A stretch of 64,000 nucleotides of DNA, taken from positions 151,464 through 215,463 of the forward strand of contig JAFTYI010000011.1 of NCBI GenBank assembly GCA_017464815.1, given 5' to 3'. A program made the position numbers and the translations under genes. The notes beneath the pieces are model-generated. The model ran no database searches. It saw only the letters and a program-made list of their open reading frames with translations, and was not told where the DNA came from. Origin of the DNA: Bacteroidaceae bacterium (lineage in GTDB: Bacteria; Bacteroidota; Bacteroidia; Bacteroidales; Bacteroidaceae). Shown here one piece after another: positions 1 through 64,000 of this stretch (positions are counted from its first letter, which is position 1; the number at the start of each line of letters is the position of its first letter).

Positions 1-2121
1 TTGAACATTGCCGCTAATTCAGCTACAGTCCCCAGTGACAACAAATTGGCAGGTGTATACTTCTGCAACACCAGCAAGGCACACAGCAATGTAAAGGCTT
101 ATGATGCCAACACCATGCGTGTGTTGGGGTTGACCTCTACAGGTAAGCTGGGCTTTATCAAGGCGACGAACGATATGCTGGTGTATGATAAGAATAACAA
201 ATACTATTGTCTGCCTGCCAACAAGGCCTATCTGGTTGTGCCTGCTGGCACCCCCGATGAGTTGGAGGTGATGACCAAGGAAGAATATGATAATCGCAAT
301 GTAAATGTGACAGCTACGGCCACCGCGGGTGGAACCGTAGCTGGCAGTGGCACATATAAGGCAAACTCACAGGTGACACTGACCGCTACGGCTCAAGCTG
401 GTTATCATTTCGAGAAATGGTCCGATGGCTCAACGGCTAATCCCTATACCTTTACGGTGACTGGCAACACCTCCTTGACGGCAACCTTTGCTCCCAGCAG
501 TTTTCAGTTGGTCTACATGGTGGATGGTGTGCAGCATCATGCCGAATCGGTTATCTATGGCACAACCTTGACGGCTCTTGCCGCTCCCAGCAAAGAAGGT
601 CACACCTTCAGTGGTTGGACAGGTCTGCCCGCCACTATGCCTGCGGGTAATGTGACGGTGACTGGTTCGTTCACCCCCAATACTTATCAGGTCTCCTATG
701 TGGTAGATGGCGATGCCTATCAGACGGTCTCTGCCACTTATGGTTCCGCTTTGACGGCTCTTGCCGCTCCCAGCAAGGAGGGTCACACCTTCAGTGGTTG
801 GACAGGTCTGCCCGCTACTATGCCTGCGGGTAATGTGACGGTGACCGGTTCGTTCTCTCCCAACAGTTATCAGTTGACTTACGTGGTGGATGGTGTTTCC
901 TACCACACCGAATCGGTTGTTTACGGTACGATGTTGATTGAGATTGAGGAGCCGGTGAAGGAGGGCCACACCTTCAGTGGATGGACAAAGTTACCCACCA
1001 CCATGCCGGCAGGTGATGTCACGGTGACCGGTTCGTTCGAAGTCAACTATTATGAGTTTGCCCACATGCTGGATGGCGATGTTTACAAAACAGAGATGGT
1101 TGCTTATGGCTCGGAACTGGTGCTCGAGGCCAATCCTGAAAAGGAGGGTTACACCTTCAGTGGATGGAGTGAGGCGCCTGAGACAATGCCTGCTGCCAAA
1201 GTGGTGGTTACCGGTTCGTTGATTCCCAATGTTTACCAAGTGACCTATATGGTGGATGGTGAGTTGTATCTGATTGACTCGGTGACTTGCGATGCTCCGT
1301 TCAAGGCACAACCCGTTCCCGTTCAGGCTGGCTACAACTTTGAGGGGTGGGACAGTGTGCCTGCCACGATGCCTGCATGTGACATTGTGCTCAGTGGCAC
1401 GTTTGTCATCAACAAGGACAACAAGTTCAACCTTGTCTACATGTTGGATGGTCAAGAATATAAGCGTACGATTGTCAGCTTTGGCGACACTCTTTCAGTG
1501 GAACCCGACCCTGTGAAAGAGGGTTACACTTTCTGTGGTTGGAGCGAACTGCCCGAGACGATGCCGTTGCAAGATGTCACTGTGACAGGAGAATTCACCG
1601 TCAACTACTACTTGTTGACTTACGTGCTCGATGGTGAAACTTATCAGACTGACTCGGTAGCCTATGGCGAACGTCTGGTGTTGCCTGAGGTGGCCGAGAA
1701 GGAAGGTTACACCTTCAGTGGATGGGACGATGCTCCGAAGACCATGCCGTTTGAAGACTTGACTCTTTCGGGAGAATATCTTATCAACCATTACTTGTTG
1801 ACTTACGTGGTGGATGGTGAGGTGTATGCACAGGATTCTGTGGCATACGGAGCTCCCATTGTGCTGATGGATGACCTCGTGAAGGAAGGTTACATCTTTA
1901 GCGGGTGGAGCGAAGTGCCCGAGACGATGCCCGCCGCTAATGTGAAGGTGTTGGCCATCTTTACGGTTGACGGCATCGACGACATCGTGACCGACCGTCT
2001 GGTTGATGTCTACACCTTGCAGGGAGTGCGTGTGAAGTCACAAGTCCCCATGGAGGAACTTCAGCACGAATTGCCCCGTGGCATTTACATTGTAAATGGC
2101 CGCAAACTGCTGGTGAAGTAG
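1..2121 (+). CDS. Listeria-Bacteroides repeat surface protein with C-terminal sorting signal (5' partial)
   Basis: The frame is open at base 1, so the true N terminus and any signal peptide lie outside the window. About 100 residues that I do not recognise come first, then one divergent InlB-B-like repeat (about residues 99-166, ending LTATFAP). Eight tandem repeats of about 61-64 residues follow, of the Listeria-Bacteroides (Flg_new) type. Each has the pattern Y-x-(V/L)-D-G, then Y-G, EG-x-x-F-x-GW, TMP, and VTGxF. Repeats 1 and 2 are nearly identical in DNA as well. The last ~50 residues (VYTLQGVRVK, then RGIYIVNGRKLLVK) resemble the C-terminal signals of T9SS cargo. The likely role is an exported, cell-surface or secreted protein. 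The binding partner cannot be read from sequence. Confidence 0.85.
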   Translation: MNIAANSATVPSDNKLAGVYFCNTSKAHSNVKAYDANTMRVLGLTSTGKLGFIKATNDMLVYDKNNKYYCLPANKAYLVVPAGTPDELEVMTKEEYDNRNVNVTATATAGGTVAGSGTYKANSQVTLTATAQAGYHFEKWSDGSTANPYTFTVTGNTSLTATFAPSSFQLVYMVDGVQHHAESVIYGTTLTALAAPSKEGHTFSGWTGLPATMPAGNVTVTGSFTPNTYQVSYVVDGDAYQTVSATYGSALTALAAPSKEGHTFSGWTGLPATMPAGNVTVTGSFSPNSYQLTYVVDGVSYHTESVVYGTMLIEIEEPVKEGHTFSGWTKLPTTMPAGDVTVTGSFEVNYYEFAHMLDGDVYKTEMVAYGSELVLEANPEKEGYTFSGWSEAPETMPAAKVVVTGSLIPNVYQVTYMVDGELYLIDSVTCDAPFKAQPVPVQAGYNFEGWDSVPATMPACDIVLSGTFVINKDNKFNLVYMLDGQEYKRTIVSFGDTLSVEPDPVKEGYTFCGWSELPETMPLQDVTVTGEFTVNYYLLTYVLDGETYQTDSVAYGERLVLPEVAEKEGYTFSGWDDAPKTMPFEDLTLSGEYLINHYLLTYVVDGEVYAQDSVAYGAPIVLMDDLVKEGYIFSGWSEVPETMPAANVKVLAIFTVDGIDDIVTDRLVDVYTLQGVRVKSQVPMEELQHELPRGIYIVNGRKLLVK

Positions 2122-2155
2122 TGTTGAATCTGTAATAATCGAATCGCCTTAAACA

Positions 2156-2205
2156 GTTAACTCCGTTCGCGAACCGAACAAACACGGTTCGCGAACGGAG
2201 TTAAC
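2156..2205. repeat. Perfect 21-bp palindrome (hairpin) after the repeat protein gene
   Basis: Arms 2156-2176 and 2185-2205 are perfect reverse complements around an 8-nt loop. The arms contain GTTCGCGAAC-type words. No T-run follows, so it is a weak candidate for a classical terminator. It lies directly against the mobile-element-like repeat that starts at 2208. Confidence 0.8.
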
Positions 2206-2207
2206 TG

Positions 2208-2388
2208 GGGACAGTCCAAAAATCCAGTTGCAAATTATTCCGTCTCTGTGTCATTCTGAACGCAGTGAAGAATCTGAATACGTCAGCATTATAGTGTTTT
2301 GCTTGCGTTTACAGATTCTTCACTGCGTTCAGAATGACAGAGACATCATGTAATCCAATTATATATAACCGACTTTTCGGATTGGCCC
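2208..2388 (+). mobile_element. MITE-like element, family B, copy 1 (181 bp, 8-bp target duplication)
   Basis: The ends are imperfect inverted repeats (GGGACAGTCC at the left; GGATTGGCCC at the right). The element is flanked on both sides by GTTAACTG (2200-2207 and 2389-2396), as expected of an 8-bp target-site duplication. The interior is an almost perfect hairpin built on the word GTCATTCTGAACGCAGTGAA (arms 2243-2276 and 2312-2343). It has no coding capacity. A second copy in inverse orientation lies at 38945-39154. Confidence 0.75.
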
Positions 2389-2487
2389 GTTAACTGTTTA
2401 AAAGATTGGTATTCGTCTGGGTGAAAGACTACTATTCTTCGGGCTGCATCATGGGCATTCCTTTGGAAGGACTTAGGTGGAGAAAGT

Positions 2488-2553
2488 ATCTTAAGATGCT
2501 TGTCCATTTATCTTAGGATACTTGGCCGTTTATCTTAAGATACTTTTTTCTTA
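2488..2553. repeat. Tandem 22-bp repeat array A (3 units)
   Basis: Three units start at 2488, 2510 and 2532, each beginning ATCTTA(A/G)GAT(A/G)CTT. The third runs into a T-run and the stop codon of the minus-strand gene, so it could also serve as that gene's terminator. It is one of several 22-23-bp arrays in the intergenic regions of this window. Confidence 0.7.
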
Positions 2554-3642
2554 GAACAACCGGCGTGAAATGCGCACCTCCACAACGGGAAATACCTTGA
2601 ACTTCTTGGCAAGGTCTACATAGTCGCCCACTTTGCCTGGCACATTCTTCACATCCTTGGCAAGGTCGGTGCCGTCGTGTGTCAGGATGGAGGGGGTGCC
2701 GCCCCAAAAGAGTACACCGCAATCGAACGAGATGTTATACTTGCTGTTGTTGTTCATCATTGAGGTGCCGTAGCCGAATCCCAAGTAGGGACGGAAACGG
2801 TTTACCTTCATTTTGGCGCTCACCATGCTGTTCTTGTCGGGTTCCATGCGATAGGTGCTTCCGTCGGCCTTTTGTCCCATGGTGATGCCCATGCGGCCAT
2901 ACTTCGTAGGGTCGTATGGCATTTCGGGGTAATTCCCCTCAAAGCGATCTCTGAACATATCAACCATTTCTGGGGTTCCATAAATGGCCATGTCACCCAT
3001 GACGAGGATAGGTTCGTCGTTCGCAATTTTTTGCTCGAGTTGTGCTAATGCCTGATCGACAGTCTGGTCGTAAGCGCTTTGGTAGAGTTTGTTGATAACC
3101 TCGTTGTCATACATGTGGTTGTACATCTTCACGGCAAACAGCGAGGGCATGTCAGCCGTGGTGTTGTATGCCTTGCCGATGCTGGACGAACCGAGGTAGA
3201 AACCGGCTGTCACGTGCCAACGCTTGTCTTCCAAGGGGAAGAAGTCGAGCAACAGTTTGAAGTTGCCGAAGGTGGGTTCGCCGATCATGTCCACGTTGTC
3301 GTCCACTGCATGTCCGGTGAACTGTTCCAACATGCCTGACAATTCATTGAACTTGCTCTGCTGCTCTTCGCGCGTGCCTTCGCCCACTTCGATGGGGAAG
3401 TTCATTTTATACTCAAACTTGGGCATGTAGGTGAAACCAGCTCTCACCTGCATGAAGTCGGTGACAGGCGATGCCAAGTCGATACCCACACCAGTGCTTC
3501 CCAATGTCAGTGCCACATCCAACTTGTTGAAAGGGCCGTTCTTCTTCTCGGGGAATTTGTACGAGAAGGAATTACTCGTCTGTGCACACATTATGGTGCT
3601 ACCTGCCAGCAGGCACAATAGGGATGTTAATATTCTCTTCAT
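2551..3642 (-). CDS. Outer-membrane-type protein of unknown function
   Basis: I do not recognise a named family. The chosen start (ATG at 3642) gives MKRILTSLLCLLAGSTIMCAQ, a clear Sec signal peptide; longer upstream frames lack one. The mature ~340-residue protein has alternating aromatic and polar stretches (AGFTYMPKFEYKMNF, PYLGFGYGTSMM) and a C-terminal phenylalanine, as in beta-barrel outer-membrane proteins. The middle is an acidic, helical insert (about residues 70-100 and 165-215). It diverges from porP. On its own strand TACCTTTG (3672-3679) matches the Bacteroidota -7 box. Any link to secretion is inferred from position only. Confidence 0.65.
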   Translation of the reverse strand: MKRILTSLLCLLAGSTIMCAQTSNSFSYKFPEKKNGPFNKLDVALTLGSTGVGIDLASPVTDFMQVRAGFTYMPKFEYKMNFPIEVGEGTREEQQSKFNELSGMLEQFTGHAVDDNVDMIGEPTFGNFKLLLDFFPLEDKRWHVTAGFYLGSSSIGKAYNTTADMPSLFAVKMYNHMYDNEVINKLYQSAYDQTVDQALAQLEQKIANDEPILVMGDMAIYGTPEMVDMFRDRFEGNYPEMPYDPTKYGRMGITMGQKADGSTYRMEPDKNSMVSAKMKVNRFRPYLGFGYGTSMMNNNSKYNISFDCGVLFWGGTPSILTHDGTDLAKDVKNVPGKVGDYVDLAKKFKVFPVVEVRISRRLF

Positions 3643-3775
3643 ATTCTGATAATAGGATTGTATTCGTGCGGCAAAGGTAAAGATAAAAAATGAAACGGCT
3701 ATAACTTTTAACATAAAAGAAGGGTGCGGTGCTAAAAAATACAATAAACCGCCAGTTTCCTCGTTTCTTGTTTTG

Positions 3776-4741
3776 ATGAAGACTCTGAAGAACAAATATC
3801 TGTTGCTGATTGTGCTGCTCTTGGGTTGCTGTGTGCATCTGCAGGCGCAGTTCGATGCTCATTTCAGTCACTATTGGGCCTTGCAGTCCTATTTCAATCC
3901 GGCCAGCATTGGTGCGGCGGGACGACTGAATATTGCAGGTACGTACAGTTCACAGCTGTCGGGCTTCACCCGCAGTGCCAAGACGATGTTCTTCAGTGGC
4001 GACACTCCCTTGCCCTTTGCCCATCAGCAGCACAATGTGGGGGTGGGCCTTTTTAACGAGACGATTGGCCTTTTTACCAACCAGCGCCTTTTTGTGCAGT
4101 ATGCCTTCCGCACCAAGCAGTTGTGGGGAGGCCGTTTGTCCGGTGGCATCCAGTTGGGCATGCTCAGCGAGAAGTTCGACGGAAGTAAGGTGGACTTTGG
4201 TGATGCCGAAGGGTCAGCTGATAGCGACCCTGCTTTCCCCACGTCTGAGGCTGAAGGTTCGGCGTTTGACTTGGGAGTGGGGCTTCACTATGTGCATCCT
4301 CTTTTCTATGTCGGTCTGGCTGCTTCGCACCTCAATTCGCCTGAAGTGCTGTTGGCCGAAACGAATGAATTTCAGATAAGTCCCACATTTTATTTGACGG
4401 GTGGATGCAATATTCACCTTAAAAATCCGTTACTCTCCATACAGCCCTCTCTGATGGTGCAGTCCGACGGTGTCAGTCTGCGCACCGACATCACCGGGCG
4501 GCTCACTTATACCTATGACGGCAAAAGCTACTATGGAGGGTTGGGCTATAGTCCAACGATTTCCTGTACGTTCTTGTTGGGTGGCACCATTCAGGGCATC
4601 AATGTGGGCTATGCCTACGAGATGTTTACCAGCCAGATAGGTGTGGGGCATGGCAATCACAGCCTCATAGTGGGCTATCAGATGGACTTGGACTTCTTCA
4701 AGAAGGGAAAGAACAGGCATAAGAGCATAAGAATACTGTAA
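3776..4741 (+). CDS. porP: PorP/SprF family T9SS outer-membrane protein
   Basis: The 321-residue protein starts at ATG 3776; a TTG just upstream is also in frame. A signal peptide (KYLLLIVLLLGCCVHLQAQ) is followed by the family hallmark FDAHFSHYWALQSYFNPASIG at the mature N terminus, then a beta-barrel with repeated glycine/aromatic strands to the end. In characterised Bacteroidota, PorP is an outer-membrane partner of the PorK/N ring or acts with a specific cargo. It is the first gene of the classical porP-gldK-gldL-gldM-gldN order, with only 22 nt before gldK. This context makes it the core PorP rather than one of the many SprF paralogues. Confidence 0.9.
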   Translation: MKTLKNKYLLLIVLLLGCCVHLQAQFDAHFSHYWALQSYFNPASIGAAGRLNIAGTYSSQLSGFTRSAKTMFFSGDTPLPFAHQQHNVGVGLFNETIGLFTNQRLFVQYAFRTKQLWGGRLSGGIQLGMLSEKFDGSKVDFGDAEGSADSDPAFPTSEAEGSAFDLGVGLHYVHPLFYVGLAASHLNSPEVLLAETNEFQISPTFYLTGGCNIHLKNPLLSIQPSLMVQSDGVSLRTDITGRLTYTYDGKSYYGGLGYSPTISCTFLLGGTIQGINVGYAYEMFTSQIGVGHGNHSLIVGYQMDLDFFKKGKNRHKSIRIL

Positions 4742-4763
4742 AATATCATATATTATTATAGAT

Positions 4764-6200
4764 ATGAAGAAAACTTGGATAATCTTGAGTTTGCTTGTGG
4801 CGGTGTTGCTCACCTCATGTATGGGTGGTGGAAAAAATGCAATGGCTGCCGGTGGCGAACTGACCGGTATTAGCGGCATGGCCGTCAGCGAACCAGCCCC
4901 CTATGGCATGGTGTTGATTGAGCGTGGCTCGCTGAAGGTGGGAACTGATGAACCGGATAGCCTGTGGGGCACGGTGATTCCTGCCAAAGAGATTTCGGTA
5001 GATGCATTCTGGATGGACGACACGGAGGTGACCAACGCCGAGTATCGCCAGTTTGTCTATTGGGTGCGCGACTCCATCATCCGCGAGCGTCTGGCCGATC
5101 CTGCCTATGGTGGCGACGAGACCTATAAGATTGAGGAAGACGAGTATGGCGAACCCGTCACTCCCTACCTCAACTGGAAGAAAAAGATTCCTTGGAAGAA
5201 ACCTACCGAGGATGAGCAGCGTGCTATCGAAAGTGTCTATAAGATTCACCCCATTGACGGCACACGCATGTTGGATGCCAGCCAGATGAACTACCGTTAC
5301 GAGGTGTTCGACTACGTGCAGGCCGCCCTGCGTCGCAATCGTTTGGATCCTGCCGAACGCAACCGCAATACCGACGTGGCCGTCAACCCCGACGAGGTGG
5401 TGATGATATCCAAGGATACCGCCTACATTGACGATGAGGGACGCATTGTGCGCGAGACCATCACCCGTCCGCTCACCGGATTGCACGACTTCCTCAATAC
5501 CTACATCGTGAACATCTATCCCGACACGACTTGCTGGGTTAACGATTTCCAGAATGTGGAGAACGAGGCCTATATGCGCCTTTACTTCAGCCACCCCAAC
5601 TACAGCCAATATCCTGTGGTGGGTGTCAGCTGGGAGCAGGCCAATGCCTTCTGTGCGTGGCGTACCAACTACCTGATGAAGGGGCTTGGCAAGGCTGCCC
5701 AATACATCCAGCGCTACCGCTTGCCTACCGAAGTGGAGTGGGAGTATGCTGCCCGTGGAAAGAATGGCAACCCCTTCCCTTGGGAAGAGGAGGGAGCCAA
5801 GTCGGGCGACGGATGCTACTATGCCAACTTCAAGCCCGACCGTGGTAACTACACCAAGGATGGCAACCTCATCACTTCCCGCGTGGGCACCTACAGTGCC
5901 AACTCCAATGGCCTTTATGACATGGCCGGCAACGTGGCCGAGTGGACCTCTACGGTCTACACCGAGGCGGGTGTCCTTTCCATGGGTGACATCAACCCCA
6001 ACATCGGGTACAACGCCGCCAAGGAAGACCCCTACAAGATGAAGAAGAAGAGCGTGCGCGGTGGCTCGTGGAAAGACCCCGAGACCTTTATCCGCTCAGC
6101 ATGGCGAACCTATGAATATCAGAATGAGACCCGCTCATACATCGGTTTCCGTTGCGTGCGCACACAGGTTTCAAATAGCAATAGAAAACAGAAAAGATAA
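4764..6200 (+). CDS. gldK: T9SS ring lipoprotein GldK/PorK
   Basis: The N terminus has a lipobox (VLLTSC, lipidated Cys19), so the protein is predicted to be an outer-membrane lipoprotein facing the periplasm. The rest is a formylglycine-generating-enzyme (SUMF1) fold, with FWMDDTEVTNAEYRQFV, GVSWEQANAFCAWR, RLPTEVEWEYAARG and the terminal RGGSW...YIGFRCVR block. GldK uses this fold structurally and forms the T9SS ring with GldN. A long insert between the first and second blocks (about residues 115-270) is rich in charged residues, as in other GldK proteins. Only 6 nt separate it from gldL. Confidence 0.95.
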   Translation: MKKTWIILSLLVAVLLTSCMGGGKNAMAAGGELTGISGMAVSEPAPYGMVLIERGSLKVGTDEPDSLWGTVIPAKEISVDAFWMDDTEVTNAEYRQFVYWVRDSIIRERLADPAYGGDETYKIEEDEYGEPVTPYLNWKKKIPWKKPTEDEQRAIESVYKIHPIDGTRMLDASQMNYRYEVFDYVQAALRRNRLDPAERNRNTDVAVNPDEVVMISKDTAYIDDEGRIVRETITRPLTGLHDFLNTYIVNIYPDTTCWVNDFQNVENEAYMRLYFSHPNYSQYPVVGVSWEQANAFCAWRTNYLMKGLGKAAQYIQRYRLPTEVEWEYAARGKNGNPFPWEEEGAKSGDGCYYANFKPDRGNYTKDGNLITSRVGTYSANSNGLYDMAGNVAEWTSTVYTEAGVLSMGDINPNIGYNAAKEDPYKMKKKSVRGGSWKDPETFIRSAWRTYEYQNETRSYIGFRCVRTQVSNSNRKQKR

Positions 6201-6206
6201 AATACT

Positions 6207-7049
6207 ATGGGAATCAAACAATTGAATATATTAGCCAAGATACAACGTTGGCTCAATAGCGTGAATGGTAAGACCTTTATGAACTATGCCTACAGTTGGG
6301 GTGCAGCTGTGGTAGTGCTGGGTGCCTTGTTCAAGATTACCCACTTGCCGGGCGGCAACCTGATGCTCTTTATCGGTATGGGAACCGAGGTCTTTGTGTT
6401 CTTCATCTCAGGATTCGACCGTCCGTTTGATGCTGCTCTTCAGCGCGAGATTGCTGAAGCCGAGGCGTCCGAACAGGGTGAGATGGCCGCAGGCGAAGCC
6501 GCTCCTGCAGTAGTGGGTGGTGGCGTGGCCGGTAGCGGCACGGTGATTATTGCCGGTGGTGCTCCCTCCGTAGTGGGTGGAGGCTACGTGGGCGGTGATG
6601 CACCGGTGGTTGCCGGTGGTGCCGTGGCACAAGGCGAAGTCTCCGTTGCGGATGGCGGTGCCGGTGCTCCCGTTGTTGTGGGTGGTGGCGGTGGCGGCTA
6701 CGTAGGTGGCCCCGTAGGCGGACAGCCCTTCACTACCGAGATGGAGGAGGCTACAGCCCAGTATGTCGAGCAATTGCAGAAGTTGACCGAGACGTTGGAG
6801 AAAGTCTCCAAGCAGGCCGAGCTGATGACTGGCGAAACCGAGGAGATGGCCGTGATGAACCGCAACATCACTGGAATCAACGCCATGTACGAGCTGCAAT
6901 TCCGCACCGTCAGTGCCCAGATGGCCACCATCGACCAAATCAACGAAGAGAACCGCAAGATGGTGAAGCGCATCGAAGAGCTGAATGCTGTCTACACCCG
7001 CATGCTCGAAGCTATGACCACCAACATGAATATGAATCTGAAAGCATAA
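6207..7049 (+). CDS. gldL: T9SS inner-membrane motor protein GldL/PorL with Gly/Val-rich linker
   Basis: Two transmembrane helices lie near the N terminus (about residues 24-44 and 50-70, YSWGAAVVVLGALFKITHLPGG and MLFIGMGTEVFVFFISGF). They carry the polar residues that in GldL-GldM harness the proton gradient. The C-terminal part (about 175-280) is a cytoplasmic coiled coil. Between them, residues ~97-173 form an unusual low-complexity linker of VVGGG, VAGG and GGGGGGYVGG blocks. That linker is longer and more Gly-rich than I expect for the family. Gene order and spacing (6 nt to gldM) leave little doubt about identity. Confidence 0.95.
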   Translation: MGIKQLNILAKIQRWLNSVNGKTFMNYAYSWGAAVVVLGALFKITHLPGGNLMLFIGMGTEVFVFFISGFDRPFDAALQREIAEAEASEQGEMAAGEAAPAVVGGGVAGSGTVIIAGGAPSVVGGGYVGGDAPVVAGGAVAQGEVSVADGGAGAPVVVGGGGGGYVGGPVGGQPFTTEMEEATAQYVEQLQKLTETLEKVSKQAELMTGETEEMAVMNRNITGINAMYELQFRTVSAQMATIDQINEENRKMVKRIEELNAVYTRMLEAMTTNMNMNLKA

Positions 7050-7055
7050 GCGGCT

Positions 7056-8624
7056 ATGGCAAACAACAATCATGGCGAAACTCCACGCCAAAAGATGATC
7101 AATCTGATGTACTTGGTGCTGCTGGCCATGCTGGCGCTCAATGTGTCATCGGATGTGCTCAAGGGATTCTCGTTGGTTGACGAGAGTCTCGACCGTTCGA
7201 CGGCCAATGCCACCATGCAGAATCAGACCATTTATCAGAACTTTGCCGACTACATGGCCAAGAATCCCGAAAAGGCCGGCGAATGGAACGAGCGTGCCCA
7301 GTATGTGAAGCGCATCTCCGACTCGCTCTACACCCTGGCCGAGGATTTGAAGGTGGAAATTGTGCACACCTCCGACGGCGAGGATGGCGATGTGGACAAC
7401 ATCGAGAACAAGGAAGACCTTGAAGCCGCCACCACCGTCATGTTGGCCCCCCTCAGTGGTAAGGGCGGCATGCTCCGCGATGCCATCAACAGCTATCGCG
7501 AGGAGATTCTGAAGATGGTGACCGACACCGTCCAGCGCCGCATCATCAGCGACAACCTCAGCACCGAAGTGCCCAAGAGTGGTCTGCTCTTGGGAAAGAA
7601 CTGGCAGGAATATATGTTTGAAAATACCCCCGTAGTGGCCGCTGTCACCTTGCTCACCAAGTTGCAGAGCGACGTGCGCTATGCCGAGGGCGAGGTGCTC
7701 CACACGTTGGAAAAGAATATCGACGTGGGCGACCTGCGCGTGAATCAGATTGACGCCTTCGTCATCCCCAATTCCCAAAGCGTGGTGCGTGGCAGCAAGT
7801 TCAGTGCCCGCATCATCCTGGCCGCCGTAGACTCTACCCAGCGCCCCAATATATACATCGGTGGCGAGCGCTTCGACAGCGAGACGGGTGTCTATGAAAC
7901 CATCTGTAACTCCACTGGCGACTACACCCTCAATGGTTACATGGAGCTTGAGCAGGGCAACGGCGAAGTGCTCCGCCGCGACTTCTCACAGAAGTACACC
8001 GTGGTGGAACCCTCGGCCACCGTGTCGGCCACGCTCATGAACGTGCTCTATGCCGGCTACGACAACCCCATCAGCATCTCTGTGCCCGGAGTGCCCAGCA
8101 ACCGCATCCGTGCCACCATGTCTAACGGCACGCTCAAACCCGTGGCGGGCGGATTCATAGCCCGTCCCACTGAGATAGGCAAGGATGCTGAAATCACCGT
8201 GTCAGCCGAGGTGGAAGGCCGCTCTCAGGTGATGGCCAAGCACGCCTTCCGTGTGCGCCAATTGCCCGACCCCATGCCCTTCATCGAATATACCGACCAG
8301 GATGGCAACGTCAAGCGCTACCGTGGCGGTGGTGCTCCCCTCTTGAAGGGGCAGTTGTTGCAATCCGAGGGGATTGTGGCCGCCATCGACGACGGATTGC
8401 TCAACATCGGCTTCCGTGTCATCAGTTTCGAGACCCTCTTCTTCGACAACATGGGTAATGCCGTTCCCGAGGTGAGCGAGGGAGCCAAGTTCTCGGCTCG
8501 TCAGAAGGACCTCTTCCGCCGTCTCACCCGTGGCAAGCGTTTCTTCATCACAGGCGTGAAGGCCATTGGACCCGATGGCATCGAGCGTCAGTTACCTGCT
8601 GCGTTGGAGGTGAAGGTACAGTAG
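7056..8624 (+). CDS. gldM: T9SS inner-membrane/periplasmic protein GldM/PorM
   Basis: The length of 522 residues is normal for GldM. The N terminus MANNNHGETPRQKMINLMYLV...LNVSSDVL is the family signature, with one transmembrane helix at about residues 14-33. A long periplasmic region follows, known from structures to be four successive domains spanning the periplasm (D1 helical, D2-D4 beta). GldM dimers with the GldL pentamer form the rotary motor that drives cargo export. Translation is coupled within the operon. The next gene, gldN, follows after about 100 nt. Confidence 0.95.
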   Translation: MANNNHGETPRQKMINLMYLVLLAMLALNVSSDVLKGFSLVDESLDRSTANATMQNQTIYQNFADYMAKNPEKAGEWNERAQYVKRISDSLYTLAEDLKVEIVHTSDGEDGDVDNIENKEDLEAATTVMLAPLSGKGGMLRDAINSYREEILKMVTDTVQRRIISDNLSTEVPKSGLLLGKNWQEYMFENTPVVAAVTLLTKLQSDVRYAEGEVLHTLEKNIDVGDLRVNQIDAFVIPNSQSVVRGSKFSARIILAAVDSTQRPNIYIGGERFDSETGVYETICNSTGDYTLNGYMELEQGNGEVLRRDFSQKYTVVEPSATVSATLMNVLYAGYDNPISISVPGVPSNRIRATMSNGTLKPVAGGFIARPTEIGKDAEITVSAEVEGRSQVMAKHAFRVRQLPDPMPFIEYTDQDGNVKRYRGGGAPLLKGQLLQSEGIVAAIDDGLLNIGFRVISFETLFFDNMGNAVPEVSEGAKFSARQKDLFRRLTRGKRFFITGVKAIGPDGIERQLPAALEVKVQ

Positions 8625-8636
8625 TTAAGGAGCAGA

Positions 8637-8690
8637 CCCACCCCCAACCCCTCCCTCTATGGAGGGGAGCGACTATCTCCTTTTAACTCC
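8637..8690. repeat. C/G-tract palindromic repeat (family E) between gldM and gldN
   Basis: This contains CCCTCCCTC TATG GAGGGG, an inverted repeat of the CCCCTCC type seen at several places in the window (for example 42555-42650, 45490-45560 and 58055-58195), followed by CTATCTCC and TTTAACTCC words shared with 16862-16920 and 36741-36790. It is the only sizeable gap inside the T9SS operon. It could lower or decouple gldN expression. Confidence 0.5.
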
Positions 8691-8723
8691 ATAAATAAAG
8701 AAATAAATAAAAGACATAACGAT

Positions 8724-9779
8724 ATGAAACGGATATTATTCATAGCCTTTGCAGCCTGCTTGGCCGTCCAGGTGGCGGCACAGCCGGTTCGTCGCAGAAA
8801 TCAGGCCAAAGAAGAGGAGAAGAAGGAGACCTCCTCCATTGCCCTCTCCGAACGTGCCAAGATTCAGTATAACGTGACCTCTGCCCTGCCCGAAGAGGTG
8901 GTGTGGAAGCGCGATGTCTATCGCACATTGGACCTAGAGAAAGACCAGAATGCCGTGCTCTACTACCCCGTGGAGCCGATAGGTGAGCAGATGAACCTCT
9001 TCACCCTGTTGTTCAAACTGTTGCTCAACGATGAGATTCCTGCCTATGAGTATCGTCTCGACGGCACCGAGCAGCTCACCACCGACAACAAGGTGAAGGT
9101 GCAGGATGTGCTCGACCGCTTCCACGTGCTCTACGAGGAGAAGGACGGCAAGTTCACCGTCGAGAATGCCGACATCCCCTCGTCCGAAGTGCTGAGCTAC
9201 TACATCAAGGAGAGCTCTTACTACGACCAGCGCACGGCCACCTATCAGACGCGCGTCACCGCCCTTTGCCCCGTGCTTCATCGCGACGACGGCTTCTCCG
9301 AGCAGGCCACCAAGTACCCCATGTTCTGGGTCAACTACGACGAGGTGAGCAGCTACCTCGAGCGCATGGGTGTGATGACAAGCAGCTACAACAATGCCTC
9401 CAACATGAGCATCAACGACTTCTTCATCACCCACCGCTACAAAGGCGACATCTACAAGACCACCAACCTGCGCAACCTCACGTTGGCACAGTATTGCAAG
9501 ACCGACAGCGCCCTCACCAAGGAGCAGGAGCGCATCGAGCAGCAGCTCCAGACCTTCGAGCGCAACCTGTGGACGGCTCCCGTGAAGGAAGAGCCCGAGG
9601 ACACCGCCACCGTCGTTGACGGCAAGGAGAAGAAGAGCAAGAAGTCCGCTCGTCTGGCCCGTCGTGCATCGGCCTCGGATGATGAAAAGAAAACCGAGGA
9701 AAAGAAAGTGGAAAAGAAGAAGTCCTCTGCCTCCACCAGCAATGCTCCGCGCATGACTGTGCGTCGTCAGAGACGATAA
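8724..9779 (+). CDS. gldN: T9SS ring protein GldN/PorN with basic C-terminal tail
   Basis: A signal peptide (MKRILFIAFAACLAVQVAAQ) precedes the GldN body (to about residue 290), with the family blocks VVWKRDVYRTLDLEKDQNAVLYYP, NLFTLLFKLL and TNLRNLTLAQYC. GldN is the periplasmic partner that forms the ring with GldK. The last ~55 residues are a Lys/Ser/Glu-rich disordered tail (KEKKSKKSARLARR, then EKKTEEKKVEKKKSS) ending MTVRRQRR. Such a tail is variable in the family. A strong hairpin plus T7 follows at 9802-9849 and probably ends the operon. Confidence 0.93.
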   Translation: MKRILFIAFAACLAVQVAAQPVRRRNQAKEEEKKETSSIALSERAKIQYNVTSALPEEVVWKRDVYRTLDLEKDQNAVLYYPVEPIGEQMNLFTLLFKLLLNDEIPAYEYRLDGTEQLTTDNKVKVQDVLDRFHVLYEEKDGKFTVENADIPSSEVLSYYIKESSYYDQRTATYQTRVTALCPVLHRDDGFSEQATKYPMFWVNYDEVSSYLERMGVMTSSYNNASNMSINDFFITHRYKGDIYKTTNLRNLTLAQYCKTDSALTKEQERIEQQLQTFERNLWTAPVKEEPEDTATVVDGKEKKSKKSARLARRASASDDEKKTEEKKVEKKKSSASTSNAPRMTVRRQRR

Positions 9780-9801
9780 TATTCGTGAACAATCTCCCCC
9801 G

Positions 9802-9849
9802 TCCGTTGTTTCTTTCATACAAGTTATGGAATAAACAACGGATTTTTTT
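9802..9849 (+). terminator. Intrinsic terminator after gldN, abutting the next start codon
   Basis: Arms TCCGTTGTTT (9802-9811) and AAACAACGGA (9833-9842) pair perfectly and are followed by T7 (9843-9849). The ATG of the following hydrolase gene begins at 9850, immediately after the T-run, so the terminator fills its ribosome-binding region. Confidence 0.8.
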
Positions 9850-10932
9850 ATGGAACAACTGAAAACACTCCTGATGGGCCTCACGGCCGTTGCCGGAAGC
9901 ACCTTGCCCGTAGTGGCATGCACAGGCATCTCTCTCACCGCCAAAGATGGCAGTTTTGTTCATGCCCGCACCATTGAATGGTCGGCCGGATATGTCCCCT
10001 GCGAATACGTCATCATCCCTCGCGGACAGGCACTCACCTCCTACACCCCCGTAGGCAACAACGGCCTACAGTTCACCTCCCGCTACGGCGTGGTGGGTTG
10101 TGCCGTGCAACAGAAGGAGTTCATTGTCGAGGGCATCAACGAAGCCGGTCTTGCCGCCGGGCTCTTCTACTTTGCCGGCTATGGGCAATATGCCGAGTTC
10201 GACTCCACCCTCTCGGCCAAGACCGTGGCCGACCTTCAGGTAGTGCCGTGGCTGCTCACCCAGTGCGGCACCATCGACGAGGTGAAGGCCGCCGTTGCCC
10301 AAGTGCGCATCGTTTCGCTCGACCCCAAGGTGGCCTCCACCGTGCATTGGCGCATCAGCCAGCCCGACGGGCGTCAGGTGGTGCTCGAGATTCTCGACGG
10401 TGGTGTGCCCCATTTCTATGAGAACACGGTGGGCGTCATCACCAACTCACCCGGATTTCCGTGGCAGGTGACCAACCTCAACAACTACGTCAACCTCTAT
10501 CCCGGCGATGCCCCCGACCACTCATTGGGTGGTGTGATGTTGAAACACATCAGCGGCAGCTCCGGCATGTTGGGGCTGCCCGGCGATTTCACTTCCCCTT
10601 CGCGCTTTGTGCGTGCCGCCTTCCTGCGCAACACCGCGCCCCAGCAGCCCGACGCCTTCTCCACCGTCACCCTCAGTTTCCACCTGCTCAACAACTTCGA
10701 TGTGCCCATCGGCCTCGAGCATCCCCTGGGGAAAGCCCCCGACCTGCCCAGTGCCACGCAATGGACAACTGCCACCGACTTGGCCAATCGGCGCATCTAC
10801 TACAAGACGGCTTACAACAACACCATCCGTTGCATCGACCTGGCCACCATCGACTTCACAAAGGTGAAATACCAGAGCCACCTGATGGACTCACAGCGTA
10901 CGCAACCCGTGGAAGTGGTGAAGGTGGAGTAG
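9850..10932 (+). CDS. Exported choloylglycine hydrolase / penicillin V acylase family protein
   Basis: This is an Ntn hydrolase that cleaves amide bonds. A signal peptide (residues 1-23, ending LPVVA) is followed directly by Cys24, which would become the N-terminal nucleophile after cleavage. Other family positions are present: Arg40 (HARTIEW; Glu where many members have Asp), Asn in EGINEAGLAAG, Asn in NSPGFPWQ and Arg in SPSRFVRA. This matches Gram-negative, exported members. Substrate (conjugated bile salts, N-acyl amino acids or a signalling amide) cannot be decided from sequence alone. It is a single gene with a terminator squeezed directly upstream, so its own promoter is not obvious. 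Confidence 0.88.
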   Translation: MEQLKTLLMGLTAVAGSTLPVVACTGISLTAKDGSFVHARTIEWSAGYVPCEYVIIPRGQALTSYTPVGNNGLQFTSRYGVVGCAVQQKEFIVEGINEAGLAAGLFYFAGYGQYAEFDSTLSAKTVADLQVVPWLLTQCGTIDEVKAAVAQVRIVSLDPKVASTVHWRISQPDGRQVVLEILDGGVPHFYENTVGVITNSPGFPWQVTNLNNYVNLYPGDAPDHSLGGVMLKHISGSSGMLGLPGDFTSPSRFVRAAFLRNTAPQQPDAFSTVTLSFHLLNNFDVPIGLEHPLGKAPDLPSATQWTTATDLANRRIYYKTAYNNTIRCIDLATIDFTKVKYQSHLMDSQRTQPVEVVKVE

Positions 10933-11141
10933 GGGGGACACCCCCTACCCGAATGCCATCGCCCACCCACGTTCTATGTTCTCCCTGTCCACCTCCTCGG
11001 GTTTTATGCCACACTCCACGCACACTCGTAGCTATCATTCGTAATTTCTTAGAGGTCCCTTAGGCCCTGTAAAAAAGGTGAGGGAACAAAAACACCATTC
11101 AAACTCCGTGTGGTGTGAAACATGATAATAGTACGCAAAAG

Positions 11142-11173
11142 TTTTGCAAACACGAAACTTTTCAATATCTTTG
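11142..11173 (+). promoter_or_regulatory. Promoter of the toxin-antitoxin pair
   Basis: TTTTG (11142-11146), a 19-nt spacer and TATCTTTG (11166-11173) match the Bacteroidota -33/-7 consensus exactly. The start codon of the toxin follows at 11195. Half-sites around GTTTTGC and CGAAACTTTTC could be the antitoxin's operator, which is inference. Confidence 0.75.
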
Positions 11174-11194
11174 CACCCAATAAAGACGAAAGGC

Positions 11195-11542
11195 ATGAAT
11201 AAACGAAGATTCCGTTTGGTTTTGACTGATGAGGCTTTCGATTTCATAGAGTCGTTGCCTCAGAATGTGGGTGACAAGATACACTACAACATCCGCAGAG
11301 TGAGAGAAGGCGAAATAAACAACGAGCTTTTCAAGAAACTGGAGAACTCGGAGATTTGGGAGTTCCGTACTCTGTACAACAAAACGGCCTATCGTCTGTT
11401 TGCCTTTTGGGACACGGAAAGCGAAACTTTGGTGATTGCCACCCATGGTATCGTGAAAAAGACCCAAAAAACACCACCGAAGGAGATTGCGAAAGCGGAA
11501 AGGATAAGAACTGAATATTTCAAGAACAAACAAAAAAAGTAA
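11195..11542 (+). CDS. higB: RelE/HigB-type toxin (Gp49-like)
   Basis: The 115-residue protein has the RelE/ParE-superfamily fold of the phage-Gp49/HigB branch, with FDFIESLPQNVGDKI, then LFKKLENSEIWEFRTLYNKTAYRLFAFWD and a basic C terminus (HGIVKKTQKTPPKEI). Known members cut mRNA on the ribosome. The ATG at 11195 was chosen because the promoter -7 box lies at 11166-11173; the upstream frame would run through it. The toxin precedes the antitoxin, the usual order for higBA. Base composition is visibly more AT-rich than the T9SS genes, suggesting acquisition. Confidence 0.85.
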   Translation: MNKRRFRLVLTDEAFDFIESLPQNVGDKIHYNIRRVREGEINNELFKKLENSEIWEFRTLYNKTAYRLFAFWDTESETLVIATHGIVKKTQKTPPKEIAKAERIRTEYFKNKQKK

Positions 11543-11546
11543 TGAT

Positions 11547-11876
11547 ATGGGACAGATGAAATTGCATGATTACGATGAGGTTTTAGACCTCCATTTCGGA
11601 AAAGTGGGCACTCCACGCAGAGATGAATTTGAACGTAAAGTTGATGAAGCTGTACATGCATACAGGATTGGCGAGGCAGTCAAAAAAGCCCGTTTGCAAC
11701 AGAACCTCACGCAGGAGCAATTGGGCGACCGTGTGGGAGTGAAGAAGGCGCAAATATCCCGCATCGAAAGGGGCTACAGCATCACCATCCCCACCATGAG
11801 CCGTGTGTTCAAAGCCTTGGGAATTGCTACGGCTACGCTCGATTTGGGAATGGCTGGCAAGGTGGCGCTTTGGTGA
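11547..11876 (+). CDS. higA: HigA-type XRE-family antitoxin
   Basis: The 109-residue protein has an N-terminal linker and one helix-turn-helix of the Cro/C1 (XRE) type at about residues 45-98 (VKKARLQQNLTQEQLGDRVGVKKAQISRIERG, then SRVFKALG). HigA antitoxins neutralise the partner toxin and repress their own promoter. Only 4 nt separate it from the toxin gene, so the two are co-transcribed and probably translationally coupled. The stable complex would bind the 11142-11190 region; this is inferred from family behaviour. Confidence 0.88.
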   Translation: MGQMKLHDYDEVLDLHFGKVGTPRRDEFERKVDEAVHAYRIGEAVKKARLQQNLTQEQLGDRVGVKKAQISRIERGYSITIPTMSRVFKALGIATATLDLGMAGKVALW

Positions 11877-11936
11877 ACAGGTTGGTAAAAACAAGTTGAT
11901 AAAAACATAGGGAATAATCATACACAACTTACAAAG

Positions 11937-12914
11937 ATGAACATCGATACTCTTTTAAGAATTTATCAAACTTATTCTTTTGAAGAGATAAGTGCACTAA
12001 ATCAAAGAGGGTTAGCAATGCAACATGCCCAATGTGAGCAACTTGTAAAACTAAGGAAAGAATTGGGGGCTAATGCAGCTGCAACCAATCCTATTCTTTG
12101 GAATCAGATCAAAGAACTCGAACGCCAAGAAACGGTAACATATTACAAAAATCTTATTTCTAATTTAAGGTTGGCGGTTGAGAAAATTGACAACAATCCT
12201 ATAGAAGTGTTAAAATTGTTTTTTTCCTCAATATTCCTACTTCCTATAAGAGCTTATGCAGGTGAGTCCATGCATCATTTAGAGGAAATTTCGGACAAAG
12301 AATATGCACATCAAATAATAGAAAGTGTAAATCAATTATATATCTCCCATAAACACCTTGAAGCTGAATATCTGAGAACTGCATGGGGACAGTATTTCCT
12401 TCAAAAAGAAGCTTTGGAAAACAACGTGCTAAAAATAAAAAAACGAGAACAAAGACTGAATGTATTGCAATTAAAGATTGGCGTTGATAATGAAATTGAT
12501 AAAACGCAAATTGAACGCCTGAATACAGAAATCAAACAGTTAGCTTCTGAAGAACAAAAACTCAACGACGAGTTCAATTCGACAGTCAACTCTATGAATA
12601 AAGAATGTCCTGATTGGGTAAAACAAGTGACAGAAATAATGATGTTATTACCTCACAATATTCCTGACGAAAAATCCACCAAGCAATTAGACCCTTTATT
12701 GAGAGAGGCTGCACTTCTTATTGTAGCACATCAGAAAGGAAGCACTTCGTTGATTCAACGTAAATTCAGTATTGGTTATAATCGTGCAGGCAGAATCATG
12801 GAGCAATTAGAAGAATTGAATATCGTGGGAGAAGCATGTGGGAGCGAGCCACGAGAAGTATGGTGTAAATCTGAAGAGGAAGTAGAATACATTCTTCAGA
12901 AAGTTGAAGGATAG
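11937..12914 (+). CDS. Coiled-coil protein with C-terminal FtsK-gamma DNA-binding domain
   Basis: The N-terminal ~150 residues are helical and match no family I know; a hydrophobic stretch (KLFFSSIFLLPIRAYAG, about residues 95-110) could be membrane-associated. Residues ~155-215 form a charged coiled coil. Residues ~253-312 are a clear FtsK gamma winged helix (STSLIQRKFSIGYNRAGRIMEQLE, then IVG, GSEPREVW). That domain reads KOPS sequences in the DNA translocase FtsK. Here there is no Walker A/B motor, so the protein can bind DNA but not pump it. It is AT-rich and starts 60 nt after higA. A mobile-element or defence role is a guess. Confidence 0.75.
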   Translation: MNIDTLLRIYQTYSFEEISALNQRGLAMQHAQCEQLVKLRKELGANAAATNPILWNQIKELERQETVTYYKNLISNLRLAVEKIDNNPIEVLKLFFSSIFLLPIRAYAGESMHHLEEISDKEYAHQIIESVNQLYISHKHLEAEYLRTAWGQYFLQKEALENNVLKIKKREQRLNVLQLKIGVDNEIDKTQIERLNTEIKQLASEEQKLNDEFNSTVNSMNKECPDWVKQVTEIMMLLPHNIPDEKSTKQLDPLLREAALLIVAHQKGSTSLIQRKFSIGYNRAGRIMEQLEELNIVGEACGSEPREVWCKSEEEVEYILQKVEG

Positions 12915-13051
12915 ATATTTTTCTTTACATCCTTTGGTAATAAATCCCGCAATTCTATTTCATCCCCATTCTGTCAAAGTGAAACATCCTGTGAGGAGTC
13001 CATTATTGCATATATATACAATATGAAGGTGAGGGGGCGAGGTAAGTCACA

Positions 13052-13166
13052 AAGTGGTCAGCCGCTAACCTCTCAAGTGGTCAGCGGCTAAGGTGTCCGG
13101 CGGTTAGCCCGTGTCCTCTCAAGTGGTCAGCGGCTGACCTCTCGAGAGGTTAGCGGCTAAAGGGTA
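13052..13166. repeat. Tandem 23-bp repeat array B (5 units)
   Basis: Units start at 13052, 13075, 13098, 13121 and 13144, in exact 23-bp register. The core word is AAGTGGTCAGCGGCTAA followed by CCTCTC. Unit 3 is degenerate and unit 5 reads GAGAGGTTAGCGGCTAA. The rest of the 650-nt gap holds an inverted repeat around 13208-13245 (GTATAAATATAC/GTATATTTATGC) and the hairpin listed next. I see no gene in it. Confidence 0.8.
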
Positions 13167-13331
13167 GGAAAATGGCGATTTTTGCTTGATTTTTTCGGCC
13201 GAAAAATGTATAAATATACAGCGAGCGTATATTTATGCAAAACTGACCGCGCGAGAATCGCGTATATGGGCGCGAGTTTTCTTTTGTACGAAAAATGAGC
13301 AAAAATTTAATCGGTCCGTAAGTCGTTGATA

Positions 13332-13370
13332 CTTAGCCTTGGGATGATGTCGCTTCATCCCAAGGCTAAG
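13332..13370. repeat. Perfect 16-bp hairpin in the gap before the nucleoside kinase gene
   Basis: Arms CTTAGCCTTGGGATGA (13332-13347) and TCATCCCAAGGCTAAG (13355-13370) are perfect complements around a 7-nt loop. There is no T-run. It lies about 150 nt upstream of the kinase promoter. Function is unknown. Confidence 0.75.
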
Positions 13371-13520
13371 GTCGCTTTATTCATGGGATGAGGGTGAGAG
13401 GAATGTGACGTTTTTCTGTTTCTTGACATGGCGGGTGAGAAAATGTTTATAGATGGAAGTTTGAGCACCTGTCGGCTTTCTCAAAAATAACCTCGCACTC
13501 TTTTTTTTCTCCCCGACGGT

Positions 13521-13551
13521 TTTGTGATACGGGATATTCTGTGTACATTTG
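13521..13551 (+). promoter_or_regulatory. Promoter of the nucleoside kinase gene
   Basis: TTTG (13521-13524), 19 nt, TACATTTG (13544-13551) fit the Bacteroidota consensus. The ATG follows at 13568, so the 5' leader is only about ten nucleotides. Confidence 0.75.
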
Positions 13552-13567
13552 CACCTAAACTGAAGAA

Positions 13568-15235
13568 ATGAGTATGGAAGACGTGCTGCAAATTTTCTGT
13601 AAGAACAACGGGACGACCATCGAGGCAAAGCCGGGGAGTACGTTGATGGAGATTTATCGCGAGAGTGGATTGGACTTGCCCTATGGCCCCACGAGTGCCC
13701 GGGTGAACAATGTGGTGGAGGGGCTGACCTTCAAGGTGTATCACAACATGGATGTGGAGTTTCTCGACATTACCACCTCCTCGGGTATGCGCACCTATGT
13801 GCGCTCGCTCTGCTTTGTGCTCTGCAAGGCGGTGGCCGACCTCTATCCCGAGGGGCAGATTGTGCTGGGGCATCCCGTGTCGAAGGGACACTACTGCACG
13901 CTGCGCATCGGCCACGACGTGACGGCCGACGTGGTGGGGCGCATCCGCCAGCGCATGGCGGAGATTGTGGAGGCACGCATCCCCTTCCACCGGCTGGAGG
14001 TGCACACCGACAAGGCCGTGCGCCTGTTCCGCCAGCTGGGAATGAATGACAAGGCGACGCTGCTGGAGACGGCGGGCACGCTCTATACCTACTACCATAC
14101 GCTGGGCGACACGGTGGACTACTACTATGGCAGCCTGTTGCCCGACACGGGGTACATCGGACTGTTCGACCTGATGAAGTTCGACGACGGGGTGCTCCTG
14201 CGCTACCCCGACCGTAACGACCCCTCGCGACTGGGCGACATGATACGGCAGGACAAGATGCTGGAGGTGTTCAAGGAGCATAGCCGATGGCACGACATCC
14301 TAGGCGTGAGCACCATCGGCGACATAAACGTGGCCAGCTTGGCGGGACGGGCGACGGACCTCATCAACGTGTCGGAAGCCTTGCAGGAGAAAAAGATTGC
14401 CCGCATTGCCGACGACATCCACCGGCGCGGCACGGTGAAGATGGTGCTCATCTCGGGCCCTTCGTCATCGGGGAAGACGACGTTCAGCAAGCGCCTCTCG
14501 GTGCAGCTGATGACCAACGGCCTGAAGCCGCGGGCCATCTCGCTCGACGACTATTTTGTGAACCGCGAAGATACGCCGCGCGACGAGCAGGGGGAGTATG
14601 ACTACGAGTCGCTCTATGCCCTGGACCTGCCCTTCTTCAACGCCCAGTTGCAGACATTGCTCGATGGGGGAGAGGTGGAGCTGCCGCGCTTCAACTTCAC
14701 CACGGGACGGCGCGAGTTCAAGGGCGAACGCCTGCGCATCGAGGAGAACATGGTGCTCATTCTGGAGGGCATCCACGCGCTGAACCCCGAGCTGACGAGC
14801 CACATTGCCGAGGAGAGCAAATACCGCGTCTACGTGTCGGCCCTGACGACCATCCTGCTCGACAACCACAACTACATACCCACCACGGACAACCGCCTGT
14901 TGCGCCGCATCATCCGCGACTACAAGTATCGCGGCTACTCGGCCGAGGAGACCATCAGCCGGTGGCCCAGCGTGCGACGGGGCGAGGACAAGTGGATATT
15001 CCCCTATCAGGAGAATGCCGATGCCATGTTCAACTCGGCCCTGTTGTTTGAACTGGCCGTGTTGAAGGACCACGCACTGCCCATCTTGAACCGTGTGACG
15101 CAGAATTGCCCCGAGTATAGCGAGGCTTACCGCCTGCGCCGCTTCTTGCAATATATCGTCTCTGTCCACGACAAGGATTTGCCGCCAACGTCGCTGTTGC
15201 GCGAATTTTTGGGCGGAAGCAGCTTCAGTTACTGA
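13568..15235 (+). CDS. Nucleoside kinase with TGS and ThrRS-like editing domains (uridine kinase family)
   Basis: Three modules are visible in 555 residues. The first is an N-terminal TGS domain (about 5-65, with the typical PGSTLMEIYRESG). The second is a domain like the second additional domain of threonyl-tRNA synthetase (about 70-250, including GHPVSKGHYCTLRIGHDV and TGYIGLFDLMKF). The third is a C-terminal phosphoribulokinase/uridine kinase domain with Walker A GPSSSGKTT at 297-305, ISLDDYF and ILEGIHALN. The same architecture is annotated as 'nucleoside kinase' in other Bacteroidota and Thermotogae. The preferred nucleoside is not readable. The enzyme could act in nucleoside salvage; the purpose of the tRNA-synthetase-like part is unknown. 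Confidence 0.88.
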   Translation: MSMEDVLQIFCKNNGTTIEAKPGSTLMEIYRESGLDLPYGPTSARVNNVVEGLTFKVYHNMDVEFLDITTSSGMRTYVRSLCFVLCKAVADLYPEGQIVLGHPVSKGHYCTLRIGHDVTADVVGRIRQRMAEIVEARIPFHRLEVHTDKAVRLFRQLGMNDKATLLETAGTLYTYYHTLGDTVDYYYGSLLPDTGYIGLFDLMKFDDGVLLRYPDRNDPSRLGDMIRQDKMLEVFKEHSRWHDILGVSTIGDINVASLAGRATDLINVSEALQEKKIARIADDIHRRGTVKMVLISGPSSSGKTTFSKRLSVQLMTNGLKPRAISLDDYFVNREDTPRDEQGEYDYESLYALDLPFFNAQLQTLLDGGEVELPRFNFTTGRREFKGERLRIEENMVLILEGIHALNPELTSHIAEESKYRVYVSALTTILLDNHNYIPTTDNRLLRRIIRDYKYRGYSAEETISRWPSVRRGEDKWIFPYQENADAMFNSALLFELAVLKDHALPILNRVTQNCPEYSEAYRLRRFLQYIVSVHDKDLPPTSLLREFLGGSSFSY

Positions 15236-15259
15236 TAAAATCACTAAATTTGCAGCGCA

Positions 15260-16855
15260 ATGTCACAACGCTCTAAAAACATCCAAGAACAGACCCAAGA
15301 ACAGCGGCAGACCATCACGCAGCAACAGCTGATGTTTGTCCGCCTGCTGGAGCTGCCCACTGAGGGGCTGGAGGAGCGCGTGCGTGCCGAGGTGCTCGAG
15401 AATCCCGCTTTGGAGATGGCCGACCCCGCTGACCACCCTCAGGAGAGCGCCGATGACAAGTTCGACGACGAGGCTGTCGCTGACTCGGCTACCGACGACG
15501 GTGACGAACCGGATTATGGGGAGGAGGCCTACGAAAACGAGGTGGGCGAGGAGGAGTTGGCCGCGCTGGGCGACTATCGCACGGAGGACGACATCCCCGA
15601 CTATGCCTTGAATGACTACCCCTCCGCCACGGAGAGTGGCGTGGCCGGAGAGATTCCCTTCTCCACCGCCACATCATTCTATGAGCTGATGATGCAGCAA
15701 TTAGGCGAATGCGACATCACCCCTCAGGAGCGCGACATTGCCGAGTATCTCATCGGTTCGCTGGACGATGATGGCTTGTTGCGCAAGCCCTTGCCAACCA
15801 TCGTGGAGGAGCTGGCCATCTATCGGGGCACCTATGCTACGGAGGAGGAACTGGTGGAGGTGTTGCACGTCATTCAGGGGTTCGACCCCGTGGGGGTGGG
15901 TGCGCAGAGCCTGCAAGAGTGCCTGATGCTCCAACTCAGGCGCAAGCCCGACACGCCTGCCAAGCAGGTGGCCATGCGCATCCTGGAGAGGGCGTATGAC
16001 GACTTCTCCTACAAGCGATGGGAGCGCATCATGCAGAACTTGGACATCTCGGAAGAACTGTTGGAGGATGCTTTGGACGAGCTCACACGCCTGAATCCGC
16101 GCCCGGGAAGCTCGCTCAGCGAGGCCATGGGGATGGGGTTGCAACGGATTATACCCGACTTCTTCATCCACGTCGATGATGAGGACCGCGTCACCTTCAG
16201 CCTCAATGACGGCAACGTGCCCGACCTGAGGGTGAGTGAGAGTTTCTCCCACATGATGGAGGCCTATGCCCACCAGAAGGAGACCCGCGAGAGCCGCGAG
16301 GCCATGCTCTTCCTGAAGCAGAAGATGGAGGCGGCACAGGGGTTCATCGACATCGTCGAGATGCGACGCCGCACACTGGTGGCCACCATGCAGGCCATCG
16401 TTGACATGCAGCGCGACTTCTTCCTGGAGGGCGACGAACGCCTGTTGAAGCCCATGCTGATGAAGGACGTGGCCGAAAGGGCGGGGGTGGATGTCTCCAC
16501 CGTTTCGCGCGTGAGCAATTGCAAGTATGCCGAAACACCCTTCGGGATATTCCCATTGAAATCGTTCTTCGGCGACAGCTACCGCCTGCCTAACTTCTCG
16601 AAACAGAAGAAAGAGGAGACGGACGACGGAAAGGAGCCCCCCAAGGTGGCTGACGCCGGGAAGGAGGAGCCGACAACCTTGCGACAGATAAGGGCCATCA
16701 TTCAGGAGTGTGTGGCGGGGGAGGACAAGCGTCGTCCCATGACCGACGAACAACTGGTGGAGAAGCTGAAGGAGCAGGGCTACGACCTAGCCCGACGAAC
16801 GGTGGCCAAGTATCGCACGCAACTGGGCATACCTGTGGCGCGCATGAGGAGATAG
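15260..16855 (+). CDS. rpoN: RNA polymerase sigma-54 factor
   Basis: The N terminus is the Gln-rich activator-interacting region (QEQTQEQRQTITQQQLMFVRLLELP). An acidic region II follows (about 55-130), then the core-binding domain, the helix-turn-helix segment (LMKDVAERAGVDVSTVSRVSNCKYAETPFG) and the RpoN box ARRTVAKYR near the C terminus. All parts needed for -24/-12 promoter recognition are present, and 531 residues is normal for Bacteroidota. A TAAATTTG box at 15244-15251, nine bases before the ATG, suggests a nearly leaderless transcript of its own. No enhancer-binding protein is encoded in the window. Confidence 0.95.
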   Translation: MSQRSKNIQEQTQEQRQTITQQQLMFVRLLELPTEGLEERVRAEVLENPALEMADPADHPQESADDKFDDEAVADSATDDGDEPDYGEEAYENEVGEEELAALGDYRTEDDIPDYALNDYPSATESGVAGEIPFSTATSFYELMMQQLGECDITPQERDIAEYLIGSLDDDGLLRKPLPTIVEELAIYRGTYATEEELVEVLHVIQGFDPVGVGAQSLQECLMLQLRRKPDTPAKQVAMRILERAYDDFSYKRWERIMQNLDISEELLEDALDELTRLNPRPGSSLSEAMGMGLQRIIPDFFIHVDDEDRVTFSLNDGNVPDLRVSESFSHMMEAYAHQKETRESREAMLFLKQKMEAAQGFIDIVEMRRRTLVATMQAIVDMQRDFFLEGDERLLKPMLMKDVAERAGVDVSTVSRVSNCKYAETPFGIFPLKSFFGDSYRLPNFSKQKKEETDDGKEPPKVADAGKEEPTTLRQIRAIIQECVAGEDKRRPMTDEQLVEKLKEQGYDLARRTVAKYRTQLGIPVARMRR

Positions 16856-16861
16856 ATAGAG

Positions 16862-16920
16862 ATAAAGAAGTTAAAAGGAGATAAAGGAGTTATCGGCTCT
16901 TCGAGCCTAGGAGTTAAAGC
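16862..16920. repeat. GGAGATAAAGG/GTTAAAGG repeat (family F)
   Basis: Words AGTTAAAAGGAGATAAAGG, a small GGCTC TTC GAGCC hairpin and GGAGTTAAAG also appear in reverse complement at 36741-36790 and in part at 8668-8690. This is a short dispersed intergenic repeat. Confidence 0.5.
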
Positions 16921-16945
16921 CAATACTATAAAAAAGATATAAAGA

Positions 16946-17452
16946 ATGAAACCAATCGTAAGCATCATCATGGGCAGCACCTCGGACCTCCCCGTCATGG
17001 AGAAGGCTGCCAAGTTGTTGGACGAAATGCAAGTCCCCTTTGAAATGAATGCCCTCTCGGCCCATCGCACACCCGAGGCGGTGGAGCAATTTGCCAAGCA
17101 GGCTAAGGAGCGTGGCATCCAGGTAATCATTGCCGCCGCAGGCATGGCTGCCCACTTGCCGGGCGTGATTGCCGCATCCACCACCGTGCCCGTCATCGGT
17201 GTGCCCATCAAGAGCACGCTCGAGGGTATGGACGCCTTGTTGGCCATCGTGCAGATGCCACCGGGAATCCCTGTGGCTACCGTGGGCATCAACGCGGCCA
17301 TGAATGCGGCCATCCTGGCCGTGCAGATGTTGGCGTTGGCCGACGCTGACCTGGCCGAGCGCTTTGCCGCCTACAAGGAGAATCTGAAGAAGAAAATCGA
17401 GAAGGCCAACGAAGAGCTGAAAGAGGTGAAATACGCCTACAAGACAAATTGA
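16946..17452 (+). CDS. purE: N5-carboxyaminoimidazole ribonucleotide mutase
   Basis: PurE converts N5-CAIR to CAIR in de novo purine synthesis. The 168-residue protein has the conserved nucleotide site MGSTSD (residues 9-14), SAHRTP with the active-site His40, AAAGMAAHLPG and the MPPGIPVATVGIN loop. A charged helical tail (ENLKKKIEKANEELKEV) ends the protein. Its stop codon overlaps the region just before ispG, so purE, ispG and the next genes are probably one transcript. purK is not in the window. Confidence 0.95.
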   Translation: MKPIVSIIMGSTSDLPVMEKAAKLLDEMQVPFEMNALSAHRTPEAVEQFAKQAKERGIQVIIAAAGMAAHLPGVIAASTTVPVIGVPIKSTLEGMDALLAIVQMPPGIPVATVGINAAMNAAILAVQMLALADADLAERFAAYKENLKKKIEKANEELKEVKYAYKTN

Positions 17453-17463
17453 ATGAAGAAACA

Positions 17464-19302
17464 ATGATAGACTTGTTCAACTATATCCGACGCGCCAGTA
17501 GCGAAACGAACATTGGTGCCACTCCGTTGGGTGGACAGAACCCCATCCGCATACAGTCGATGACCAACACGGTGACGATGGACACCGAGGCGTGTGTCGA
17601 GCAGGCCAAGCGCATCATTGCCGCCGGTGGCGAATACGTGCGCCTGACCACCCAAGGACCCAAAGAGGCCGAGAATATGCGTGAAATCAACATCGGCCTC
17701 CGCTCACAGGGGTATATGGCTCCGCTGGTGGCCGACGTGCACTTCAATGCCAAGGTGGCCGACATTGCCGCACAATATGTGGAGAAGGTGCGCATCAATC
17801 CCGGCAACTACGTGGATGCGGCACGCACTTTCAAGCAATTGGAATACACCGATGAGGAGTATGCCGCCGAATTGCAGAAGATTCGCGACCGCTTTGTGCC
17901 CTTCCTCAACATCTGCAAGGAGAACCACACGGCCATACGCATCGGTGTGAACCACGGTTCGCTCTCCGACCGCATCATGAGCCGCTATGGCGACACGCCC
18001 GAGGGCATGGTGGAGTCGTGCATGGAGTTTCTGCGCATCTGTGTGGAGGAGCAGTTCACCGACGTGGTCATCTCCATCAAAGCCAGCAACACGGTGGTGA
18101 TGGTGAAGACGGTGCGCCTGTTGGCCGCCGTGATGGAGAGCGAGGGCATGGCCTTCCCCCTTCACTTGGGTGTGACCGAGGCAGGCGATGGCGAGGACGG
18201 ACGCATCAAGTCGGCATTGGGCATCGGTGCCCTGTTGGCCGATGGGTTGGGCGACACCATCCGTGTGTCGTTGAGCGAAGCTCCCGAGGCCGAAATCCCT
18301 GTGGCAAGAAAATTGGTGGACTATGTGACGATGCGCGCGGATGCACCTTATATCCCTGGCGAAGTGGCCGAGGGATTCGATTACCTGCGTCCCATGCGCC
18401 GACAGACACGGGCAGTGCGCAACATCGGTGGCGGGCAGGTGCCCGTGGTGATAGCCTTCCATTGGGAGGGACACGACACGTCGTCGGCTCAACTGATGCC
18501 CGACTACATCTATACAGGTCGTGCGTTGCCACCCCACCGCCAACCGACGGAGTACATTGTGGATGCCGACGTGTGGACGGGTGAGGATGGCACATGGCCG
18601 GCCTTCAACCTGAACACGGTGCAGGACATCGACGCTTGCACCGCCGGGATGAAGTTCTTGTTCATCCCTTACCTGATGTTGGATCAGGTGAGCGAGGTGC
18701 TGAAGCGTCATCCTGAGGTGGTTGTCATCTCACAAAGTATGCATCCCAACCGCTTGGGCGAGCATCGTGCGCTGGTGCATCAGTTGATGAGCGAGGGGAT
18801 GGAGAATCCCGTCGTCTTCTTCCAACACTATGGAGAGACGGAGTTGGAGGACTTCCAGATAAAGAGTGCCGCCGACATGGGTGCGCTGGTGTTCGACGGG
18901 CTGGTGGACGGCATCTGTCTGCTCAATCAGAATAACACGATGCCCTCAGAAGTCATCGAAGCCACGGCCTTTGGCATTTTGCAGGCAGGCCGCCTGCGCA
19001 CCACCAAGACGGAGTATATCTCGTGCCCGGGATGTGGACGCACGCTCTTCGACCTGCAGGCGACCATCGCCCGTGTGAAGGCTGCCACCAGCCATTTGAA
19101 GGGATTGAAGATAGGCATCATGGGATGCATTGTCAATGGTCCTGGTGAAATGGCCGATGCCGACTATGGCTACGTGGGTGCCGGACGTGGCAAGGTGAGC
19201 CTCTACAAACAGAAGGAGTGCATCGAGAAGAACATCCCCGAAGAGGAGGCCGTGGAGAAACTGATAGAGCTTATCAAGGCTAACGGTGATTGGAAGGAGT
19301 GA
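17464..19302 (+). CDS. ispG: 4-hydroxy-3-methylbut-2-en-1-yl diphosphate synthase, long form
   Basis: IspG (GcpE) is the penultimate enzyme of the MEP isoprenoid pathway. The protein begins MIDLFNYIRRASSETNIG at ATG 17464; an in-frame TTG 15 nt upstream would overlap purE. It is 612 residues, the long type also found in plants and Chlamydia, with a ~250-residue domain inserted between the TIM barrel and the iron-sulfur domain. The [4Fe-4S] ligands are Cys521 and Cys524 (SCPGCGRTLFDLQ) and Cys555 (GIMGCIVNGPGE). It lies in the purE-ispG-LOG-DUF4271-hemD run. Confidence 0.95.
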   Translation: MIDLFNYIRRASSETNIGATPLGGQNPIRIQSMTNTVTMDTEACVEQAKRIIAAGGEYVRLTTQGPKEAENMREINIGLRSQGYMAPLVADVHFNAKVADIAAQYVEKVRINPGNYVDAARTFKQLEYTDEEYAAELQKIRDRFVPFLNICKENHTAIRIGVNHGSLSDRIMSRYGDTPEGMVESCMEFLRICVEEQFTDVVISIKASNTVVMVKTVRLLAAVMESEGMAFPLHLGVTEAGDGEDGRIKSALGIGALLADGLGDTIRVSLSEAPEAEIPVARKLVDYVTMRADAPYIPGEVAEGFDYLRPMRRQTRAVRNIGGGQVPVVIAFHWEGHDTSSAQLMPDYIYTGRALPPHRQPTEYIVDADVWTGEDGTWPAFNLNTVQDIDACTAGMKFLFIPYLMLDQVSEVLKRHPEVVVISQSMHPNRLGEHRALVHQLMSEGMENPVVFFQHYGETELEDFQIKSAADMGALVFDGLVDGICLLNQNNTMPSEVIEATAFGILQAGRLRTTKTEYISCPGCGRTLFDLQATIARVKAATSHLKGLKIGIMGCIVNGPGEMADADYGYVGAGRGKVSLYKQKECIEKNIPEEEAVEKLIELIKANGDWKE

Positions 19303-19307
19303 GCAGC

Positions 19308-19901
19308 ATGGAGAGAAATGCCATCAAATCGGTAACCGTCTACTGTGCCTCCAGCACTCAGGTTGACGCCTGCTATTTTCAGGCGGCACGACGATTGGGA
19401 GAGCTGTTGGCCGAGCGAGGCGTGCGTGTCATCAACGGAGCCGGATGCATCGGCCTGATGAGTGCTGTGTCGGATGCAGCACTTGAGGCCGGTGGCGAGG
19501 TGACGGGCGTCATCCCCTCCTTCATGGTGGAGCAGGGGTGGCATCACAAGGGGCTGACTGAACTGCGCGTCACTGAATCGATGCACGAGCGCAAGCAGCT
19601 GATGGCCGACCTCAGCAATGGGGTCGTTGCCTTGCCTGGCGGATGTGGCACATTGGAGGAGTTGCTCGAGATTATCACGTGGAAGCAGTTGGGACTGTAC
19701 GTTCACCCCATCGTCATACTGAACACCCAAGGATTCTTCGACGCCATCATCAGCCAGTTGCATCGTGCCGTGGACGAGCATTTCATGCGTCCGCAACATG
19801 CCTCAATCTGGCAAGTGGCTGCTACACCCGAGGAGGCGGTAGAGATGTTGTACACCACACCATTGTGGGACACAAGTGTGCGTAAACTGGCTGCTATATG
19901 A
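19308..19901 (+). CDS. LOG family nucleotide 5'-monophosphate phosphoribohydrolase-like protein
   Basis: The Rossmann-like lysine-decarboxylase-motif family is identified by VYCASS near the N terminus, GAGCIGLMSAVSDAAL and the hallmark PGGCGTLEELLE with ITWKQLG. Members release base from nucleoside 5'-monophosphates (cytokinin-activating LOG in plants; many bacterial ones are of unknown substrate). ATG 19308 is preferred because AAGGAG lies 8 nt upstream, one of the few clear Shine-Dalgarno-like sites in this window. Its stop overlaps the next start (ATGA). Confidence 0.88.
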   Translation: MERNAIKSVTVYCASSTQVDACYFQAARRLGELLAERGVRVINGAGCIGLMSAVSDAALEAGGEVTGVIPSFMVEQGWHHKGLTELRVTESMHERKQLMADLSNGVVALPGGCGTLEELLEIITWKQLGLYVHPIVILNTQGFFDAIISQLHRAVDEHFMRPQHASIWQVAATPEEAVEMLYTTPLWDTSVRKLAAI

Positions 19902-20611
19902 ACAATGTAGGGTTTACGGGTGAACGCATCCCCTATCTGATGGGAGCTGATGAGTGGGTGACGGCTATTCTGTTGCTCTGTTTCCTGATAACCTCATACG
20001 CCCTTTCCCATGGGAGGAACCAGTTGTTCCAATCCATCCGGAAACTCTTTTCCAATCGTGGAATCAACCACATTTTTCACCGGCAGGTGGGGGTCGACTA
20101 TTCTTGCCTGATGTTGCTGAATCTGCAAGCCTGCCTGTTGGTGGCGGTGATGGTGCTGAAGTGCTCGATTGACGCTCCGGGGTCGGACTTGGCAGTTCGC
20201 CTCACCAGCTTGGATGTCCCCCTCTTTTTAGGGGGGGGTAGCGGCCTCTTCCTCCTGTACCTTGTTGTCAAAAGGTTCAGCTACAAATTGGTTAATTGGG
20301 TGTTCTTTGACAGAATAAAAAATAATTTATGGATTGAGGCCTATTTTTTTGTTGTCTCTATTTTTGGCATGTTGATGTTGCCCGTCACGTTGCTTGTTGT
20401 ATACGGCGATTTGCCCTTTTATGTGAACGTGATAATTCCTGCATTCTTATTCTTTTTGATGAATTTATTCTTCATTTATAAGTGTTTTAGCATATTTTTC
20501 AGTCAATTACATGGCTCGTTTTATTTATTTTTGTACTTTTGCACCCTCGAAGTGCTCCCCTTTCTTGTCGTATGGAAGGGAATAGAGATGGTTAGCGACA
20601 TTTTGTTATAA
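19898..20611 (+). CDS. DUF4271 membrane protein
   Basis: This 237-residue integral membrane protein has about six hydrophobic helices. The family is found in Bacteroidota beside hemD and rnpA, as here; its function is unknown. It starts inside the previous stop codon (ATGA overlap). Around residues 107-116 the DNA is CCCCCTCTTTTTA followed by eight G (20231-20238), a family-E-like C/G palindrome lying in the coding frame (LDVPLFLGGGSG). The G8 tract could slip. The 3' third of the gene is markedly more AT-rich than the first part. Confidence 0.8.
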   Translation: MNNVGFTGERIPYLMGADEWVTAILLLCFLITSYALSHGRNQLFQSIRKLFSNRGINHIFHRQVGVDYSCLMLLNLQACLLVAVMVLKCSIDAPGSDLAVRLTSLDVPLFLGGGSGLFLLYLVVKRFSYKLVNWVFFDRIKNNLWIEAYFFVVSIFGMLMLPVTLLVVYGDLPFYVNVIIPAFLFFLMNLFFIYKCFSIFFSQLHGSFYLFLYFCTLEVLPFLVVWKGIEMVSDILL

Positions 20612-20624
20612 AAAACTTATTACA

Positions 20625-21368
20625 TTGGAGATTAAAAAGATTCTGATATCCCAGCCGAAACCGACTTCGGAAAAGTCGCCTTACTTTGACCTCGCGGAAA
20701 AGTACGGTTTGGAGATGGTATTCCGCCCTTTTATTAAGGTGGAGAGCGTAACAACAAAAGAATTCAGACAGCAGAAGGTGTCCATCCTGGATCACACGGC
20801 TATAGTGTTCACTTCACGTCATGCAATCGACCATTTTTTCCAATTGTGTGCCGAGTTGCGTGTAAATATCCCCGAAACAATGAAATACTTCTGCATCACG
20901 GAGACAATCTCTCTGTACATCCAGAAGTATGTGCAATACCGCAAGCGTAAAGTGTTCTTTGGAAACACAGGTAAGCTGGACGACCTGGCAGGACCCATCC
21001 TCAAACACAAGAATGAGAAATACTTTGTGCCCCTGTCTGACGTGCATACCGACGAAATCAAGAACATGCTCGACAACCTGAAGGTGCAGCACTCCGAGGC
21101 TGTGATGTATCGCACCGTCAGCAACGACTTCTCTGCTGAGGAGAAGTTCGACTATGACATGCTGGTCTTCTTCAGCCCGGCAGGTATCGCTTCGTTGCAG
21201 AAGAATTTCCCCGATTTCGAGCAGGGCGACATGGTGATTGCTTCGTTCGGACCTACTACGGCAAAAGCCGTGCGCGATGCCAACCTGCGCCTCGACATTG
21301 AAGCCCCCACGGTGGAGGCACCCTCTATGGCCGCTGCCATCGAACAGTATTTGAAGAAGAATAAATAA
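20625..21368 (+). CDS. hemD: Uroporphyrinogen-III synthase
   Basis: HemD cyclises hydroxymethylbilane to uroporphyrinogen III. The protein follows the Bacteroidota form of the family: IKKILISQPKP, FRPFIKVE, IVFTSRHAIDHFF, FFSPAGIASL and ASFGPTTAKAV. The start is TTG at 20625. There is no upstream in-frame ATG before a stop, and starting at the next ATG would delete the conserved first strand. It sits 13 nt after DUF4271, the usual neighbour. Haem made here could supply the cytochrome b of the fumarate reductase encoded at 41.8 kb. Confidence 0.88.
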   Translation: MEIKKILISQPKPTSEKSPYFDLAEKYGLEMVFRPFIKVESVTTKEFRQQKVSILDHTAIVFTSRHAIDHFFQLCAELRVNIPETMKYFCITETISLYIQKYVQYRKRKVFFGNTGKLDDLAGPILKHKNEKYFVPLSDVHTDEIKNMLDNLKVQHSEAVMYRTVSNDFSAEEKFDYDMLVFFSPAGIASLQKNFPDFEQGDMVIASFGPTTAKAVRDANLRLDIEAPTVEAPSMAAAIEQYLKKNK

Positions 21369-21379
21369 AATCATCGGTC

Positions 21380-21459
21380 ACGAGCTACAAGTGGCGAATG
21401 ACGAGTCTCTTGCGCCGCACGGATATGTGCTTACTCGTCACTCGTAGCTTGTAGCTCGT
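21380..21459. repeat. Hairpin repeat between hemD and rnpA
   Basis: Arms 21380-21406 and 21433-21459 are imperfect complements built on ACGAGCTACAAG / CTTGTAGCTCGT and GACGAGT / ACTCGTC. It looks like a small palindromic repeat unit. It could act as a terminator or RNA-processing site before rnpA. Confidence 0.65.
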
Positions 21460-21477
21460 AACTTATTACATACAATC

Positions 21478-21897
21478 ATGCCCACCACAGGAACAGCCAC
21501 TCTGTGCAAGGCCGAGCGTCAACATCGACGTGGCGTCATCGGTCAATTGTTCGAAGGAGGAGGAAGCAAGTCCATTTCGGTCTTCCCCCTGCGTGTGGTG
21601 TATATGCCTGTCGGGCGGGATGAGGTGGAAGCCCCCGTCAGCATCCTCGTCAGTGTGCCCAAGCGCCATTTCAAGCGGGCGGTGAAACGCAACCGTGTGA
21701 AGCGCCAGCTGCGTGAAGCCTATCGCCTGCATAAACACATCCTGTTGGACACGATGGCCAACGGGGAGAATGCTCTGGTGTTGGCCTTCATCTGGTTGGA
21801 CAAAGAGCTGCATACAACTGAAGAGTTGATGGATAAAATGAAAAAAATACTCAGCCGGATAGCTGAGAAAATGCAACAACAGCAACAACAGTCATGA
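21478..21897 (+). CDS. rnpA: Ribonuclease P protein component
   Basis: The protein subunit of RNase P matures the 5' ends of tRNAs. The signature [17 protein letters not shown] is at about residues 62-78. The Bacteroidota-type N terminus ([21 protein letters not shown]) is present. The C terminus ends in six glutamines encoded by a CAA/CAG run, a short simple-sequence tail unlikely to matter for catalysis. Its stop overlaps the yidD start, the standard rnpA-yidD arrangement. The usual rpmH and dnaA are not nearby. Confidence 0.93.
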
Positions 21898-22124
21898 ACC
21901 GTTTGAAGCGTCTGCTCACCAAGTTGCTGTTGCTTCCCATCTATTTTTATCGCAACTGCATTTCGCCCCTCACGCCTCCCTCGTGTCGTTTCACCCCCAC
22001 CTGTTCCCAATATGCCATCGAAGCCCTGCAGAAGCATGGCCCTTTCCGTGGGCTTTACCTCGCCATCCGTCGCCTCCTCCGTTGCCATCCGTGGGGCGGG
22101 AGTGGGTATGACCCTGTGCCGTGA
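21894..22124 (+). CDS. yidD: Membrane protein insertion efficiency factor YidD
   Basis: The 76-residue protein has the full family motif: [31 protein letters not shown], then [15 protein letters not shown] at the C terminus. YidD sits on the inner face of the membrane and helps YidC insert proteins. The last 65 bp (22062-22126) are repeated exactly at 23605-23669, downstream of the next gene. This suggests an insertion that re-created the 3' end of yidD. Confidence 0.92.
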
Positions 22125-22181
22125 ATGACAAAGTAACGTGAGTGAATTCAAAATAGGGGGCAGAGACGAAACCTCCGAATA

Positions 22182-23462
22182 TTAGAAGTGTTGTTCACGC
22201 TGGCATAACCAATCTACTGCCGAGATGATATGGATAGTCTTGCCATCTATGCTCACGTTTTCTTGACGGTCAAAGGTGATGAGAGTCAGATTGTTGCATT
22301 TCAATTTGTCAGAAGCAGCCAACAATGCCTTTATTTCACGTTTCTGAGTCTTGTCAGACGAAATGTCATAACTGACCTGTAGTAATTCCACAACTTGCCC
22401 GGCTTTGGCTATTACGAAATCAACCTCGTAACTCCGTTCCTTATAGTAGAATAAATCAGCGTATTGCGGACGATAGCGGCGCAGTAATTCTATGCAAACC
22501 ACATTTTCAAGTTTCCAACCCAAATTCTGAGATTGGAATGTTCCCACCCGTTCATTGGCAAAAGCGAGATCTACGACATAACACTTTTCATAACGGACAC
22601 GGTCATGACTTTTGTACGAGAATTTTGGAACCCCAATGAAGAGGAACGCTTCCTTCAAGTGTGAGTAATAATTTTCAGCAGTATGGTTTGATATTCCGAA
22701 TATGGATGCCACTTCCTGTGCGACGAACTCCCGTGCATAATTGTCTGCCAAGTAATTTGCCATTCGCATTAGTACATCCATATAACGAATGCTGAATCTG
22801 CGGGAAATATCATTGCGTATGATGGCATTCAGCAATCCGTCAATATAGCCGCGTTTATTGTCTTCGTCCAACAACTCGGGGAATCCTCCCTGCTGCATAT
22901 AATCATGCAATGCACGCCTGCGCAACGATACTGCTTTTGTCGTGAAAGATGCGGTGTCTATACCTTTAGCTTTGGCATACTCCAAAAATGAATAGGGATA
23001 GAGTTCCACTTTGTTGTGTCTCCCTGTAAGATGCGTCATGAGTTCATTACTCAACAATTTCGCATTACTCCCGGTAAGGAACAGGTGTTTGCCTTGCCTT
23101 AACAGACGATTGACAAATAGCGGCCAAGCTGCAATATTTTGAATTTCATCAAAGAAGAGATAATCCACATCGCCATATACGAAATAGATGGCCTCAAGTA
23201 ATTTGTTGAGGTCTTCCGTCTTCAAATCAGCTAAACGCTCTTCGTCAAAGTTTACGTAGGCGCATTGCACATTGTTTTCCAACAGGAATTTTTCGCACAA
23301 AGTAGATTTGCCACTTCGCCGCACTCCGATTACGACCTGCGCCAATTTACTTTTTAGTGACAGCTGAGATGCTTCTTCACGATTGGTCAACAGGGATGTT
23401 TCTTTACTGAGATATTCTTCCCGTAAGTCGGCAATGACAGGGATTAATTCTTTTATATCCAT
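22182..23462 (-). CDS. AAA_14/DUF4143 ATPase
   Basis: This 426-residue archaeal-type ATPase has Walker A GVRRSGKST (about residues 46-54), Walker B YLFFDEIQN and a sensor-like LFLTGSNAKLLS. The C-terminal DUF4143 part follows (SHLKEAFLFIG, GWKLENVVCIELLRR, and the nuclease-like YYKERSYEVDFVI). The family is common in Bacteroidota genomic islands; its function is unproven. It runs opposite to the rnpA-yidD genes and has its own promoter with a repeated operator-like word. It lies between two copies of the yidD 3' end and is more AT-rich than the flanks, so it was probably acquired. Confidence 0.85.
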   Translation of the reverse strand: MDIKELIPVIADLREEYLSKETSLLTNREEASQLSLKSKLAQVVIGVRRSGKSTLCEKFLLENNVQCAYVNFDEERLADLKTEDLNKLLEAIYFVYGDVDYLFFDEIQNIAAWPLFVNRLLRQGKHLFLTGSNAKLLSNELMTHLTGRHNKVELYPYSFLEYAKAKGIDTASFTTKAVSLRRRALHDYMQQGGFPELLDEDNKRGYIDGLLNAIIRNDISRRFSIRYMDVLMRMANYLADNYAREFVAQEVASIFGISNHTAENYYSHLKEAFLFIGVPKFSYKSHDRVRYEKCYVVDLAFANERVGTFQSQNLGWKLENVVCIELLRRYRPQYADLFYYKERSYEVDFVIAKAGQVVELLQVSYDISSDKTQKREIKALLAASDKLKCNNLTLITFDRQENVSIDGKTIHIISAVDWLCQREQHF

Positions 23463-23482
23463 AACTTACTGATTATCCGCTG

Positions 23483-23513
23483 CAAAGTTATATAAACTTC
23501 CATAAAATGCAAA
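23483..23513 (-). promoter_or_regulatory. Promoter and operator-like repeats of the DUF4143 ATPase
   Basis: Read on the minus strand: TTTG (23513-23510), 19 nt, TAACTTTG (23490-23483). The plus-strand word AAACTTCCATAA occurs at 23494-23505, between the boxes, and again at 23527-23538. The copies are 33 bp apart (three helical turns) on the same face of DNA, a typical arrangement for a repressor site. Confidence 0.65.
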
Positions 23514-23604
23514 CTTTTACCCGTGCAAACTTCCATAAGATACAAAAAAAAAGTTAAATCATTTCCAAAAACAGCATAAAGGGAGGGTGATTGGCCTCTA
23601 TTTG

Positions 23605-23669
23605 GCCATCCGTCGCCTCCTCCGTTGCCATCCGTGGGGCGGGAGTGGGTATGACCCTGTGCCGTGAAT
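23605..23669 (+). pseudogene. Second copy of the yidD 3' end (fragment)
   Basis: 65 bp are identical to yidD 22062-22126 through its stop codon. Four codons further upstream (23593-23604) still encode GLYL but with different synonymous codons from the intact gene. There is no start codon or the rest of the gene. The synonymous differences show that this piece comes from a diverged yidD allele and is not a simple local duplication. Confidence 0.85.
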
Positions 23670-23833
23670 CCGGCTCGGATGGATACTATATAGTATAAGA
23701 GCGCAACGAATATAGTATGGAGGCGAAAGCTGTGAATGAAGGTTTAGGGATGATGGTGTAGGGTGTAGGGAGGTGGTTTTTAGGCGATGGCGATGGCTGT
23801 TGGCGATGGCTGTTTGACATACGGTCGATGGGG

Positions 23834-23900
23834 CCGGAAGATACGGATGTTAAGCGCTGAAGATTTAAATCTTTCGGCCTTAACATCCGTATCTTCCGGG
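23834..23900. repeat. Inverted 22-bp repeat units, array C
   Basis: Three 22-bp-spaced segments form a large palindrome. GGAAGATACGGATGTTAAG pairs with CTTAACATCCGTATCTTCC, and the centre is GAAGATTTAAATCTTTCGG. The words AAGATACGG and AAGATTTAAATCTT recur in array D at 41420, showing the two loci are related. Just upstream, GGCGATGGCTGTT is repeated twice (23783-23810). Confidence 0.7.
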
Positions 23901-23956
23901 CGTTTCAACCCTTTCATTCGATGGGGGGTTCGATGTAAGGACAAAAGGTTGCCAAA

Positions 23957-24035
23957 ACTCCTCCCCTAAGTTAGGCGCGAATTGACATCAAGTCAATTCT
24001 CTATCGGCCACGCCCTCTAACTTAGAGGGAGATTT
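23957..24035. repeat. Hairpin downstream of the glycosyltransferase cluster
   Basis: CTAAGTTAGGCG pairs with CGCCCTCTAACTTAG. Inside, GAATTGAC and GTCAATTC form a second perfect stem. It lies between the 3' end of the minus-strand cluster and the ATPase region and could end the cluster's transcript. Confidence 0.55.
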
Positions 24036-24060
24036 TATTCACCATATTTCTTATATCGAA

Positions 24061-25116
24061 TTATATCTTTGCAAGAAATTCTTTCATCCGTTTTTGTTGC
24101 TCTTGTTGCTCCCATTTGGAGAGTTGGTAGAAAGTGTCGCTTCCCATAGGCTTCAACGAATTGACGAACGATTGAATATCATCCGAATCATAGAAAAGCG
24201 AACTGTCACGAAAATCTTCGTATGTCTCCATATCTTTAGGGCAGAGCATTATTTTTCGATAAGCCGTAGCCAAATTGTATGTTCCCGAAATCTTTTCAGA
24301 AACATATTTGTCATATTCTCCACGTCCGGGATGTATCAAAGGCATGATGTAGTCGCATTGAAGCACGTAAGAGTAGAACTCCTCTTCAGGAACAAAACCA
24401 TCGAAAAAGATGAAATTGGATTGAAAACCAGCCTTGTTCACCTCTTTATGAATTAGTTGGCCGTCAGCTTTATTCTTGTTTCCGAGGATTATGAACTTGA
24501 TGTGTGAGGCATATGGGACATCGGGGCGTAGCAGTGTCAGGTAATCTCTACGCCCTAACGAAACGGCTCCGGGAATGACAATCCATACCTCACCTGGCTT
24601 TTTGGTGAGTTCGAACGTGTTGAAAGCCGGATAAAATATGGGATATATGGCAACCGAAGGCTTTCTGCACACTTCTTGGTAACGCTTGATTAGCAAGTCG
24701 CTCAGTAGTGCATATCCATTTATGCGGCGTGTAATGAACTTTTGCCCAAAACTGCTTGTCAGTTTCTTAAGATTGTGGATAGTCCCGACAACTTTGATTC
24801 GTTGTGGAATAGGAAGCAGGAAAAACTTCCAAGCTACAGAGCCTTGGGCCGAATTGAGGTAGAGATGAGTAAAACCTCCCTTTTGAAGGTATCTCCAGAA
24901 ACGCAGGAGAGCACCTCCTCCCTTTATACCTTTCTTGAAAGGGAAATAAATGATGTTGTCTGTTACTTGGTCCAATGAGTTTCCTACACGAGTTCTTAAA
25001 TCTTCATTGAGTGCTACGGTGACATGGTGTCCTTCGGCCTTCAATAAAAGACAGGTGCTGTAGATGCATTCATCATGCCAAGCAGAAAATTCGGTGACTA
25101 ATATGTTATATATCAT
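24061..25116 (-). CDS. GT-B-type glycosyltransferase-like protein
   Basis: The 351-residue protein looks like a two-domain GT-B glycosyltransferase. The N-terminal half (NILVTEFSAWHDECIYSTCLLLKAEGHHVTVA, KVVGTIHNLKKL) is an acceptor-type Rossmann domain. The C-terminal half has IKFIILGNKNK, FIFFDGFVPEEEFYSYVLQCDYIMPLIHPGRGEYDKYVSEKISGT and AYRKIMLCP, as in sugar-nucleotide-binding domains. No exact family or donor can be named. It is the last gene of a minus-strand envelope cluster. AT content is higher than in the T9SS genes. Confidence 0.65.
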   Translation of the reverse strand: MIYNILVTEFSAWHDECIYSTCLLLKAEGHHVTVALNEDLRTRVGNSLDQVTDNIIYFPFKKGIKGGGALLRFWRYLQKGGFTHLYLNSAQGSVAWKFFLLPIPQRIKVVGTIHNLKKLTSSFGQKFITRRINGYALLSDLLIKRYQEVCRKPSVAIYPIFYPAFNTFELTKKPGEVWIVIPGAVSLGRRDYLTLLRPDVPYASHIKFIILGNKNKADGQLIHKEVNKAGFQSNFIFFDGFVPEEEFYSYVLQCDYIMPLIHPGRGEYDKYVSEKISGTYNLATAYRKIMLCPKDMETYEDFRDSSLFYDSDDIQSFVNSLKPMGSDTFYQLSKWEQQEQQKRMKEFLAKI

Positions 25117-25152
25117 AATTCTTAATTGTTTTGCGGGAGGGACTGAGTGGAT

Positions 25153-26133
25153 TTAACATTGTCCTGTCTTCTCGAAATACTTCTTTAGCACGAGCAACGA
25201 AATCAGGTCTTCCCGTTTTCTGTTTTGGAATTGTGCCACGTACTCGTGTGCATGGTCGATGATGGCTTGTGCTTCATCGGGGTGGTTGATGTAGTAGGTG
25301 AGCCGTTCTTCCAAGTCGGAGTAGTCATCCTTGATGCAGACATAGTGGTAGTTGGGGATGAGTGTGCCCTCCATGAACCAAGTTTCGTAAGTAGGCTTGG
25401 GCATTACTGCCAACGAGTTGGACGACATCACCCATTTGAGATTGCTGGCGACGTCAAACCCTTCGATGCAGAGAATGAATTTGTAGTCTAGGTGTTCATC
25501 AATGGAGATGGATTTTTTTATCCACTCAGGGTTCACGATGTTGTTTGCATTAATCTGTCCCAGGTCACACATGGGATGATTGAAGTACATTTCCCAGAAG
25601 CGTACACGCTGAGGCTGTTTGATGCAGGCGCGGCCGATGAGCATATTTTTCTTTTCTGTGAACCTCTTGGTGTCCTTCACGAACGTGTAGTGTCGTATCT
25701 TGTTGAGCTTCAGAATGACGGAATTGGCGTTGTCGCCTGCAATAGGCCGGCTTTTGGTCAATGAAGGGACATCGGGGACCTGGGTGATGTCTCCAAACAG
25801 AGTGACGATGCGATACTGGTCAGGGAAATAGCGCGTAAACTCGTATGTGTCGAAAAAGTAGACGTTCCCCTTCTTGCGATGTTGTAGCTTGAAGTCTTTT
25901 AAGACAATGCTCTTGGATGAGCCCGTTATCGTCCTTTCTTGTTCGAGCTTGTTGTAATAGTTGACACGTTGTCGGATGTACTCCATGTCTTCCAACTCCA
26001 GACGTTTCAGTTTCTTCTGAAGCAGTGCCTGATATATCTTTTTAGGGATATAGTAGCGTGTAAAATTCTTTGTATAGTATAGAATTTTATTGTTCTTATG
26101 CTTTTGTTTGCGTATGAATTCGAACATTGACAT
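25153..26133 (-). CDS. Glycosyltransferase family 90-like protein
   Basis: The C-terminal half carries the features of GT90/CAP10-type transferases: KFILCIEGFDVASNLKWVMSSNSLAVMPKPTYETWFMEGTLIPNYHYVCIKDDYSDLEERL, with DLGQ and ANNI upstream. Related bacterial enzymes add sugars to lipopolysaccharide or capsule. The N terminus is basic and lacks a signal peptide, so it is probably cytoplasmic or peripheral. The ATG overlaps the stop of the acyltransferase gene (TAATG), so the two are translationally coupled. A start six bases later (MFEF) is also possible. Confidence 0.78.
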   Translation of the reverse strand: MSMFEFIRKQKHKNNKILYYTKNFTRYYIPKKIYQALLQKKLKRLELEDMEYIRQRVNYYNKLEQERTITGSSKSIVLKDFKLQHRKKGNVYFFDTYEFTRYFPDQYRIVTLFGDITQVPDVPSLTKSRPIAGDNANSVILKLNKIRHYTFVKDTKRFTEKKNMLIGRACIKQPQRVRFWEMYFNHPMCDLGQINANNIVNPEWIKKSISIDEHLDYKFILCIEGFDVASNLKWVMSSNSLAVMPKPTYETWFMEGTLIPNYHYVCIKDDYSDLEERLTYYINHPDEAQAIIDHAHEYVAQFQNRKREDLISLLVLKKYFEKTGQC

Positions 26134-27068
26134 TATGCCTTGTTACTTTTCTCTTTCAACCGTTTGATTCTTCTCTCATTCCATTCCTGATATTTGGCTT
26201 TGGTGCGTTTCCAACGGCGGTGTGTCCATAACCACAATTCAGGTTGCTCCTTCATGTTTTCTTCCAATAGGCGGTAGTATGCGTTAGTCAGTTCATGTTC
26301 GTGAGTTTCCGACGCATTTTCAACCATTTTCTTGAAAGTGGCCACATATTTCCCCCGTTTTTCTCTGTGCATTGACATGTAGAAAACGGCACTTCCCGTG
26401 CGGCGGGCAATCTTTTCGGTGCCCGTAAATACGGGGGTCTCTTGGTGGAAAAACTCCATCCAATAGTCGATGGCTTCCCAGTGTGGCACCTGGTCGGCAA
26501 TGAATCCGATGACAAAGGGTTTCTTCTCTTTCCCCAGTTGCAGGACGCGGCGCAAGGTGTTGCCCATGCTGATGCTTTCGGAGCCATATTGGTTGCGCAT
26601 TTCCAGAAAAAGGCGGTCCATTGCCTTGTTGGCCAATGGATGATAGATTTGGCCGAACTGAATCTGAGGATTGTGGAAGTGGAGGGGGAGTGAGGTGACA
26701 AATTCCCAATTGAACGTGTGCCCCATGTAGATGACGCATGAGCGACCCTCTTGGGAGACCAAGCGTTCGATCTCTTCAATTTCTTCAAAGCGTATGTGTT
26801 TCTTTATCTTTTGGGGACTCATGCTCATCAGCTTCACCGTCTCCATTACATAGTCGCAGAAGGCGGAGTAGAATCGCTTCTCGATGCGCGTGATTTCCTC
26901 CTTTGTCTTTTCGGGAAAGGCATTGACGAGGTTCTTGTGTACCACCTTACGGCGGTAGCGTGCCACGTAGTAGAGTGGGAAGTAGATGAGGTCGCTCAGC
27001 AGATGCAGTACACCCATTGGCAGAAGCGACATCAGTTTCCATAGTGTGCGTATGATGTAATAGGTCAT
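26133..27068 (-). CDS. LpxL/HtrB-like lipid A acyltransferase
   Basis: The 311-residue protein has one N-terminal membrane segment (LLPMGVLHLLSDLIYFPLYYVARYR) and the HX4E acyltransferase motif in YMGHTFNWEFV. GFIADQVPHWE and the C-terminal ELWLWTHRRWKR block follow. This is the late acyltransferase family that adds a secondary acyl chain to the lipid A precursor at the inner membrane. Which position is acylated is not clear. It lies directly upstream of two glycosyltransferases, consistent with lipooligosaccharide or glycolipid assembly. Confidence 0.88.
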   Translation of the reverse strand: MTYYIIRTLWKLMSLLPMGVLHLLSDLIYFPLYYVARYRRKVVHKNLVNAFPEKTKEEITRIEKRFYSAFCDYVMETVKLMSMSPQKIKKHIRFEEIEEIERLVSQEGRSCVIYMGHTFNWEFVTSLPLHFHNPQIQFGQIYHPLANKAMDRLFLEMRNQYGSESISMGNTLRRVLQLGKEKKPFVIGFIADQVPHWEAIDYWMEFFHQETPVFTGTEKIARRTGSAVFYMSMHREKRGKYVATFKKMVENASETHEHELTNAYYRLLEENMKEQPELWLWTHRRWKRTKAKYQEWNERRIKRLKEKSNKA

Positions 27069-27076
27069 AGTATTAG

Positions 27077-27628
27077 TTATTTTGAGAACCCTTTTATAAC
27101 AGTCCTGTTAGGTGCTTTTTCGTTTGTTTGTAATATAGTTAATGTTTCTTCGATGAGTTCCAAACGCATGCGAGTATCTTCATTGATATCATTCTGATCA
27201 GACAGAATGTCGTTCAACGTATTTTCTATTAGTTTAAAACGATGTTCTAATTGATTAGATATATTTTGTTCAACTGTTAAATATTGCCGTACGGCAACAA
27301 ATGCACGCATAATACGAATGTTGACTTCTATAGCAGTTTTGCTTCGTAAAACACTGGATAACATAGCAACACCTTGTTCTGTAAAGGCATATGGTAGAGT
27401 TCTTGCTCCTCCCCAACTTGTGGTCGCAATTTGCGACTTCAAGTTTTTCCATTCATCTATGTTCAATTGGAACATAAAGTCAAGAGGGAAACGTTCAATA
27501 TTTCTTTTAACAGATTCGTTTAATCGTTTTACTTCAACTCCATACAGCTCTGCCAGATGTTTGTCTAACATAACCTTTTGTCCACGAATGGAGAAAATAT
27601 TTTTTTGTATCAATTTAAGTTCTTCCAT
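27077..27628 (-). CDS. ORF6N domain protein
   Basis: Residues ~8-95 are an ORF6N domain ([61 protein letters not shown]), a DNA-binding-associated module of phage antirepressors and island regulators. The C-terminal ~85 residues are a coiled coil. It is strikingly AT-rich compared with the genes on both sides. It nevertheless sits tightly in the minus-strand run, 1 nt after the LTA-synthase-like stop and 8 nt before the acyltransferase start, so it must share their transcript. A transferred gene that entered an operon is the simplest reading. Confidence 0.85.
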
Positions 27629-27629
27629 T

Positions 27630-29627
27630 TCAATCTTTCATTGTTAATCCATCCTCGTTCATCCGTTGCATATAGCTTTGGATGATGGCTTTCAGCCTCT
27701 TCTCCATCTCCGGCTGGGGAGTGCTTTCCCGTAAGTTATGCTGTAGCAGCGGGTCTTCACGGAAACGATAGACGGCTTTTGTCTCCCGTCCGTCAAACTG
27801 TATCAGGTGGTAGCCCTGGGTCAATTGGTAAATGTCGTTTTGATAGTTCACCGCCCATGTATCCTCGGTGGGCGTTGCCAGCAGGTCTTTTCCAAAGGCC
27901 ACATACGGTTTGTTGTATCCCACTATGCCGAGTAGGGTCGGCATGATGTCAATCTGTTGGGCAATGCCCGGTCGGATGCCTGTGGGCAGTGTACCCGAAG
28001 GGTCGAACAAGATGATGGGTACACTGAAACTACCCAATGCCGTCTGGTATTCGGGGTGGGTGGATTGGTTGGTGTGGTCGGCTGTGAGGACGAACAGTGT
28101 GTTCTCGTACCACGGTTGCTTGGCGGCCGTCTCGAAGAAGCGTCGCAATGCATGATCGGTGTAGCCGATGCATTGGTGAATGGGCTTGTCTCCCCTGGGG
28201 AAAGAGTCGGCATACTCTTCGGGCACCACGAACGGGTGGTGCGACGAGGCGGTGAACACGGCGGTGATGAATGGCTCCTTCATGTCCGTCATTGTCTGGG
28301 CATAGAATTGCAGGAAAGGCTCGTCCCAGATGGCCCATGTGCCGTCGAAGTCGGCGTCACCGTTGAAACGTTTGTCTTGGTTGTACTCGTCCCGTCCGTA
28401 GTAATCCTTGAATCCTGTGGCGCGGGCAAAGGCTTGAAAACCCATCGAACCATTTTCTGCTCCGTGGAAAAAGGCTGTGTGATAGCCTTCGTCGCCCAGT
28501 TCGCGGGCAATGCCGCTCAGTGCATTGGTGGCCGCTGATGTCACGAAGAATGGCTCTACGAACATCGGTATACTGCTCAAGACCGAGGGCATTCCGTCGA
28601 TGCTCTTACGTCCATTGGCAAGGGTGTATTCCCATGTCAGACTCTTTTTGAGCAAGCTGTCGGTAAAGGGGGTGTAACCTTTGTAGGTTCCTCCATCCAA
28701 GTGGTGGTTGAGGCCACCGATGTACTCGCGTCCGAAGCTTTCGACGATGAGGATGACGATGTTTTTGGCCCCCTCTGACTCCCCCGAAAGGGGAGAATAG
28801 GCGGCCAGTGTATCGTTCTCCTCCTTTGGGGGAGTTAGAGGGGGCTTTACCGGTGAATAGATGCTGTCTAATGTCTCTTTGTCGAAATATTTAGGGTCGA
28901 CGAACGGCTTCTTCCCGATGGTTCGGATGAGCGAAAAGGGCGTGTTCAACACCAGCGCTGCATCGGCCGGTCGGTCGACATATTGGTTGGCGTTGCTGAT
29001 GGTGATAGGGCGCACTGCCGTAGTGGCTCCGCCGCGCATACCGCAGATGCAGAGGGGGATGAACAGCAGCAGGCAGAGGGTCTGCACCGTGTAGTAGAGT
29101 CCGAAGGGGCGTCGCCACGGTTTGCCCACAGGCAAGGCATAAACCTTGCTCAGCCCATAGATGAGGAAGAGTGAAGCAACGACCAAGTACCAATGGTTCA
29201 AGAACTCGACACCGATGATGCCGCCCAAGTTTCCTTCGTTGCTGAATTCGCTGAAGATGGTGGCAGTGGTGCGTCGGCCGGTGTATTGGAAGTAGACGCT
29301 GTCTGCTAGGTTGATGCAGATGGCCAGGCCGTTCACCACCATGAAGACTCCTTTGGCCGCCCGTTGCCAGCCGTCAGTTTCCTTGACGTGCCAGGGCACC
29401 AGCATCATCAAGGCGTACAGGGCATTGGTGTATAGCAGCGCTGAGGTGTCAAACATCCATGCACCTTGCATCATCTCCCAAGCCGAGGCCCACGAGAGGT
29501 TGCTGCCCAGCACGCTCCAATTCTCGGCGAGATAAAGCATGCGGCAAAGGCCGTACGCCACGTAGGCCCACGCCATGTTCACCACGAAGGCTGCGGGGGA
29601 GGAACAGATGTTTTTCTTCAGCTTCAC
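27630..29627 (-). CDS. LTA-synthase-like membrane sulfatase (phosphoglycerol/phosphoethanolamine transferase type)
   Basis: Five N-terminal transmembrane helices (to about residue 200) are followed by an extracytoplasmic alkaline-phosphatase-superfamily domain. Its metal-site blocks are [14 protein letters not shown], the nucleophile region [35 protein letters not shown] and [12 protein letters not shown]. Relatives transfer phosphoglycerol or phosphoethanolamine from phospholipid to glycans. The start is GTG at 29627; no ATG is in frame nearby. Residues ~259-288 ([10 protein letters not shown], then [12 protein letters not shown]) are encoded by a C/G-tract palindromic repeat inserted in frame between the membrane and catalytic parts. 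Confidence 0.88.
28766..28853. repeat. Family-E palindromic repeat inside a coding sequence
   Basis: Plus-strand CCCCCTCTGACTCCCCCGAA pairs with the downstream TTTGGGGGAGTTAGAGGGGG. The same C/G palindrome occurs in intergenic regions at 42555, 45480 and 58055. Here it lies within the LTA-synthase-like gene without breaking the frame. Confidence 0.7.
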
Positions 29628-29670
29628 AATCGGATGTTTTTTCAGGAGCAGCTCCTTTGGTTTTATGGTT

Positions 29671-30939
29671 TCACTTCTTTGTCAATTCCCATTCGAGGCT
29701 TGCCATGATGAAGGGGCCAAGGCTCTTTCCCTCGTTGCTCACGATGGTCACGTCGCTGCCACAGAGGTAGTAGCTGGCGCTTCCGTCGCGCTGGGGCGAT
29801 TTCTTTGGGCCGAGTCCGGCTGAACGGCAGCTCCAGTTGAGGTTCAGTGTCTTGTCTTCATTCTCGGTGACGAAGGTCTTGATGACGCCGTTGTAGGCCT
29901 TTTCGGCCACGGGGCGGTAGCTTTCGTCCAACAGACCCAAGCGCACTCCCTTCAAATACGAATAGGTGAACATGCACGATGCTGATGCCTCTAGGTAGTT
30001 CTTGATGCCACATTTGCCCACGAAGGAGTCGTCGTATTGCAGGAGTTGGTACCACACACCGCTTTCATCGTCCTGCCATTGTTTCAATCCTTCGGCCACT
30101 TGAGCCAGGATGCCGTTCAGTTTAGTGTAGTCGGGATGACTCTTGGGCATCACCTCCAACACGTCCACCAAGGCAGCGAAGAACCATCCCATGCCGCGTC
30201 CCCAAAACTCGCGCGAACAACCCACGAACGGGCCGCACTGGTTGGCCCAGAAGGAGTTCTCGTCCGCAGGGTCGGCACTCCATCCGTGGTAGTTCAGCTT
30301 CTTTTCGGGGTCGTAGGTGTGGCGGTGTACGGTGATGAACTGGTTGGCAATGTCGCTCCATCCCTCCATGTCTTCGGGGGCAAAGGTTGCCAGGTATTCG
30401 GCATAGAAGGCGGCACCCATGTAGAGGCCGTCCAGCCACATCTGGTTGGGGTAGATGTCCTTGTGGAAGAAGCATCCCTTGCCCTCGGGCAGTTGGATGC
30501 GCGAATACTCCGTGCGCAAGTAGTTGTAGAGGTAGTCGGCTGCCGCCTTATACTTGGCAGCGTTCTTCTTGCCGGCCTTTTTCCCCTTGGCCAGTTCGCG
30601 GTGGTAGAGTTCAAAGAACACTTTCCCCGAGGCGATATTGTCGATGTTTCCTTTCTTGAAAGCCTTGAAGGTGCCATCCTCGTTCAGCGCCGCGTCGGCG
30701 TAGAATTTGCACCAGTCGTAAGCCGTGAGGCTCCACTCTTCATCGGGGTATTGGGTGGTACACTTCAGCAACGACTTCGTCACCAATCCGCTCACATAGT
30801 CCCACTTCTTGTCGGCCGACCAGGCCTTGCCGTGCGACTCCACCATGCGGCGCGAGTAGTCGGCCGTCTGTGCCTGCAATCCAAGGCTGAAGAGGAGGAT
30901 GGAGAAGAAGGCCTGTGCTATTCGATGGGTAGATTTCAT
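29671..30939 (-). CDS. Glycoside hydrolase family 105 (unsaturated rhamnogalacturonyl hydrolase-like)
   Basis: A signal peptide (STHRIAQAFFSILLFSLGLQAQ) precedes an (alpha/alpha)6-barrel of the GH88/GH105 type: NQMWLDGLYMGAAFYAEY with the presumed catalytic Asp, HGWSADPADENSFWANQCGPF, SREFWGRGMGWF, ASASCMFTYSYLKGVRLG. Family members remove the 4,5-unsaturated uronic acid from oligosaccharides made by polysaccharide lyases. The likely substrate is rhamnogalacturonan or a related glycan. It stands alone without a lyase or SusCD pair in the window. The start may be the ATG two codons upstream (30945). Confidence 0.88.
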   Translation of the reverse strand: MKSTHRIAQAFFSILLFSLGLQAQTADYSRRMVESHGKAWSADKKWDYVSGLVTKSLLKCTTQYPDEEWSLTAYDWCKFYADAALNEDGTFKAFKKGNIDNIASGKVFFELYHRELAKGKKAGKKNAAKYKAAADYLYNYLRTEYSRIQLPEGKGCFFHKDIYPNQMWLDGLYMGAAFYAEYLATFAPEDMEGWSDIANQFITVHRHTYDPEKKLNYHGWSADPADENSFWANQCGPFVGCSREFWGRGMGWFFAALVDVLEVMPKSHPDYTKLNGILAQVAEGLKQWQDDESGVWYQLLQYDDSFVGKCGIKNYLEASASCMFTYSYLKGVRLGLLDESYRPVAEKAYNGVIKTFVTENEDKTLNLNWSCRSAGLGPKKSPQRDGSASYYLCGSDVTIVSNEGKSLGPFIMASLEWELTKK

Positions 30940-31021
30940 TATCAATACAAGTCTTATAGTGTTAAATGATTTTCAGGTGTTTGCCCCCCTCACCCACGGA
31001 AGGGTGGGGAGGGGGTTCCTT

Positions 31022-32518
31022 TTATTTCACATACTCAGCCCAGTCAGTCAGGCGCATGTCGCCCTTCTTGGCCAGTGTGTCGTGCATGGCCAGTGCGGCG
31101 GCTATGTTGTGGCAGGTCTGTCCCTTTGACGAGAGTTTCAGGTAATCCCACAGGAGATTCTTGTAGTCGGGATGTACGCAGTTCTCGATGATGGTTTGTG
31201 CACGTTGCACGGGGCTCTTTCCGCGCAAGTCGGCCACGCCTTGTTCGGTCACGATGATGTTCACGTCGTGCTCCGTATGGTCGTGGTGCGACACCATGGG
31301 GACGATGGCGCTGATTTTTCCTTCTTTGGCCACCGAGGGGCAGGTGAAGATTGAGATGTAGGCGTTGCGAGTGAAGTCGCCGCTTCCGCCGATGCCGTTC
31401 ATCATCTTGGTGCCACCGATGTGGGTCGAGTTGATGTTGCCATAGAGGTCGGCCTCGATGGCTGTGTTGATGGAGATGATACCCAATCGGCGGGCCACCT
31501 CGGGGCTGTTGCTGATTTCGCTCGGGCGCAGCACCAGCTTGTCGCGGAAGAACTCGATGTCGCTGTAGATGCCATTCAAACAATCGTTGGTGACGGTGAG
31601 CGAGCAGGTGCTGCCGAACTTCACGCGTCCGGCGCGGATGAGGTCAACCACGGCGTCCTGAAGCACTTCGGTGTACATCTCGAAAGCCGGGATAGTGGTG
31701 TCGCGTCCCAAGGCGCCCAACACGGCGTTGGCGATGTTTCCCACGCCACTCTGCAAGGGCAGGAAGGTGGGAGGGATGATGCCGCGTCGCATGTCAGCAG
31801 CCAGGAAGTCGGCCACGTTTTGTCCGATTTTGTCGGTGATGGGGTCGGGTGCTGTGAAGGCGCGTGCCTCGTCGGGCTTGTTGGTTTCCACAATGCCCAC
31901 AATCTTGGCGGGGTCGACCTGCACGTAGGTCGCACCGATGCGGTCGCTCGGCTTGAAGATGGGGATTTCGCGGCGGTAGGGCGGGTCGAGTGGCTCATAC
32001 ACGTCGTGCAATCCGATGCTGTTCTTACTGTGTGCGGCGTTCAGCTCGATAATCACCTTGTCGGCCATGCGGGCGATGGTGGGCGAGATTCCGCCGGCGG
32101 CGGTCAGATACACCTTTCCGTCGGGGGTCACCTCGCATGCTTCCAGAATGGCTACGTCCACCTTTCCCATGAATCCGTAGCGCAACTCCTGTGCCATCTG
32201 CGAGAGGTGGATGTCGTTGTAGGCGATTTCACCGTTGTTCACCGCCTTGCGGAAGTCGGGATTAGTGGTGTAGGGCGCGCGGTAGCGGATGGCCTTCTGA
32301 CGGGCCAACACTCCGTCGCACGAATCGCCCGTGCTGGCACCTGTGAAGATGCCTATCTGGAAGGGGTTGCCTTTGGCGTGTTCCTCTTCTGCTATCTTTG
32401 CTATTTCCTGTGTTACTGCTTTCGGCGTACCTGCGGGTGTGAATCCGCTGAGGCCGATGTTGTAGCCATGTTTGACCAAGCTGGCAGCTTCGGCTGCCGT
32501 AATGAATTTCAATGCCAT
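31022..32518 (-). CDS. Succinyl-CoA:acetate CoA-transferase (acetyl-CoA hydrolase/transferase family)
   Basis: The 498-residue class I CoA-transferase has the N-terminal GLSGFTPAGTPK and GASTGDSCDG blocks. The catalytic Glu is in SINTAIEADLYGNINSTHIGGTKMMNGIGGSGDF. The C-terminal VTEQGVADLRGKSP block is also present. Family enzymes move CoA between succinyl-CoA and acetate (or propionate), forming succinate or propionate end products. With the fumarate reductase at 41.8-45.4 kb this fits succinate-type fermentation. It is followed closely by GH105 and preceded by a small membrane protein gene, all on the minus strand. Confidence 0.9.
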   Translation of the reverse strand: MALKFITAAEAASLVKHGYNIGLSGFTPAGTPKAVTQEIAKIAEEEHAKGNPFQIGIFTGASTGDSCDGVLARQKAIRYRAPYTTNPDFRKAVNNGEIAYNDIHLSQMAQELRYGFMGKVDVAILEACEVTPDGKVYLTAAGGISPTIARMADKVIIELNAAHSKNSIGLHDVYEPLDPPYRREIPIFKPSDRIGATYVQVDPAKIVGIVETNKPDEARAFTAPDPITDKIGQNVADFLAADMRRGIIPPTFLPLQSGVGNIANAVLGALGRDTTIPAFEMYTEVLQDAVVDLIRAGRVKFGSTCSLTVTNDCLNGIYSDIEFFRDKLVLRPSEISNSPEVARRLGIISINTAIEADLYGNINSTHIGGTKMMNGIGGSGDFTRNAYISIFTCPSVAKEGKISAIVPMVSHHDHTEHDVNIIVTEQGVADLRGKSPVQRAQTIIENCVHPDYKNLLWDYLKLSSKGQTCHNIAAALAMHDTLAKKGDMRLTDWAEYVK

Positions 32519-32533
32519 TTCTCTTTTGTTTAT

Positions 32534-32968
32534 TTAATATTTTCTCTTAAAAATCTCACTGTAAATGAAGGCTCTGCGCACCTCTTGTGGCGATTGCAGG
32601 CGCTGGCCGATGGAGCTCTCCACATGCTTGTTCGCCGTTGGTTGTGGTACAACGGGTTTGGGCGCTTCGGCCACGGGCTTGGGCACGACACGTTTCACCT
32701 TTTCGGTGCGTGGTACTTGTCCCAGCGAGGCCAACAGTTCGCTCAACGAACGCGCCTTCTGGGGTTGCTCCTCAGCTTGCACAGGGCGCATGGTCGGCGT
32801 CGTCTCGTCCATCCATTCCACCTCCTCTGGGTCAAAGGGTTTCTCCTCTTCCCAATCGGTTTGCGACGTGGTGGTCGGTGCCGCCTCTTCCGTCTCCCCT
32901 TTCATACCGGTCCATATCTTGAAAACGATGAATCCTACGGCAAACAGAATACCTATCAAATCTTCCAT
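32534..32968 (-). CDS. Small single-span membrane protein of unknown function
   Basis: The 144-residue protein begins MEDLIGILFAVGFIVFKIWTG, one N-terminal transmembrane helix. An acidic, then Pro/Lys-rich low-complexity cytoplasmic region follows, ending in RRAFIYSEIFKRKY. The ending looks conserved and may be a docking motif. I do not recognise a function. It is 15 nt upstream of the CoA-transferase, so co-transcribed. On the minus strand TACCTTTG at 32997-33004 matches a -7 box for this pair. Confidence 0.65.
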   Translation of the reverse strand: MEDLIGILFAVGFIVFKIWTGMKGETEEAAPTTTSQTDWEEEKPFDPEEVEWMDETTPTMRPVQAEEQPQKARSLSELLASLGQVPRTEKVKRVVPKPVAEAPKPVVPQPTANKHVESSIGQRLQSPQEVRRAFIYSEIFKRKY

Positions 32969-33044
32969 ACGTGTACCTATTTATGTATAAATCGGCCAAA
33001 GGTACGGATTTTCTTTCATATATCGTGCGTTTTGGCCATTTTTC

Positions 33045-33075
33045 TTTGTTTTTTGGGTGGCTTGCACTATCTTTG
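33045..33075 (+). promoter_or_regulatory. miaB promoter
   Basis: TTTG (33045-33048), 19 nt, TATCTTTG (33068-33075) match the Bacteroidota consensus. The ATG is at 33100. Confidence 0.75.
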
Positions 33076-33099
33076 CACAGATTTTAATATACTGACATT

Positions 33100-34470
33100 A
33101 TGCAAACCAATCAAGGAGCGGACTCAAAATCCGCAACTGACCTGAAGAGACTCTTCATCGAAACCTACGGCTGCCAAATGAACGTGGCAGACAGTGAGGT
33201 AGTGGCCTCCATCATGCAGATGGCCGGCTATGAGGTGTGCGACTCGTTGGACGAGGCCGACGCCGTGTTTCTGAACACCTGCTCCATCCGCGACAATGCG
33301 GAGCAGAAAATTCTGAACCGTCTGGAATATTTTCATGCCCTACGCAGAAAAAAACGCTCGCTCATTGTGGGCATTCTCGGGTGCATGGCCGAGCGTGTGA
33401 AGGAGGAGCTCATCAACAACCACCATGTCGACCTGGTGGCAGGTCCTGATGCCTACCTGTCGTTGCCCGACCTGATGGCACAGGTGGAGGCCGGACAGAA
33501 GGCGATGAACGTGGAGCTGTCGACCACCGAGACCTATCGCGACGTTATCCCCGCCCGCATCTGTGGCAACCGCGTGTCGGGCTATGTCAGCATCATGCGC
33601 GGATGCAACAACTTCTGCCACTATTGCATCGTGCCCTACACCCGCGGACGCGAACGGAGCCGCGACGTGAAGAGCATCCTTGGCGAAGTGGCCGACCTCG
33701 TGGCGAAGGGCTACAAAGAGATTACCCTGTTGGGACAGAACGTAAACTCCTACCGCTTTGAGGCGGAGGATGGCGGGGTCATCACCTTTCCCCAACTGTT
33801 GCGCACCGTGGCACAGGCGGCCCGTGGCGTGCGCATCCGCTTCACCACGTCGCATCCCAAGGACATGAGCGACGAGACATTGCACGTGATTGCCGAGGAA
33901 CCGAACGTCTGCCGCCACATCCACTTGCCCGTGCAGAGCGGAAGCAGCCGCATCCTGAAACTGATGAACCGGAAATATACGCGCGAATGGTACCTCGACC
34001 GCGTGGAGGCCATCCGCCGCATCATCCCCGATTGTGGGCTTAGCACCGACATCTTCAGCGGCTTCCACTCCGAGACGGAGGAAGACCATCAGATGTCCCT
34101 TTCGCTCATGCGCGAGTGCCAGTACGACTCGGCCTTCATGTTCAAGTACAGCGAACGCCCGGGCACCTATGCGTCGAAGCACCTGCCCGACGACATCTCC
34201 GAGGAGGTGAAGATTCGTCGCTTGAACGAAATCATCGAGGTGCAGAACCAGCTCTCGGCCGAGGCCAACCACCGTTGCATCGGAAAGACCTACGAAGTGT
34301 TGGTTGAGGGCACTTCCAAGCGTTCGCGCGACCAGTTGGTGGGGCGCACCGAGCAGAACCGCGTCGTAGTCTTCGATCGTGGCTCGCATCGCATCGGCGA
34401 CTTCGTCAACGTGCGCATCACCGATGCCTCTTCGGCTACGCTGAAGGGGGAGGAAGTGGAGGAATCATGA
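33100..34470 (+). CDS. miaB: tRNA-2-methylthio-N6-dimethylallyladenosine synthase
   Basis: MiaB methylthiolates i6A37 in tRNAs that read codons starting with U. All parts are present: the N-terminal MTTase domain with cluster ligands Cys25 (YGCQMN), Cys61 (LNTCSIRDNA) and Cys95 (LGCMAERV); the radical-SAM site Cys169, Cys173, Cys176 (CNNFCHYC); and a C-terminal TRAM domain (from about residue 380). The length of 456 is normal. An N-terminal ~20-residue extension before LFIETYGC is typical of Bacteroidota. Its last bases overlap the next gene's start (ATGA). Confidence 0.95.
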   Translation: MQTNQGADSKSATDLKRLFIETYGCQMNVADSEVVASIMQMAGYEVCDSLDEADAVFLNTCSIRDNAEQKILNRLEYFHALRRKKRSLIVGILGCMAERVKEELINNHHVDLVAGPDAYLSLPDLMAQVEAGQKAMNVELSTTETYRDVIPARICGNRVSGYVSIMRGCNNFCHYCIVPYTRGRERSRDVKSILGEVADLVAKGYKEITLLGQNVNSYRFEAEDGGVITFPQLLRTVAQAARGVRIRFTTSHPKDMSDETLHVIAEEPNVCRHIHLPVQSGSSRILKLMNRKYTREWYLDRVEAIRRIIPDCGLSTDIFSGFHSETEEDHQMSLSLMRECQYDSAFMFKYSERPGTYASKHLPDDISEEVKIRRLNEIIEVQNQLSAEANHRCIGKTYEVLVEGTSKRSRDQLVGRTEQNRVVVFDRGSHRIGDFVNVRITDASSATLKGEEVEES

Positions 34471-35357
34471 CTTCAAACAACAAATCCATTCTATTGGCCG
34501 GTGCGGCCGTGCTCAGCTGGTCAACTGTGGCAACGGCGTTCAAGGTGGCGCTGTCGTATCTCACCCATTTCGAGATGTTGTTGGTGGCCAGTGTGACGTC
34601 GCTGGTCATCTTCTCCATTGTGCTCACCGTGCAACGCCGGTGGGGCACAGTGAAGGCGTTGCCCAGGCGGACGTGGGGCTACTTTGCCCTGTTGGGATTG
34701 CTTAACCCCGTGGCCTATTACCTGGTGCTCTTCAAGTCGTATGACCTGTTGCCCGCTCAGGTGGCGCAACCTGTCAACTACTTTTGGCCCATCTTCCTGT
34801 TGGTGTTGCTGGCGGTGTTTGCCAAGCAACGCATACCGGCGAAGAAATACATCGGCATGTTCATCTCGCTAGGGGGATTGGTGCTGATTTCGGCCGGAGG
34901 CGGACAGATGGGTAACTTGGACATATCCCCTTTCGGCCTCTTCTTGGGGCTGATGAGTGCCGTCCTGTGGGCCACCTATTGGATGGTGAACAACCGCAAT
35001 AGCCACAAGGCCGACGCCACCATTGCCTGCTTCATGAGTTTCTTGTTCGGAAGTGTGTATCTGGTAATCGCGGCTCTGTTTGTAGGCGTAGAATTGAATA
35101 CCTTGCCGGGTATCCTGTCGGGCATGTATGTGGGCGCGTTCGAGATGGGTATCCCCTTCATCTGCTTTGGGTTAGCCATGCGGACAACCGGCAATCCGGC
35201 CCTCATCAACCAGCTTTGCTACCTTTCGCCTTTCCTTTCGCTCTTTTTTGTCTCAGCCATCTTGGGCGAGCAGATTGTGCCCACTACCTACATCGGGCTT
35301 TCCCTCATCGTGGCCGGCATTGTGTTCAATGAGTATTTTGCAAAGAGCAGAATTTAG
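34467..35357 (+). CDS. EamA/DMT-superfamily permease
   Basis: The 296-residue membrane protein has ten predicted helices in two EamA halves (about 8-140 and 155-293). It is seen by SWSTVATAFKVAL, NPVAYYLVLFKSYDLLPAQVAQPVNYFWPIFL and GIPFICFGLAMRTTGNPALINQLCYLSPFLSLFF. Such proteins export or import small metabolites; the substrate cannot be told. It overlaps the miaB stop by 4 nt, so it is translationally coupled. Its stop codon lies within the palindromic repeat at 35355-35428. Confidence 0.87.
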   Translation: MTSNNKSILLAGAAVLSWSTVATAFKVALSYLTHFEMLLVASVTSLVIFSIVLTVQRRWGTVKALPRRTWGYFALLGLLNPVAYYLVLFKSYDLLPAQVAQPVNYFWPIFLLVLLAVFAKQRIPAKKYIGMFISLGGLVLISAGGGQMGNLDISPFGLFLGLMSAVLWATYWMVNNRNSHKADATIACFMSFLFGSVYLVIAALFVGVELNTLPGILSGMYVGAFEMGIPFICFGLAMRTTGNPALINQLCYLSPFLSLFFVSAILGEQIVPTTYIGLSLIVAGIVFNEYFAKSRI

Positions 35358-35428
35358 GCACGGATTGCACGGATTTATATTTAATTTCTTACCCGACAGA
35401 TTATAATTATCCGTGTAATCCGTGCCTA
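35355..35428. repeat. Palindromic repeat, family D (AGGCACGGATT), between convergent genes
   Basis: TAGGCACGGATTGCACGGAT pairs with ATCCGTGTAATCCGTGCCTA. It is related to the copies at 60101-60183 and 62127-62431, with a partial one near 39229-39252. Placed between convergent genes, it probably ends transcription from both sides. Confidence 0.75.
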
Positions 35429-35462
35429 AAAAACAAATCGTTGTATCTTTATAAATTATAAT

Positions 35463-36431
35463 TTATAATTCATAATTCATAACTCCCTCATACTCCCCAT
35501 CTTTCACGAGCACCCGCTTCTGTTTGTCGAGCAGATAGAGGCAAGGCATTGCCTTGAGGTCGTAGAGGGCTTTTTCCTTCACCACGCTGCGGTCGGTGCC
35601 CACGAGCCAACCGGCCGGCATGGTGGGAAGAGCCGCTCGCCACACCTCCTCGTCGCCTTCGGTATAAATGGCCAGCACGGTGAGTTTCCCTTGTCGGACA
35701 GCTTCGCTCAAGCGGGCGTCGGTGGCCATGCGGGTCAGCAGTTCATGGCATTCGTCGCACTCGGGGTCGTAGAAGAGCAGCATCATCCGTTCGCCCCGCA
35801 CGGGAGTTTGGGCAAGTGTCATCCGTTTCCCTTCTTTATTGTAATAGGTAAAGTCCGTAGCAGCTTCGCCCGGGCGGTTGCGTTCGATGAGTCGAATCAG
35901 ATAGTCGGCCCGTTGACGTTCGGCCGTGGGGGTAGCCGTGCAACTCTTCAGCGCCCGCAGGTAGTGGGCGTAGAGGGCTTCGTTGTAGAGGGGCGAGTTG
36001 GGGTTGTAGAGGTAGTCTTTGCTCAGTTTTCCTATCTTCTCCAGTGCTGCCGGGTGGGACACCATGGCTTCGCATAAGGCTTTCATGGCCACTGAAGTCA
36101 GTTCATTGGCCGTTTGTCCGTCGGACAGTAGGGCAATGAAGTTGACAAATCCCTGCTCCGCCATGTCGCGGTTGTCCAACAATGCTTGGTTGGTAAAGTC
36201 GAAACATGTCCAGTAATTGCGCAGCAGATAATCCTTCCGTGCCTCCGGCGTGCGCAGTGTACTGGGCATTTCGGGGAAGGGAAACTGTGCCTCCTCTGTT
36301 TGGGTGGCGGGCGATGCGGTGGCAGGCATTTGTGCCTCGTGCCCGATTCTCTCTGTGGCTTTTCCGTTGGCCGCCTGTCCTTGGCATCCGGTCAAGCAGA
36401 GTGCCATCAGGGTATAAATCACTCTTTTCAT
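35463..36431 (-). CDS. DUF5106/thioredoxin-like lipoprotein
   Basis: Starting at ATG 36431 gives MKRVIYTLMALCLTGCQG, a lipoprotein signal with lipidated Cys16 (upstream in-frame ATGs would spoil it). Residues ~50-185 resemble DUF5106, and ~190-322 form a thioredoxin-like domain with MLLFYDPECDECHELL (CDEC redox pair), LAIYTEGDEEVWR, GTDRSVVKEKALYDLKAMPCLYLLDKQKRVLVKD. It is probably a periplasm-facing thiol-disulfide or scaffolding protein. TACCTTTG at 36463-36456 on the minus strand is a fitting -7 box. Confidence 0.8.
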   Translation of the reverse strand: MKRVIYTLMALCLTGCQGQAANGKATERIGHEAQMPATASPATQTEEAQFPFPEMPSTLRTPEARKDYLLRNYWTCFDFTNQALLDNRDMAEQGFVNFIALLSDGQTANELTSVAMKALCEAMVSHPAALEKIGKLSKDYLYNPNSPLYNEALYAHYLRALKSCTATPTAERQRADYLIRLIERNRPGEAATDFTYYNKEGKRMTLAQTPVRGERMMLLFYDPECDECHELLTRMATDARLSEAVRQGKLTVLAIYTEGDEEVWRAALPTMPAGWLVGTDRSVVKEKALYDLKAMPCLYLLDKQKRVLVKDGEYEGVMNYEL

Positions 36432-36570
36432 TGTTGTAGTTATCATATTGTGCGGCAAAGGTACGCATTATTTCTTTATCCTCCTCATTTATCGCAGCTT
36501 TCTTCTCTTTTAGATGTTAAACCTTGTTAAACTATTAGTACTATGTAATGCAAAGTACCTAAGTATTGCC

Positions 36571-36805
36571 TATATTTGCACCGTCAACAGGACTTGAAGG
36601 GGTGGTTCGTCCGACTTGCAAGGTCCCTTCAATGGCCATAAGTCTCTGAAGACAAAGTAATTTAAGAGATGAATAGGGGTGAGGATAGAAGAAGATAAAT
36701 GCTGATAGTTTTGCTTTTTTGCCATAAACATTCGGCCTTTATCTCCCTAAGAGCGGAGCGATATCTCCCTTTAACTCCTTTTATCTCCCTAAAAAATTAA
36801 ACAGT
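36571..36805 (+). promoter_or_regulatory. Promoter and long leader of the padR-pspC genes
   Basis: TATATTTG (36571-36578) matches the -7 box. A 225-nt leader follows. It holds a TTGAAGGG / CCCTTCAA hairpin (36594-36601 with 36625-36632) and the family-F repeat words ATCTCCCT and TTTAACTCC (36741-36790). The rest of the 374-nt gap holds only the opposite promoter. I see no known riboswitch fold. Confidence 0.45.
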
Positions 36806-37159
36806 ATGAATGTAGACAACGCAAAATCCCAGATGCGGAAAGGAATGTTGGAGTATTGCGTGATGTTGCTCCTCCGGAAGGAGCCGTCGTATGCCTCCGA
36901 CATCATTGTCCGCCTGAAAGAGGCCGAGCTGATAGTGGTCGAGGGAACCCTTTACCCCCTGCTCACCCGTCTGAAGAACGACGGCCTGCTCAGCTACGAA
37001 TGGCGTGAGTCGACCCAAGGGCCGCCGCGCAAGTATTATGCACTCACCACCGAGGGCGAACTCTTCCTGGTCGGGCTCGACTGTGCTTGGAATGAACTGG
37101 CCACCACGGTGGGACATCTCAAGGCCGAGAGCCCTATCAGGCTTGAAGTTAAAAATTAA
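36806..37159 (+). CDS. PadR-family transcriptional regulator
   Basis: The 117-residue winged-helix protein has KGMLEYCVMLLLRKEPSYASDIIVRLKEAELIVVEGTLYPLLTRLKNDGLLSYEWRES, followed by GPPRKYYALTTEGELFL, the PadR signature (wing and C-terminal helix). PadR proteins usually repress an adjacent membrane or efflux gene. The downstream PspC-domain gene is the natural target; padR-pspC pairs are common in Bacteroidota. The ligand is unknown. Confidence 0.9.
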   Translation: MNVDNAKSQMRKGMLEYCVMLLLRKEPSYASDIIVRLKEAELIVVEGTLYPLLTRLKNDGLLSYEWRESTQGPPRKYYALTTEGELFLVGLDCAWNELATTVGHLKAESPIRLEVKN

Positions 37160-37247
37160 AGAATTAAAAATTAAAAGTTGGCGGACAGACTGTGACAAAC
37201 CTTTGTCAACTCGTCAACTTGTTAACCTGTCAACTAAAGAAAAAGCA

Positions 37248-38930
37248 ATGAAAAAGAATATCACCATCAACTTCTTTGGCACCCTGTATGCCATTGATGA
37301 AGACGCATACGAGTTGCTCAACCGGTATTTGGGCGACATGAAGAAATACTTCTCCCGTAAGGAGGGAGGCGAAGAGATTGCCGACGACATCGAACACCGT
37401 GTGGCCGAACTGATGTTGGAATTGAAAAACGACGGCCGTGAGCCGATAGACATCGAGCTGGTGAAGGAAATCATCGGCCGCATCGGCAATCCCGAAGAGC
37501 TGGACGATGTTGCCTCAGAAGAAGGAGGCGAAAGCCCCACCACCGGACACCGCGGACGCGAATGGTTCAGCGAACAGGTGTCGAAGAAGCGCCTCTATTG
37601 CAACCCCGATGACAAGATGTTGTGTGGCGTGCTCTCTGGCATCAGCTGCTACTTGGGCATCGACCCCGTGTGGGTGCGCCTCGCCGTGGTGGCGTTGGCC
37701 ATACTCCCCATACCTTTCATATACATATCCTTTTGGACAGTGCTGATTGTTTACGTTATCCTGGCACTGATTATCCCCGAGGCCAAGACACCCGAAGAAC
37801 GATTGCGTATGCACGGCAAGCCTGTGACGATGGAGAATCTGAACGAGGAGATTGTCAGCAGTGCCGATGAGTCGGAGCGTCCGGCCCCCAAGCGCAGCAA
37901 ATCATCCACCTTCTTCGATGGGCTTGTTCAGGTGCTCGTGGTGCTCATCAAGGCATTCCTCATTTTCATGCTGGCCTCCCTTGCGTTGGGCGGTTTCGCT
38001 TTGTTGCTGTTAGTCCTGTTCGGAGCCAGCTTCTTTGGAGTGTTCTTCAATAGCGGCTTGGTGCGGCATACGCTCGGCATGGGAAGCCTCGGTATGGGAG
38101 ACAGTGACCTGATGATATTGGAGCACATTGCCGGCAACGGCCTGACTTGGGTTTCCGGCATTGCTTTCTTTGTGGCCGCACTGGTGTTGGTGATTCTGAT
38201 TGTCCATGCCATCATGCGTGTGATGGGCAAAGGCAAGTCCCTCGGCCGCATGTTGTGGATTTATCTGGTTGTCTTCTTCGTGTCGCTGATAATCGGCTTT
38301 TCGTCGTTGGTCGGCTTCGGTATGGAGATGGATTACACGTCAAAACAGATACATCAGGAGTATCGCGAACAGCGCGAAGAGCAGCGCAACCAGGAGGAGA
38401 TTGATTGGCTCACCGACCGTGGTTGGGAAGTCATTGCCCACGACCACACCAATAGTTATATGAAGCGCAGCGAGCACTATAGCGGCGACCGCTCAAAGGA
38501 GTACATCGACGGATTCTCCGAGCATCCCAACATGCTCTATACCGTTGAGCGCACCGTGCGCATCACCCCGGGCATCTACAGCCTCGAAGCCGCCGTGCGC
38601 ACCAATGGCGAAGGCCCCGAAATCTATGCCTTCAACAGCAAGGGCGAGCGCCTCTCTGCCTCTTTCCCCGTCTATGCCAACTACGGCGGTGAAATATGGC
38701 AAGAGGCTATGGTCCGAATGGAGAACGACAGCACCCTGACTGGTGAGGTGAAACGCATTGCCGAGGCCAACCGCAAGCGTGGGCACGGATGGAGCCGCGT
38801 GCACATCAACAACATCGAAGTGACCGACAGCATCATCCGCTACGGAGTGACCAACCGCAACGGTGCCACCGGCTATTGGAACGGTACCTGGTTCTCTGCC
38901 ACCGACTTCAAGTTGAGTAAGGTGAAGTGA
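37248..38930 (+). CDS. PspC-domain membrane protein
   Basis: The 560-residue protein starts at ATG 37248; the longer frame upstream only overlaps padR. It has an N-terminal region of about 95 residues (KKNITINFFGTLYAIDEDAYELL, DIEHRVAELM, a coiled HAAS-like module). A PspC domain follows (KKRLYCNPDDKMLCGVLSGISCYLGIDPVWVRL), then about four more transmembrane helices, a periplasmic coiled coil (EYREQREEQRNQEE) and a C-terminal beta-rich domain. PspC proteins sense or respond to envelope stress. Co-expression with PadR, 88 nt upstream, is likely. Confidence 0.88.
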   Translation: MKKNITINFFGTLYAIDEDAYELLNRYLGDMKKYFSRKEGGEEIADDIEHRVAELMLELKNDGREPIDIELVKEIIGRIGNPEELDDVASEEGGESPTTGHRGREWFSEQVSKKRLYCNPDDKMLCGVLSGISCYLGIDPVWVRLAVVALAILPIPFIYISFWTVLIVYVILALIIPEAKTPEERLRMHGKPVTMENLNEEIVSSADESERPAPKRSKSSTFFDGLVQVLVVLIKAFLIFMLASLALGGFALLLLVLFGASFFGVFFNSGLVRHTLGMGSLGMGDSDLMILEHIAGNGLTWVSGIAFFVAALVLVILIVHAIMRVMGKGKSLGRMLWIYLVVFFVSLIIGFSSLVGFGMEMDYTSKQIHQEYREQREEQRNQEEIDWLTDRGWEVIAHDHTNSYMKRSEHYSGDRSKEYIDGFSEHPNMLYTVERTVRITPGIYSLEAAVRTNGEGPEIYAFNSKGERLSASFPVYANYGGEIWQEAMVRMENDSTLTGEVKRIAEANRKRGHGWSRVHINNIEVTDSIIRYGVTNRNGATGYWNGTWFSATDFKLSKVK

Positions 38931-38944
38931 TAAATCAAAATCAT

Positions 38945-39154
38945 GGGCCAGTCCGAAAAGTCGGTTGTATGTAATTGGTTTACATGATGTCTCTGTCATT
39001 CTGAGCGAAGCGAAGAATCTGATAACGTGTGCTTTAGAAATGCATTGCTTATGTCTACAGATTCTTCGGACAGAGTCCTCAACAACTCGTCTTCACTGCG
39101 TTCAGAATGACACAGAGACGGCATAATTTACAAATGGGTTTTAGGACTGACCCA
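38945..39154 (-). mobile_element. MITE-like element, family B, copy 2 (210 bp, 8-bp target duplication)
   Basis: The ends GGGCCAGTCC and GGACTGACCC are inverted repeats. AAAATCAT occurs directly on both sides (38937-38944 and 39155-39162), a target-site duplication. Read in reverse complement, it matches copy 1 (2208-2388) from end to end. An extra segment of ~25 nt (around 39070-39092) lies inside the right arm. The core hairpin again uses GTCATTCTGAGCGAAGCGAA. Confidence 0.8.
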
Positions 39155-39188
39155 AAATCATTAAAGTTAATAATTAACCTATGCGCAC

Positions 39189-39228
39189 AAAAAGCCAAGG
39201 CACGTCGGGATGACGCTCCTTGGCTTTT
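39189..39228. terminator. Bidirectional terminator between convergent genes
   Basis: AAAAAGCCAAGG (39189-39200) and CCTTGGCTTTT (39218-39228) form a stem with an A-run on one side and a T-run on the other, suitable for ending transcripts from both directions. Confidence 0.8.
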
Positions 39229-39275
39229 CGTGTAATCCGCGTAATCCGCGCCTGAATTATCGTGTCGGCAATGGT

Positions 39276-41147
39276 TTACTTCACCACCTTGCGGGTGAAG
39301 GTGTTGCCTTTGTCGTCGGTGTATTTCACGATGTTGAGGCCTGGCTGTAGGGCATTCACCTGTGCGCCGTTGGGGGCATAGATGGCTGTGATGGTGGCAT
39401 CGGCAGCTTGCTCTACGCGGTCGATGGCATTGGGGTCAATGGTGACGTGCATCTTGCAACTGTTCACGATGTAGCCGGTGGCATCGGTCATCAGGGCGAC
39501 AACAGAGCAATTCTCCATGTGGTTCACTGTGCCTTCAAGGATGTCCCATGTGAACTTGCTGGTGTAGACTTTTCCGCCTTCAATGGTGGTGGGCAGTTGG
39601 CTGTCGTTGCCATAGCCGTTGAACGAGCCGTTGTAGGCGGCGCGTGCCACGTGGTTGAACTTCATGCGCACGGTGCCCGGCAGTTCGCCCCATCCGCCGC
39701 TGTTGTAGATGGTGTCCTTCTTTCCGATGAAGGTGTACTTGGTGCTTGCGTAGTAGTTTGATTGTTGGTACATGCTGCCGTCGGGCGCTGTCACGCTGTC
39801 CTCCAACAGGATGAGGGCAATGTCGTAACCGCTGTTCTTGACGTCGTTCACAAATCGGCTGTTGACGCTGATTTCCAGTCGGTTCAGGCTGGAGCTGGTG
39901 AGGGTGGCCGTTCCGCTCAGCTCGGCTTCGGCCAGGAAGCGCTGAGCCAACAGGTAGAAGTATTCCACTCCACTGCCGGGCACCAGGAACGAGTAGTTGT
40001 AGTCTTCGTCCAGCTCGGCAGGCAAGCCCAGATACTTACGGTCGACCAACATCATGGGGAAGGCCGGATATTGGCAGAAGTCGTTGTAGGCGGTGTACTC
40101 CATGGCGTCGTCGTTGTGTACGGCGATGCTCACCACGTTGTCGGGGTAGTTCTTCTCCATATACTCCAAGGCGAGTGAGCCGCCCGGGCAGTTGCCACAC
40201 CAAGTGCCTGTGCCCTCCTCGATGAGCACGCGGCGGTTGCTTACGAAGTAGGTGCCGCGGATAGAGTCGCGTGCCGACAGGGCAGGGTCGCCGTCCACTT
40301 CCACCCAGATGTCATACTTGCAGGTGGTGTTCAGGGGCACGTCCACCGTCTGCTCCACGGTCAGTGCGGCCGTCTGTCCCTTGCTCAGGTTCAGGCCGGT
40401 GAACTCCTGGCTGCTCACCTGGTTGTTCACGCGGTAGCACACCTTCACGGCATTCAGCACGGCATCTTTCTGGTTCTTCACGTTCACGCTCATCTGTGCC
40501 TTGCCCGTGTCGGTCATCAGCGGGGTGGTCACTTCGAAGCTGGCGCGGTCGTGTGCCTCGGTTGCCTCGGGGCCGCTCACTTGGATGTCGTCCACGCAGA
40601 GCACATATTTGTCGTACGAGTCGTTCACAAAGGCGATGTAGATGGTCTGTCCGGCATATTTGTCGAGGCTCACCTCGTGGCTTTGCAGCGTGCCTCCCAC
40701 TTCGGCATCGATGCTGAAGATAGGCTCCGTCTCAAAGTCCTCCATGGCATAGCCTTTGGTCGATACATACACCTTGTATCCGTCCCTCTTCACGTTGGAG
40801 GCAGCCATTGCTTTCCATGCCAGTTTGGCGCCGGTGCCATAGATTTTGATTTGCGGAGTCACCATCCAGTCGTTGGCCTTTCCCGGAGTGGTGAAGGTGG
40901 AGGCGCTTCCCATCAGTTTGTTGGTGTCGCCGGCATTCATTCTGATGATGTGCCAGGTGCCGCATTCCAGTCCTGTACCCACCAGTCCGTCGGCCAGTTC
41001 GTTGCCGTCGCCATCATAGTAGGTCAGTTCAGCAGGTTTGCTGTCACCTTGAAAGTCTTGGCTGTAGTATACCACGTTTTGTGCACACACCGTTCCCTGT
41101 GCCGCCATCAATGCCGTGGCAGCCAATGCAAGTAGTTGTTTCTTCAT
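39276..41147 (-). CDS. T9SS cargo with cleaved-adhesin-like and Omp28/thioredoxin-like domains
   Basis: The 623-residue protein has a signal peptide (to VCAQ). Residues ~25-195 are a jellyroll like the cleaved adhesin/choice-of-anchor J domains of gingipains (WMVTPQIKIYG, YIAFVNDSYDKYVLCVDDIQVSG). Then comes a beta-sandwich spacer, then an Omp28-like thioredoxin-fold region with GTWCGNCPGG (CxxC). The end (ITAIYAPNGAQVNALQPGLNIVKYTDDKGNTFTRKVVK) is a type-A-like T9SS sorting domain. It is therefore predicted to cross the outer membrane through the machinery encoded at 3.8-9.8 kb. On the minus strand TATCTTTG at 41208-41201 is a -7 box. Its redox role is inferred only. Confidence 0.82.
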   Translation of the reverse strand: MKKQLLALAATALMAAQGTVCAQNVVYYSQDFQGDSKPAELTYYDGDGNELADGLVGTGLECGTWHIIRMNAGDTNKLMGSASTFTTPGKANDWMVTPQIKIYGTGAKLAWKAMAASNVKRDGYKVYVSTKGYAMEDFETEPIFSIDAEVGGTLQSHEVSLDKYAGQTIYIAFVNDSYDKYVLCVDDIQVSGPEATEAHDRASFEVTTPLMTDTGKAQMSVNVKNQKDAVLNAVKVCYRVNNQVSSQEFTGLNLSKGQTAALTVEQTVDVPLNTTCKYDIWVEVDGDPALSARDSIRGTYFVSNRRVLIEEGTGTWCGNCPGGSLALEYMEKNYPDNVVSIAVHNDDAMEYTAYNDFCQYPAFPMMLVDRKYLGLPAELDEDYNYSFLVPGSGVEYFYLLAQRFLAEAELSGTATLTSSSLNRLEISVNSRFVNDVKNSGYDIALILLEDSVTAPDGSMYQQSNYYASTKYTFIGKKDTIYNSGGWGELPGTVRMKFNHVARAAYNGSFNGYGNDSQLPTTIEGGKVYTSKFTWDILEGTVNHMENCSVVALMTDATGYIVNSCKMHVTIDPNAIDRVEQAADATITAIYAPNGAQVNALQPGLNIVKYTDDKGNTFTRKVVK

Positions 41148-41272
41148 TTATTTGGTCAATAATTTGATTATTACTCCTTTATTCACATCTTTTTGCGCTG
41201 CAAAGATAATACAAATTAAGGGAATACGAAAGATAATGCCCATGTATTTTACTCCCTATTTCCTCCTGTCGT

Positions 41273-41409
41273 GCCGCCGAGCCGCCTATATACGTGAAAA
41301 TGTGTGTTACGCGCGTGCGTGTGAGCGAGACGTAATGGTTAAAATCTCTTAAATTCTCGCGCCCACACACACGTTATACACTTTTCACGTATATAGGCGG
41401 CTCGGCGGC
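41273..41409. repeat. Long inverted repeat with 28-bp perfect arms
   Basis: Arms 41273-41300 and 41382-41409 are perfect complements, with core words GCCGCCGAGCCGCC and TATATACGTGAAAA. The ~80-nt loop contains further partly matching GTGTGT / ACACAC segments and CGCGCGTGCG. It sits upstream of the minus-strand T9SS cargo gene. There is no coding capacity. Confidence 0.8.
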
Positions 41410-41419
41410 AAGTCTTTTG

Positions 41420-41640
41420 AAGATTTAGATCTTCCGCCCTTAAGATTTAAATCTTCCGGCCTCAAGATACGGTTCTTCAAGCCTCAAGATACGGTTCTTC
41501 CGGCTCCAAGATACGGTTCTTTCCAAAGGGCGATGTTGTCATGCTTGTCCGTTTCGTCAGGTCTGTTATGGGCTTCCATAGTCCACGCCTGCACTTCCAT
41601 AGTCAAGCGATGGGTTTCCATAGTCCATCGCTTCGCTCTC
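41420..41640. repeat. Two adjacent tandem arrays (D: five 22-bp units; E: three ~22-bp units)
   Basis: Array D units start at 41420, 41442, 41464, 41486 and 41508, each AAGAT-(TTA/ACG)-G/A-x-TCTTCCG followed by GCCTC-like letters. Array E (41573-41637) repeats the word TTCCATAGTC with ten variable bases between copies. Together with the palindrome before them they fill most of the 700-nt gap between the cargo gene and frdC. No gene was found. Confidence 0.8.
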
Positions 41641-41713
41641 TTCTTTACTTCTCGCCCTTTCTTTCCCTAATAATCGAGTAATTGCGGCAAATACAGAATT
41701 TTTTCGTTATTTG

Positions 41714-41745
41714 TTTGCATCTTCCCTTTATTTATCTTAAATTTG
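41714..41745 (+). promoter_or_regulatory. Promoter of the fumarate reductase operon
   Basis: TTTG (41714-41717), 20 nt, TAAATTTG (41738-41745). The leader to the frdC ATG at 41844 is about 95 nt and A-rich. Confidence 0.7.
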
Positions 41746-41843
41746 CACCCTAATCTATGCCCTTGCTGTGTCTTGTGGTGAAGAGAAAAGTGGAATAACT
41801 AACAATTTATTAATAATCATCAAAAACCAAAAAACAAAAAACT

Positions 41844-42554
41844 ATGTGGTTAAGTAATTCAACTGTAGGAAGGAAAGTGGTGATGTCGGTTACCGGCGCG
41901 GCACTTATCCTGTTTCTGACGTTTCACATGGCGATGAACCTGGTGGCACTGATTTCTGCCGAGGGCTACAACATGATTTGTGAGTTCTTGGGTGCCAACT
42001 GGTATGCGCTGGTGGCAACGGCCGGTTTGGCGGCCTTGTTCGTGATTCACATCATCTATGCCTTCTGGCTGACAATCCAGAACCGTAGAGCACGTGGTAG
42101 CGAGCGCTATGCTGTGACTGAGCGTCGCAAAGACAAAGTGGAGTGGGCATCACAGAACATGCTCGTTCTGGGTATTATCGTCATTTTGGGTCTTGCCCTG
42201 CACCTTGTTCACTTCTGGGCCAAGATGCAGTTGCCCGAAATCATGCACATGACAGGTGCTCATGTAGATGCCGAGACTATGGCTAACGTGACCAATGGTG
42301 TATATCACATCCAGGTTACCTTCAGCTGCTGGGTGAACGTGGTTCTCTACCTCGTGTGGTTGGGTGCCCTCTGGTTCCACCTGAACCACGGTTTCTGGAG
42401 TGCTATGCAGACATTGGGATGGAACAACCAGGTGTGGCTGAACCGCTGGATTTGCATCTCTAAGATTTACACTACCATCGTGGTGTTGGGCTTTGCTGCC
42501 GTAGTGATAGCTTTCTACGTACAGAGCCTGATGGGTTGTGGCGCTTGCTGCTAA
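41844..42554 (+). CDS. frdC: Fumarate reductase/succinate dehydrogenase cytochrome b558 subunit
   Basis: The 236-residue membrane anchor has five helices and conserved haem-ligand-type histidines (LFLTFHMAMNL, FVIHIIYAFWL, LALHLVHFWAKM, GALWFHLNHGFWSAMQTLGWNN). It belongs to the b558 family typical of Bacteroidota and epsilonproteobacterial dihaem quinol:fumarate reductases. It carries electrons from menaquinol to the FrdAB head. It is the first gene of a C-A-B operon with a clear promoter 100 nt upstream. A family-E palindrome separates it from frdA. Confidence 0.93.
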   Translation: MWLSNSTVGRKVVMSVTGAALILFLTFHMAMNLVALISAEGYNMICEFLGANWYALVATAGLAALFVIHIIYAFWLTIQNRRARGSERYAVTERRKDKVEWASQNMLVLGIIVILGLALHLVHFWAKMQLPEIMHMTGAHVDAETMANVTNGVYHIQVTFSCWVNVVLYLVWLGALWFHLNHGFWSAMQTLGWNNQVWLNRWICISKIYTTIVVLGFAAVVIAFYVQSLMGCGACC

Positions 42555-42656
42555 CGCCCCCTCAACTTCCCCAAAGGGGGAGCTTAATAAACAGATTAAC
42601 AAACATTCCCTTCTCCTCTCCTTTAGGGAGGTCGGGAGGGACTAACAATAAAGTTT
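42555..42656. repeat. Family-E C/G palindromic repeats between frdC and frdA
   Basis: CCCCCTCAACTTCCCC with GGGGGAGC, then CCCTTCTCCTCTCC with GGGAGGTCGGGAGGG. Such a structure inside an operon may tune the ratio of frdC to frdAB message. Confidence 0.55.
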
Positions 42657-44636
42657 ATGTCAACAATAGATTCTAAGATTCCTGCCGGTCCTGTGGCCGA
42701 GAAATGGACGAACTATAAGGCTCACCAGAAACTGGTGAACCCCGCAAACAAACGCCGCCTCGACATCATCGTCGTGGGTACGGGCTTGGCCGGTGCTTCG
42801 GCCGCTGCCTCACTCGGCGAAATGGGATTCAACGTGCTGAACTTCTGTATTCAGGACTCTCCCCGTCGTGCGCACTCAATTGCCGCACAGGGTGGTATCA
42901 ATGCCGCCAAGAACTATCAGAACGACGGTGACTCAGTGTACCGCCTGTTCTACGACACCGTGAAGGGTGGTGACTACCGTGCCCGCGAAGCCAACGTATA
43001 CCGCTTGGCTGAGGTGTCAAACAGCATTATCGACCAGTGTGTGGCTCAGGGTGTTCCCTTTGCCCGCGAGTACGGCGGTATGCTCGACAACCGCTCATTC
43101 GGTGGCGCTCAGGTGTCACGTACCTTCTATGCCAAGGGTCAGACCGGCCAGCAGCTCCTCCTCGGTGCCTACTCTGCACTGAGCCGTCAGGTGGGTGCCG
43201 GCAAGGTGAAACTCTACACCCGCTATGAGATGCAGGACGTTGTCATCGTTGACGGACGTGCCCGCGGTATCATCGCCAAGAACCTGGTGACAGGTAAGCT
43301 GGAGCGCTTTGCTGCTCATGCAGTGGTTATCGCTACGGGTGGTTACGGAAACGCCTACTTCCTCTCTACCAATGCGATGGGATGTAACTGTACGGCCGCT
43401 ATGGCTTGCTACCGCAAGGGTGCTTACATGGCCAACCCCGCTTACGTGCAGATTCACCCCACCTGTATTCCTATCCACGGCGACAAGCAGTCGAAGCTGA
43501 CGCTGATGTCAGAGTCTCTGCGTAACGACGGCCGCATCTGGGTTCCCAAGAAGATGGAGGATGCCAAGGCTTTGCAGGTCGGCACCAAGGAGGGATGGCA
43601 GATTCCCGAGGAAGACCGCGACTACTACCTGGAGCGCCGCTATCCGGCCTTCGGTAACCTCGTTCCCCGTGACGTGGCCAGCCGTGCCGCCAAGGAGCGT
43701 TGCGACGCAGGCTTCGGCGTGAACAACACCGGTCTTGCCGTGTTCCTCGACTTCTCTGAGGCTATCCAGCGCCTGGGCATCGACGTTATCCGCCAGCGTT
43801 ACGGCAACCTCTTCGACATGTACGAGGAGATTACCGACGTGAACCCCGGTGAGAAGCGCACCTCTGCCAACGGTCGCGACTACTACAACCCGATGATGAT
43901 CTATCCCGCTATCCACTACACAATGGGTGGTGTGTGGGTTGACTATGAGTTGCAGACATCCGTGAAGGGCCTCTTCGCTATCGGTGAGTGTAACTTCTCT
44001 GACCACGGTGCCAACCGCCTCGGTGCTTCTGCCCTCATGCAGGGATTGGCCGACGGTTACTTCGTGCTTCCTTATACAATCCAGAACTATCTGGCCGACC
44101 AGATTACCGTTCCCCGCTTCTCTAAGGATCTGCCCGAGTTCATCGAGGCTGAAAAGGCTGTTCAGGCTAAGATTGACAAGCTGATGAACATCAAGGGTAA
44201 GCGTTCGGTAGACTCTATCCACAAGGAATTCGGCCGCATCATGTGGGACTACGTAGGTATGGCCCGTACGGCTGAAGGCTTGAAGGAGGGTATTGCCAAG
44301 ATGAAGGAAATCCGCAAGGAGTTCGACACCAACCTCTTCATCCCCGGTGACAAGGAAGGCATGAACATCGAGTTGGACAAGGCCATCCGTCTGGACGACT
44401 TCATCACCATGGGTCAGCTCATCGCCTACGATGCACTCAGCCGTAACGAAAGCTGCGGTGGTCACTTCCGCGAAGAGTACCAGACCGAAGAGGGCGAAGC
44501 CAAGCGCGACGATGAAAACTGCTTCTATGTATCTTGCTGGGAATATCAGGGCAGCGACGACAAGGAACCCGTCCTCCACAAGGAAGAACTGAAGTACGAG
44601 GCTATTAAGGTACAGACACGTAATTATAAGAATTAA
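42657..44636 (+). CDS. frdA: Fumarate reductase/succinate dehydrogenase flavoprotein subunit
   Basis: The 659-residue protein has the FAD-binding N terminus ([21 protein letters not shown]) and the flavin-attachment region [21 protein letters not shown], with His for covalent FAD. The substrate-site segments [14 protein letters not shown] and HPTCIP are present, along with the [14 protein letters not shown] part near the C-terminal capping region. Together with FrdB and FrdC it reduces fumarate to succinate during anaerobic growth, the step that gives Bacteroidales their succinate production. The length is normal for the B-type enzyme of this phylum. Confidence 0.95.
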
Positions 44637-44641
44637 GGAAA

Positions 44642-45397
44642 ATGGATAAGAATATATCATTCACACTCAAAGTGTGGCGTCAGGCAAGCCCCAAGGCTAA
44701 AGGCGCATTTGAAACATACCAGATGAAGGATATTCCCGGCGATACCTCTTTCTTGGAGATGCTGGACATCCTGAACGAACAGCTCGTTGAGCAAGGTAAG
44801 GAACCCATTGTATTCGACCACGACTGCCGCGAAGGTATCTGTGGAATGTGTTCGCTCTACATCAACGGACATCCCCACGGACCCGCTACGGGTGCCACCA
44901 CTTGCCAGATCTACATGCGCCGCTTCAACGATGGCGACGTCATCACTGTGGAGCCTTGGCGTTCGGCCGGTTTCCCCGTTATCAAGGACTTGATGGTGGA
45001 CCGCACAGCTTACGACAAGATTATGCAGGCAGGTGGTTACGTCAGTGTACGCACTGGCCAGCCCCAGGATGCCAATGCCATCCTCATCCCCAAGCAGAAT
45101 GCTGATGAGGCTATGGATGCAGCTTCATGCATCGGCTGTGGCGCTTGCGTGGCAGCTTGTAAGAATGGTTCGGCCATGTTGTTCGTCTCTGCCAAGGTGA
45201 GCCAGTTGGCTCTGTTGCCTCAGGGTCGTCCCGAGGCTGCACGCCGTGCCAAGGCTATGGTGGCCAAGATGGAAGAGCTGGGATTCGGTAACTGCACCAA
45301 CACCCGTGCTTGCGAGGCCGAGTGCCCCAAGTGTGTGAGCATCACCCACATCGCCCGCTTGAACCGCGAGTTCATCAAGGCCAAGTTGGCTGACTAA
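44642..45397 (+). CDS. frdB: Fumarate reductase/succinate dehydrogenase iron-sulfur subunit
   Basis: The 251-residue protein has a plant-type [2Fe-2S] site near the N terminus ([21 protein letters not shown], with further Cys in GATTCQ). Two C-terminal clusters follow ([16 protein letters not shown] and [12 protein letters not shown]). It passes electrons between the cytochrome subunit and FrdA. It lies 5 nt after frdA. A hairpin at 45409-45471 follows the gene. Confidence 0.95.
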
Positions 45398-45408
45398 AAT
45401 CGAATAGA

Positions 45409-45471
45409 AGGGTGTGTCATAACTGACTTTTCAGACACAGATAACGCGGTGAGTGCATTTTGACACACCCT
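45409..45471. repeat. Inverted repeat after frdB (AGGGTGTGTCA)
   Basis: AGGGTGTGTCA (45409-45419) and TGACACACCCT (45461-45471) are perfect complements with a 41-nt loop. It could be the terminator of the frd operon or a very small MITE. No target duplication was seen. C/G-tract repeats of family E follow (45485-45540 and 45590). Confidence 0.6.
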
Positions 45472-45661
45472 CTATGATCTGACCTGCTACTTATCCCATC
45501 CCTCCCTCACAAGGAGGGGTGGGGTGGGTCTCCTACTAAGGGAGAACCCCGCAATGCACCTATATATATAATAAGGTGTATTCGTGGGTTCCCCCTTTGG
45601 TGATTAAATCAATATGTGTGATAATGAAGGAATAAAGAATAACTCAAATTTAATGATTGCA

Positions 45662-48280
45662 ATGAAAGAAATCTACAAAAGACTAAGCATGGTAGCCCTC
45701 TGCCTGTTGGCTACCTTGGGTGCTGTGGCACAGACCGCCTACGTGATGAACGCCAGCACCAACCGCAAACTGAACGAAGGAAAATGCGCCATCTATGCAT
45801 TCGATGTGAACACCCCTTGGGTGGCTGCTGAGGTGTGCTACGCCGACACCACTGAAGGGTGCTTCGGTGCATTGGGAACGTTGGCCGACTCCATCTACTA
45901 TGCCTACATGGAGACTGAGACTGAGTCGGGAAGTGCAACCACCAGCTTCTGCTCACTGAACATGACCACCGGCAACAAGGTGGTGTTGGGAAAAGGTTTC
46001 GACCTCTCCTTTGCCATCGACATGTGCTACGATGAGACGACCAAGACTATCTATCTGCTCCGCAAGGAGTATGTGGTGGCCGATGAAGAAACCAGCGACG
46101 GCAAGTATGTGATGGAACTCTGCACCGTGAACCCCGGTAACGGACGCATGACCACCTTTGCCACACTGCCCGAGGAGGCCACCAACTACAAGATTGCCGG
46201 TATCACTCCCGACGGAGAGGGCAACCTCTATATGGTGGGTGCCGGTCCCTACACCCCGAAGGCTGGCGAGAACATGATGTTCAAGTTCTGGTACAAGCAG
46301 ATCAACCTCTACAGCTTCAACCTTGCAAGCAAGGAACTCTCAGCTGTGTTCACCGAGGAGTCTACTGCCAAGATTAAGCTGACCACCGACTTTGTAAACA
46401 GCTCATTGGGTCTGCACGAGGGTGTGCTCTACCTGACGATGCAGTCTCACCTGGTTACCCTCGACATTGCCACCAAGACGGCTACCCTGAAGACCGAGAA
46501 GGGCTCGGGCGATGCCGGTGCCGACGATGCCAAACTCTTCTTGGGTGAGGCCGTTGGTATCTGCTTTGCCAAGTCTACGGCTGATGCTGTGGCTACAGAA
46601 AACAACGACGATGAGAAGGAGGTTGACACCCGCGTGGTGAAGGTGGTGGAGACCTATGGCGACCACATGGGCGAGCGCGTGGGACAGATAACCCACAAGA
46701 AGGTGTCGCTCTACGACGGCGAGAACCGCTTGCAGCGCGAGGCTACCTACGGACTCAGCTACACCAACGAGTGGGAGATTGAGTACTTCGGCACTTGTGC
46801 CTACAACGAGGCCGGACAGCTCACGATGACCGCCAGCCAGAAGTATGGCATCCACGATGGCACCGACCTGGCTTTCATCAACAACGAAGACACGGTGACC
46901 TATGCCTACGACGAGCAGGGCCGACTGGTGAGAGAGACCCTTCAGGCCGGTGGCTACAGCATGGCCTACGAGTACAACGAGGCCGGACAGAAGGTGAAGG
47001 AGACCAAGCTGGTGCCCGACTACTACAACCAGTATGAGGGTGACGAGTATGTGATGTATGAGATTACCTACAGCGCCTTCAACGCCTACGGTCAGCCCGA
47101 CTCTGTCCACAGCACGGGCATGTACGACAACGACAAGTACTTCGGTGTATATACTTACGACGAGCAGGGCCGCAAGACCAGCGCCCACACATGGACACTG
47201 GCCGACACCACCGATGTGAAGATTGAGACTTGGACTTACAACGACGATGCCACCAACGACACCGTGATGATTTACAACGTACACGAGTGGTTCTGGGGCT
47301 TCGACCAGGGCGAGAAGCGCACCATCTACACCTATGACAACGGCAACACCAACCGTACCAAGGAGCAGGTACAGAGCCTGACCAACGGCACATGGGTGAA
47401 CGATGCCACTTACACCATCACTGAGCTGAGCGAGATGAACCCCGAGGCGGTGGCTACGCTGGAGGTTGTTGACGGCAAGACGATTAACCAAGCGTTGCAA
47501 CCCAATAGTGTCGAGCTCACTATCACTTTGCCTGATGCTGCTGTGACTGGTACAATGGCACTTGACGTGTATCGCCACGGCATCCTGCTGACTCGCTTGA
47601 ATGCAACCGATGCCAAAGATGGCAAACTGACCTATATCGACGAAGGAGCCAAGAACGGTACCTACGACTACTACGTGCAGACTGTCCTCATCAACGAACT
47701 GCTGGAGACGGAAGAGGCGTTGAACATCTCTAATGTAGAGACTTACACACACTATGTGGAGTTGCCCGTAGTGACCGACTTGAAGTGTACCAACGCCCGT
47801 ATGGAGGCAGGTGTTTATTATGCCACTGTTGAGTGGACGGCTCCTGCCGATACCACAGGACTTGCCTTCCAGCGCTACAACGTCATGCTGGAGAAGATGA
47901 AGGCGGCCGACAATGCCGAGACCGACGGTCAGGCCCTCACTTGGGAAGTGAACTGTGGCTACACCGGTAAGGTGAACCTCTATATCCAGACAGTGTATGC
48001 CTATGGCAAGGCCAACAGCGAGATGATCAGCATCGACTGTCAGGCAGTGATTGACGCTATGGGCATCGAAGGCACTGAGGCTGAGGCCGGGGTGACTGTC
48101 CGTGATGGTATCGTCGTGACGGCTGCCGAGGCCGACATGGCTGTCTATAACGCACAGGGTGCCTTGGTGGCTCAGGCTGCCGGAGTGACTGCCCTCGACT
48201 TGAATACCCTGCCCGCCGGCATCTACCTGGTGAAGGTAGAGACTGCCGAGGGTGTGAAGACGGTGAAAGTGAGACTCTAA
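45662..48280 (+). CDS. Large T9SS-type secreted protein with YD-like repeats
   Basis: Starting at ATG 45662 gives a typical signal peptide (MKEIYKRLSMVALCLLATLGAVAQ); in-frame ATGs upstream add a poor N terminus. The first ~310 residues look like a beta-propeller. The middle (about 340-620) has several degenerate 'Y-x-Y-D-E-Q-G-R-x-x' units (YAYDEQGRLVRE, YEYNEAGQKVKE, YTYDEQGRKTSA), as in YD/RHS-like repeats. The next part is fibronectin-III-like. The last ~75 residues (ADMAVYNAQGALVAQAAG, then LPAGIYLVKVETAEGVKTVKV) are a type-A T9SS sorting domain. Binding partner unknown. Confidence 0.82.
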   Translation: MKEIYKRLSMVALCLLATLGAVAQTAYVMNASTNRKLNEGKCAIYAFDVNTPWVAAEVCYADTTEGCFGALGTLADSIYYAYMETETESGSATTSFCSLNMTTGNKVVLGKGFDLSFAIDMCYDETTKTIYLLRKEYVVADEETSDGKYVMELCTVNPGNGRMTTFATLPEEATNYKIAGITPDGEGNLYMVGAGPYTPKAGENMMFKFWYKQINLYSFNLASKELSAVFTEESTAKIKLTTDFVNSSLGLHEGVLYLTMQSHLVTLDIATKTATLKTEKGSGDAGADDAKLFLGEAVGICFAKSTADAVATENNDDEKEVDTRVVKVVETYGDHMGERVGQITHKKVSLYDGENRLQREATYGLSYTNEWEIEYFGTCAYNEAGQLTMTASQKYGIHDGTDLAFINNEDTVTYAYDEQGRLVRETLQAGGYSMAYEYNEAGQKVKETKLVPDYYNQYEGDEYVMYEITYSAFNAYGQPDSVHSTGMYDNDKYFGVYTYDEQGRKTSAHTWTLADTTDVKIETWTYNDDATNDTVMIYNVHEWFWGFDQGEKRTIYTYDNGNTNRTKEQVQSLTNGTWVNDATYTITELSEMNPEAVATLEVVDGKTINQALQPNSVELTITLPDAAVTGTMALDVYRHGILLTRLNATDAKDGKLTYIDEGAKNGTYDYYVQTVLINELLETEEALNISNVETYTHYVELPVVTDLKCTNARMEAGVYYATVEWTAPADTTGLAFQRYNVMLEKMKAADNAETDGQALTWEVNCGYTGKVNLYIQTVYAYGKANSEMISIDCQAVIDAMGIEGTEAEAGVTVRDGIVVTAAEADMAVYNAQGALVAQAAGVTALDLNTLPAGIYLVKVETAEGVKTVKVRL

Positions 48281-48284
48281 ATTG

Positions 48285-48389
48285 CGTTCTTTTGTCATTC
48301 TGAGCAGAGCGAAGAATCTGCTGTCATAGGCTCCACGTGTATGTGGATGCAAACAGATTCTTCACTGCGCTCAGAATGACAAAAGAACG
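48285..48389 (+). terminator. REP-like hairpin terminator
   Basis: Arms 48285-48320 and 48354-48389 pair with few mismatches (CGTTCTTTTGTCATTCTGAG with CTCAGAATGACAAAAGAACG) and are followed by six T. It shares the core GTCATTCTGAGC...GAAGAATCTG with the family-B elements but lacks their ends, so the core can be used as a stand-alone terminator. Confidence 0.7.
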
Positions 48390-48424
48390 TTTTTTCTTTC
48401 TAAAAGACCCCAATAAACACAGCA

Positions 48425-51400
48425 ATGAAACGAATCCATTTATTACTTACTGCCCTGCTCCTTTGTGTGGGAGTGAAGGGTGGGGAGCGTGGTGCCCTCA
48501 TCCTGCGCTCGCCCCAAGACTATCAGGTGTATGCCATCTCGCCGAATGGTGAGTGGGCCTGTGGCGTGTATGTCAACCTCAACAACATGGGCTACGGCTT
48601 CCGTTGGAACCTGCTGACGGGCGAGACCGAGCTGTTGAGTGGCGACCTCTGCCTCTCTGAAGCCTCGGCCATCAGCAACGAGGGCGTGGTGGCCGGCATG
48701 TTCGACAACACCGAGGCCACCGACAACGGCGCCCCTGCCTACACGGCCGGATATTGGAAGGATGGCCGGTGGCATCACCTGCCCAACATCAACAATGCCC
48801 CCGTCCACACCAACGACCAGGTGGGCTATGCCAATGCCATCACGGCCGACGGAACCTATGTGGGTGGAGCCTACAACGACAAGTCGAGCCGCCTCATCCC
48901 CGTCGTGTGGAAGGATGGGCAGATAGCCCAGGTGTTTACCCCCGAGTCGGGCTACGAAGGCATGATTTACACCGTCAGTGCCGATGGCCGGATGGCTGCC
49001 GGATGGAGCGTGACCCCCAACTCTGAGCAGGCCCGCGTGGCCACCTTGTGGGAGGTGGGCAAGGAGCCCCGCCTCCTGATGGACGAGCGCTTGAGCAATG
49101 CCTGGTGCTCGGCCCGCAAGTTCTCGCCCAGCGGCAAGTGGCTGCTCTTCTGGGAGGGGTACTACGACACCCCCGCCGGTGAGGCGACCGACCCCACGGC
49201 CTCGAACATGGCCCTGCGTGCCCTCTACAATGTGGAGACGGGTGAGAAGGCCGACATGCCCACTATCACACGCGACCCCTTCAACTTCGACATCTTCGAC
49301 ATCACCGACAGTGGCACCGTGGTGGGCTACGAGTCGCCCGAGGCCACTCAGCTCGACCAGGCCATCATCTTCAAGGAGGGCAAGACGCGCTGGCTCTACG
49401 ACTACCTCAAGGAGCAGGGTGTCGACATGGATGCCGACAGCACCATCCTGCGCGAGGGGAAGGACATCTACTTCATCCGCTGTGTGGGCATCTCCAATGA
49501 TGAGAAGACCTTTGCCGTGCTCTACTACGACACCCAAGGGGCACTCTGCACCATGGTCATCAAGCTTGACGAGGACCTCACGACCCGCGAGCCCGTGCAG
49601 CTGGAGGCCGTTCGGATGGAGGGCGTTGGGGCTGCCCGCCTCACTTGGCAGGCTCCCTTGGCCGGTGCCGAGGGTGTGACGGGATATAACATCTACCGCG
49701 ACGGGGCGAAGGTGAACGACCAGCCCGTTGCCTCGACCACCTATCTCGACCAAAGCTTGTTCGGAAGCGACACCCACGCTTACCACGTGACCGCCCTCTA
49801 TGGCGAGGTGGAGTCGAAGGCTTCGCAGTCGGTGGAGGTGGCAGCGGCAATGGTGTCATACCATGCCCCCCGCAACCTCTTTGCCCGCCAGACGGGCTAC
49901 AGCGGCGCCCTGCTCCAATGGGACCTGCCGCGCACCAACCTCATCGTGAAGAGCTACTACCCCGAGGGGGAGAAGGTGACCGGCTTTGGCGGTGGCAACA
50001 ACAGCTTCGAGGCGGCCATCCGCATCCCCGCTGAAGAGGCCGCCCTCTACGGCGGATGCATCATCAACAGCGTCAGCTTCTACCCCATGACGGCTCAGGA
50101 GGCATGGCGCGTGAACATCTACAAGAAGGCCCCCGACGGCACAGCCCGCGAACTCATCCACACCCAACTCATCGACCAGCCCCTCTCTTACGGCAAGGAG
50201 AACGTGGTGCAGCTGTCCGGCGTGGAGTGTCCCACGCAGGCCGACCTCTACGTGGCCATCGAGGTGACCGTGCCCAGTGACCACACCGGCTACAACGTCT
50301 TGGGTGAAGTCAGCGGCGACCCCATCCCGGGGCAGACCGACCTGCTGCGCATGACCTCCGAGCCGGAGTTCTATTCCCTCTACGAGGAGGGACGCAAGTT
50401 CGGTGCCACCCAACTGACCACCTGGGCCATAGCCGTCAACCTGTCGGCACCCGGCACGAAGGTGGCCGAGGTGGACAACATTGATTACTACGGCATCTAC
50501 GACGGCACCGAGGAGGTGGGCGTGGCGGCCGGCCGCCTGTTTGCCTTCCCTGCCCTGTCCGAGGGTGAGCACACGTTGGGTGTGAAGGCCCACTACAAGG
50601 ACGGCGGTGCCTCGGACATCGTCGCCGTGCCCCTCACCATCGTGCCCAATGAGGAGGTCTACCGACCCGTCTCCGAGGTGCGTGTCGAGCACCTCAACGA
50701 CCACCACGTGGCCTTCCACTGGGAGGCGCCGATGGACGACGACGAGACCTTCCTGACCCACTCGACCGACGCCCTGCAGGGTGGCGTGCTGGGTCCTTCG
50801 GAGAACAACTATAACTACATCGCTGCCACCGTCTACACCCCCGAGAAGACACGCGGCTATGAGGGCTACCTGGTAAGGGGATTCCGCTTCTACCCCCTCA
50901 CGACGGCCGAGTTCACCTTCTTCCTCGAGGAGGACGGCAAGGTCATCGCCGAGGCATGGCCCGAGTCCTATAGCCCCGGCGTGTGGAACACCGTGAGGCT
51001 GGCCCAGCCCCTCGCACTGAAGGAGGGGGCCACTTACCGCCTGTTGCTCGACTGCTACGACGTGACACCCGGCGAGGCCCCGCTGGGACTGGATGCCCGC
51101 ATGCCCTTTGTCGAGGAGGGCGACCTGTACTCGCTGAACGAGGGTGTCACCTACACCTCGGTGAGCCAGGCATCGGCCTTCGGCAACTGGATGATGGGCC
51201 TCGTGTTGACAGACCCCGACGCCAAGCCCCTGGCGGTTGAAGGGTACGACGTGCGCATCGACAACAAGGTGGCCAACACCGAGCTGCTCACCGCCACCAC
51301 CTTCGACTATGAGTTCCCCGAGGGCGACGCCACCCACCGCTTGAACGTGGACGTGCGCTACTCGGCCGACCGCACGGTGAAGGGCACGGCCGTCTTCTTC

Positions 51401-51646
51401 CAGGTGGGACCCAGCAGCATTGGCGAGAACCTCGTGCCCGTGTTGCGCGTCGAGCAGGGCGACCACTACCTGCGCGTTACCGGATGCGAGGTCGAGGAGG
51501 CATCGCTTGTAAATATATCAGGACAAACCGTTGCCTGTGCCCAAGGCCCCGAGCTGAACATCAGTGCCTTGCCGGCGGGCACCTACGTGCTGCGCACGAC
51601 CACTGCCACCGGAGTCTATGCCCGCAAGGTGAGCATCGCAAAGTAA
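48425..51646 (+). CDS. Large T9SS-type secreted protein (propeller, Fn3 and jellyroll modules)
   Basis: A signal peptide (MKRIHLLLTALLLCVGVKG) is followed by a ~330-residue propeller-like part with HAF-type strands (AISNEGVVAGMF, ANAITADGTYVGGAY, YTVSADGRMAAGW). Two stretches of fibronectin-III and choice-of-anchor-like jellyroll domains follow (ARLTWQAPLAGAEGVTGYNIYRDG; INSVSFYPMTAQEAWRVNIYK, and again GFRFYPLTTAEFTFFL). The end (VEEASLVNISGQTVACAQGPELNISALPAGTYVLRTTTATGVYARKV) is a T9SS sorting domain. It is predicted to be exported to the surface by the GldKLMN machine. It follows the previous cargo gene after a terminator, so it is expressed separately. Confidence 0.82.
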   Translation: MKRIHLLLTALLLCVGVKGGERGALILRSPQDYQVYAISPNGEWACGVYVNLNNMGYGFRWNLLTGETELLSGDLCLSEASAISNEGVVAGMFDNTEATDNGAPAYTAGYWKDGRWHHLPNINNAPVHTNDQVGYANAITADGTYVGGAYNDKSSRLIPVVWKDGQIAQVFTPESGYEGMIYTVSADGRMAAGWSVTPNSEQARVATLWEVGKEPRLLMDERLSNAWCSARKFSPSGKWLLFWEGYYDTPAGEATDPTASNMALRALYNVETGEKADMPTITRDPFNFDIFDITDSGTVVGYESPEATQLDQAIIFKEGKTRWLYDYLKEQGVDMDADSTILREGKDIYFIRCVGISNDEKTFAVLYYDTQGALCTMVIKLDEDLTTREPVQLEAVRMEGVGAARLTWQAPLAGAEGVTGYNIYRDGAKVNDQPVASTTYLDQSLFGSDTHAYHVTALYGEVESKASQSVEVAAAMVSYHAPRNLFARQTGYSGALLQWDLPRTNLIVKSYYPEGEKVTGFGGGNNSFEAAIRIPAEEAALYGGCIINSVSFYPMTAQEAWRVNIYKKAPDGTARELIHTQLIDQPLSYGKENVVQLSGVECPTQADLYVAIEVTVPSDHTGYNVLGEVSGDPIPGQTDLLRMTSEPEFYSLYEEGRKFGATQLTTWAIAVNLSAPGTKVAEVDNIDYYGIYDGTEEVGVAAGRLFAFPALSEGEHTLGVKAHYKDGGASDIVAVPLTIVPNEEVYRPVSEVRVEHLNDHHVAFHWEAPMDDDETFLTHSTDALQGGVLGPSENNYNYIAATVYTPEKTRGYEGYLVRGFRFYPLTTAEFTFFLEEDGKVIAEAWPESYSPGVWNTVRLAQPLALKEGATYRLLLDCYDVTPGEAPLGLDARMPFVEEGDLYSLNEGVTYTSVSQASAFGNWMMGLVLTDPDAKPLAVEGYDVRIDNKVANTELLTATTFDYEFPEGDATHRLNVDVRYSADRTVKGTAVFFQVGPSSIGENLVPVLRVEQGDHYLRVTGCEVEEASLVNISGQTVACAQGPELNISALPAGTYVLRTTTATGVYARKVSIAK

Positions 51647-51746
51647 ATTCCTAAGTTTCAGTGCGATATATTATTCGCCGGGGGGTGTAATGGGGAGGTT
51701 TCAATCCCTGTTGCACCCCCTCTTTTTGGCCTCTTGCAGCGACATC

Positions 51747-51853
51747 AAGATGTCACCCGTCGGGAGAACTTGATGTCACCTGTTGGGAGAACTTGATGTC
51801 ATCGATGGTGAGAACTTGATGTCGTCGCAGGTGACATCAAGTTCTCCCGACGG
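51747..51853. repeat. Tandem 23-bp repeat array F with a 21-bp foldback
   Basis: Units start at 51747, 51770, 51793 and 51816. The constant part is GAGAACTTGATGTC, with ten variable bases between copies. The end (51833-51853) is the exact reverse complement of 51757-51777. The rest of the gap before fkp (51860-51987) is AT-rich promoter-like DNA with TACTTTGCACCC near 51948. Confidence 0.8.
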
Positions 51854-51987
51854 TCTCCTTCAATTCGCCGTTTCCCCCTCCTTGCCCGAATCGGTTTTTC
51901 TTTGAAACTTTTCTACAGAACAGTCGTATAAGTGAAAAATTCTTTGTTACTTTGCACCCACGCTTATATATATAAAAAGGTATACCC

Positions 51988-54924
51988 ATGAAAAAGTTGC
52001 TTTCCCTGCCACCGAACTTGGTGGAATGTTTTCACGATATAGAGGGGGCCGACCCCTCGGAATGGTTCTGCACGAGTGACCCCGCGGGTGCCAAACTCGG
52101 CTCCGGCGGCGGCACCACCTGGTTGCTCGAGGCCTGCCACCGCGCTTGGGGCGGCCAGGCCGACTTTGCCACGTGGCTCGCGAGTGAGAAGCGCATCCTG
52201 CTCCACGCCGGTGGCCAGAGTCGCCGATTGCCCGGCTATGCCCCCTCGGGCAAGGTGCTCACCCCCATCCCCATCTTCCGTTGGGCCAAGGGCCAACGGC
52301 TCGGTCAGAGCCTGCTCGACCTGCAACTGCCCCTCTACGAGCGCATCATGCAGAAGGCCCCCCGTGGGCTCAACACCCTGATTGCCAGCGGCGACGTCTA
52401 CATCCGCTCGTCCCAACCCCTGCAACCCATCCCCGAGGCCGACGTGGTGTGCTACGGCCTGTGGGTCGATCCCTCGCTGGCCAAGAATCACGGCATCTTC
52501 GTCTCCTCCCGCCAGTCGCCCGACCGCCTCGACTTCATGTTGCAGAAGCCCTCGGTGGAGCGCATGGCCTCGCTGCTTCAGACCCACCTCTTCCTGATGG
52601 ACATCGGCATCTGGCTCCTCAGCGACCGCGCCGTGGAGCTGCTCATGCGGCGCAGCCGCAGGGCAGAGAAGCCCGGCGGCGATGCCGCCTATAGTAGCTA
52701 TAGTGACTATAGTAACTATAGTAATTATAGTTACTATAAGCCTTCCCCCCTCCGTTACTACGACCTCTACAGCGACTTTGGTTGCTCGCTGGGCGAGCAT
52801 CCCACCATCGAGGACGAGGAACTACAGAGCCTCTCGGTGGCCGTCCTGCCCCTGCCCGGTGGAGAGTTCTATCACTATGGCACCAGCCGCGAACTGCTCT
52901 CCTCGACGGTGGCCGTGCAGAACATCGTGCGCGACCAGCGCGAGATTGTGCAGCGCCGCGTGAAGGCCCACCCCGCCATGTTTGTGCAGAATGCCCATGT
53001 GGAACGCCCCCTGACGGCCGACAACTACGAAGTGTGGGTCGAGAACAGCCACGTGCCCGCCTCGTGGACACTGGCTCACCAGCATATCATCACCGGCGTG
53101 CCCCGCAACGACTGGACCCTCTCGCTCGCTCCTGGCCTCTGCATCGACTGTGTGCCCGTGGGCGACGATGCCTGGGCCATCCGCCCCTACGGCTTCAACG
53201 ATGCCTTCAAGGGTGCCCTCGCCGACGCATCCACCCTGTGGATGGGCCGCCCCTTCATCGAATGGGCTGCCGCCCGCTCGCTCAACCCCGACGGGGAGTC
53301 CGGCCTTGCTTGCATCGAGGGCAGTGAGGACCTGCAGTCGGCCCGCCTATTCCCCCTCATGCACTCTGTTGAGGAGATGGGAAAGGTGCTCCGCTGGATG
53401 ACCTCCGACCCCACCTGTGCCGAGGGACGCACCCTGTGGACCGAAGCCACCCGCCTGTCGGCCGACGAACTGTCGGCCCGGGCCAACCTGCGCCGCCTCT
53501 ATGCCCAGCGGCAGGCCTTCCGCGCAGCCAACTGGCCGGCACTGGCCCGCAATTGGGAGAAGAGCGTCTTCTACCAGACCAACCTCGAGGACACCGCTGC
53601 CGAGTTCCACCGCTTCGGCCTGCAGGCTCCTCCGGCCTTGCCCGATGCCGCCCCACTGATGACACGCATCCACGACCATGCCTTCCGTGCCCGCCTGCAA
53701 GCCTTTGGCGGACAACCCTATAAGGAAGAGGAGGAGAAGGCCTTCCACCTGTTGCAAGAGGGCCTTACCCGCCGCATCTTGGCCCAGCGGCAGCAGCCGC
53801 GGCGCGACGTCTATGCCGACCAGATTGTGTGGGGACGCAGCCCCGTGCGCATCGACCTGGCCGGTGGCTGGACCGACACTCCGCCCTACTGCCTCGGCGA
53901 AGGCGGCAACGTGGTGAACATCGCCATCGAACTGAACGGACAGCCCCCCTTGCAGGCCTATGTGAAGCCGTGCAGGGAGCACTGCATCATCCTGCGCTCC
54001 ATCGACCTGGGGGCTATGGAGACGGTCACCACCTTCGAGGAGCTGGAGGACTTTGCCCGCGTAGGCAGCCCCTTCTCCATCCCCAAGGCCGCCCTGTCAC
54101 TGGCCGGCTTCAGCCCGCGCTTCTCGGCCGAACCCTTCCGCACGCTGGAAGAGCAGTTGCGTGCCTTCGGCTCGGGCATCGAGGTCACCCTCCTGTCGGC
54201 CATCCCCGCCGGCTCGGGCTTGGGCACCAGCTCCATCCTGGCCTCCACGGTGTTGGGCGCCATTGCTGACTTCTGTGGCCTGGCGTGGGACAAGAACGAG
54301 ATATGCCTCCGCACCCTCGCCCTCGAGCAGTTGCTCACCACCGGTGGCGGCTGGCAGGACCAGTATGGCGGCGTCCTGCAGGGAGTGAAGCTCCTTCAGA
54401 CCCAGCCCGGCTTCGACCAGAGTCCGCTCGTGCGCTGGCTGCCCCCCTTCCTCTTCACCAACCCCGAGTACCAGAAGTGCCACCTGCTCTACTACACCGG
54501 CATCACCCGCACAGCCAAAGGCATCCTGGCCGAGATTGTGCGCCGCATGTTCCTCAACGAAACGGCTCAGCTGGGCCTCTTGGCCGACATGAAGGCCCAC
54601 GCCCTCGACCTCTATGAGGCCATCCAGCGCGGCAACTTCGCTGAGATGGGACGCCTCGTGGGGCTGACGTGGGAACAGAACAAGCGCCTCGACCCCGGCA
54701 CCAACCCCGAGGCCGTGGAGGCCGTCATCAGCCGCATCAAGGACTACTGCCTGGGCTACAAACTGCCCGGAGCGGGTGGGGGAGGCTACCTCTACATGGT
54801 GGCCAAGGACCCCGAGGCGGCCGCACGCATACGCACCACGCTGCAGGAGCAGCCGCTGAACGGATGTGCCCGCTTCGTGGACATGACCCTCTCCGACAAG
54901 GGACTCCAAATCAGCCGCAGCTGA
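51988..54924 (+). CDS. fkp: Bifunctional fucokinase / L-fucose-1-phosphate guanylyltransferase
   Basis: Fkp makes GDP-fucose from free L-fucose for capsule and glycoproteins. The N-terminal ~550 residues are the pyrophosphorylase part (ILLHAGGQSRRLPGYAPSGKVLTPIPIFRW, then beta-helix). The C-terminal part is a GHMP kinase (RSPVRIDLAGGWTDTPPY at ~617, PAGSGLGTSS at ~740, KLPGAGGGGYLYMVA near the end). At 978 residues it is somewhat longer than the well-known Bacteroides enzyme. Residues 235-251 are (Y-S-x) units (YSSYSDYSNYSNYSYYK) encoded by a 9-bp repeat that also forms the array downstream of the gene. No fucose permease is nearby. Confidence 0.93.
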   Translation: MKKLLSLPPNLVECFHDIEGADPSEWFCTSDPAGAKLGSGGGTTWLLEACHRAWGGQADFATWLASEKRILLHAGGQSRRLPGYAPSGKVLTPIPIFRWAKGQRLGQSLLDLQLPLYERIMQKAPRGLNTLIASGDVYIRSSQPLQPIPEADVVCYGLWVDPSLAKNHGIFVSSRQSPDRLDFMLQKPSVERMASLLQTHLFLMDIGIWLLSDRAVELLMRRSRRAEKPGGDAAYSSYSDYSNYSNYSYYKPSPLRYYDLYSDFGCSLGEHPTIEDEELQSLSVAVLPLPGGEFYHYGTSRELLSSTVAVQNIVRDQREIVQRRVKAHPAMFVQNAHVERPLTADNYEVWVENSHVPASWTLAHQHIITGVPRNDWTLSLAPGLCIDCVPVGDDAWAIRPYGFNDAFKGALADASTLWMGRPFIEWAAARSLNPDGESGLACIEGSEDLQSARLFPLMHSVEEMGKVLRWMTSDPTCAEGRTLWTEATRLSADELSARANLRRLYAQRQAFRAANWPALARNWEKSVFYQTNLEDTAAEFHRFGLQAPPALPDAAPLMTRIHDHAFRARLQAFGGQPYKEEEEKAFHLLQEGLTRRILAQRQQPRRDVYADQIVWGRSPVRIDLAGGWTDTPPYCLGEGGNVVNIAIELNGQPPLQAYVKPCREHCIILRSIDLGAMETVTTFEELEDFARVGSPFSIPKAALSLAGFSPRFSAEPFRTLEEQLRAFGSGIEVTLLSAIPAGSGLGTSSILASTVLGAIADFCGLAWDKNEICLRTLALEQLLTTGGGWQDQYGGVLQGVKLLQTQPGFDQSPLVRWLPPFLFTNPEYQKCHLLYYTGITRTAKGILAEIVRRMFLNETAQLGLLADMKAHALDLYEAIQRGNFAEMGRLVGLTWEQNKRLDPGTNPEAVEAVISRIKDYCLGYKLPGAGGGGYLYMVAKDPEAAARIRTTLQEQPLNGCARFVDMTLSDKGLQISRS
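52690..52740 (+). repeat. In-frame 9-bp minisatellite inside fkp
   Basis: Four to five consecutive units of NNCTATAGT type (AGCTATAGT, GACTATAGT, AACTATAGT, AATTATAGT) encode Tyr-Ser-x. The same unit consensus occurs eleven times in register at 54977-55075. Confidence 0.85.
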
Positions 54925-54960
54925 GAGGCGGGGATGAGCGAGGCCTGCAAGCCTTAGTGG

Positions 54961-55135
54961 GGATAGCGGGGATAGTGGCTATGGTGGCTATAGTGCCTAT
55001 GGTGCCTAGGGTGCCTAGGGTGGCTATAGTCCCTATAGTCCCTATAGTTCCTATAGAGTCTATAGCTCCTATAGTGCCTTGCACCCTCTATAGTTCCTAG
55101 TGGTGCCTTGCTGCCTCTATGCCTCCTATAGCCCC
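54961..55135. repeat. Array of 9-bp units (NNCTATAGT) after fkp
   Basis: Eleven units in exact register fill 54977-55075 (GGCTATGGT, GGCTATAGT, CCCTATAGT, TCCTATAGT and variants). Degenerate units extend on both sides. The remainder of the 370-nt gap is AT-rich and holds the rhaB promoter. No gene is present. Confidence 0.85.
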
Positions 55136-55206
55136 TGTCGTGTCGGCCTCCAATGCTTAAAAAACACTAAATATGGCCTCCCACAGAAGAAAAGTGCCCT
55201 AACTTG

Positions 55207-55237
55207 TTGGCAGGGTGGGAAAAAAAGGTTACTTTTG
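55207..55237 (+). promoter_or_regulatory. Promoter of the rhamnose operon
   Basis: TTG (55207-55209), 20 nt, TACTTTTG (55230-55237). A 58-nt leader precedes the rhaB ATG. No AraC-type activator gene (rhaR/rhaS) is in the window, so the regulator lies elsewhere. Confidence 0.6.
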
Positions 55238-55295
55238 GACAATTTTTATTAACCGGGAGTCCGCTGGGCTCCCACAGAACTTATTGGACTATCAC

Positions 55296-56759
55296 ATGGA
55301 GAACAAGAATTTCTTTGCGGTCGACCTGGGCGCCACAAGCGGACGCACCATCCTGGGAACTCTCTCGGAAGGTAACTTCGAGATGCGCGAGTTGACCCGT
55401 TTCCCTAACAACATCATCGAAGTGGGCGGACATTTCTATTGGGACATCTACGCCCTGTATCACGAAATCATCCGCGGCCTGAAGGTAGTGGCACAGGAGG
55501 GCATCAAGATTGAGAGCATCGGCATCGACACTTGGGGAGTCGATTTCGTCTGCTTCGGCAAGGACGGCGGCGTGATGCGCAGCCCATACTGCTACCGCGA
55601 CCCACACACGTTCAGCGCCATGGAGGAGTTCTTCAGCGTTGTACCCAAGGAGAAGGTCTATGACGTCACCGGCATACAGTTCCTCAACTTCAACAGTCTG
55701 TTCCAACTCTATGCCCTCAAGCGCGACAAGAGTTCGGCCCTTGAGGCGGCAGACAAGATACTCTTCATCCCCGACGCACTCAGCTACATGCTCACAGGCA
55801 AGATGGTGACGGAATACACCATTGCCTCGACCTCGCAGATGCTCGACCCCCGCACCAAGCGCTTCGACAAGGAGCTGATGGAGGCCGTGGGTGTCACCGA
55901 AGAGCAGTTCGGCCGCTTCGTATTCCCCGGCGAAGAGGTGGGCCCGCTCAGCCAGGAGGTACAGCGCCAGACAGGGCTGGGAGCCATCCCCGTCATCGCT
56001 GTTGCCGGACATGATACAGGTAGTGCCGTAGCCGCCGTACCTGCGCAGAACGAGCGCTTTGCCTACCTCAGTTCAGGCACATGGTCGCTGATGGGTATCG
56101 AAGTGAAAGATGCTATCATCACCGAAGAGAGCTACAAGGTGAACTTCACCAATGAAGGCGGTGTGGAAGGAACCACCCGTTTCCTCAAGAACATCTGTGG
56201 CATGTGGCTGCTCGAACGTTGCCGCAAGGAGTGGACCACCGACTACTCATACCCCGAACTCATCGAGGCCGCCATGGCAGCACCAGCCTTCCGCAGTCTC
56301 ATCAACCCCGACGATGCTTGCTTTGCCAACCCCGACCGCATGATTGAGGCCATTCAGGACTACTGCCGCCGCACCGGTCAGCCCGTGCCCGAAACTCACG
56401 GCGAACTGACCCGCTGCATCTTCGAGAGCCTGCCCCTGCGCTACAAGCAGGTGTTCGGCTGGATGCAGGACATGGCACCCTTTACCATTGAGAAACTGCA
56501 CGTTATCGGTGGAGGCTCGAAGAACAATGTGCTGAACCAGTTTACAGCCAACGCACTGGGCATCCCCGTCGTAGCAGGCCCCTCCGAGGCTACCGCCATT
56601 GGTAACATCATGTTGCAGGCCAAGGCCGTGGGTATGGTCAACGGCATTCAGGAGATGCGCCACCTCATTGCTTCGTCCATCGAGACCGCAGAGTTCCTGC
56701 CCCAAGACACCGAGGTGTGGAACGAGGCCTTCAAGAAGTTCGTGGAGGTGACCAAGTAA
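55296..56759 (+). CDS. rhaB: L-rhamnulokinase
   Basis: RhaB phosphorylates L-rhamnulose to rhamnulose-1-phosphate. The 487-residue FGGY-family kinase has the N-terminal phosphate loop FFAVDLGATSGRTILG. SIGIDTWGVDF, the central VIAVAGHDTGSAVAAVP, YLSSGTWSLMGIE and the C-terminal HVIGGGSKNNVLNQFTANALGIPVVAGPSEATAIGN are also present. ATG 55296 is preferred; an in-frame upstream start would cover the promoter. First gene of rhaB-rhaA-rhaT-rhaD. Confidence 0.95.
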   Translation: MENKNFFAVDLGATSGRTILGTLSEGNFEMRELTRFPNNIIEVGGHFYWDIYALYHEIIRGLKVVAQEGIKIESIGIDTWGVDFVCFGKDGGVMRSPYCYRDPHTFSAMEEFFSVVPKEKVYDVTGIQFLNFNSLFQLYALKRDKSSALEAADKILFIPDALSYMLTGKMVTEYTIASTSQMLDPRTKRFDKELMEAVGVTEEQFGRFVFPGEEVGPLSQEVQRQTGLGAIPVIAVAGHDTGSAVAAVPAQNERFAYLSSGTWSLMGIEVKDAIITEESYKVNFTNEGGVEGTTRFLKNICGMWLLERCRKEWTTDYSYPELIEAAMAAPAFRSLINPDDACFANPDRMIEAIQDYCRRTGQPVPETHGELTRCIFESLPLRYKQVFGWMQDMAPFTIEKLHVIGGGSKNNVLNQFTANALGIPVVAGPSEATAIGNIMLQAKAVGMVNGIQEMRHLIASSIETAEFLPQDTEVWNEAFKKFVEVTK

Positions 56760-56798
56760 GACAACAACTAATTACTAACCAAATAAAGAACAACTATC

Positions 56799-58052
56799 AT
56801 GAAAGAAGAATTGATTCTCAAAGCGTATGAAATCGCTAAGGAGCGCTATGCCGCTCTCGGTATTGACACAGACAAAGTATTGGACCAGCTGCAGGACTTC
56901 CACCTCAGCATGCACTGCTGGCAGGCTGATGACGTGAAGGGATTCGAAGTACAGGCCGGTGCCCTCTCTGGCGGTATCCAGTCAACAGGTGACTTCCCCG
57001 GTGCAGCTCGCAATATCGACGAACTCCGTCAGGACGTTCTCAAGGCCAAGTCATTGATTCCAGGTACACACCGCTTGAACCTCCACGAAATCTATGGCGA
57101 CTTCCAGGGTAAGGTGGTTGACCGCGATGAAGTGTCAGTAGAGCAGTTCCAGAGCTGGATTGACTGGGGTAAGGAGAACAACACTCCGCTCGACTTCAAC
57201 TCTACTTCATTCTCTCACCCGAAGAGTGGTAACCTCTCACTCTCTAACCCCGACAAGGGCATTCGTGACTTCTGGATTGAACACACCAAGCGTTGCCGCG
57301 AGATTGCCAATGCCATGGGTGAGGCTCAGGGCGACCCCTGTATCATGAACCTGTGGGTACACGACGGTTGCAAGGACGTGAGCGTAAACCACGGACTCTA
57401 CCGTGAACTGTTGAAGCAGTCACTCGACGAAATCTTCGCCAAGGAGTTGCCCATGATGAAGGATTGTATCGAGGGTAAGGTATTCGGTATCGGTCTGGAA
57501 AGCTTCACTGTGGGTTCACACGACTTCTACACCGCTTACGCAGCCAAGAACGACAAGATTCTGACTGTTGACACTGGCCACTACCATCCCACAGAATCAC
57601 CTGCCGACAAGGTGAGCGCTGTGCTTCCCTTCGTGAAGGAACTGATGCTCCACGTCTCTCGCCCCGTTCGTTGGGACTCTGACCACGTGACCATCATGGA
57701 TGACCCCACTCAGGAACTCTTCTTCGAAATCGTACGTGCCGGCGCACTCGACCGTGTACACTACGGACTCGACTTCTTCGACGGCTCTATCAACCGTATC
57801 GGTGCCTACGTTATCGGTTCTCGTTCAGCTCAGAAGTGCATGCTCCGCGCCCTCCTCGAGCCGAGAGAACTCCTCGCCAAGTACGAACTCGCAGGCGAAG
57901 GCTACAAGCTCCTTGCCGTTATGGAAGAGCAGAAGGCTATGCCTTGGCAGGCTGTGTATGACATGTTCTGCTTGAAGAACAACGTACCCGTGGGCGACGC
58001 TTTCATCGCTGAAATCGACAAGTACGTGGCTGAGGTGACAAGCAAGAGATAA
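56799..58052 (+). CDS. rhaA: L-rhamnose isomerase
   Basis: RhaA converts L-rhamnose to L-rhamnulose with a divalent metal. The 417-residue protein has the family landmarks FHLSMHCWQADDVKGFE, FNSTSFSHPKSGNLSLSNPDKGIRDFWIEH, MNLWVHDGCKD, ESFTVGSHDFYTAYA, VDTGHYHPTE and VRWDSDHVTIMDD, holding the metal-binding His/Asp/Glu residues of the xylose-isomerase-like barrel. It follows rhaB after 39 nt. Confidence 0.95.
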   Translation: MKEELILKAYEIAKERYAALGIDTDKVLDQLQDFHLSMHCWQADDVKGFEVQAGALSGGIQSTGDFPGAARNIDELRQDVLKAKSLIPGTHRLNLHEIYGDFQGKVVDRDEVSVEQFQSWIDWGKENNTPLDFNSTSFSHPKSGNLSLSNPDKGIRDFWIEHTKRCREIANAMGEAQGDPCIMNLWVHDGCKDVSVNHGLYRELLKQSLDEIFAKELPMMKDCIEGKVFGIGLESFTVGSHDFYTAYAAKNDKILTVDTGHYHPTESPADKVSAVLPFVKELMLHVSRPVRWDSDHVTIMDDPTQELFFEIVRAGALDRVHYGLDFFDGSINRIGAYVIGSRSAQKCMLRALLEPRELLAKYELAGEGYKLLAVMEEQKAMPWQAVYDMFCLKNNVPVGDAFIAEIDKYVAEVTSKR

Positions 58053-58199
58053 GGGGACCCACCCTAACCCTCCCTGTAGGGAGGGGACTCAAACATTGTT
58101 ATTAAGATTGGATTATTAACTTAGACAACCTCCCTCTAGCTTCTCTGCAAGGTCAGGATCCTCCCCCTACAGGGGAAGTTAGAGGGGGTCTTTTCATTT
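58053..58199. repeat. Family-E repeats between rhaA and rhaT
   Basis: GGGGACCCACCCTAACCCTCCC and TGTAGGGAGGGGAC form one palindrome. CTCCCCCTACAGGGG and the flanking CCTCCCTCTAGC / TTAGAGGGGGTC form a second. As in the frd operon, the C/G palindromes sit between coding regions of a single operon. Confidence 0.6.
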
Positions 58200-59237
58200 A
58201 TGGACATAGTAATAGGACTTTTAATCATAGCCGTCGGTGCCTTCTGCCAATCGAGCTGCTACGTGCCCATCAACAAGATCAAGGATTGGTCGTGGGAGTC
58301 GTACTGGATTGTGCAGGGTGTGTTCGCTTGGCTGTTGTTCCCTTTGCTGGGAGCTTTGTTGGCTGTGCCCGAGGGACATAGTCTGTGTGAATTGTTCACT
58401 GGAGGCAGTTCGTTCAACATCTGGATGACTGTATTCTTCGGTGTATTGTGGGGCGTGGGTGGTCTCACCTTCGGTCTCTCCATGCGTTATCTCGGTGTGG
58501 CCTTGGGTCAGAGCATCGCCTTGGGTACCTGTGCCGGATTGGGCACCATCATGGGACCCGTCCTGCTGAACATCTTCTTCCCCGAACTGAATGCCCTCGA
58601 GTCATTGACCTTTGCTGTCATCCTTGGCGTGGTAGTCACCCTTGTGGGTATTGCCATCATCGGTGTGGCCGGTGGCATGAAAGCCGCTTCCCTTTCAGAG
58701 GAGGAGAAGAAGGCTGCCGTGAAGGACTTCAATTTCCCCAAAGGCTTGGCCATCGCCCTGTTGGCCGGCTTCATGAGTGGCTGCTTCAACGTAGGTTTGG
58801 AGTTTGGCAAGGACATCAACTTCGGCGAACTCACCGACCCGATGTTCCGGACATTGCCTGCCACCCTGTTGGTAACACTGGGCGGATTCGTCACCAATGC
58901 CATCTACTGCTTCTATCAGAACAGCAAGAACAAGACATGGGGCGACTACAAGAAAGGCAATGTATGGCTCAACAATGTGATATTCTGTGCTTTGGCCGGT
59001 CTCCTCTGGTACAGCCAGTTCTTCGGCCTGAGCCTCGGAAAGGGATTCCTCACCGAATCACCCACGTTGATGACCCTCGCCTTCTGCATCCTCATGGCAT
59101 TGAATGTCACCTTCTCCAACGTGTGGGGCATTATCCTCAAGGAGTGGAAGGGCTGTTCACAGAAAACCATCACTGTGCTGATTATCGGCATTATCGTATT
59201 GATTGTATCTACATTTATTCCTGAATTGTTGAAGTAA
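58200..59237 (+). CDS. rhaT: L-rhamnose/proton symporter
   Basis: The 345-residue inner-membrane permease has ten helices and belongs to the RhaT family. Recognisable parts are SSCYVPINKIKDWSWESYWIVQGVFAWLLFPLLGALLAVPEG, FFGVLWGVGGLTFGLSMRYLGVALGQSIALGTCAGLGTIMGP and SGCFNVGLEFGKDI. It imports L-rhamnose with protons. Its stop is two bases from the rhaD start. Confidence 0.93.
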   Translation: MDIVIGLLIIAVGAFCQSSCYVPINKIKDWSWESYWIVQGVFAWLLFPLLGALLAVPEGHSLCELFTGGSSFNIWMTVFFGVLWGVGGLTFGLSMRYLGVALGQSIALGTCAGLGTIMGPVLLNIFFPELNALESLTFAVILGVVVTLVGIAIIGVAGGMKAASLSEEEKKAAVKDFNFPKGLAIALLAGFMSGCFNVGLEFGKDINFGELTDPMFRTLPATLLVTLGGFVTNAIYCFYQNSKNKTWGDYKKGNVWLNNVIFCALAGLLWYSQFFGLSLGKGFLTESPTLMTLAFCILMALNVTFSNVWGIILKEWKGCSQKTITVLIIGIIVLIVSTFIPELLK

Positions 59238-59238
59238 T

Positions 59239-60048
59239 ATGAGCATATTAGACAACCGTCCCGCACTGGCCAAGGCCGTGGGACAAGTAGCAGAAGTTGC
59301 CGGTTACCTGTGGCAGAAAGGTTGGGCCGAGCGTAACGGTGGCAACATCACGGTGAACATCACCGAGTATATCGACGACGAAATCAAGGCTATGCCTGCC
59401 ATCAGTGAAGTGAAGCCCATCGGCACCACACTGCCTCACTTGAAGGGATGCTATTTCTATTGCAAGGGCACCAACATGCGTATGCGCGACCTTGCCCGTT
59501 GGCCAATGGACAATGGCTCTATCATCCGCATCATGGACGACTGTGCCAGTTACGTCATCATAGCCGACAATCCTGTGCGTCCCACTTCGGAGCTTCCCTC
59601 TCACTTGAGCGTACACAACTACCTGTTGGCTAAAGGCTCGCCCTACCGTGCCTCTCTCCATACCCATCCTATTGAATTGGTGGCGCTGACCCACAACAAG
59701 AAGTTCATGGAGAAGGATGTGGCCACCCGTATGTTGTGGAGCATGATTCCCGAGACGAAAGCCTTCTGTCCGCGCGGACTTGGTATGGTTCCCTATATGT
59801 TGCCCAGCAGTGTAGAATTGGCCGATGCCACCATCAAGGCTATCGACGATGACTACGATGTGGTGATGTGGGAGAAGCATGGTGTATTTGCCGTCGATGT
59901 CGATATCATGGCTGCCTTCGACCAGGTGGACGTGCTCAACAAGTCGGCCGACATCTACATCGCTGCCAAGAACATGGGCTTCGAGCCCGACGGCATGAGT
60001 GATGCCCAGATGAAGGAGCTGAGCGATGTCTTCGGCTTGCCGAAATAA
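59239..60048 (+). CDS. rhaD: L-rhamnulose-1-phosphate aldolase
   Basis: This class II aldolase splits rhamnulose-1-phosphate into dihydroxyacetone phosphate and L-lactaldehyde. The 269-residue protein has GWAERNGGNITVNI, the zinc-binding SLHTHPIELVALTH and the third ligand in MWEKHGVFAVD. Last gene of the operon. A family-D palindrome (60101-60183) lies just downstream and may end the transcript. An enzyme for lactaldehyde reduction is not in the window. Confidence 0.95.
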   Translation: MSILDNRPALAKAVGQVAEVAGYLWQKGWAERNGGNITVNITEYIDDEIKAMPAISEVKPIGTTLPHLKGCYFYCKGTNMRMRDLARWPMDNGSIIRIMDDCASYVIIADNPVRPTSELPSHLSVHNYLLAKGSPYRASLHTHPIELVALTHNKKFMEKDVATRMLWSMIPETKAFCPRGLGMVPYMLPSSVELADATIKAIDDDYDVVMWEKHGVFAVDVDIMAAFDQVDVLNKSADIYIAAKNMGFEPDGMSDAQMKELSDVFGLPK

Positions 60049-60100
60049 TGAAGATGTTGAAGACATAAAGAAGAGTGGTAATCTCACTCTCCATAGTTTT

Positions 60101-60183
60101 AGGCACGGATTTCACGGATTAACACGGATTTTTTATATCTGAAAGGGTATAATCTTTCCGTGTAATTCGTGAAATCCGTGCCT
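60101..60183. repeat. Palindromic repeat, family D (copy after rhaD)
   Basis: AGGCACGGATTTCACGGATT pairs with the downstream GTGTAATTCGTGAAATCCGTGCCT-type arm. Its reverse complement matches the copy interrupted at 62172-62397. Confidence 0.75.
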
Positions 60184-60325
60184 CTTTATATATATGACAC
60201 ACCTCCCTCTCCTTCTGTTCCTTGGATGCAACATATTTAGAACTATCTGAAACGAGCAAGAATGTTGCACTCCTATATCTTTCGTACCTTTGCGCCCTAT
60301 AATTACTAACTTATATCTTACAGCA

Positions 60326-61615
60326 ATGATACGGATAAACAGACTGATAGCTTCAAGCGTATTGATGGCAGCCTCGCTCTTCAGCGTGCAGGCTGAAGTA
60401 GACCCCAATTTCTATGTTTACCTCTGTTTCGGACAATCCAACATGGAGGGCAATGCTGCCTGGGCGACGGCGGACAACAGCTATGTGGACCCGCGTTTCC
60501 AGATGTTGGCAACCACCGACTTCAGCAGTCCCAAGCGGGTGAAGGGGGAGTGGTACACGGCTTATTGCCCCATCGTCAGCCCGATGGGCAAGTTGGGCAT
60601 GGCCGACTATTTCGGCCGCACGATGGTGGCCGCCCTGCCTGCCGACGTGAAGGTGGGAGTGGTGGCTGTGGCCATGGGAGGAAGTCCCATTGAGATGTTC
60701 GACAAGTACAAGTATTCGTCCAAACTCACACAGAACCCCAACGAGTGGTGGGCCACGCTGGCCAAGAACTACTACGGTGGGAAGCCTTACCAGCGCCTTG
60801 TGGAGATGGCCAAGAAGGCACAGGAAACGGGAGTCATCAAGGGCATCCTGCTCCATCAGGGATGTTCGAACAACGGCGACCCCAACTGGCCGTCGATGGT
60901 GAAGGCCATCTACAACGACATGCTGACCGACCTGGGGCTGAAAGCCGAGGATGTCCCCCTGCTTGTGGGTGAAACCCTTCAGCAGGACCAGGGTGGAGCC
61001 TGCTACGGCCACAACGCGGTGGTGGCCAAGATGCCCGAGACGGTGGCAACCTCCCGCATTGTCCGTTCCAACGGCTGTCCCGGCAATGGGCAGGACCCCT
61101 GGCACTTCTCGGCAGCGGGCTATCGCACCATGGGCAAGCGCTATGCCTACGAGGCACTGAAAGCGATGGGGTGTGCCGTGAAACAGGATGCCGGATACAC
61201 CCTGCCCGATAACCTGAAGAAGTTCTACACCTTGAACCAGTTTGAGGACATCGAGCTTACGATCAACGTCAACGAGATATACAACCTGAAACTCTGGGGC
61301 ACCTTTGCCGATGGTCATCGCGAGGACTTGACGAGTGAGACCACCTTCAGCAGTTCCGACTTTATTGTCATCCCATCCGGCCGCATGAAGTCCAAGGAGG
61401 TGAAGCGGGGAACCGTCACCGCTGTCCACACCGACTTCTTTGGCACCGAACACACCATCACCTTCAACATCGAAGCCATCGACCCTGTGTCAATCACTCC
61501 GGTGGAGGCGGACAAGGAGGAGAGGGATGTGTACTACGACTTGGCCGGGCGTCGCGTGCTTCATCCTACCAAAGGCATCTACATCCTGAATGGGAGGAAG
61601 ACAATCGTGCCTTAA
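60326..61615 (+). CDS. Exported SGNH acetylesterase (sialate O-acetylesterase-like) with T9SS-like C terminus
   Basis: A signal peptide (LIASSVLMAASLFSVQA) precedes a SASA/CE6-like SGNH esterase domain. It shows block I with the catalytic Ser in FGQSNMEGNAAWA, VAVAMGGSPIEM, LLHQGCSNNGD, and the Asp-x-x-His block DPWHFSAAGYRTMGKRYA. It probably removes acetyl groups from plant or host polysaccharides. The last ~30 residues (VYYDLAGRRVLHPTKGIYILNGRKTIVP) match the short C-terminal signal of the 1-2121 protein, so T9SS export is likely. TACCTTTG at 60285-60292 is its -7 box. Proximity to the rhamnose genes suggests work on rhamnose-containing glycans. Confidence 0.85.
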   Translation: MIRINRLIASSVLMAASLFSVQAEVDPNFYVYLCFGQSNMEGNAAWATADNSYVDPRFQMLATTDFSSPKRVKGEWYTAYCPIVSPMGKLGMADYFGRTMVAALPADVKVGVVAVAMGGSPIEMFDKYKYSSKLTQNPNEWWATLAKNYYGGKPYQRLVEMAKKAQETGVIKGILLHQGCSNNGDPNWPSMVKAIYNDMLTDLGLKAEDVPLLVGETLQQDQGGACYGHNAVVAKMPETVATSRIVRSNGCPGNGQDPWHFSAAGYRTMGKRYAYEALKAMGCAVKQDAGYTLPDNLKKFYTLNQFEDIELTINVNEIYNLKLWGTFADGHREDLTSETTFSSSDFIVIPSGRMKSKEVKRGTVTAVHTDFFGTEHTITFNIEAIDPVSITPVEADKEERDVYYDLAGRRVLHPTKGIYILNGRKTIVP

Positions 61616-61775
61616 ACGCCTGAATGAGTAGCTGTTCCGCCCGTGAAGAGTGTTGCTTTTGTATTTAGACGTTGTACAAATTGCAACATTTGTCGGCCGA
61701 AAGCATGGATAAATAAATCAAAACCACTACTTTTGCACTGACTAATTAGTACTAACAATTTAAATTGAAAAGAAA

Positions 61776-61943
61776 ATGGCTTACGTAATCAGTGACGATT
61801 GTATCGCTTGCGGTACTTGTATCAGCGAATGTCCCTCTGAAGCTATCAGCGAGGGTGAAAAGTATTCTATTGATCCCGATAAGTGCATCGAGTGCGGCGC
61901 ATGTGCCGATGTATGTCCCTCTGAAGCTATCAGCTTGGGATAA
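61776..61943 (+). CDS. 2[4Fe-4S] ferredoxin
   Basis: A 55-residue protein with two classic cluster motifs, CIACGTCISECPSEAI and CIECGACADVCPSEAI, eight cysteines in all. It is the small clostridial-type ferredoxin that carries electrons in anaerobes, for example for pyruvate:ferredoxin oxidoreductase. TACTTTTG at 61728-61735 matches a -7 box. A terminator hairpin follows (61977-62003). It is a single-gene transcript. Confidence 0.95.
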   Translation: MAYVISDDCIACGTCISECPSEAISEGEKYSIDPDKCIECGACADVCPSEAISLG

Positions 61944-61976
61944 TTTGGGTTAGAATATATGGTTAACTGACTCGGG

Positions 61977-62014
61977 GGCAGCCTTCCATTGCGGAGGGCT
62001 GCCTCTCTTTTTGG
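61977..62014 (+). terminator. Intrinsic terminator after the ferredoxin gene
   Basis: GGCAGCCTTCC (61977-61987) and GGAGGGCTGCC (61993-62003) form an 11-bp stem with one G-T pair, a 5-nt loop, and TCTCTTTTTG after it. Confidence 0.88.
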
Positions 62015-62029
62015 GCGGATGCAAAACCG

Positions 62030-62105
62030 GGGTCAGTCCTAAAACCCATTTGTAAATTATGCCGTCTCTGTCATCCTGAGCGTAGTCGAAGGATTTGCTG
62101 TAGGT
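62030..62105 (+). mobile_element. Truncated MITE-like element, family B (copy 3)
   Basis: GGGTCAGTCC, AAAACCCATTTGTAAATTAT and GCCGTCTCTGTCATCCTGAG match the left end of the family (reverse complement of 39090-39154). The right half is missing. No target duplication can be identified. Confidence 0.65.
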
Positions 62106-62126
62106 GATTGTGGCATCATATATTTT

Positions 62127-62431
62127 AGGCACGGATTTCACGGAAAAATTATACCCTTTCAGATATAAAAATTATTAGTGTCCGCTAAACAGCAATAATT
62201 CCCTGTCCTTAAATATTTTAGATGTGGACAAGCCCCTTTTATGCCCACTGACGGTCTCTTGTCATTCTATATTTGCAGAAAAAACGAAGATAGCGAATTT
62301 TTCGCTATCTTCGTTTTTTCTGCAAATATAGAATGACAGAGACGGCATAAACTTGCAGGGAAATAAATCAATTGAAGTATTTAGCGGACACTAATAATAA
62401 AAATCCGTGTTAATCCGTGAAATCCGTGCCT
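62127..62431. repeat. Family-D palindromic repeat interrupted by element C
   Basis: The outer arms AGGCACGGATTTCACGG and CCGTGAAATCCGTGCCT match the 60101-60183 copy in reverse orientation. The sequence is split by the 226-bp element at 62172-62397. Confidence 0.8.
62172..62397 (+). mobile_element. MITE-like element C (226 bp, 18-bp TIRs, 6-bp target duplication)
   Basis: The termini TTATTAGTGTCCGCTAAA (62172-62189) and its exact reverse complement (62380-62397) are perfect 18-bp inverted repeats. TAAAAA flanks both ends (62166-62171 and 62398-62403). The interior has a 37-bp perfect hairpin (62261-62297 with 62301-62337, loop TTT). Removing the element restores the uninterrupted family-D repeat as seen at 60101-60183. 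No coding capacity. Confidence 0.85.
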
Positions 62432-62663
62432 AAAAAATGGAGTGAGCTTAACTTTTGTCTGTAATCGTCTGCTCCTTGGGGAAGTTCACCAGATAGAGCT
62501 TTTCGGAGGAGGAGGGAGGCCGCATTGCCAGATATTTACCGTCTGTTAACCTTATTTAACAAATGGGGGGGTAAAATGGGCCTTTTTCATTATTTTTGCC
62601 GCCAAATAACATATTATTAACCCTTCCTTCAGGAGACTGGGGGAATTAAACTTATTTATCCGT

Positions 62664-62804
62664 ATGAAACAGATAACAGAAAGCACACAGGCCGTGGCTT
62701 ACACTTCGCCCGCCGTGGAAGTGATTGAAGTGGCAGTGGAGAAGGGATTTGCTACAAGCAATGGTATCCTTGAACAACTGGGAGATGAAATTGATTTAGG
62801 TTAA
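62664..62804 (+). CDS. 46-residue peptide upstream of the fimbrillin-like gene
   Basis: The peptide is MKQITESTQAVAYTSPAVEV, then IEVAVEKGFATSNG and ILEQLGDEIDLG. There is no signal peptide, and it is acidic at the C terminus. Similar small peptides (a Pro-x-x-E-V-hydrophobic-V-E-x-G-hydrophobic-A-x-S pattern) are commonly seen before fimbrillin or lipoprotein genes in Bacteroidales; no function is known to me. It may be a leader peptide, a precursor of a modified peptide, or a translational coupler. The stop is 21 nt before the next ATG. TATTTTTG at 62591-62598 is a -7 box. Confidence 0.7.
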   Translation: MKQITESTQAVAYTSPAVEVIEVAVEKGFATSNGILEQLGDEIDLG

Positions 62805-62825
62805 ACTTTAAAATGAAGGACTATC

Positions 62826-64000
62826 ATGAAAAAGTATTTTTATATCATGTCCGCCGCAGCGTTGGCACTGGCCAGCTGTAGCGAAGAGCAGGAGCTGGTG
62901 AATGCTCCCGTATCACAAGAGAACAGAGTGCTGACTGCTACCTTTGAGCAGGATGCTGCCACTCGTACAAGTATTGGTGAAAACAATGCATTGACTTGGA
63001 GCGAGAGCGATGCCATTGCTGTATATTACACATCGGACGATATAATTACAGCAGCTGAATACACACTGACTAATGGCGATGGTACCACAAATGGTACATT
63101 CGAGATTACAGGAGAGGAAAGCGCCCCTGAGGCTATTCATGGTGCAGCATTCCCTTATGGATATGCAACCGAATTGGCAGAAGATGGAACATTGGAGATG
63201 ACACTCCCCGCCACCATCAACCAAACCACAGCAGGCGAACTCGACCTGCCGATGTGGGGAACTGTTACTGATGGCAAGATTGCATTCAAGCACTTGGCTG
63301 GTGTATTGAAGGTAAACCTTACGGAAGTTCCAGCAGATTACACCACTCTGACCGTAACAGCTTCTAACCCTATCAGTGGACTTTTTACTGCAAACACAGA
63401 AGATGCGGAAGATGCGGATAACGAACCTGTTTTGGCAAGCAATTCTACTGAAGAAGGAGCCAAGACCGTGACTGTGACCTTTACTAATGCCACAGCCACT
63501 ACTCTTTACCTCCCGTTACCCGTAGGAACTTACGAGTCTATCGAGGTTAGTATCAGTGGCACAGGAAAAGCCGCCAAAGTGCTGAAGAAATTCTCAAACC
63601 TCATCGTAGAGCGCACCAAGGTGTACAAGACTACCGTTTCTGACTACACGTCAGTGATGACTCCCGAGGAGTTGGTTGCAGCTTTGGCCGCTGGTGGAGA
63701 TGTGACGTTGGGAACTGATATTATCATTAGTTCGAAGCTTGCAATCAGTGAAGACTTGGTTCTCGACTTGAACAACAAGAAACTGAATCTCAATGCCACT
63801 GACAACGGTATGGAAATCGCAGCTGGTGCAAACGTAACCATCAAGAATGGAGACATAGTACACACCTCTGCTACAACCGACTGGACAGCCGGACAGTACA
63901 GCCAGTTTGTTGCTGCCATCAGAAACAATCAAGGCAATGTGACTTTGGAAGGCGTGGACATCACTTCCAATGTGTACACCATCAACAACTATGGAGCATG
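62826..64000 (+). CDS. Fimbrillin-like lipoprotein with beta-helix region (3' partial)
   Basis: The frame is open to the window end (at least 391 codons). A lipoprotein signal is present (MKKYFYIMSAAALALASC, lipidated Cys18). The next ~250 residues have the fimbrillin (Mfa-like/FimA-like) pattern: RTSIGENNALTWSESDAIAVYYTSD, FPYGYATEL, LDLPMWGTVTDGKIAFKHLAGVLKVNLTEVP, LYLPLPVGTYESIEVSISG. From about residue 275 a right-handed beta-helix begins (DLVLDLNNKKLNLNATDNGMEIAAGANVTIKNGDIVHT, NVTLEGVDITSNVYTINNYG). This looks like a surface anchor or tip adhesin rather than a major pilin. Confidence 0.8.
   Translation, partial: MKKYFYIMSAAALALASCSEEQELVNAPVSQENRVLTATFEQDAATRTSIGENNALTWSESDAIAVYYTSDDIITAAEYTLTNGDGTTNGTFEITGEESAPEAIHGAAFPYGYATELAEDGTLEMTLPATINQTTAGELDLPMWGTVTDGKIAFKHLAGVLKVNLTEVPADYTTLTVTASNPISGLFTANTEDAEDADNEPVLASNSTEEGAKTVTVTFTNATATTLYLPLPVGTYESIEVSISGTGKAAKVLKKFSNLIVERTKVYKTTVSDYTSVMTPEELVAALAAGGDVTLGTDIIISSKLAISEDLVLDLNNKKLNLNATDNGMEIAAGANVTIKNGDIVHTSATTDWTAGQYSQFVAAIRNNQGNVTLEGVDITSNVYTINNYGA

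Follow-up and report, generated by a model that had tools for sequence, protein, structure and literature searches.

The window, by which we mean the whole 64-kb stretch of DNA analyzed here, comes from a Bacteroidaceae MAG (G000; 2.63 Mb in 58 contigs, 78.7% complete); for SdhC, the closest named loci, 96% and 94% identical, lie in MAGs of Bacteroidaceae sampled from sheep rectum. Six short repeat arrays, designated A to F, are present together with one copy of a dispersed element, E1, of which array B forms the middle cassette, and with an inverted-repeat element adjoining array D that has several matches in its own genome and in genomes of the genus (Table 1). A 325-aa protein encoded at 11937-12914, with the FtsK gamma domain as its sole Pfam match, directly adjoins the E1 copy.

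Table 1. Repeat arrays and associated elements in the window.
Feature	Position	Strand	Description
Array A	2487..2545	+	2.7 units of 22 bp, word TATCTTAAGATACTT, core palindromic
E1 copy, type B	12923..13451	-	between the genes for an FtsK-gamma-domain protein and a PRK/uridine kinase-like protein (Pfam)
Array B	13052..13160	-	23-bp cassette within E1; dyads GGTCAGCGGCTAACC and CTCTCGAGAG in alternation
E1 module 1	13332..13391	-	repeats of about 22 bp of CCCAAGGCTAAG and its inverse
Stretch beside array C	23687..23733	-	91% match to L129:9653-9699, a 22-bp array (CTTCATACTATAT); itself not called as an array
Array C	23823..23910	.	88-bp palindrome, 44-nt arms, 80% complementary; GAAGATACGG, GTTAAG, AAGATTTAAATCTT
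Inverted-repeat element adjoining array D	41272..41410	.	139 bp, multi-copy, 29-bp perfect arms GCCGCCGAGCCGCCTATATACG
Array D	41420..41521	+	5 units of 22 bp: AAGATTTA(A/G)ATCTT (2 units), AAGATACGGTTCTT (3 units)
Array E	41573..41627	+	3 units of about 21 bp, TTCCATAGTC; more copies at unrelated genome loci
Array F	51741..51853	+	5 units of 23 bp (GAACTTGATGTCACC), unit count by eye

The initial annotation of this DNA had described six arrays with a 22- or 23-bp period, and all of them were found in their places, with periods of 21-23 bp. A lag scan agreed with Tandem Repeats Finder in placing arrays A, B and D as given in Table 1 and array F at 51749-51834, with periods of 22, 23, 22 and 23 bp, respectively. 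For array E, the lag scan gave 41573-41625 at lag 21, once the cut-off was lowered, and 41568-41627 at lag 42. Array C had been read as three units of 22 bp starting at 23834; the position and the words in common with array D stand, but it is better described as a single palindrome built of those words and is absent from the array list of the lag scan. Twenty dinucleotide shuffles of the 20 window gaps (7.2 kb) yielded one segment altogether at a comparable score, at lag 52. Array F has a terminator-like hairpin on one side and a conserved promoter region on the other; its final unit is inverted, and a 26-bp perfect inverted repeat is present.

Repeats of other kinds also occur in the window. 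A second periodic family with the 9-bp unit CTATAGTGC/ACTATAG was seen at 54955-55131 and 52689-52738, the former being dispersed over many gaps among the matches listed. A palindromic dispersed repeat around TGTCATTCTGAACGCAGTGAAGAATCTG forms inverted pairs at 2245-2343, 38990-39116, 48293-48381 and 62057-62350, another dispersed repeat around CACGGATTTCACGGATTACACGG lies at 35409-35437, 60097-60183 and 62403-62438, and a perfect inverted repeat of 38 bp, its loop 3 nt long, occupies 62260-62338 within a 1.2-kb gap.

The period was analyzed in a sample of the source genome comprising the window and 400 kb of other stretches (464 kb, 184 gaps, 48.6 kb intergenic). Genes were taken as greedy ORFs of at least 100 aa (at least 70 aa for measurements of E1 copies), so that gap borders are rough, and gaps with runs of N were left out of the lag-spectrum, gap-density, dyad and word-cluster counts. 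The gaps of this sample contained 12, 25 and 10 segments at lags 21, 22 and 23 (47 in total), against means of 0, 0.2 and 0 in five shuffles; the 414 kb of coding sequence gave 8, 4 and 4. The remaining lags between 10 and 40 averaged 1.2 segments in the gaps once lags 18, 20, 24, 27 and 36 were set aside, and lags 18, 27 and 36 go with a 9-bp family (26 lag-9 segments in the 48.6 kb of gaps). In G010, a finished genome from the genus, 36 kb of gaps had 2, 16, 0 and 1 segments at lags 21, 22, 23 and 24, and Bacteroides xylanisolvens XB1A had 12 segments at lag 22, three at 21, one at 23 and three at 24. Compared with shuffled intergenic DNA, these samples show strong enrichment of the 22-23-bp period, in the source genome as well as in its relatives; this is the comparison on which the initial annotation had chosen to depend. 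Arrays number 35 in the 464 kb of the source genome (about one per 13 kb) and 15 and 11 in 300 kb of G010 and of B. xylanisolvens (one per 20 to 27 kb).

When mutually similar arrays were merged into word clusters, so that each family counted once whatever its copies, the modal lag was 22 in 11 of 44 clusters of the source genome, in three of ten in G010 (three clusters only), in nine of 25 in B. xylanisolvens and in eight of 25 among 78 other Bacteroidaceae loci. It was the leading lag in all four Bacteroidaceae sets. Among the other Bacteroidota sampled, one of 31 clusters had modal lag 22 and three had lag 23, and 150 kb scanned of E. coli K-12 contained no array; size, G+C and gap content vary between the sets compared, with the outgroup represented by a small sample. 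The constant period of about two helical turns under changing sequence, noted initially, is seen here too, with unrelated words sharing lag 22 in four Bacteroidaceae sets.

The words themselves form families with members at many loci. Array A has relatives, among the matches listed, at L123:18781-18846 (82%), L130:3644-3702 (77%) and L128:17998-18064 (75%), array C at L129:9514-9591 (86%) and array F at L124. The array D word AAGATTTAAATCTT recurs in arrays on contigs C12, C24, C25 and C54, and AAGATACGGTTCTT on C24, while the array E word TTCCATAGTC is found in unrelated contexts on C6, C23, C38, C39 and C57 and also in the related genomes G007, G008 and G009. The claim that each locus has its own word is therefore only partly right: relatives of every one of the six window arrays occur at other loci of the genome. 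The exact pattern AAGATTTAAATCTT-N-AAGAT was present in one of 121 family genomes, the source genome itself, and the paired TTCCATAGTC pattern in four of 15 genus genomes and one of 60 phylum genomes, G000 being included each time. In G010, seven of 15 sampled stretches contained arrays of the type AAAC(A/T)ATATTGTTT. The words are narrow in distribution and the period is broad.

Array B is part of a larger unit. BLAST with another E1 copy returned at least 54 pieces in G000 (40 of 86 candidates scored) with sharp recurring ends, mostly about 70-85% identical to the query. Twelve of 13 type-A copies are 583-587 bp long (573 at L202) and all seven type-B copies 532-533; lengths and neighbors were measured at L192-L212, with L213-L215 and L217-L221 lying outside and the right end of L210 not delimited. 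The alignment covers 20 of 30 loci together with the window copy (also L221) and L116; L216 duplicates L200, and the remaining loci are partial or not delimited. Most copies start with TGTAAAYATTT...ATGTAARGAAAC and finish with GGATTTATTAC, 6-7 bases and TGTAAAG, so that, by eye, the ends (TGTAAAC on the left; TTATTAC, 6-7 bases and TGTAAAG on the right) are direct and not inverted. Among the matches listed, E1 was found in seven of 15 genus genomes (G000, G002, G004 and G006-G009) and was absent from G001, G003, G005 and G010-G014. No target-site duplication was noticed by eye in the copies with read ends, and one E1 copy used as query gave no match in phage and plasmid collections. A contig in IMG/VR classed as viral (L309) carries the E1 core, module 1 being replaced by a terminator-like hairpin. 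An empty site was sought in the loci of four relatives, in which no synteny was found to the left of the kinase gene, and neither the FtsK-gamma protein gene nor E1 was found beside that gene.

The cassette of E1 is flanked by conserved modules, the CCCAAGGCTAAG repeats and CATATACGCGATTCTCGC..CGGTCAGTTTTGCATA, and differs between copies. In G000 it consists of TCCTAAAC-N-TCCG or GGTCAGCCGCTGACC, and of GTGTGCACAC at L220; in relatives we found GTGTGCACAC in G006 and G008, an altered form in G009 and TCTCTTAAGCGTTA in G007, with 10 of 24 loci yielding no core by the pattern used. TCCTAAA-type cassettes also occur within E1 copies of G002, G006 and G008, and the TTAAGCG word exists as free arrays in G000. 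By eye, the copies at L192, L193 and L194 are near-identical in the middle and more divergent on the left side. L220 and its G007 relative L233 have the left flank and the left half in common and split abruptly after the second TGCATA-type dyad; this points to exchange of cassettes or halves or, because their right flanks also differ, to a rearrangement.

Orthologous gaps allowed arrays to be compared in place. The gap of array F, the only one open to comparison from both sides in six species, was readable in five relatives besides G000, with flank identities of 0.62-0.81 for the terminator-like hairpin and 0.78-0.91 for the promoter region. The best lag was 23 in all six species, although weakly so in G002 (score 7, against 34.5-42.5), and the slot contained three word classes, namely GAACTTGATGTCACC in G000, GACACCTCGGTCTCAT in G007, and GAGACCCACCTGTGTC and a variant in G008, G009, G002 and G006. 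Best local scores between classes fell within the range of 50 shuffles, except that G000 and G007 scored 13 where the null did not exceed 10. With the common terminator TTGCACCC as anchor, the best dyad phase was 13.5 mod 23 in five of six species, G007 being tied with 8.0 and G002 lying one base off at 12.5. The phase was scanned over 46 half-base positions, and anchor and test were chosen after an earlier look had suggested a register; the chance that two word classes match the phase of a third would be about 0.001 to 0.004, for one locus and a post hoc test. At gap F, the period and nearly the dyad register persist while the words are replaced.

Array D differs between species in the number of its units. 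In G008 it consists of two AAGATACGGTTCTT units, compared with three in G000 together with two AAGATTTA-type units; the orthologous gap of L006 also contains two units, and G007 shows two such units. Gap D was comparable in one of five relatives (G008) in the two-sided reading, and the G007 result stems from a separate comparison. Copy-number change in orthologous gaps, which had been proposed as a check, is hence seen between species (five against two units). At a further gap, X, read by eye and from one side only, the same gene is followed by GGCAGTGTACTGCC units in G006 and by TGAGACCGAGACCTCA units in G000. Synteny is mostly broken in relatives at gaps X and Y, and gap Y yields no orthologue comparison. 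The possibility that the arrays are old coding remnants, named beforehand as a result that would speak against a distinct repeat class, is unlikely: periods of 22 and 23 bp break the reading frame, and the orthologous slot in six species keeps the period and not the sequence.

These comparisons bear directly on a purely mutational origin of the arrays. Slippage, unequal exchange and hairpin-templated (quasi-palindrome) correction could maintain unit and dyads while the letters drift in concert, with no reader involved and the 22 bp either dating back to ancient founding arrays or imposed by the replication machinery. Satellite-like turnover at a fixed unit length is known in principle, and this origin would explain the inverted units and the concerted change. 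It agrees with the whole-unit difference at array D, with the long perfect inverted repeats inside arrays and with the slot-F lengths (168 in G000, 124 in G007, 169 in G009, 168 in G008, 98 in G002 and 170 in G006), in which 168 departs from 124 and 98 by about two and three units. However, unrelated words at 22 within one genome (the nine clusters of B. xylanisolvens) stretch descent far, and word change at gap F ignores divergence: G000 and G007 are 0.90 identical in the promoter region and differ in their words (the weak score of 13), whereas G008 and G009, at 0.82, have a word in common (69.5). The lower variation of E1 dyad arms, given below, also counts against it. We regard a mutational origin as possible, if tentatively so, and as nearly as likely as a reader that selects the phase.

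Dyad symmetry is common in the arrays and not universal. A dyad centre with at least six of seven pairs was present in 41 of 78 arrays and mirror symmetry in three of 78, and the 78 arrays contained 99 dyad centres against 18.5 in shuffles. Per kb, array dyad centres numbered 12.3 in the source genome, 41.5 in G010, 17.7 in B. xylanisolvens and 10.5 in the other Bacteroidaceae loci, compared with 6.0, 5.4, 5.2 and 8.0 for all gaps of the same sets, so that the excess in the last set (78 loci) is hardly noticeable. Because the mirror count falls below the all-gap background, shuffles are the fairer dyad control. With a stricter test on the unit consensus, six of 47 arrays reached p<0.05. The initial annotation had each array alternate a constant word with variable bases; this describes some arrays, but others are near-identical across the whole unit, and conserved columns clumped at p<0.05 in five of 24 testable arrays. 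A general build of dyad, word and spacer is accordingly true of a part of the arrays only.

In E1, the five consensus hairpins of class A showed a variation of 0.127 in the arms and 0.232 between them, and class B 0.086 and 0.134, with arms picked on the consensus, which favors conserved columns. Another reading is that of structured RNAs, that is, transcribed arrays working as chains of hairpins. One E1 copy has a stable predicted fold (z of -2.83 on one strand and -1.76 on the other), but palindromes fold anyway. RNAalifold gave a G.U excess on E1 whichever strand was folded, and since this is a bias of the method, mismatches were counted in a strand-neutral way. No excess resulted in class A, in which G.T and A.C both amounted to 41 and few pairs were compensatory (11 of 524 paired cells); class B had too few (5 and 9), with one of its four hairpins lying partly in the flank. 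Rfam gave no match at gathering score in the window and six loci, and no tRNA or tmRNA was found at L125. Since an RNA hairpin favors G.T on one strand, equal counts of G.T and A.C and the lack of an Rfam match speak for arrays that would act as double-stranded DNA rather than as RNA, and we consider a role as structured RNAs very improbable.

The arrays had been reported to lie almost exclusively in gaps longer than 300 nt. Among 171 gaps flanked by two genes, arrays were present in four of 76 gaps of 60-150 nt, nine of 46 of 150-300 nt, seven of 25 of 300-500 nt and 13 of 24 above 500 nt. Because the density of array-bearing gaps is similar across these length classes (5, 9, 8 and 7 per 10 kb), the apparent preference is an effect of length and the claim is not upheld. 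Arrays per 10 kb amounted to 9.3 in co-directional, 9.6 in divergent and 13.0 in convergent gaps of the source genome, and to 4.4, 2.6 and 6.4 in the other genomes. Within co-directional gaps, the array lay closer to the stop codon of the upstream gene in 17 of 22 cases in the source genome and 13 of 16 in the others (30 of 38). For E1, the left gene reads into the element in 16 of 20 copies and the right gene leads away in 15 of 20. Such a position fits spare DNA behind gene ends and a boundary role alike.

This placement weighs against arrays of operators, in which each word would be the site of a particular transcription factor that binds cooperatively, and a change of word a switch of factor. 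The arrays tend to be closer to the upstream stop than to the start codon; moreover, very many words occur per genome, and spacers partly common between copies, as judged by eye, suggest copying of whole arrays. Conversely, the presence of dyads, the words common to several loci of one genome (the seven of 15 stretches of G010) and the location of array F between terminator and promoter are what operators would show. On balance we hold this explanation to be improbable.

The best reading of the arrays is that of dispersed minisatellites of phased dyads, similar to BrickBuilt of Porphyromonas gingivalis and with fast turnover of words. This reading builds on the multi-locus word families, the unit-number difference, the differing E1 cassettes, the family-wide period and the near-identical register at one slot; that cassettes move and that the phase is selected through a bound protein is what we infer. 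Units of about 22 bp (21-23), with a dyad in about half of the arrays, set dyad centres every two helical turns, and cassettes of about 2-7 units are dispersed through the genome, alone or as the exchangeable middle of composites like E1. Species differ by whole units, and at gap F the words have turned over fast with the period persisting. Dimeric proteins on one face of the helix may then read the dyad phase in the spare DNA behind gene ends, and arrays so bound may serve as boundary, insulator or nucleoid sites. The view that the arrays are short, non-coding dispersed minisatellites found throughout the Bacteroidaceae, with a dyad phase that is likely selected and read by dimeric proteins, seems to us about evenly poised between right and wrong.

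The initial annotation offered two alternatives for the arrays, a shared generating process or a spacing-reading protein, and this pair still stands; the occurrence of one word family at many loci is established. A protein reading the spacing is suggested by the dyads and by the near-constant dyad register under unrelated words. What counts against the best reading is that neither a binding protein or transposase nor a target-site duplication or empty site turned up, and that the period could persist by descent and unit-wise exchange alone. A bolder version, which we put forward as speculative and rather unlikely, is a phase-coded scaffold in which Bacteroidaceae would set dyads two helical turns apart at gene boundaries, with spacing and register kept to nearly single-base precision, the dyad sequence exchanged wholesale, and the boundaries marked or insulated by proteins; its reader might be a protein family of changeable specificity, or one protein that heeds symmetry and phase over letters. 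Spacing and register kept under replaced letters are unusual for bacterial non-coding DNA, and the arrays are frequent in a major family of gut bacteria. The question opened is whether helical phase itself is selected or 22 bp is a mutational signature, and either answer bears on how bacterial intergenic DNA evolves in general.

Several known systems resemble the arrays in part. REP, BIME and REPIN sequences are likewise short palindromic units dispersed between genes and often grouped (PMC3733652), but the arrays have a fixed 22-bp head-to-tail phase. A link to REP and RAYT was not supported: G000 (79% complete) has a sole Y1_Tnp match, and eight array words were absent from its 3.25-kb locus. 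Just upstream of this transposase match, long tandem repeats were seen (L271:634-1260, contig C11 of G000). Iterons and the end sites of Mu/Tn7-type transposases, of about 22 bp, are protein-binding sites near two helical turns in length, and some are tandem; each such system uses one word and is located on replicons or transposon ends.

The closest precedent stems from P. gingivalis, a member of the same order of bacteria as the source genome. Apart from it, a literature search with most subscription journals and bioRxiv preprints outside its coverage found no family-wide 22-bp class, and the precedent, like the multi-locus word families, E1 and the family-wide spread, had been overlooked in the initial annotation. 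The BrickBuilt MITE, to which PMC5771137 also points, is intergenic, has 19 copies in strain ATCC 33277, consists of tandem 23-nt repeats, in which some sites are conserved and others are not, between a leader and a tail, is confined to near species and has bidirectional promoter activity, and strain W83 has 22-nt direct repeats (PMC4596501). The arrays described here are likewise 22-23-nt tandem repeats, intergenic and multi-copy. Leader and tail have a counterpart in E1 only, free TTCCATAGTC arrays being without them by eye. BrickBuilt ends in IS5-type terminal inverted repeats (GAGACCTTTGCA), and because E1 lacks such ends, its own being direct, we do not class E1 and the arrays as BrickBuilt members. 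BrickBuilt is also built of one repeat word, whereas each genome here has many words, half of the arrays have dyads, E1 has exchangeable cassettes and one slot keeps its period under word change.
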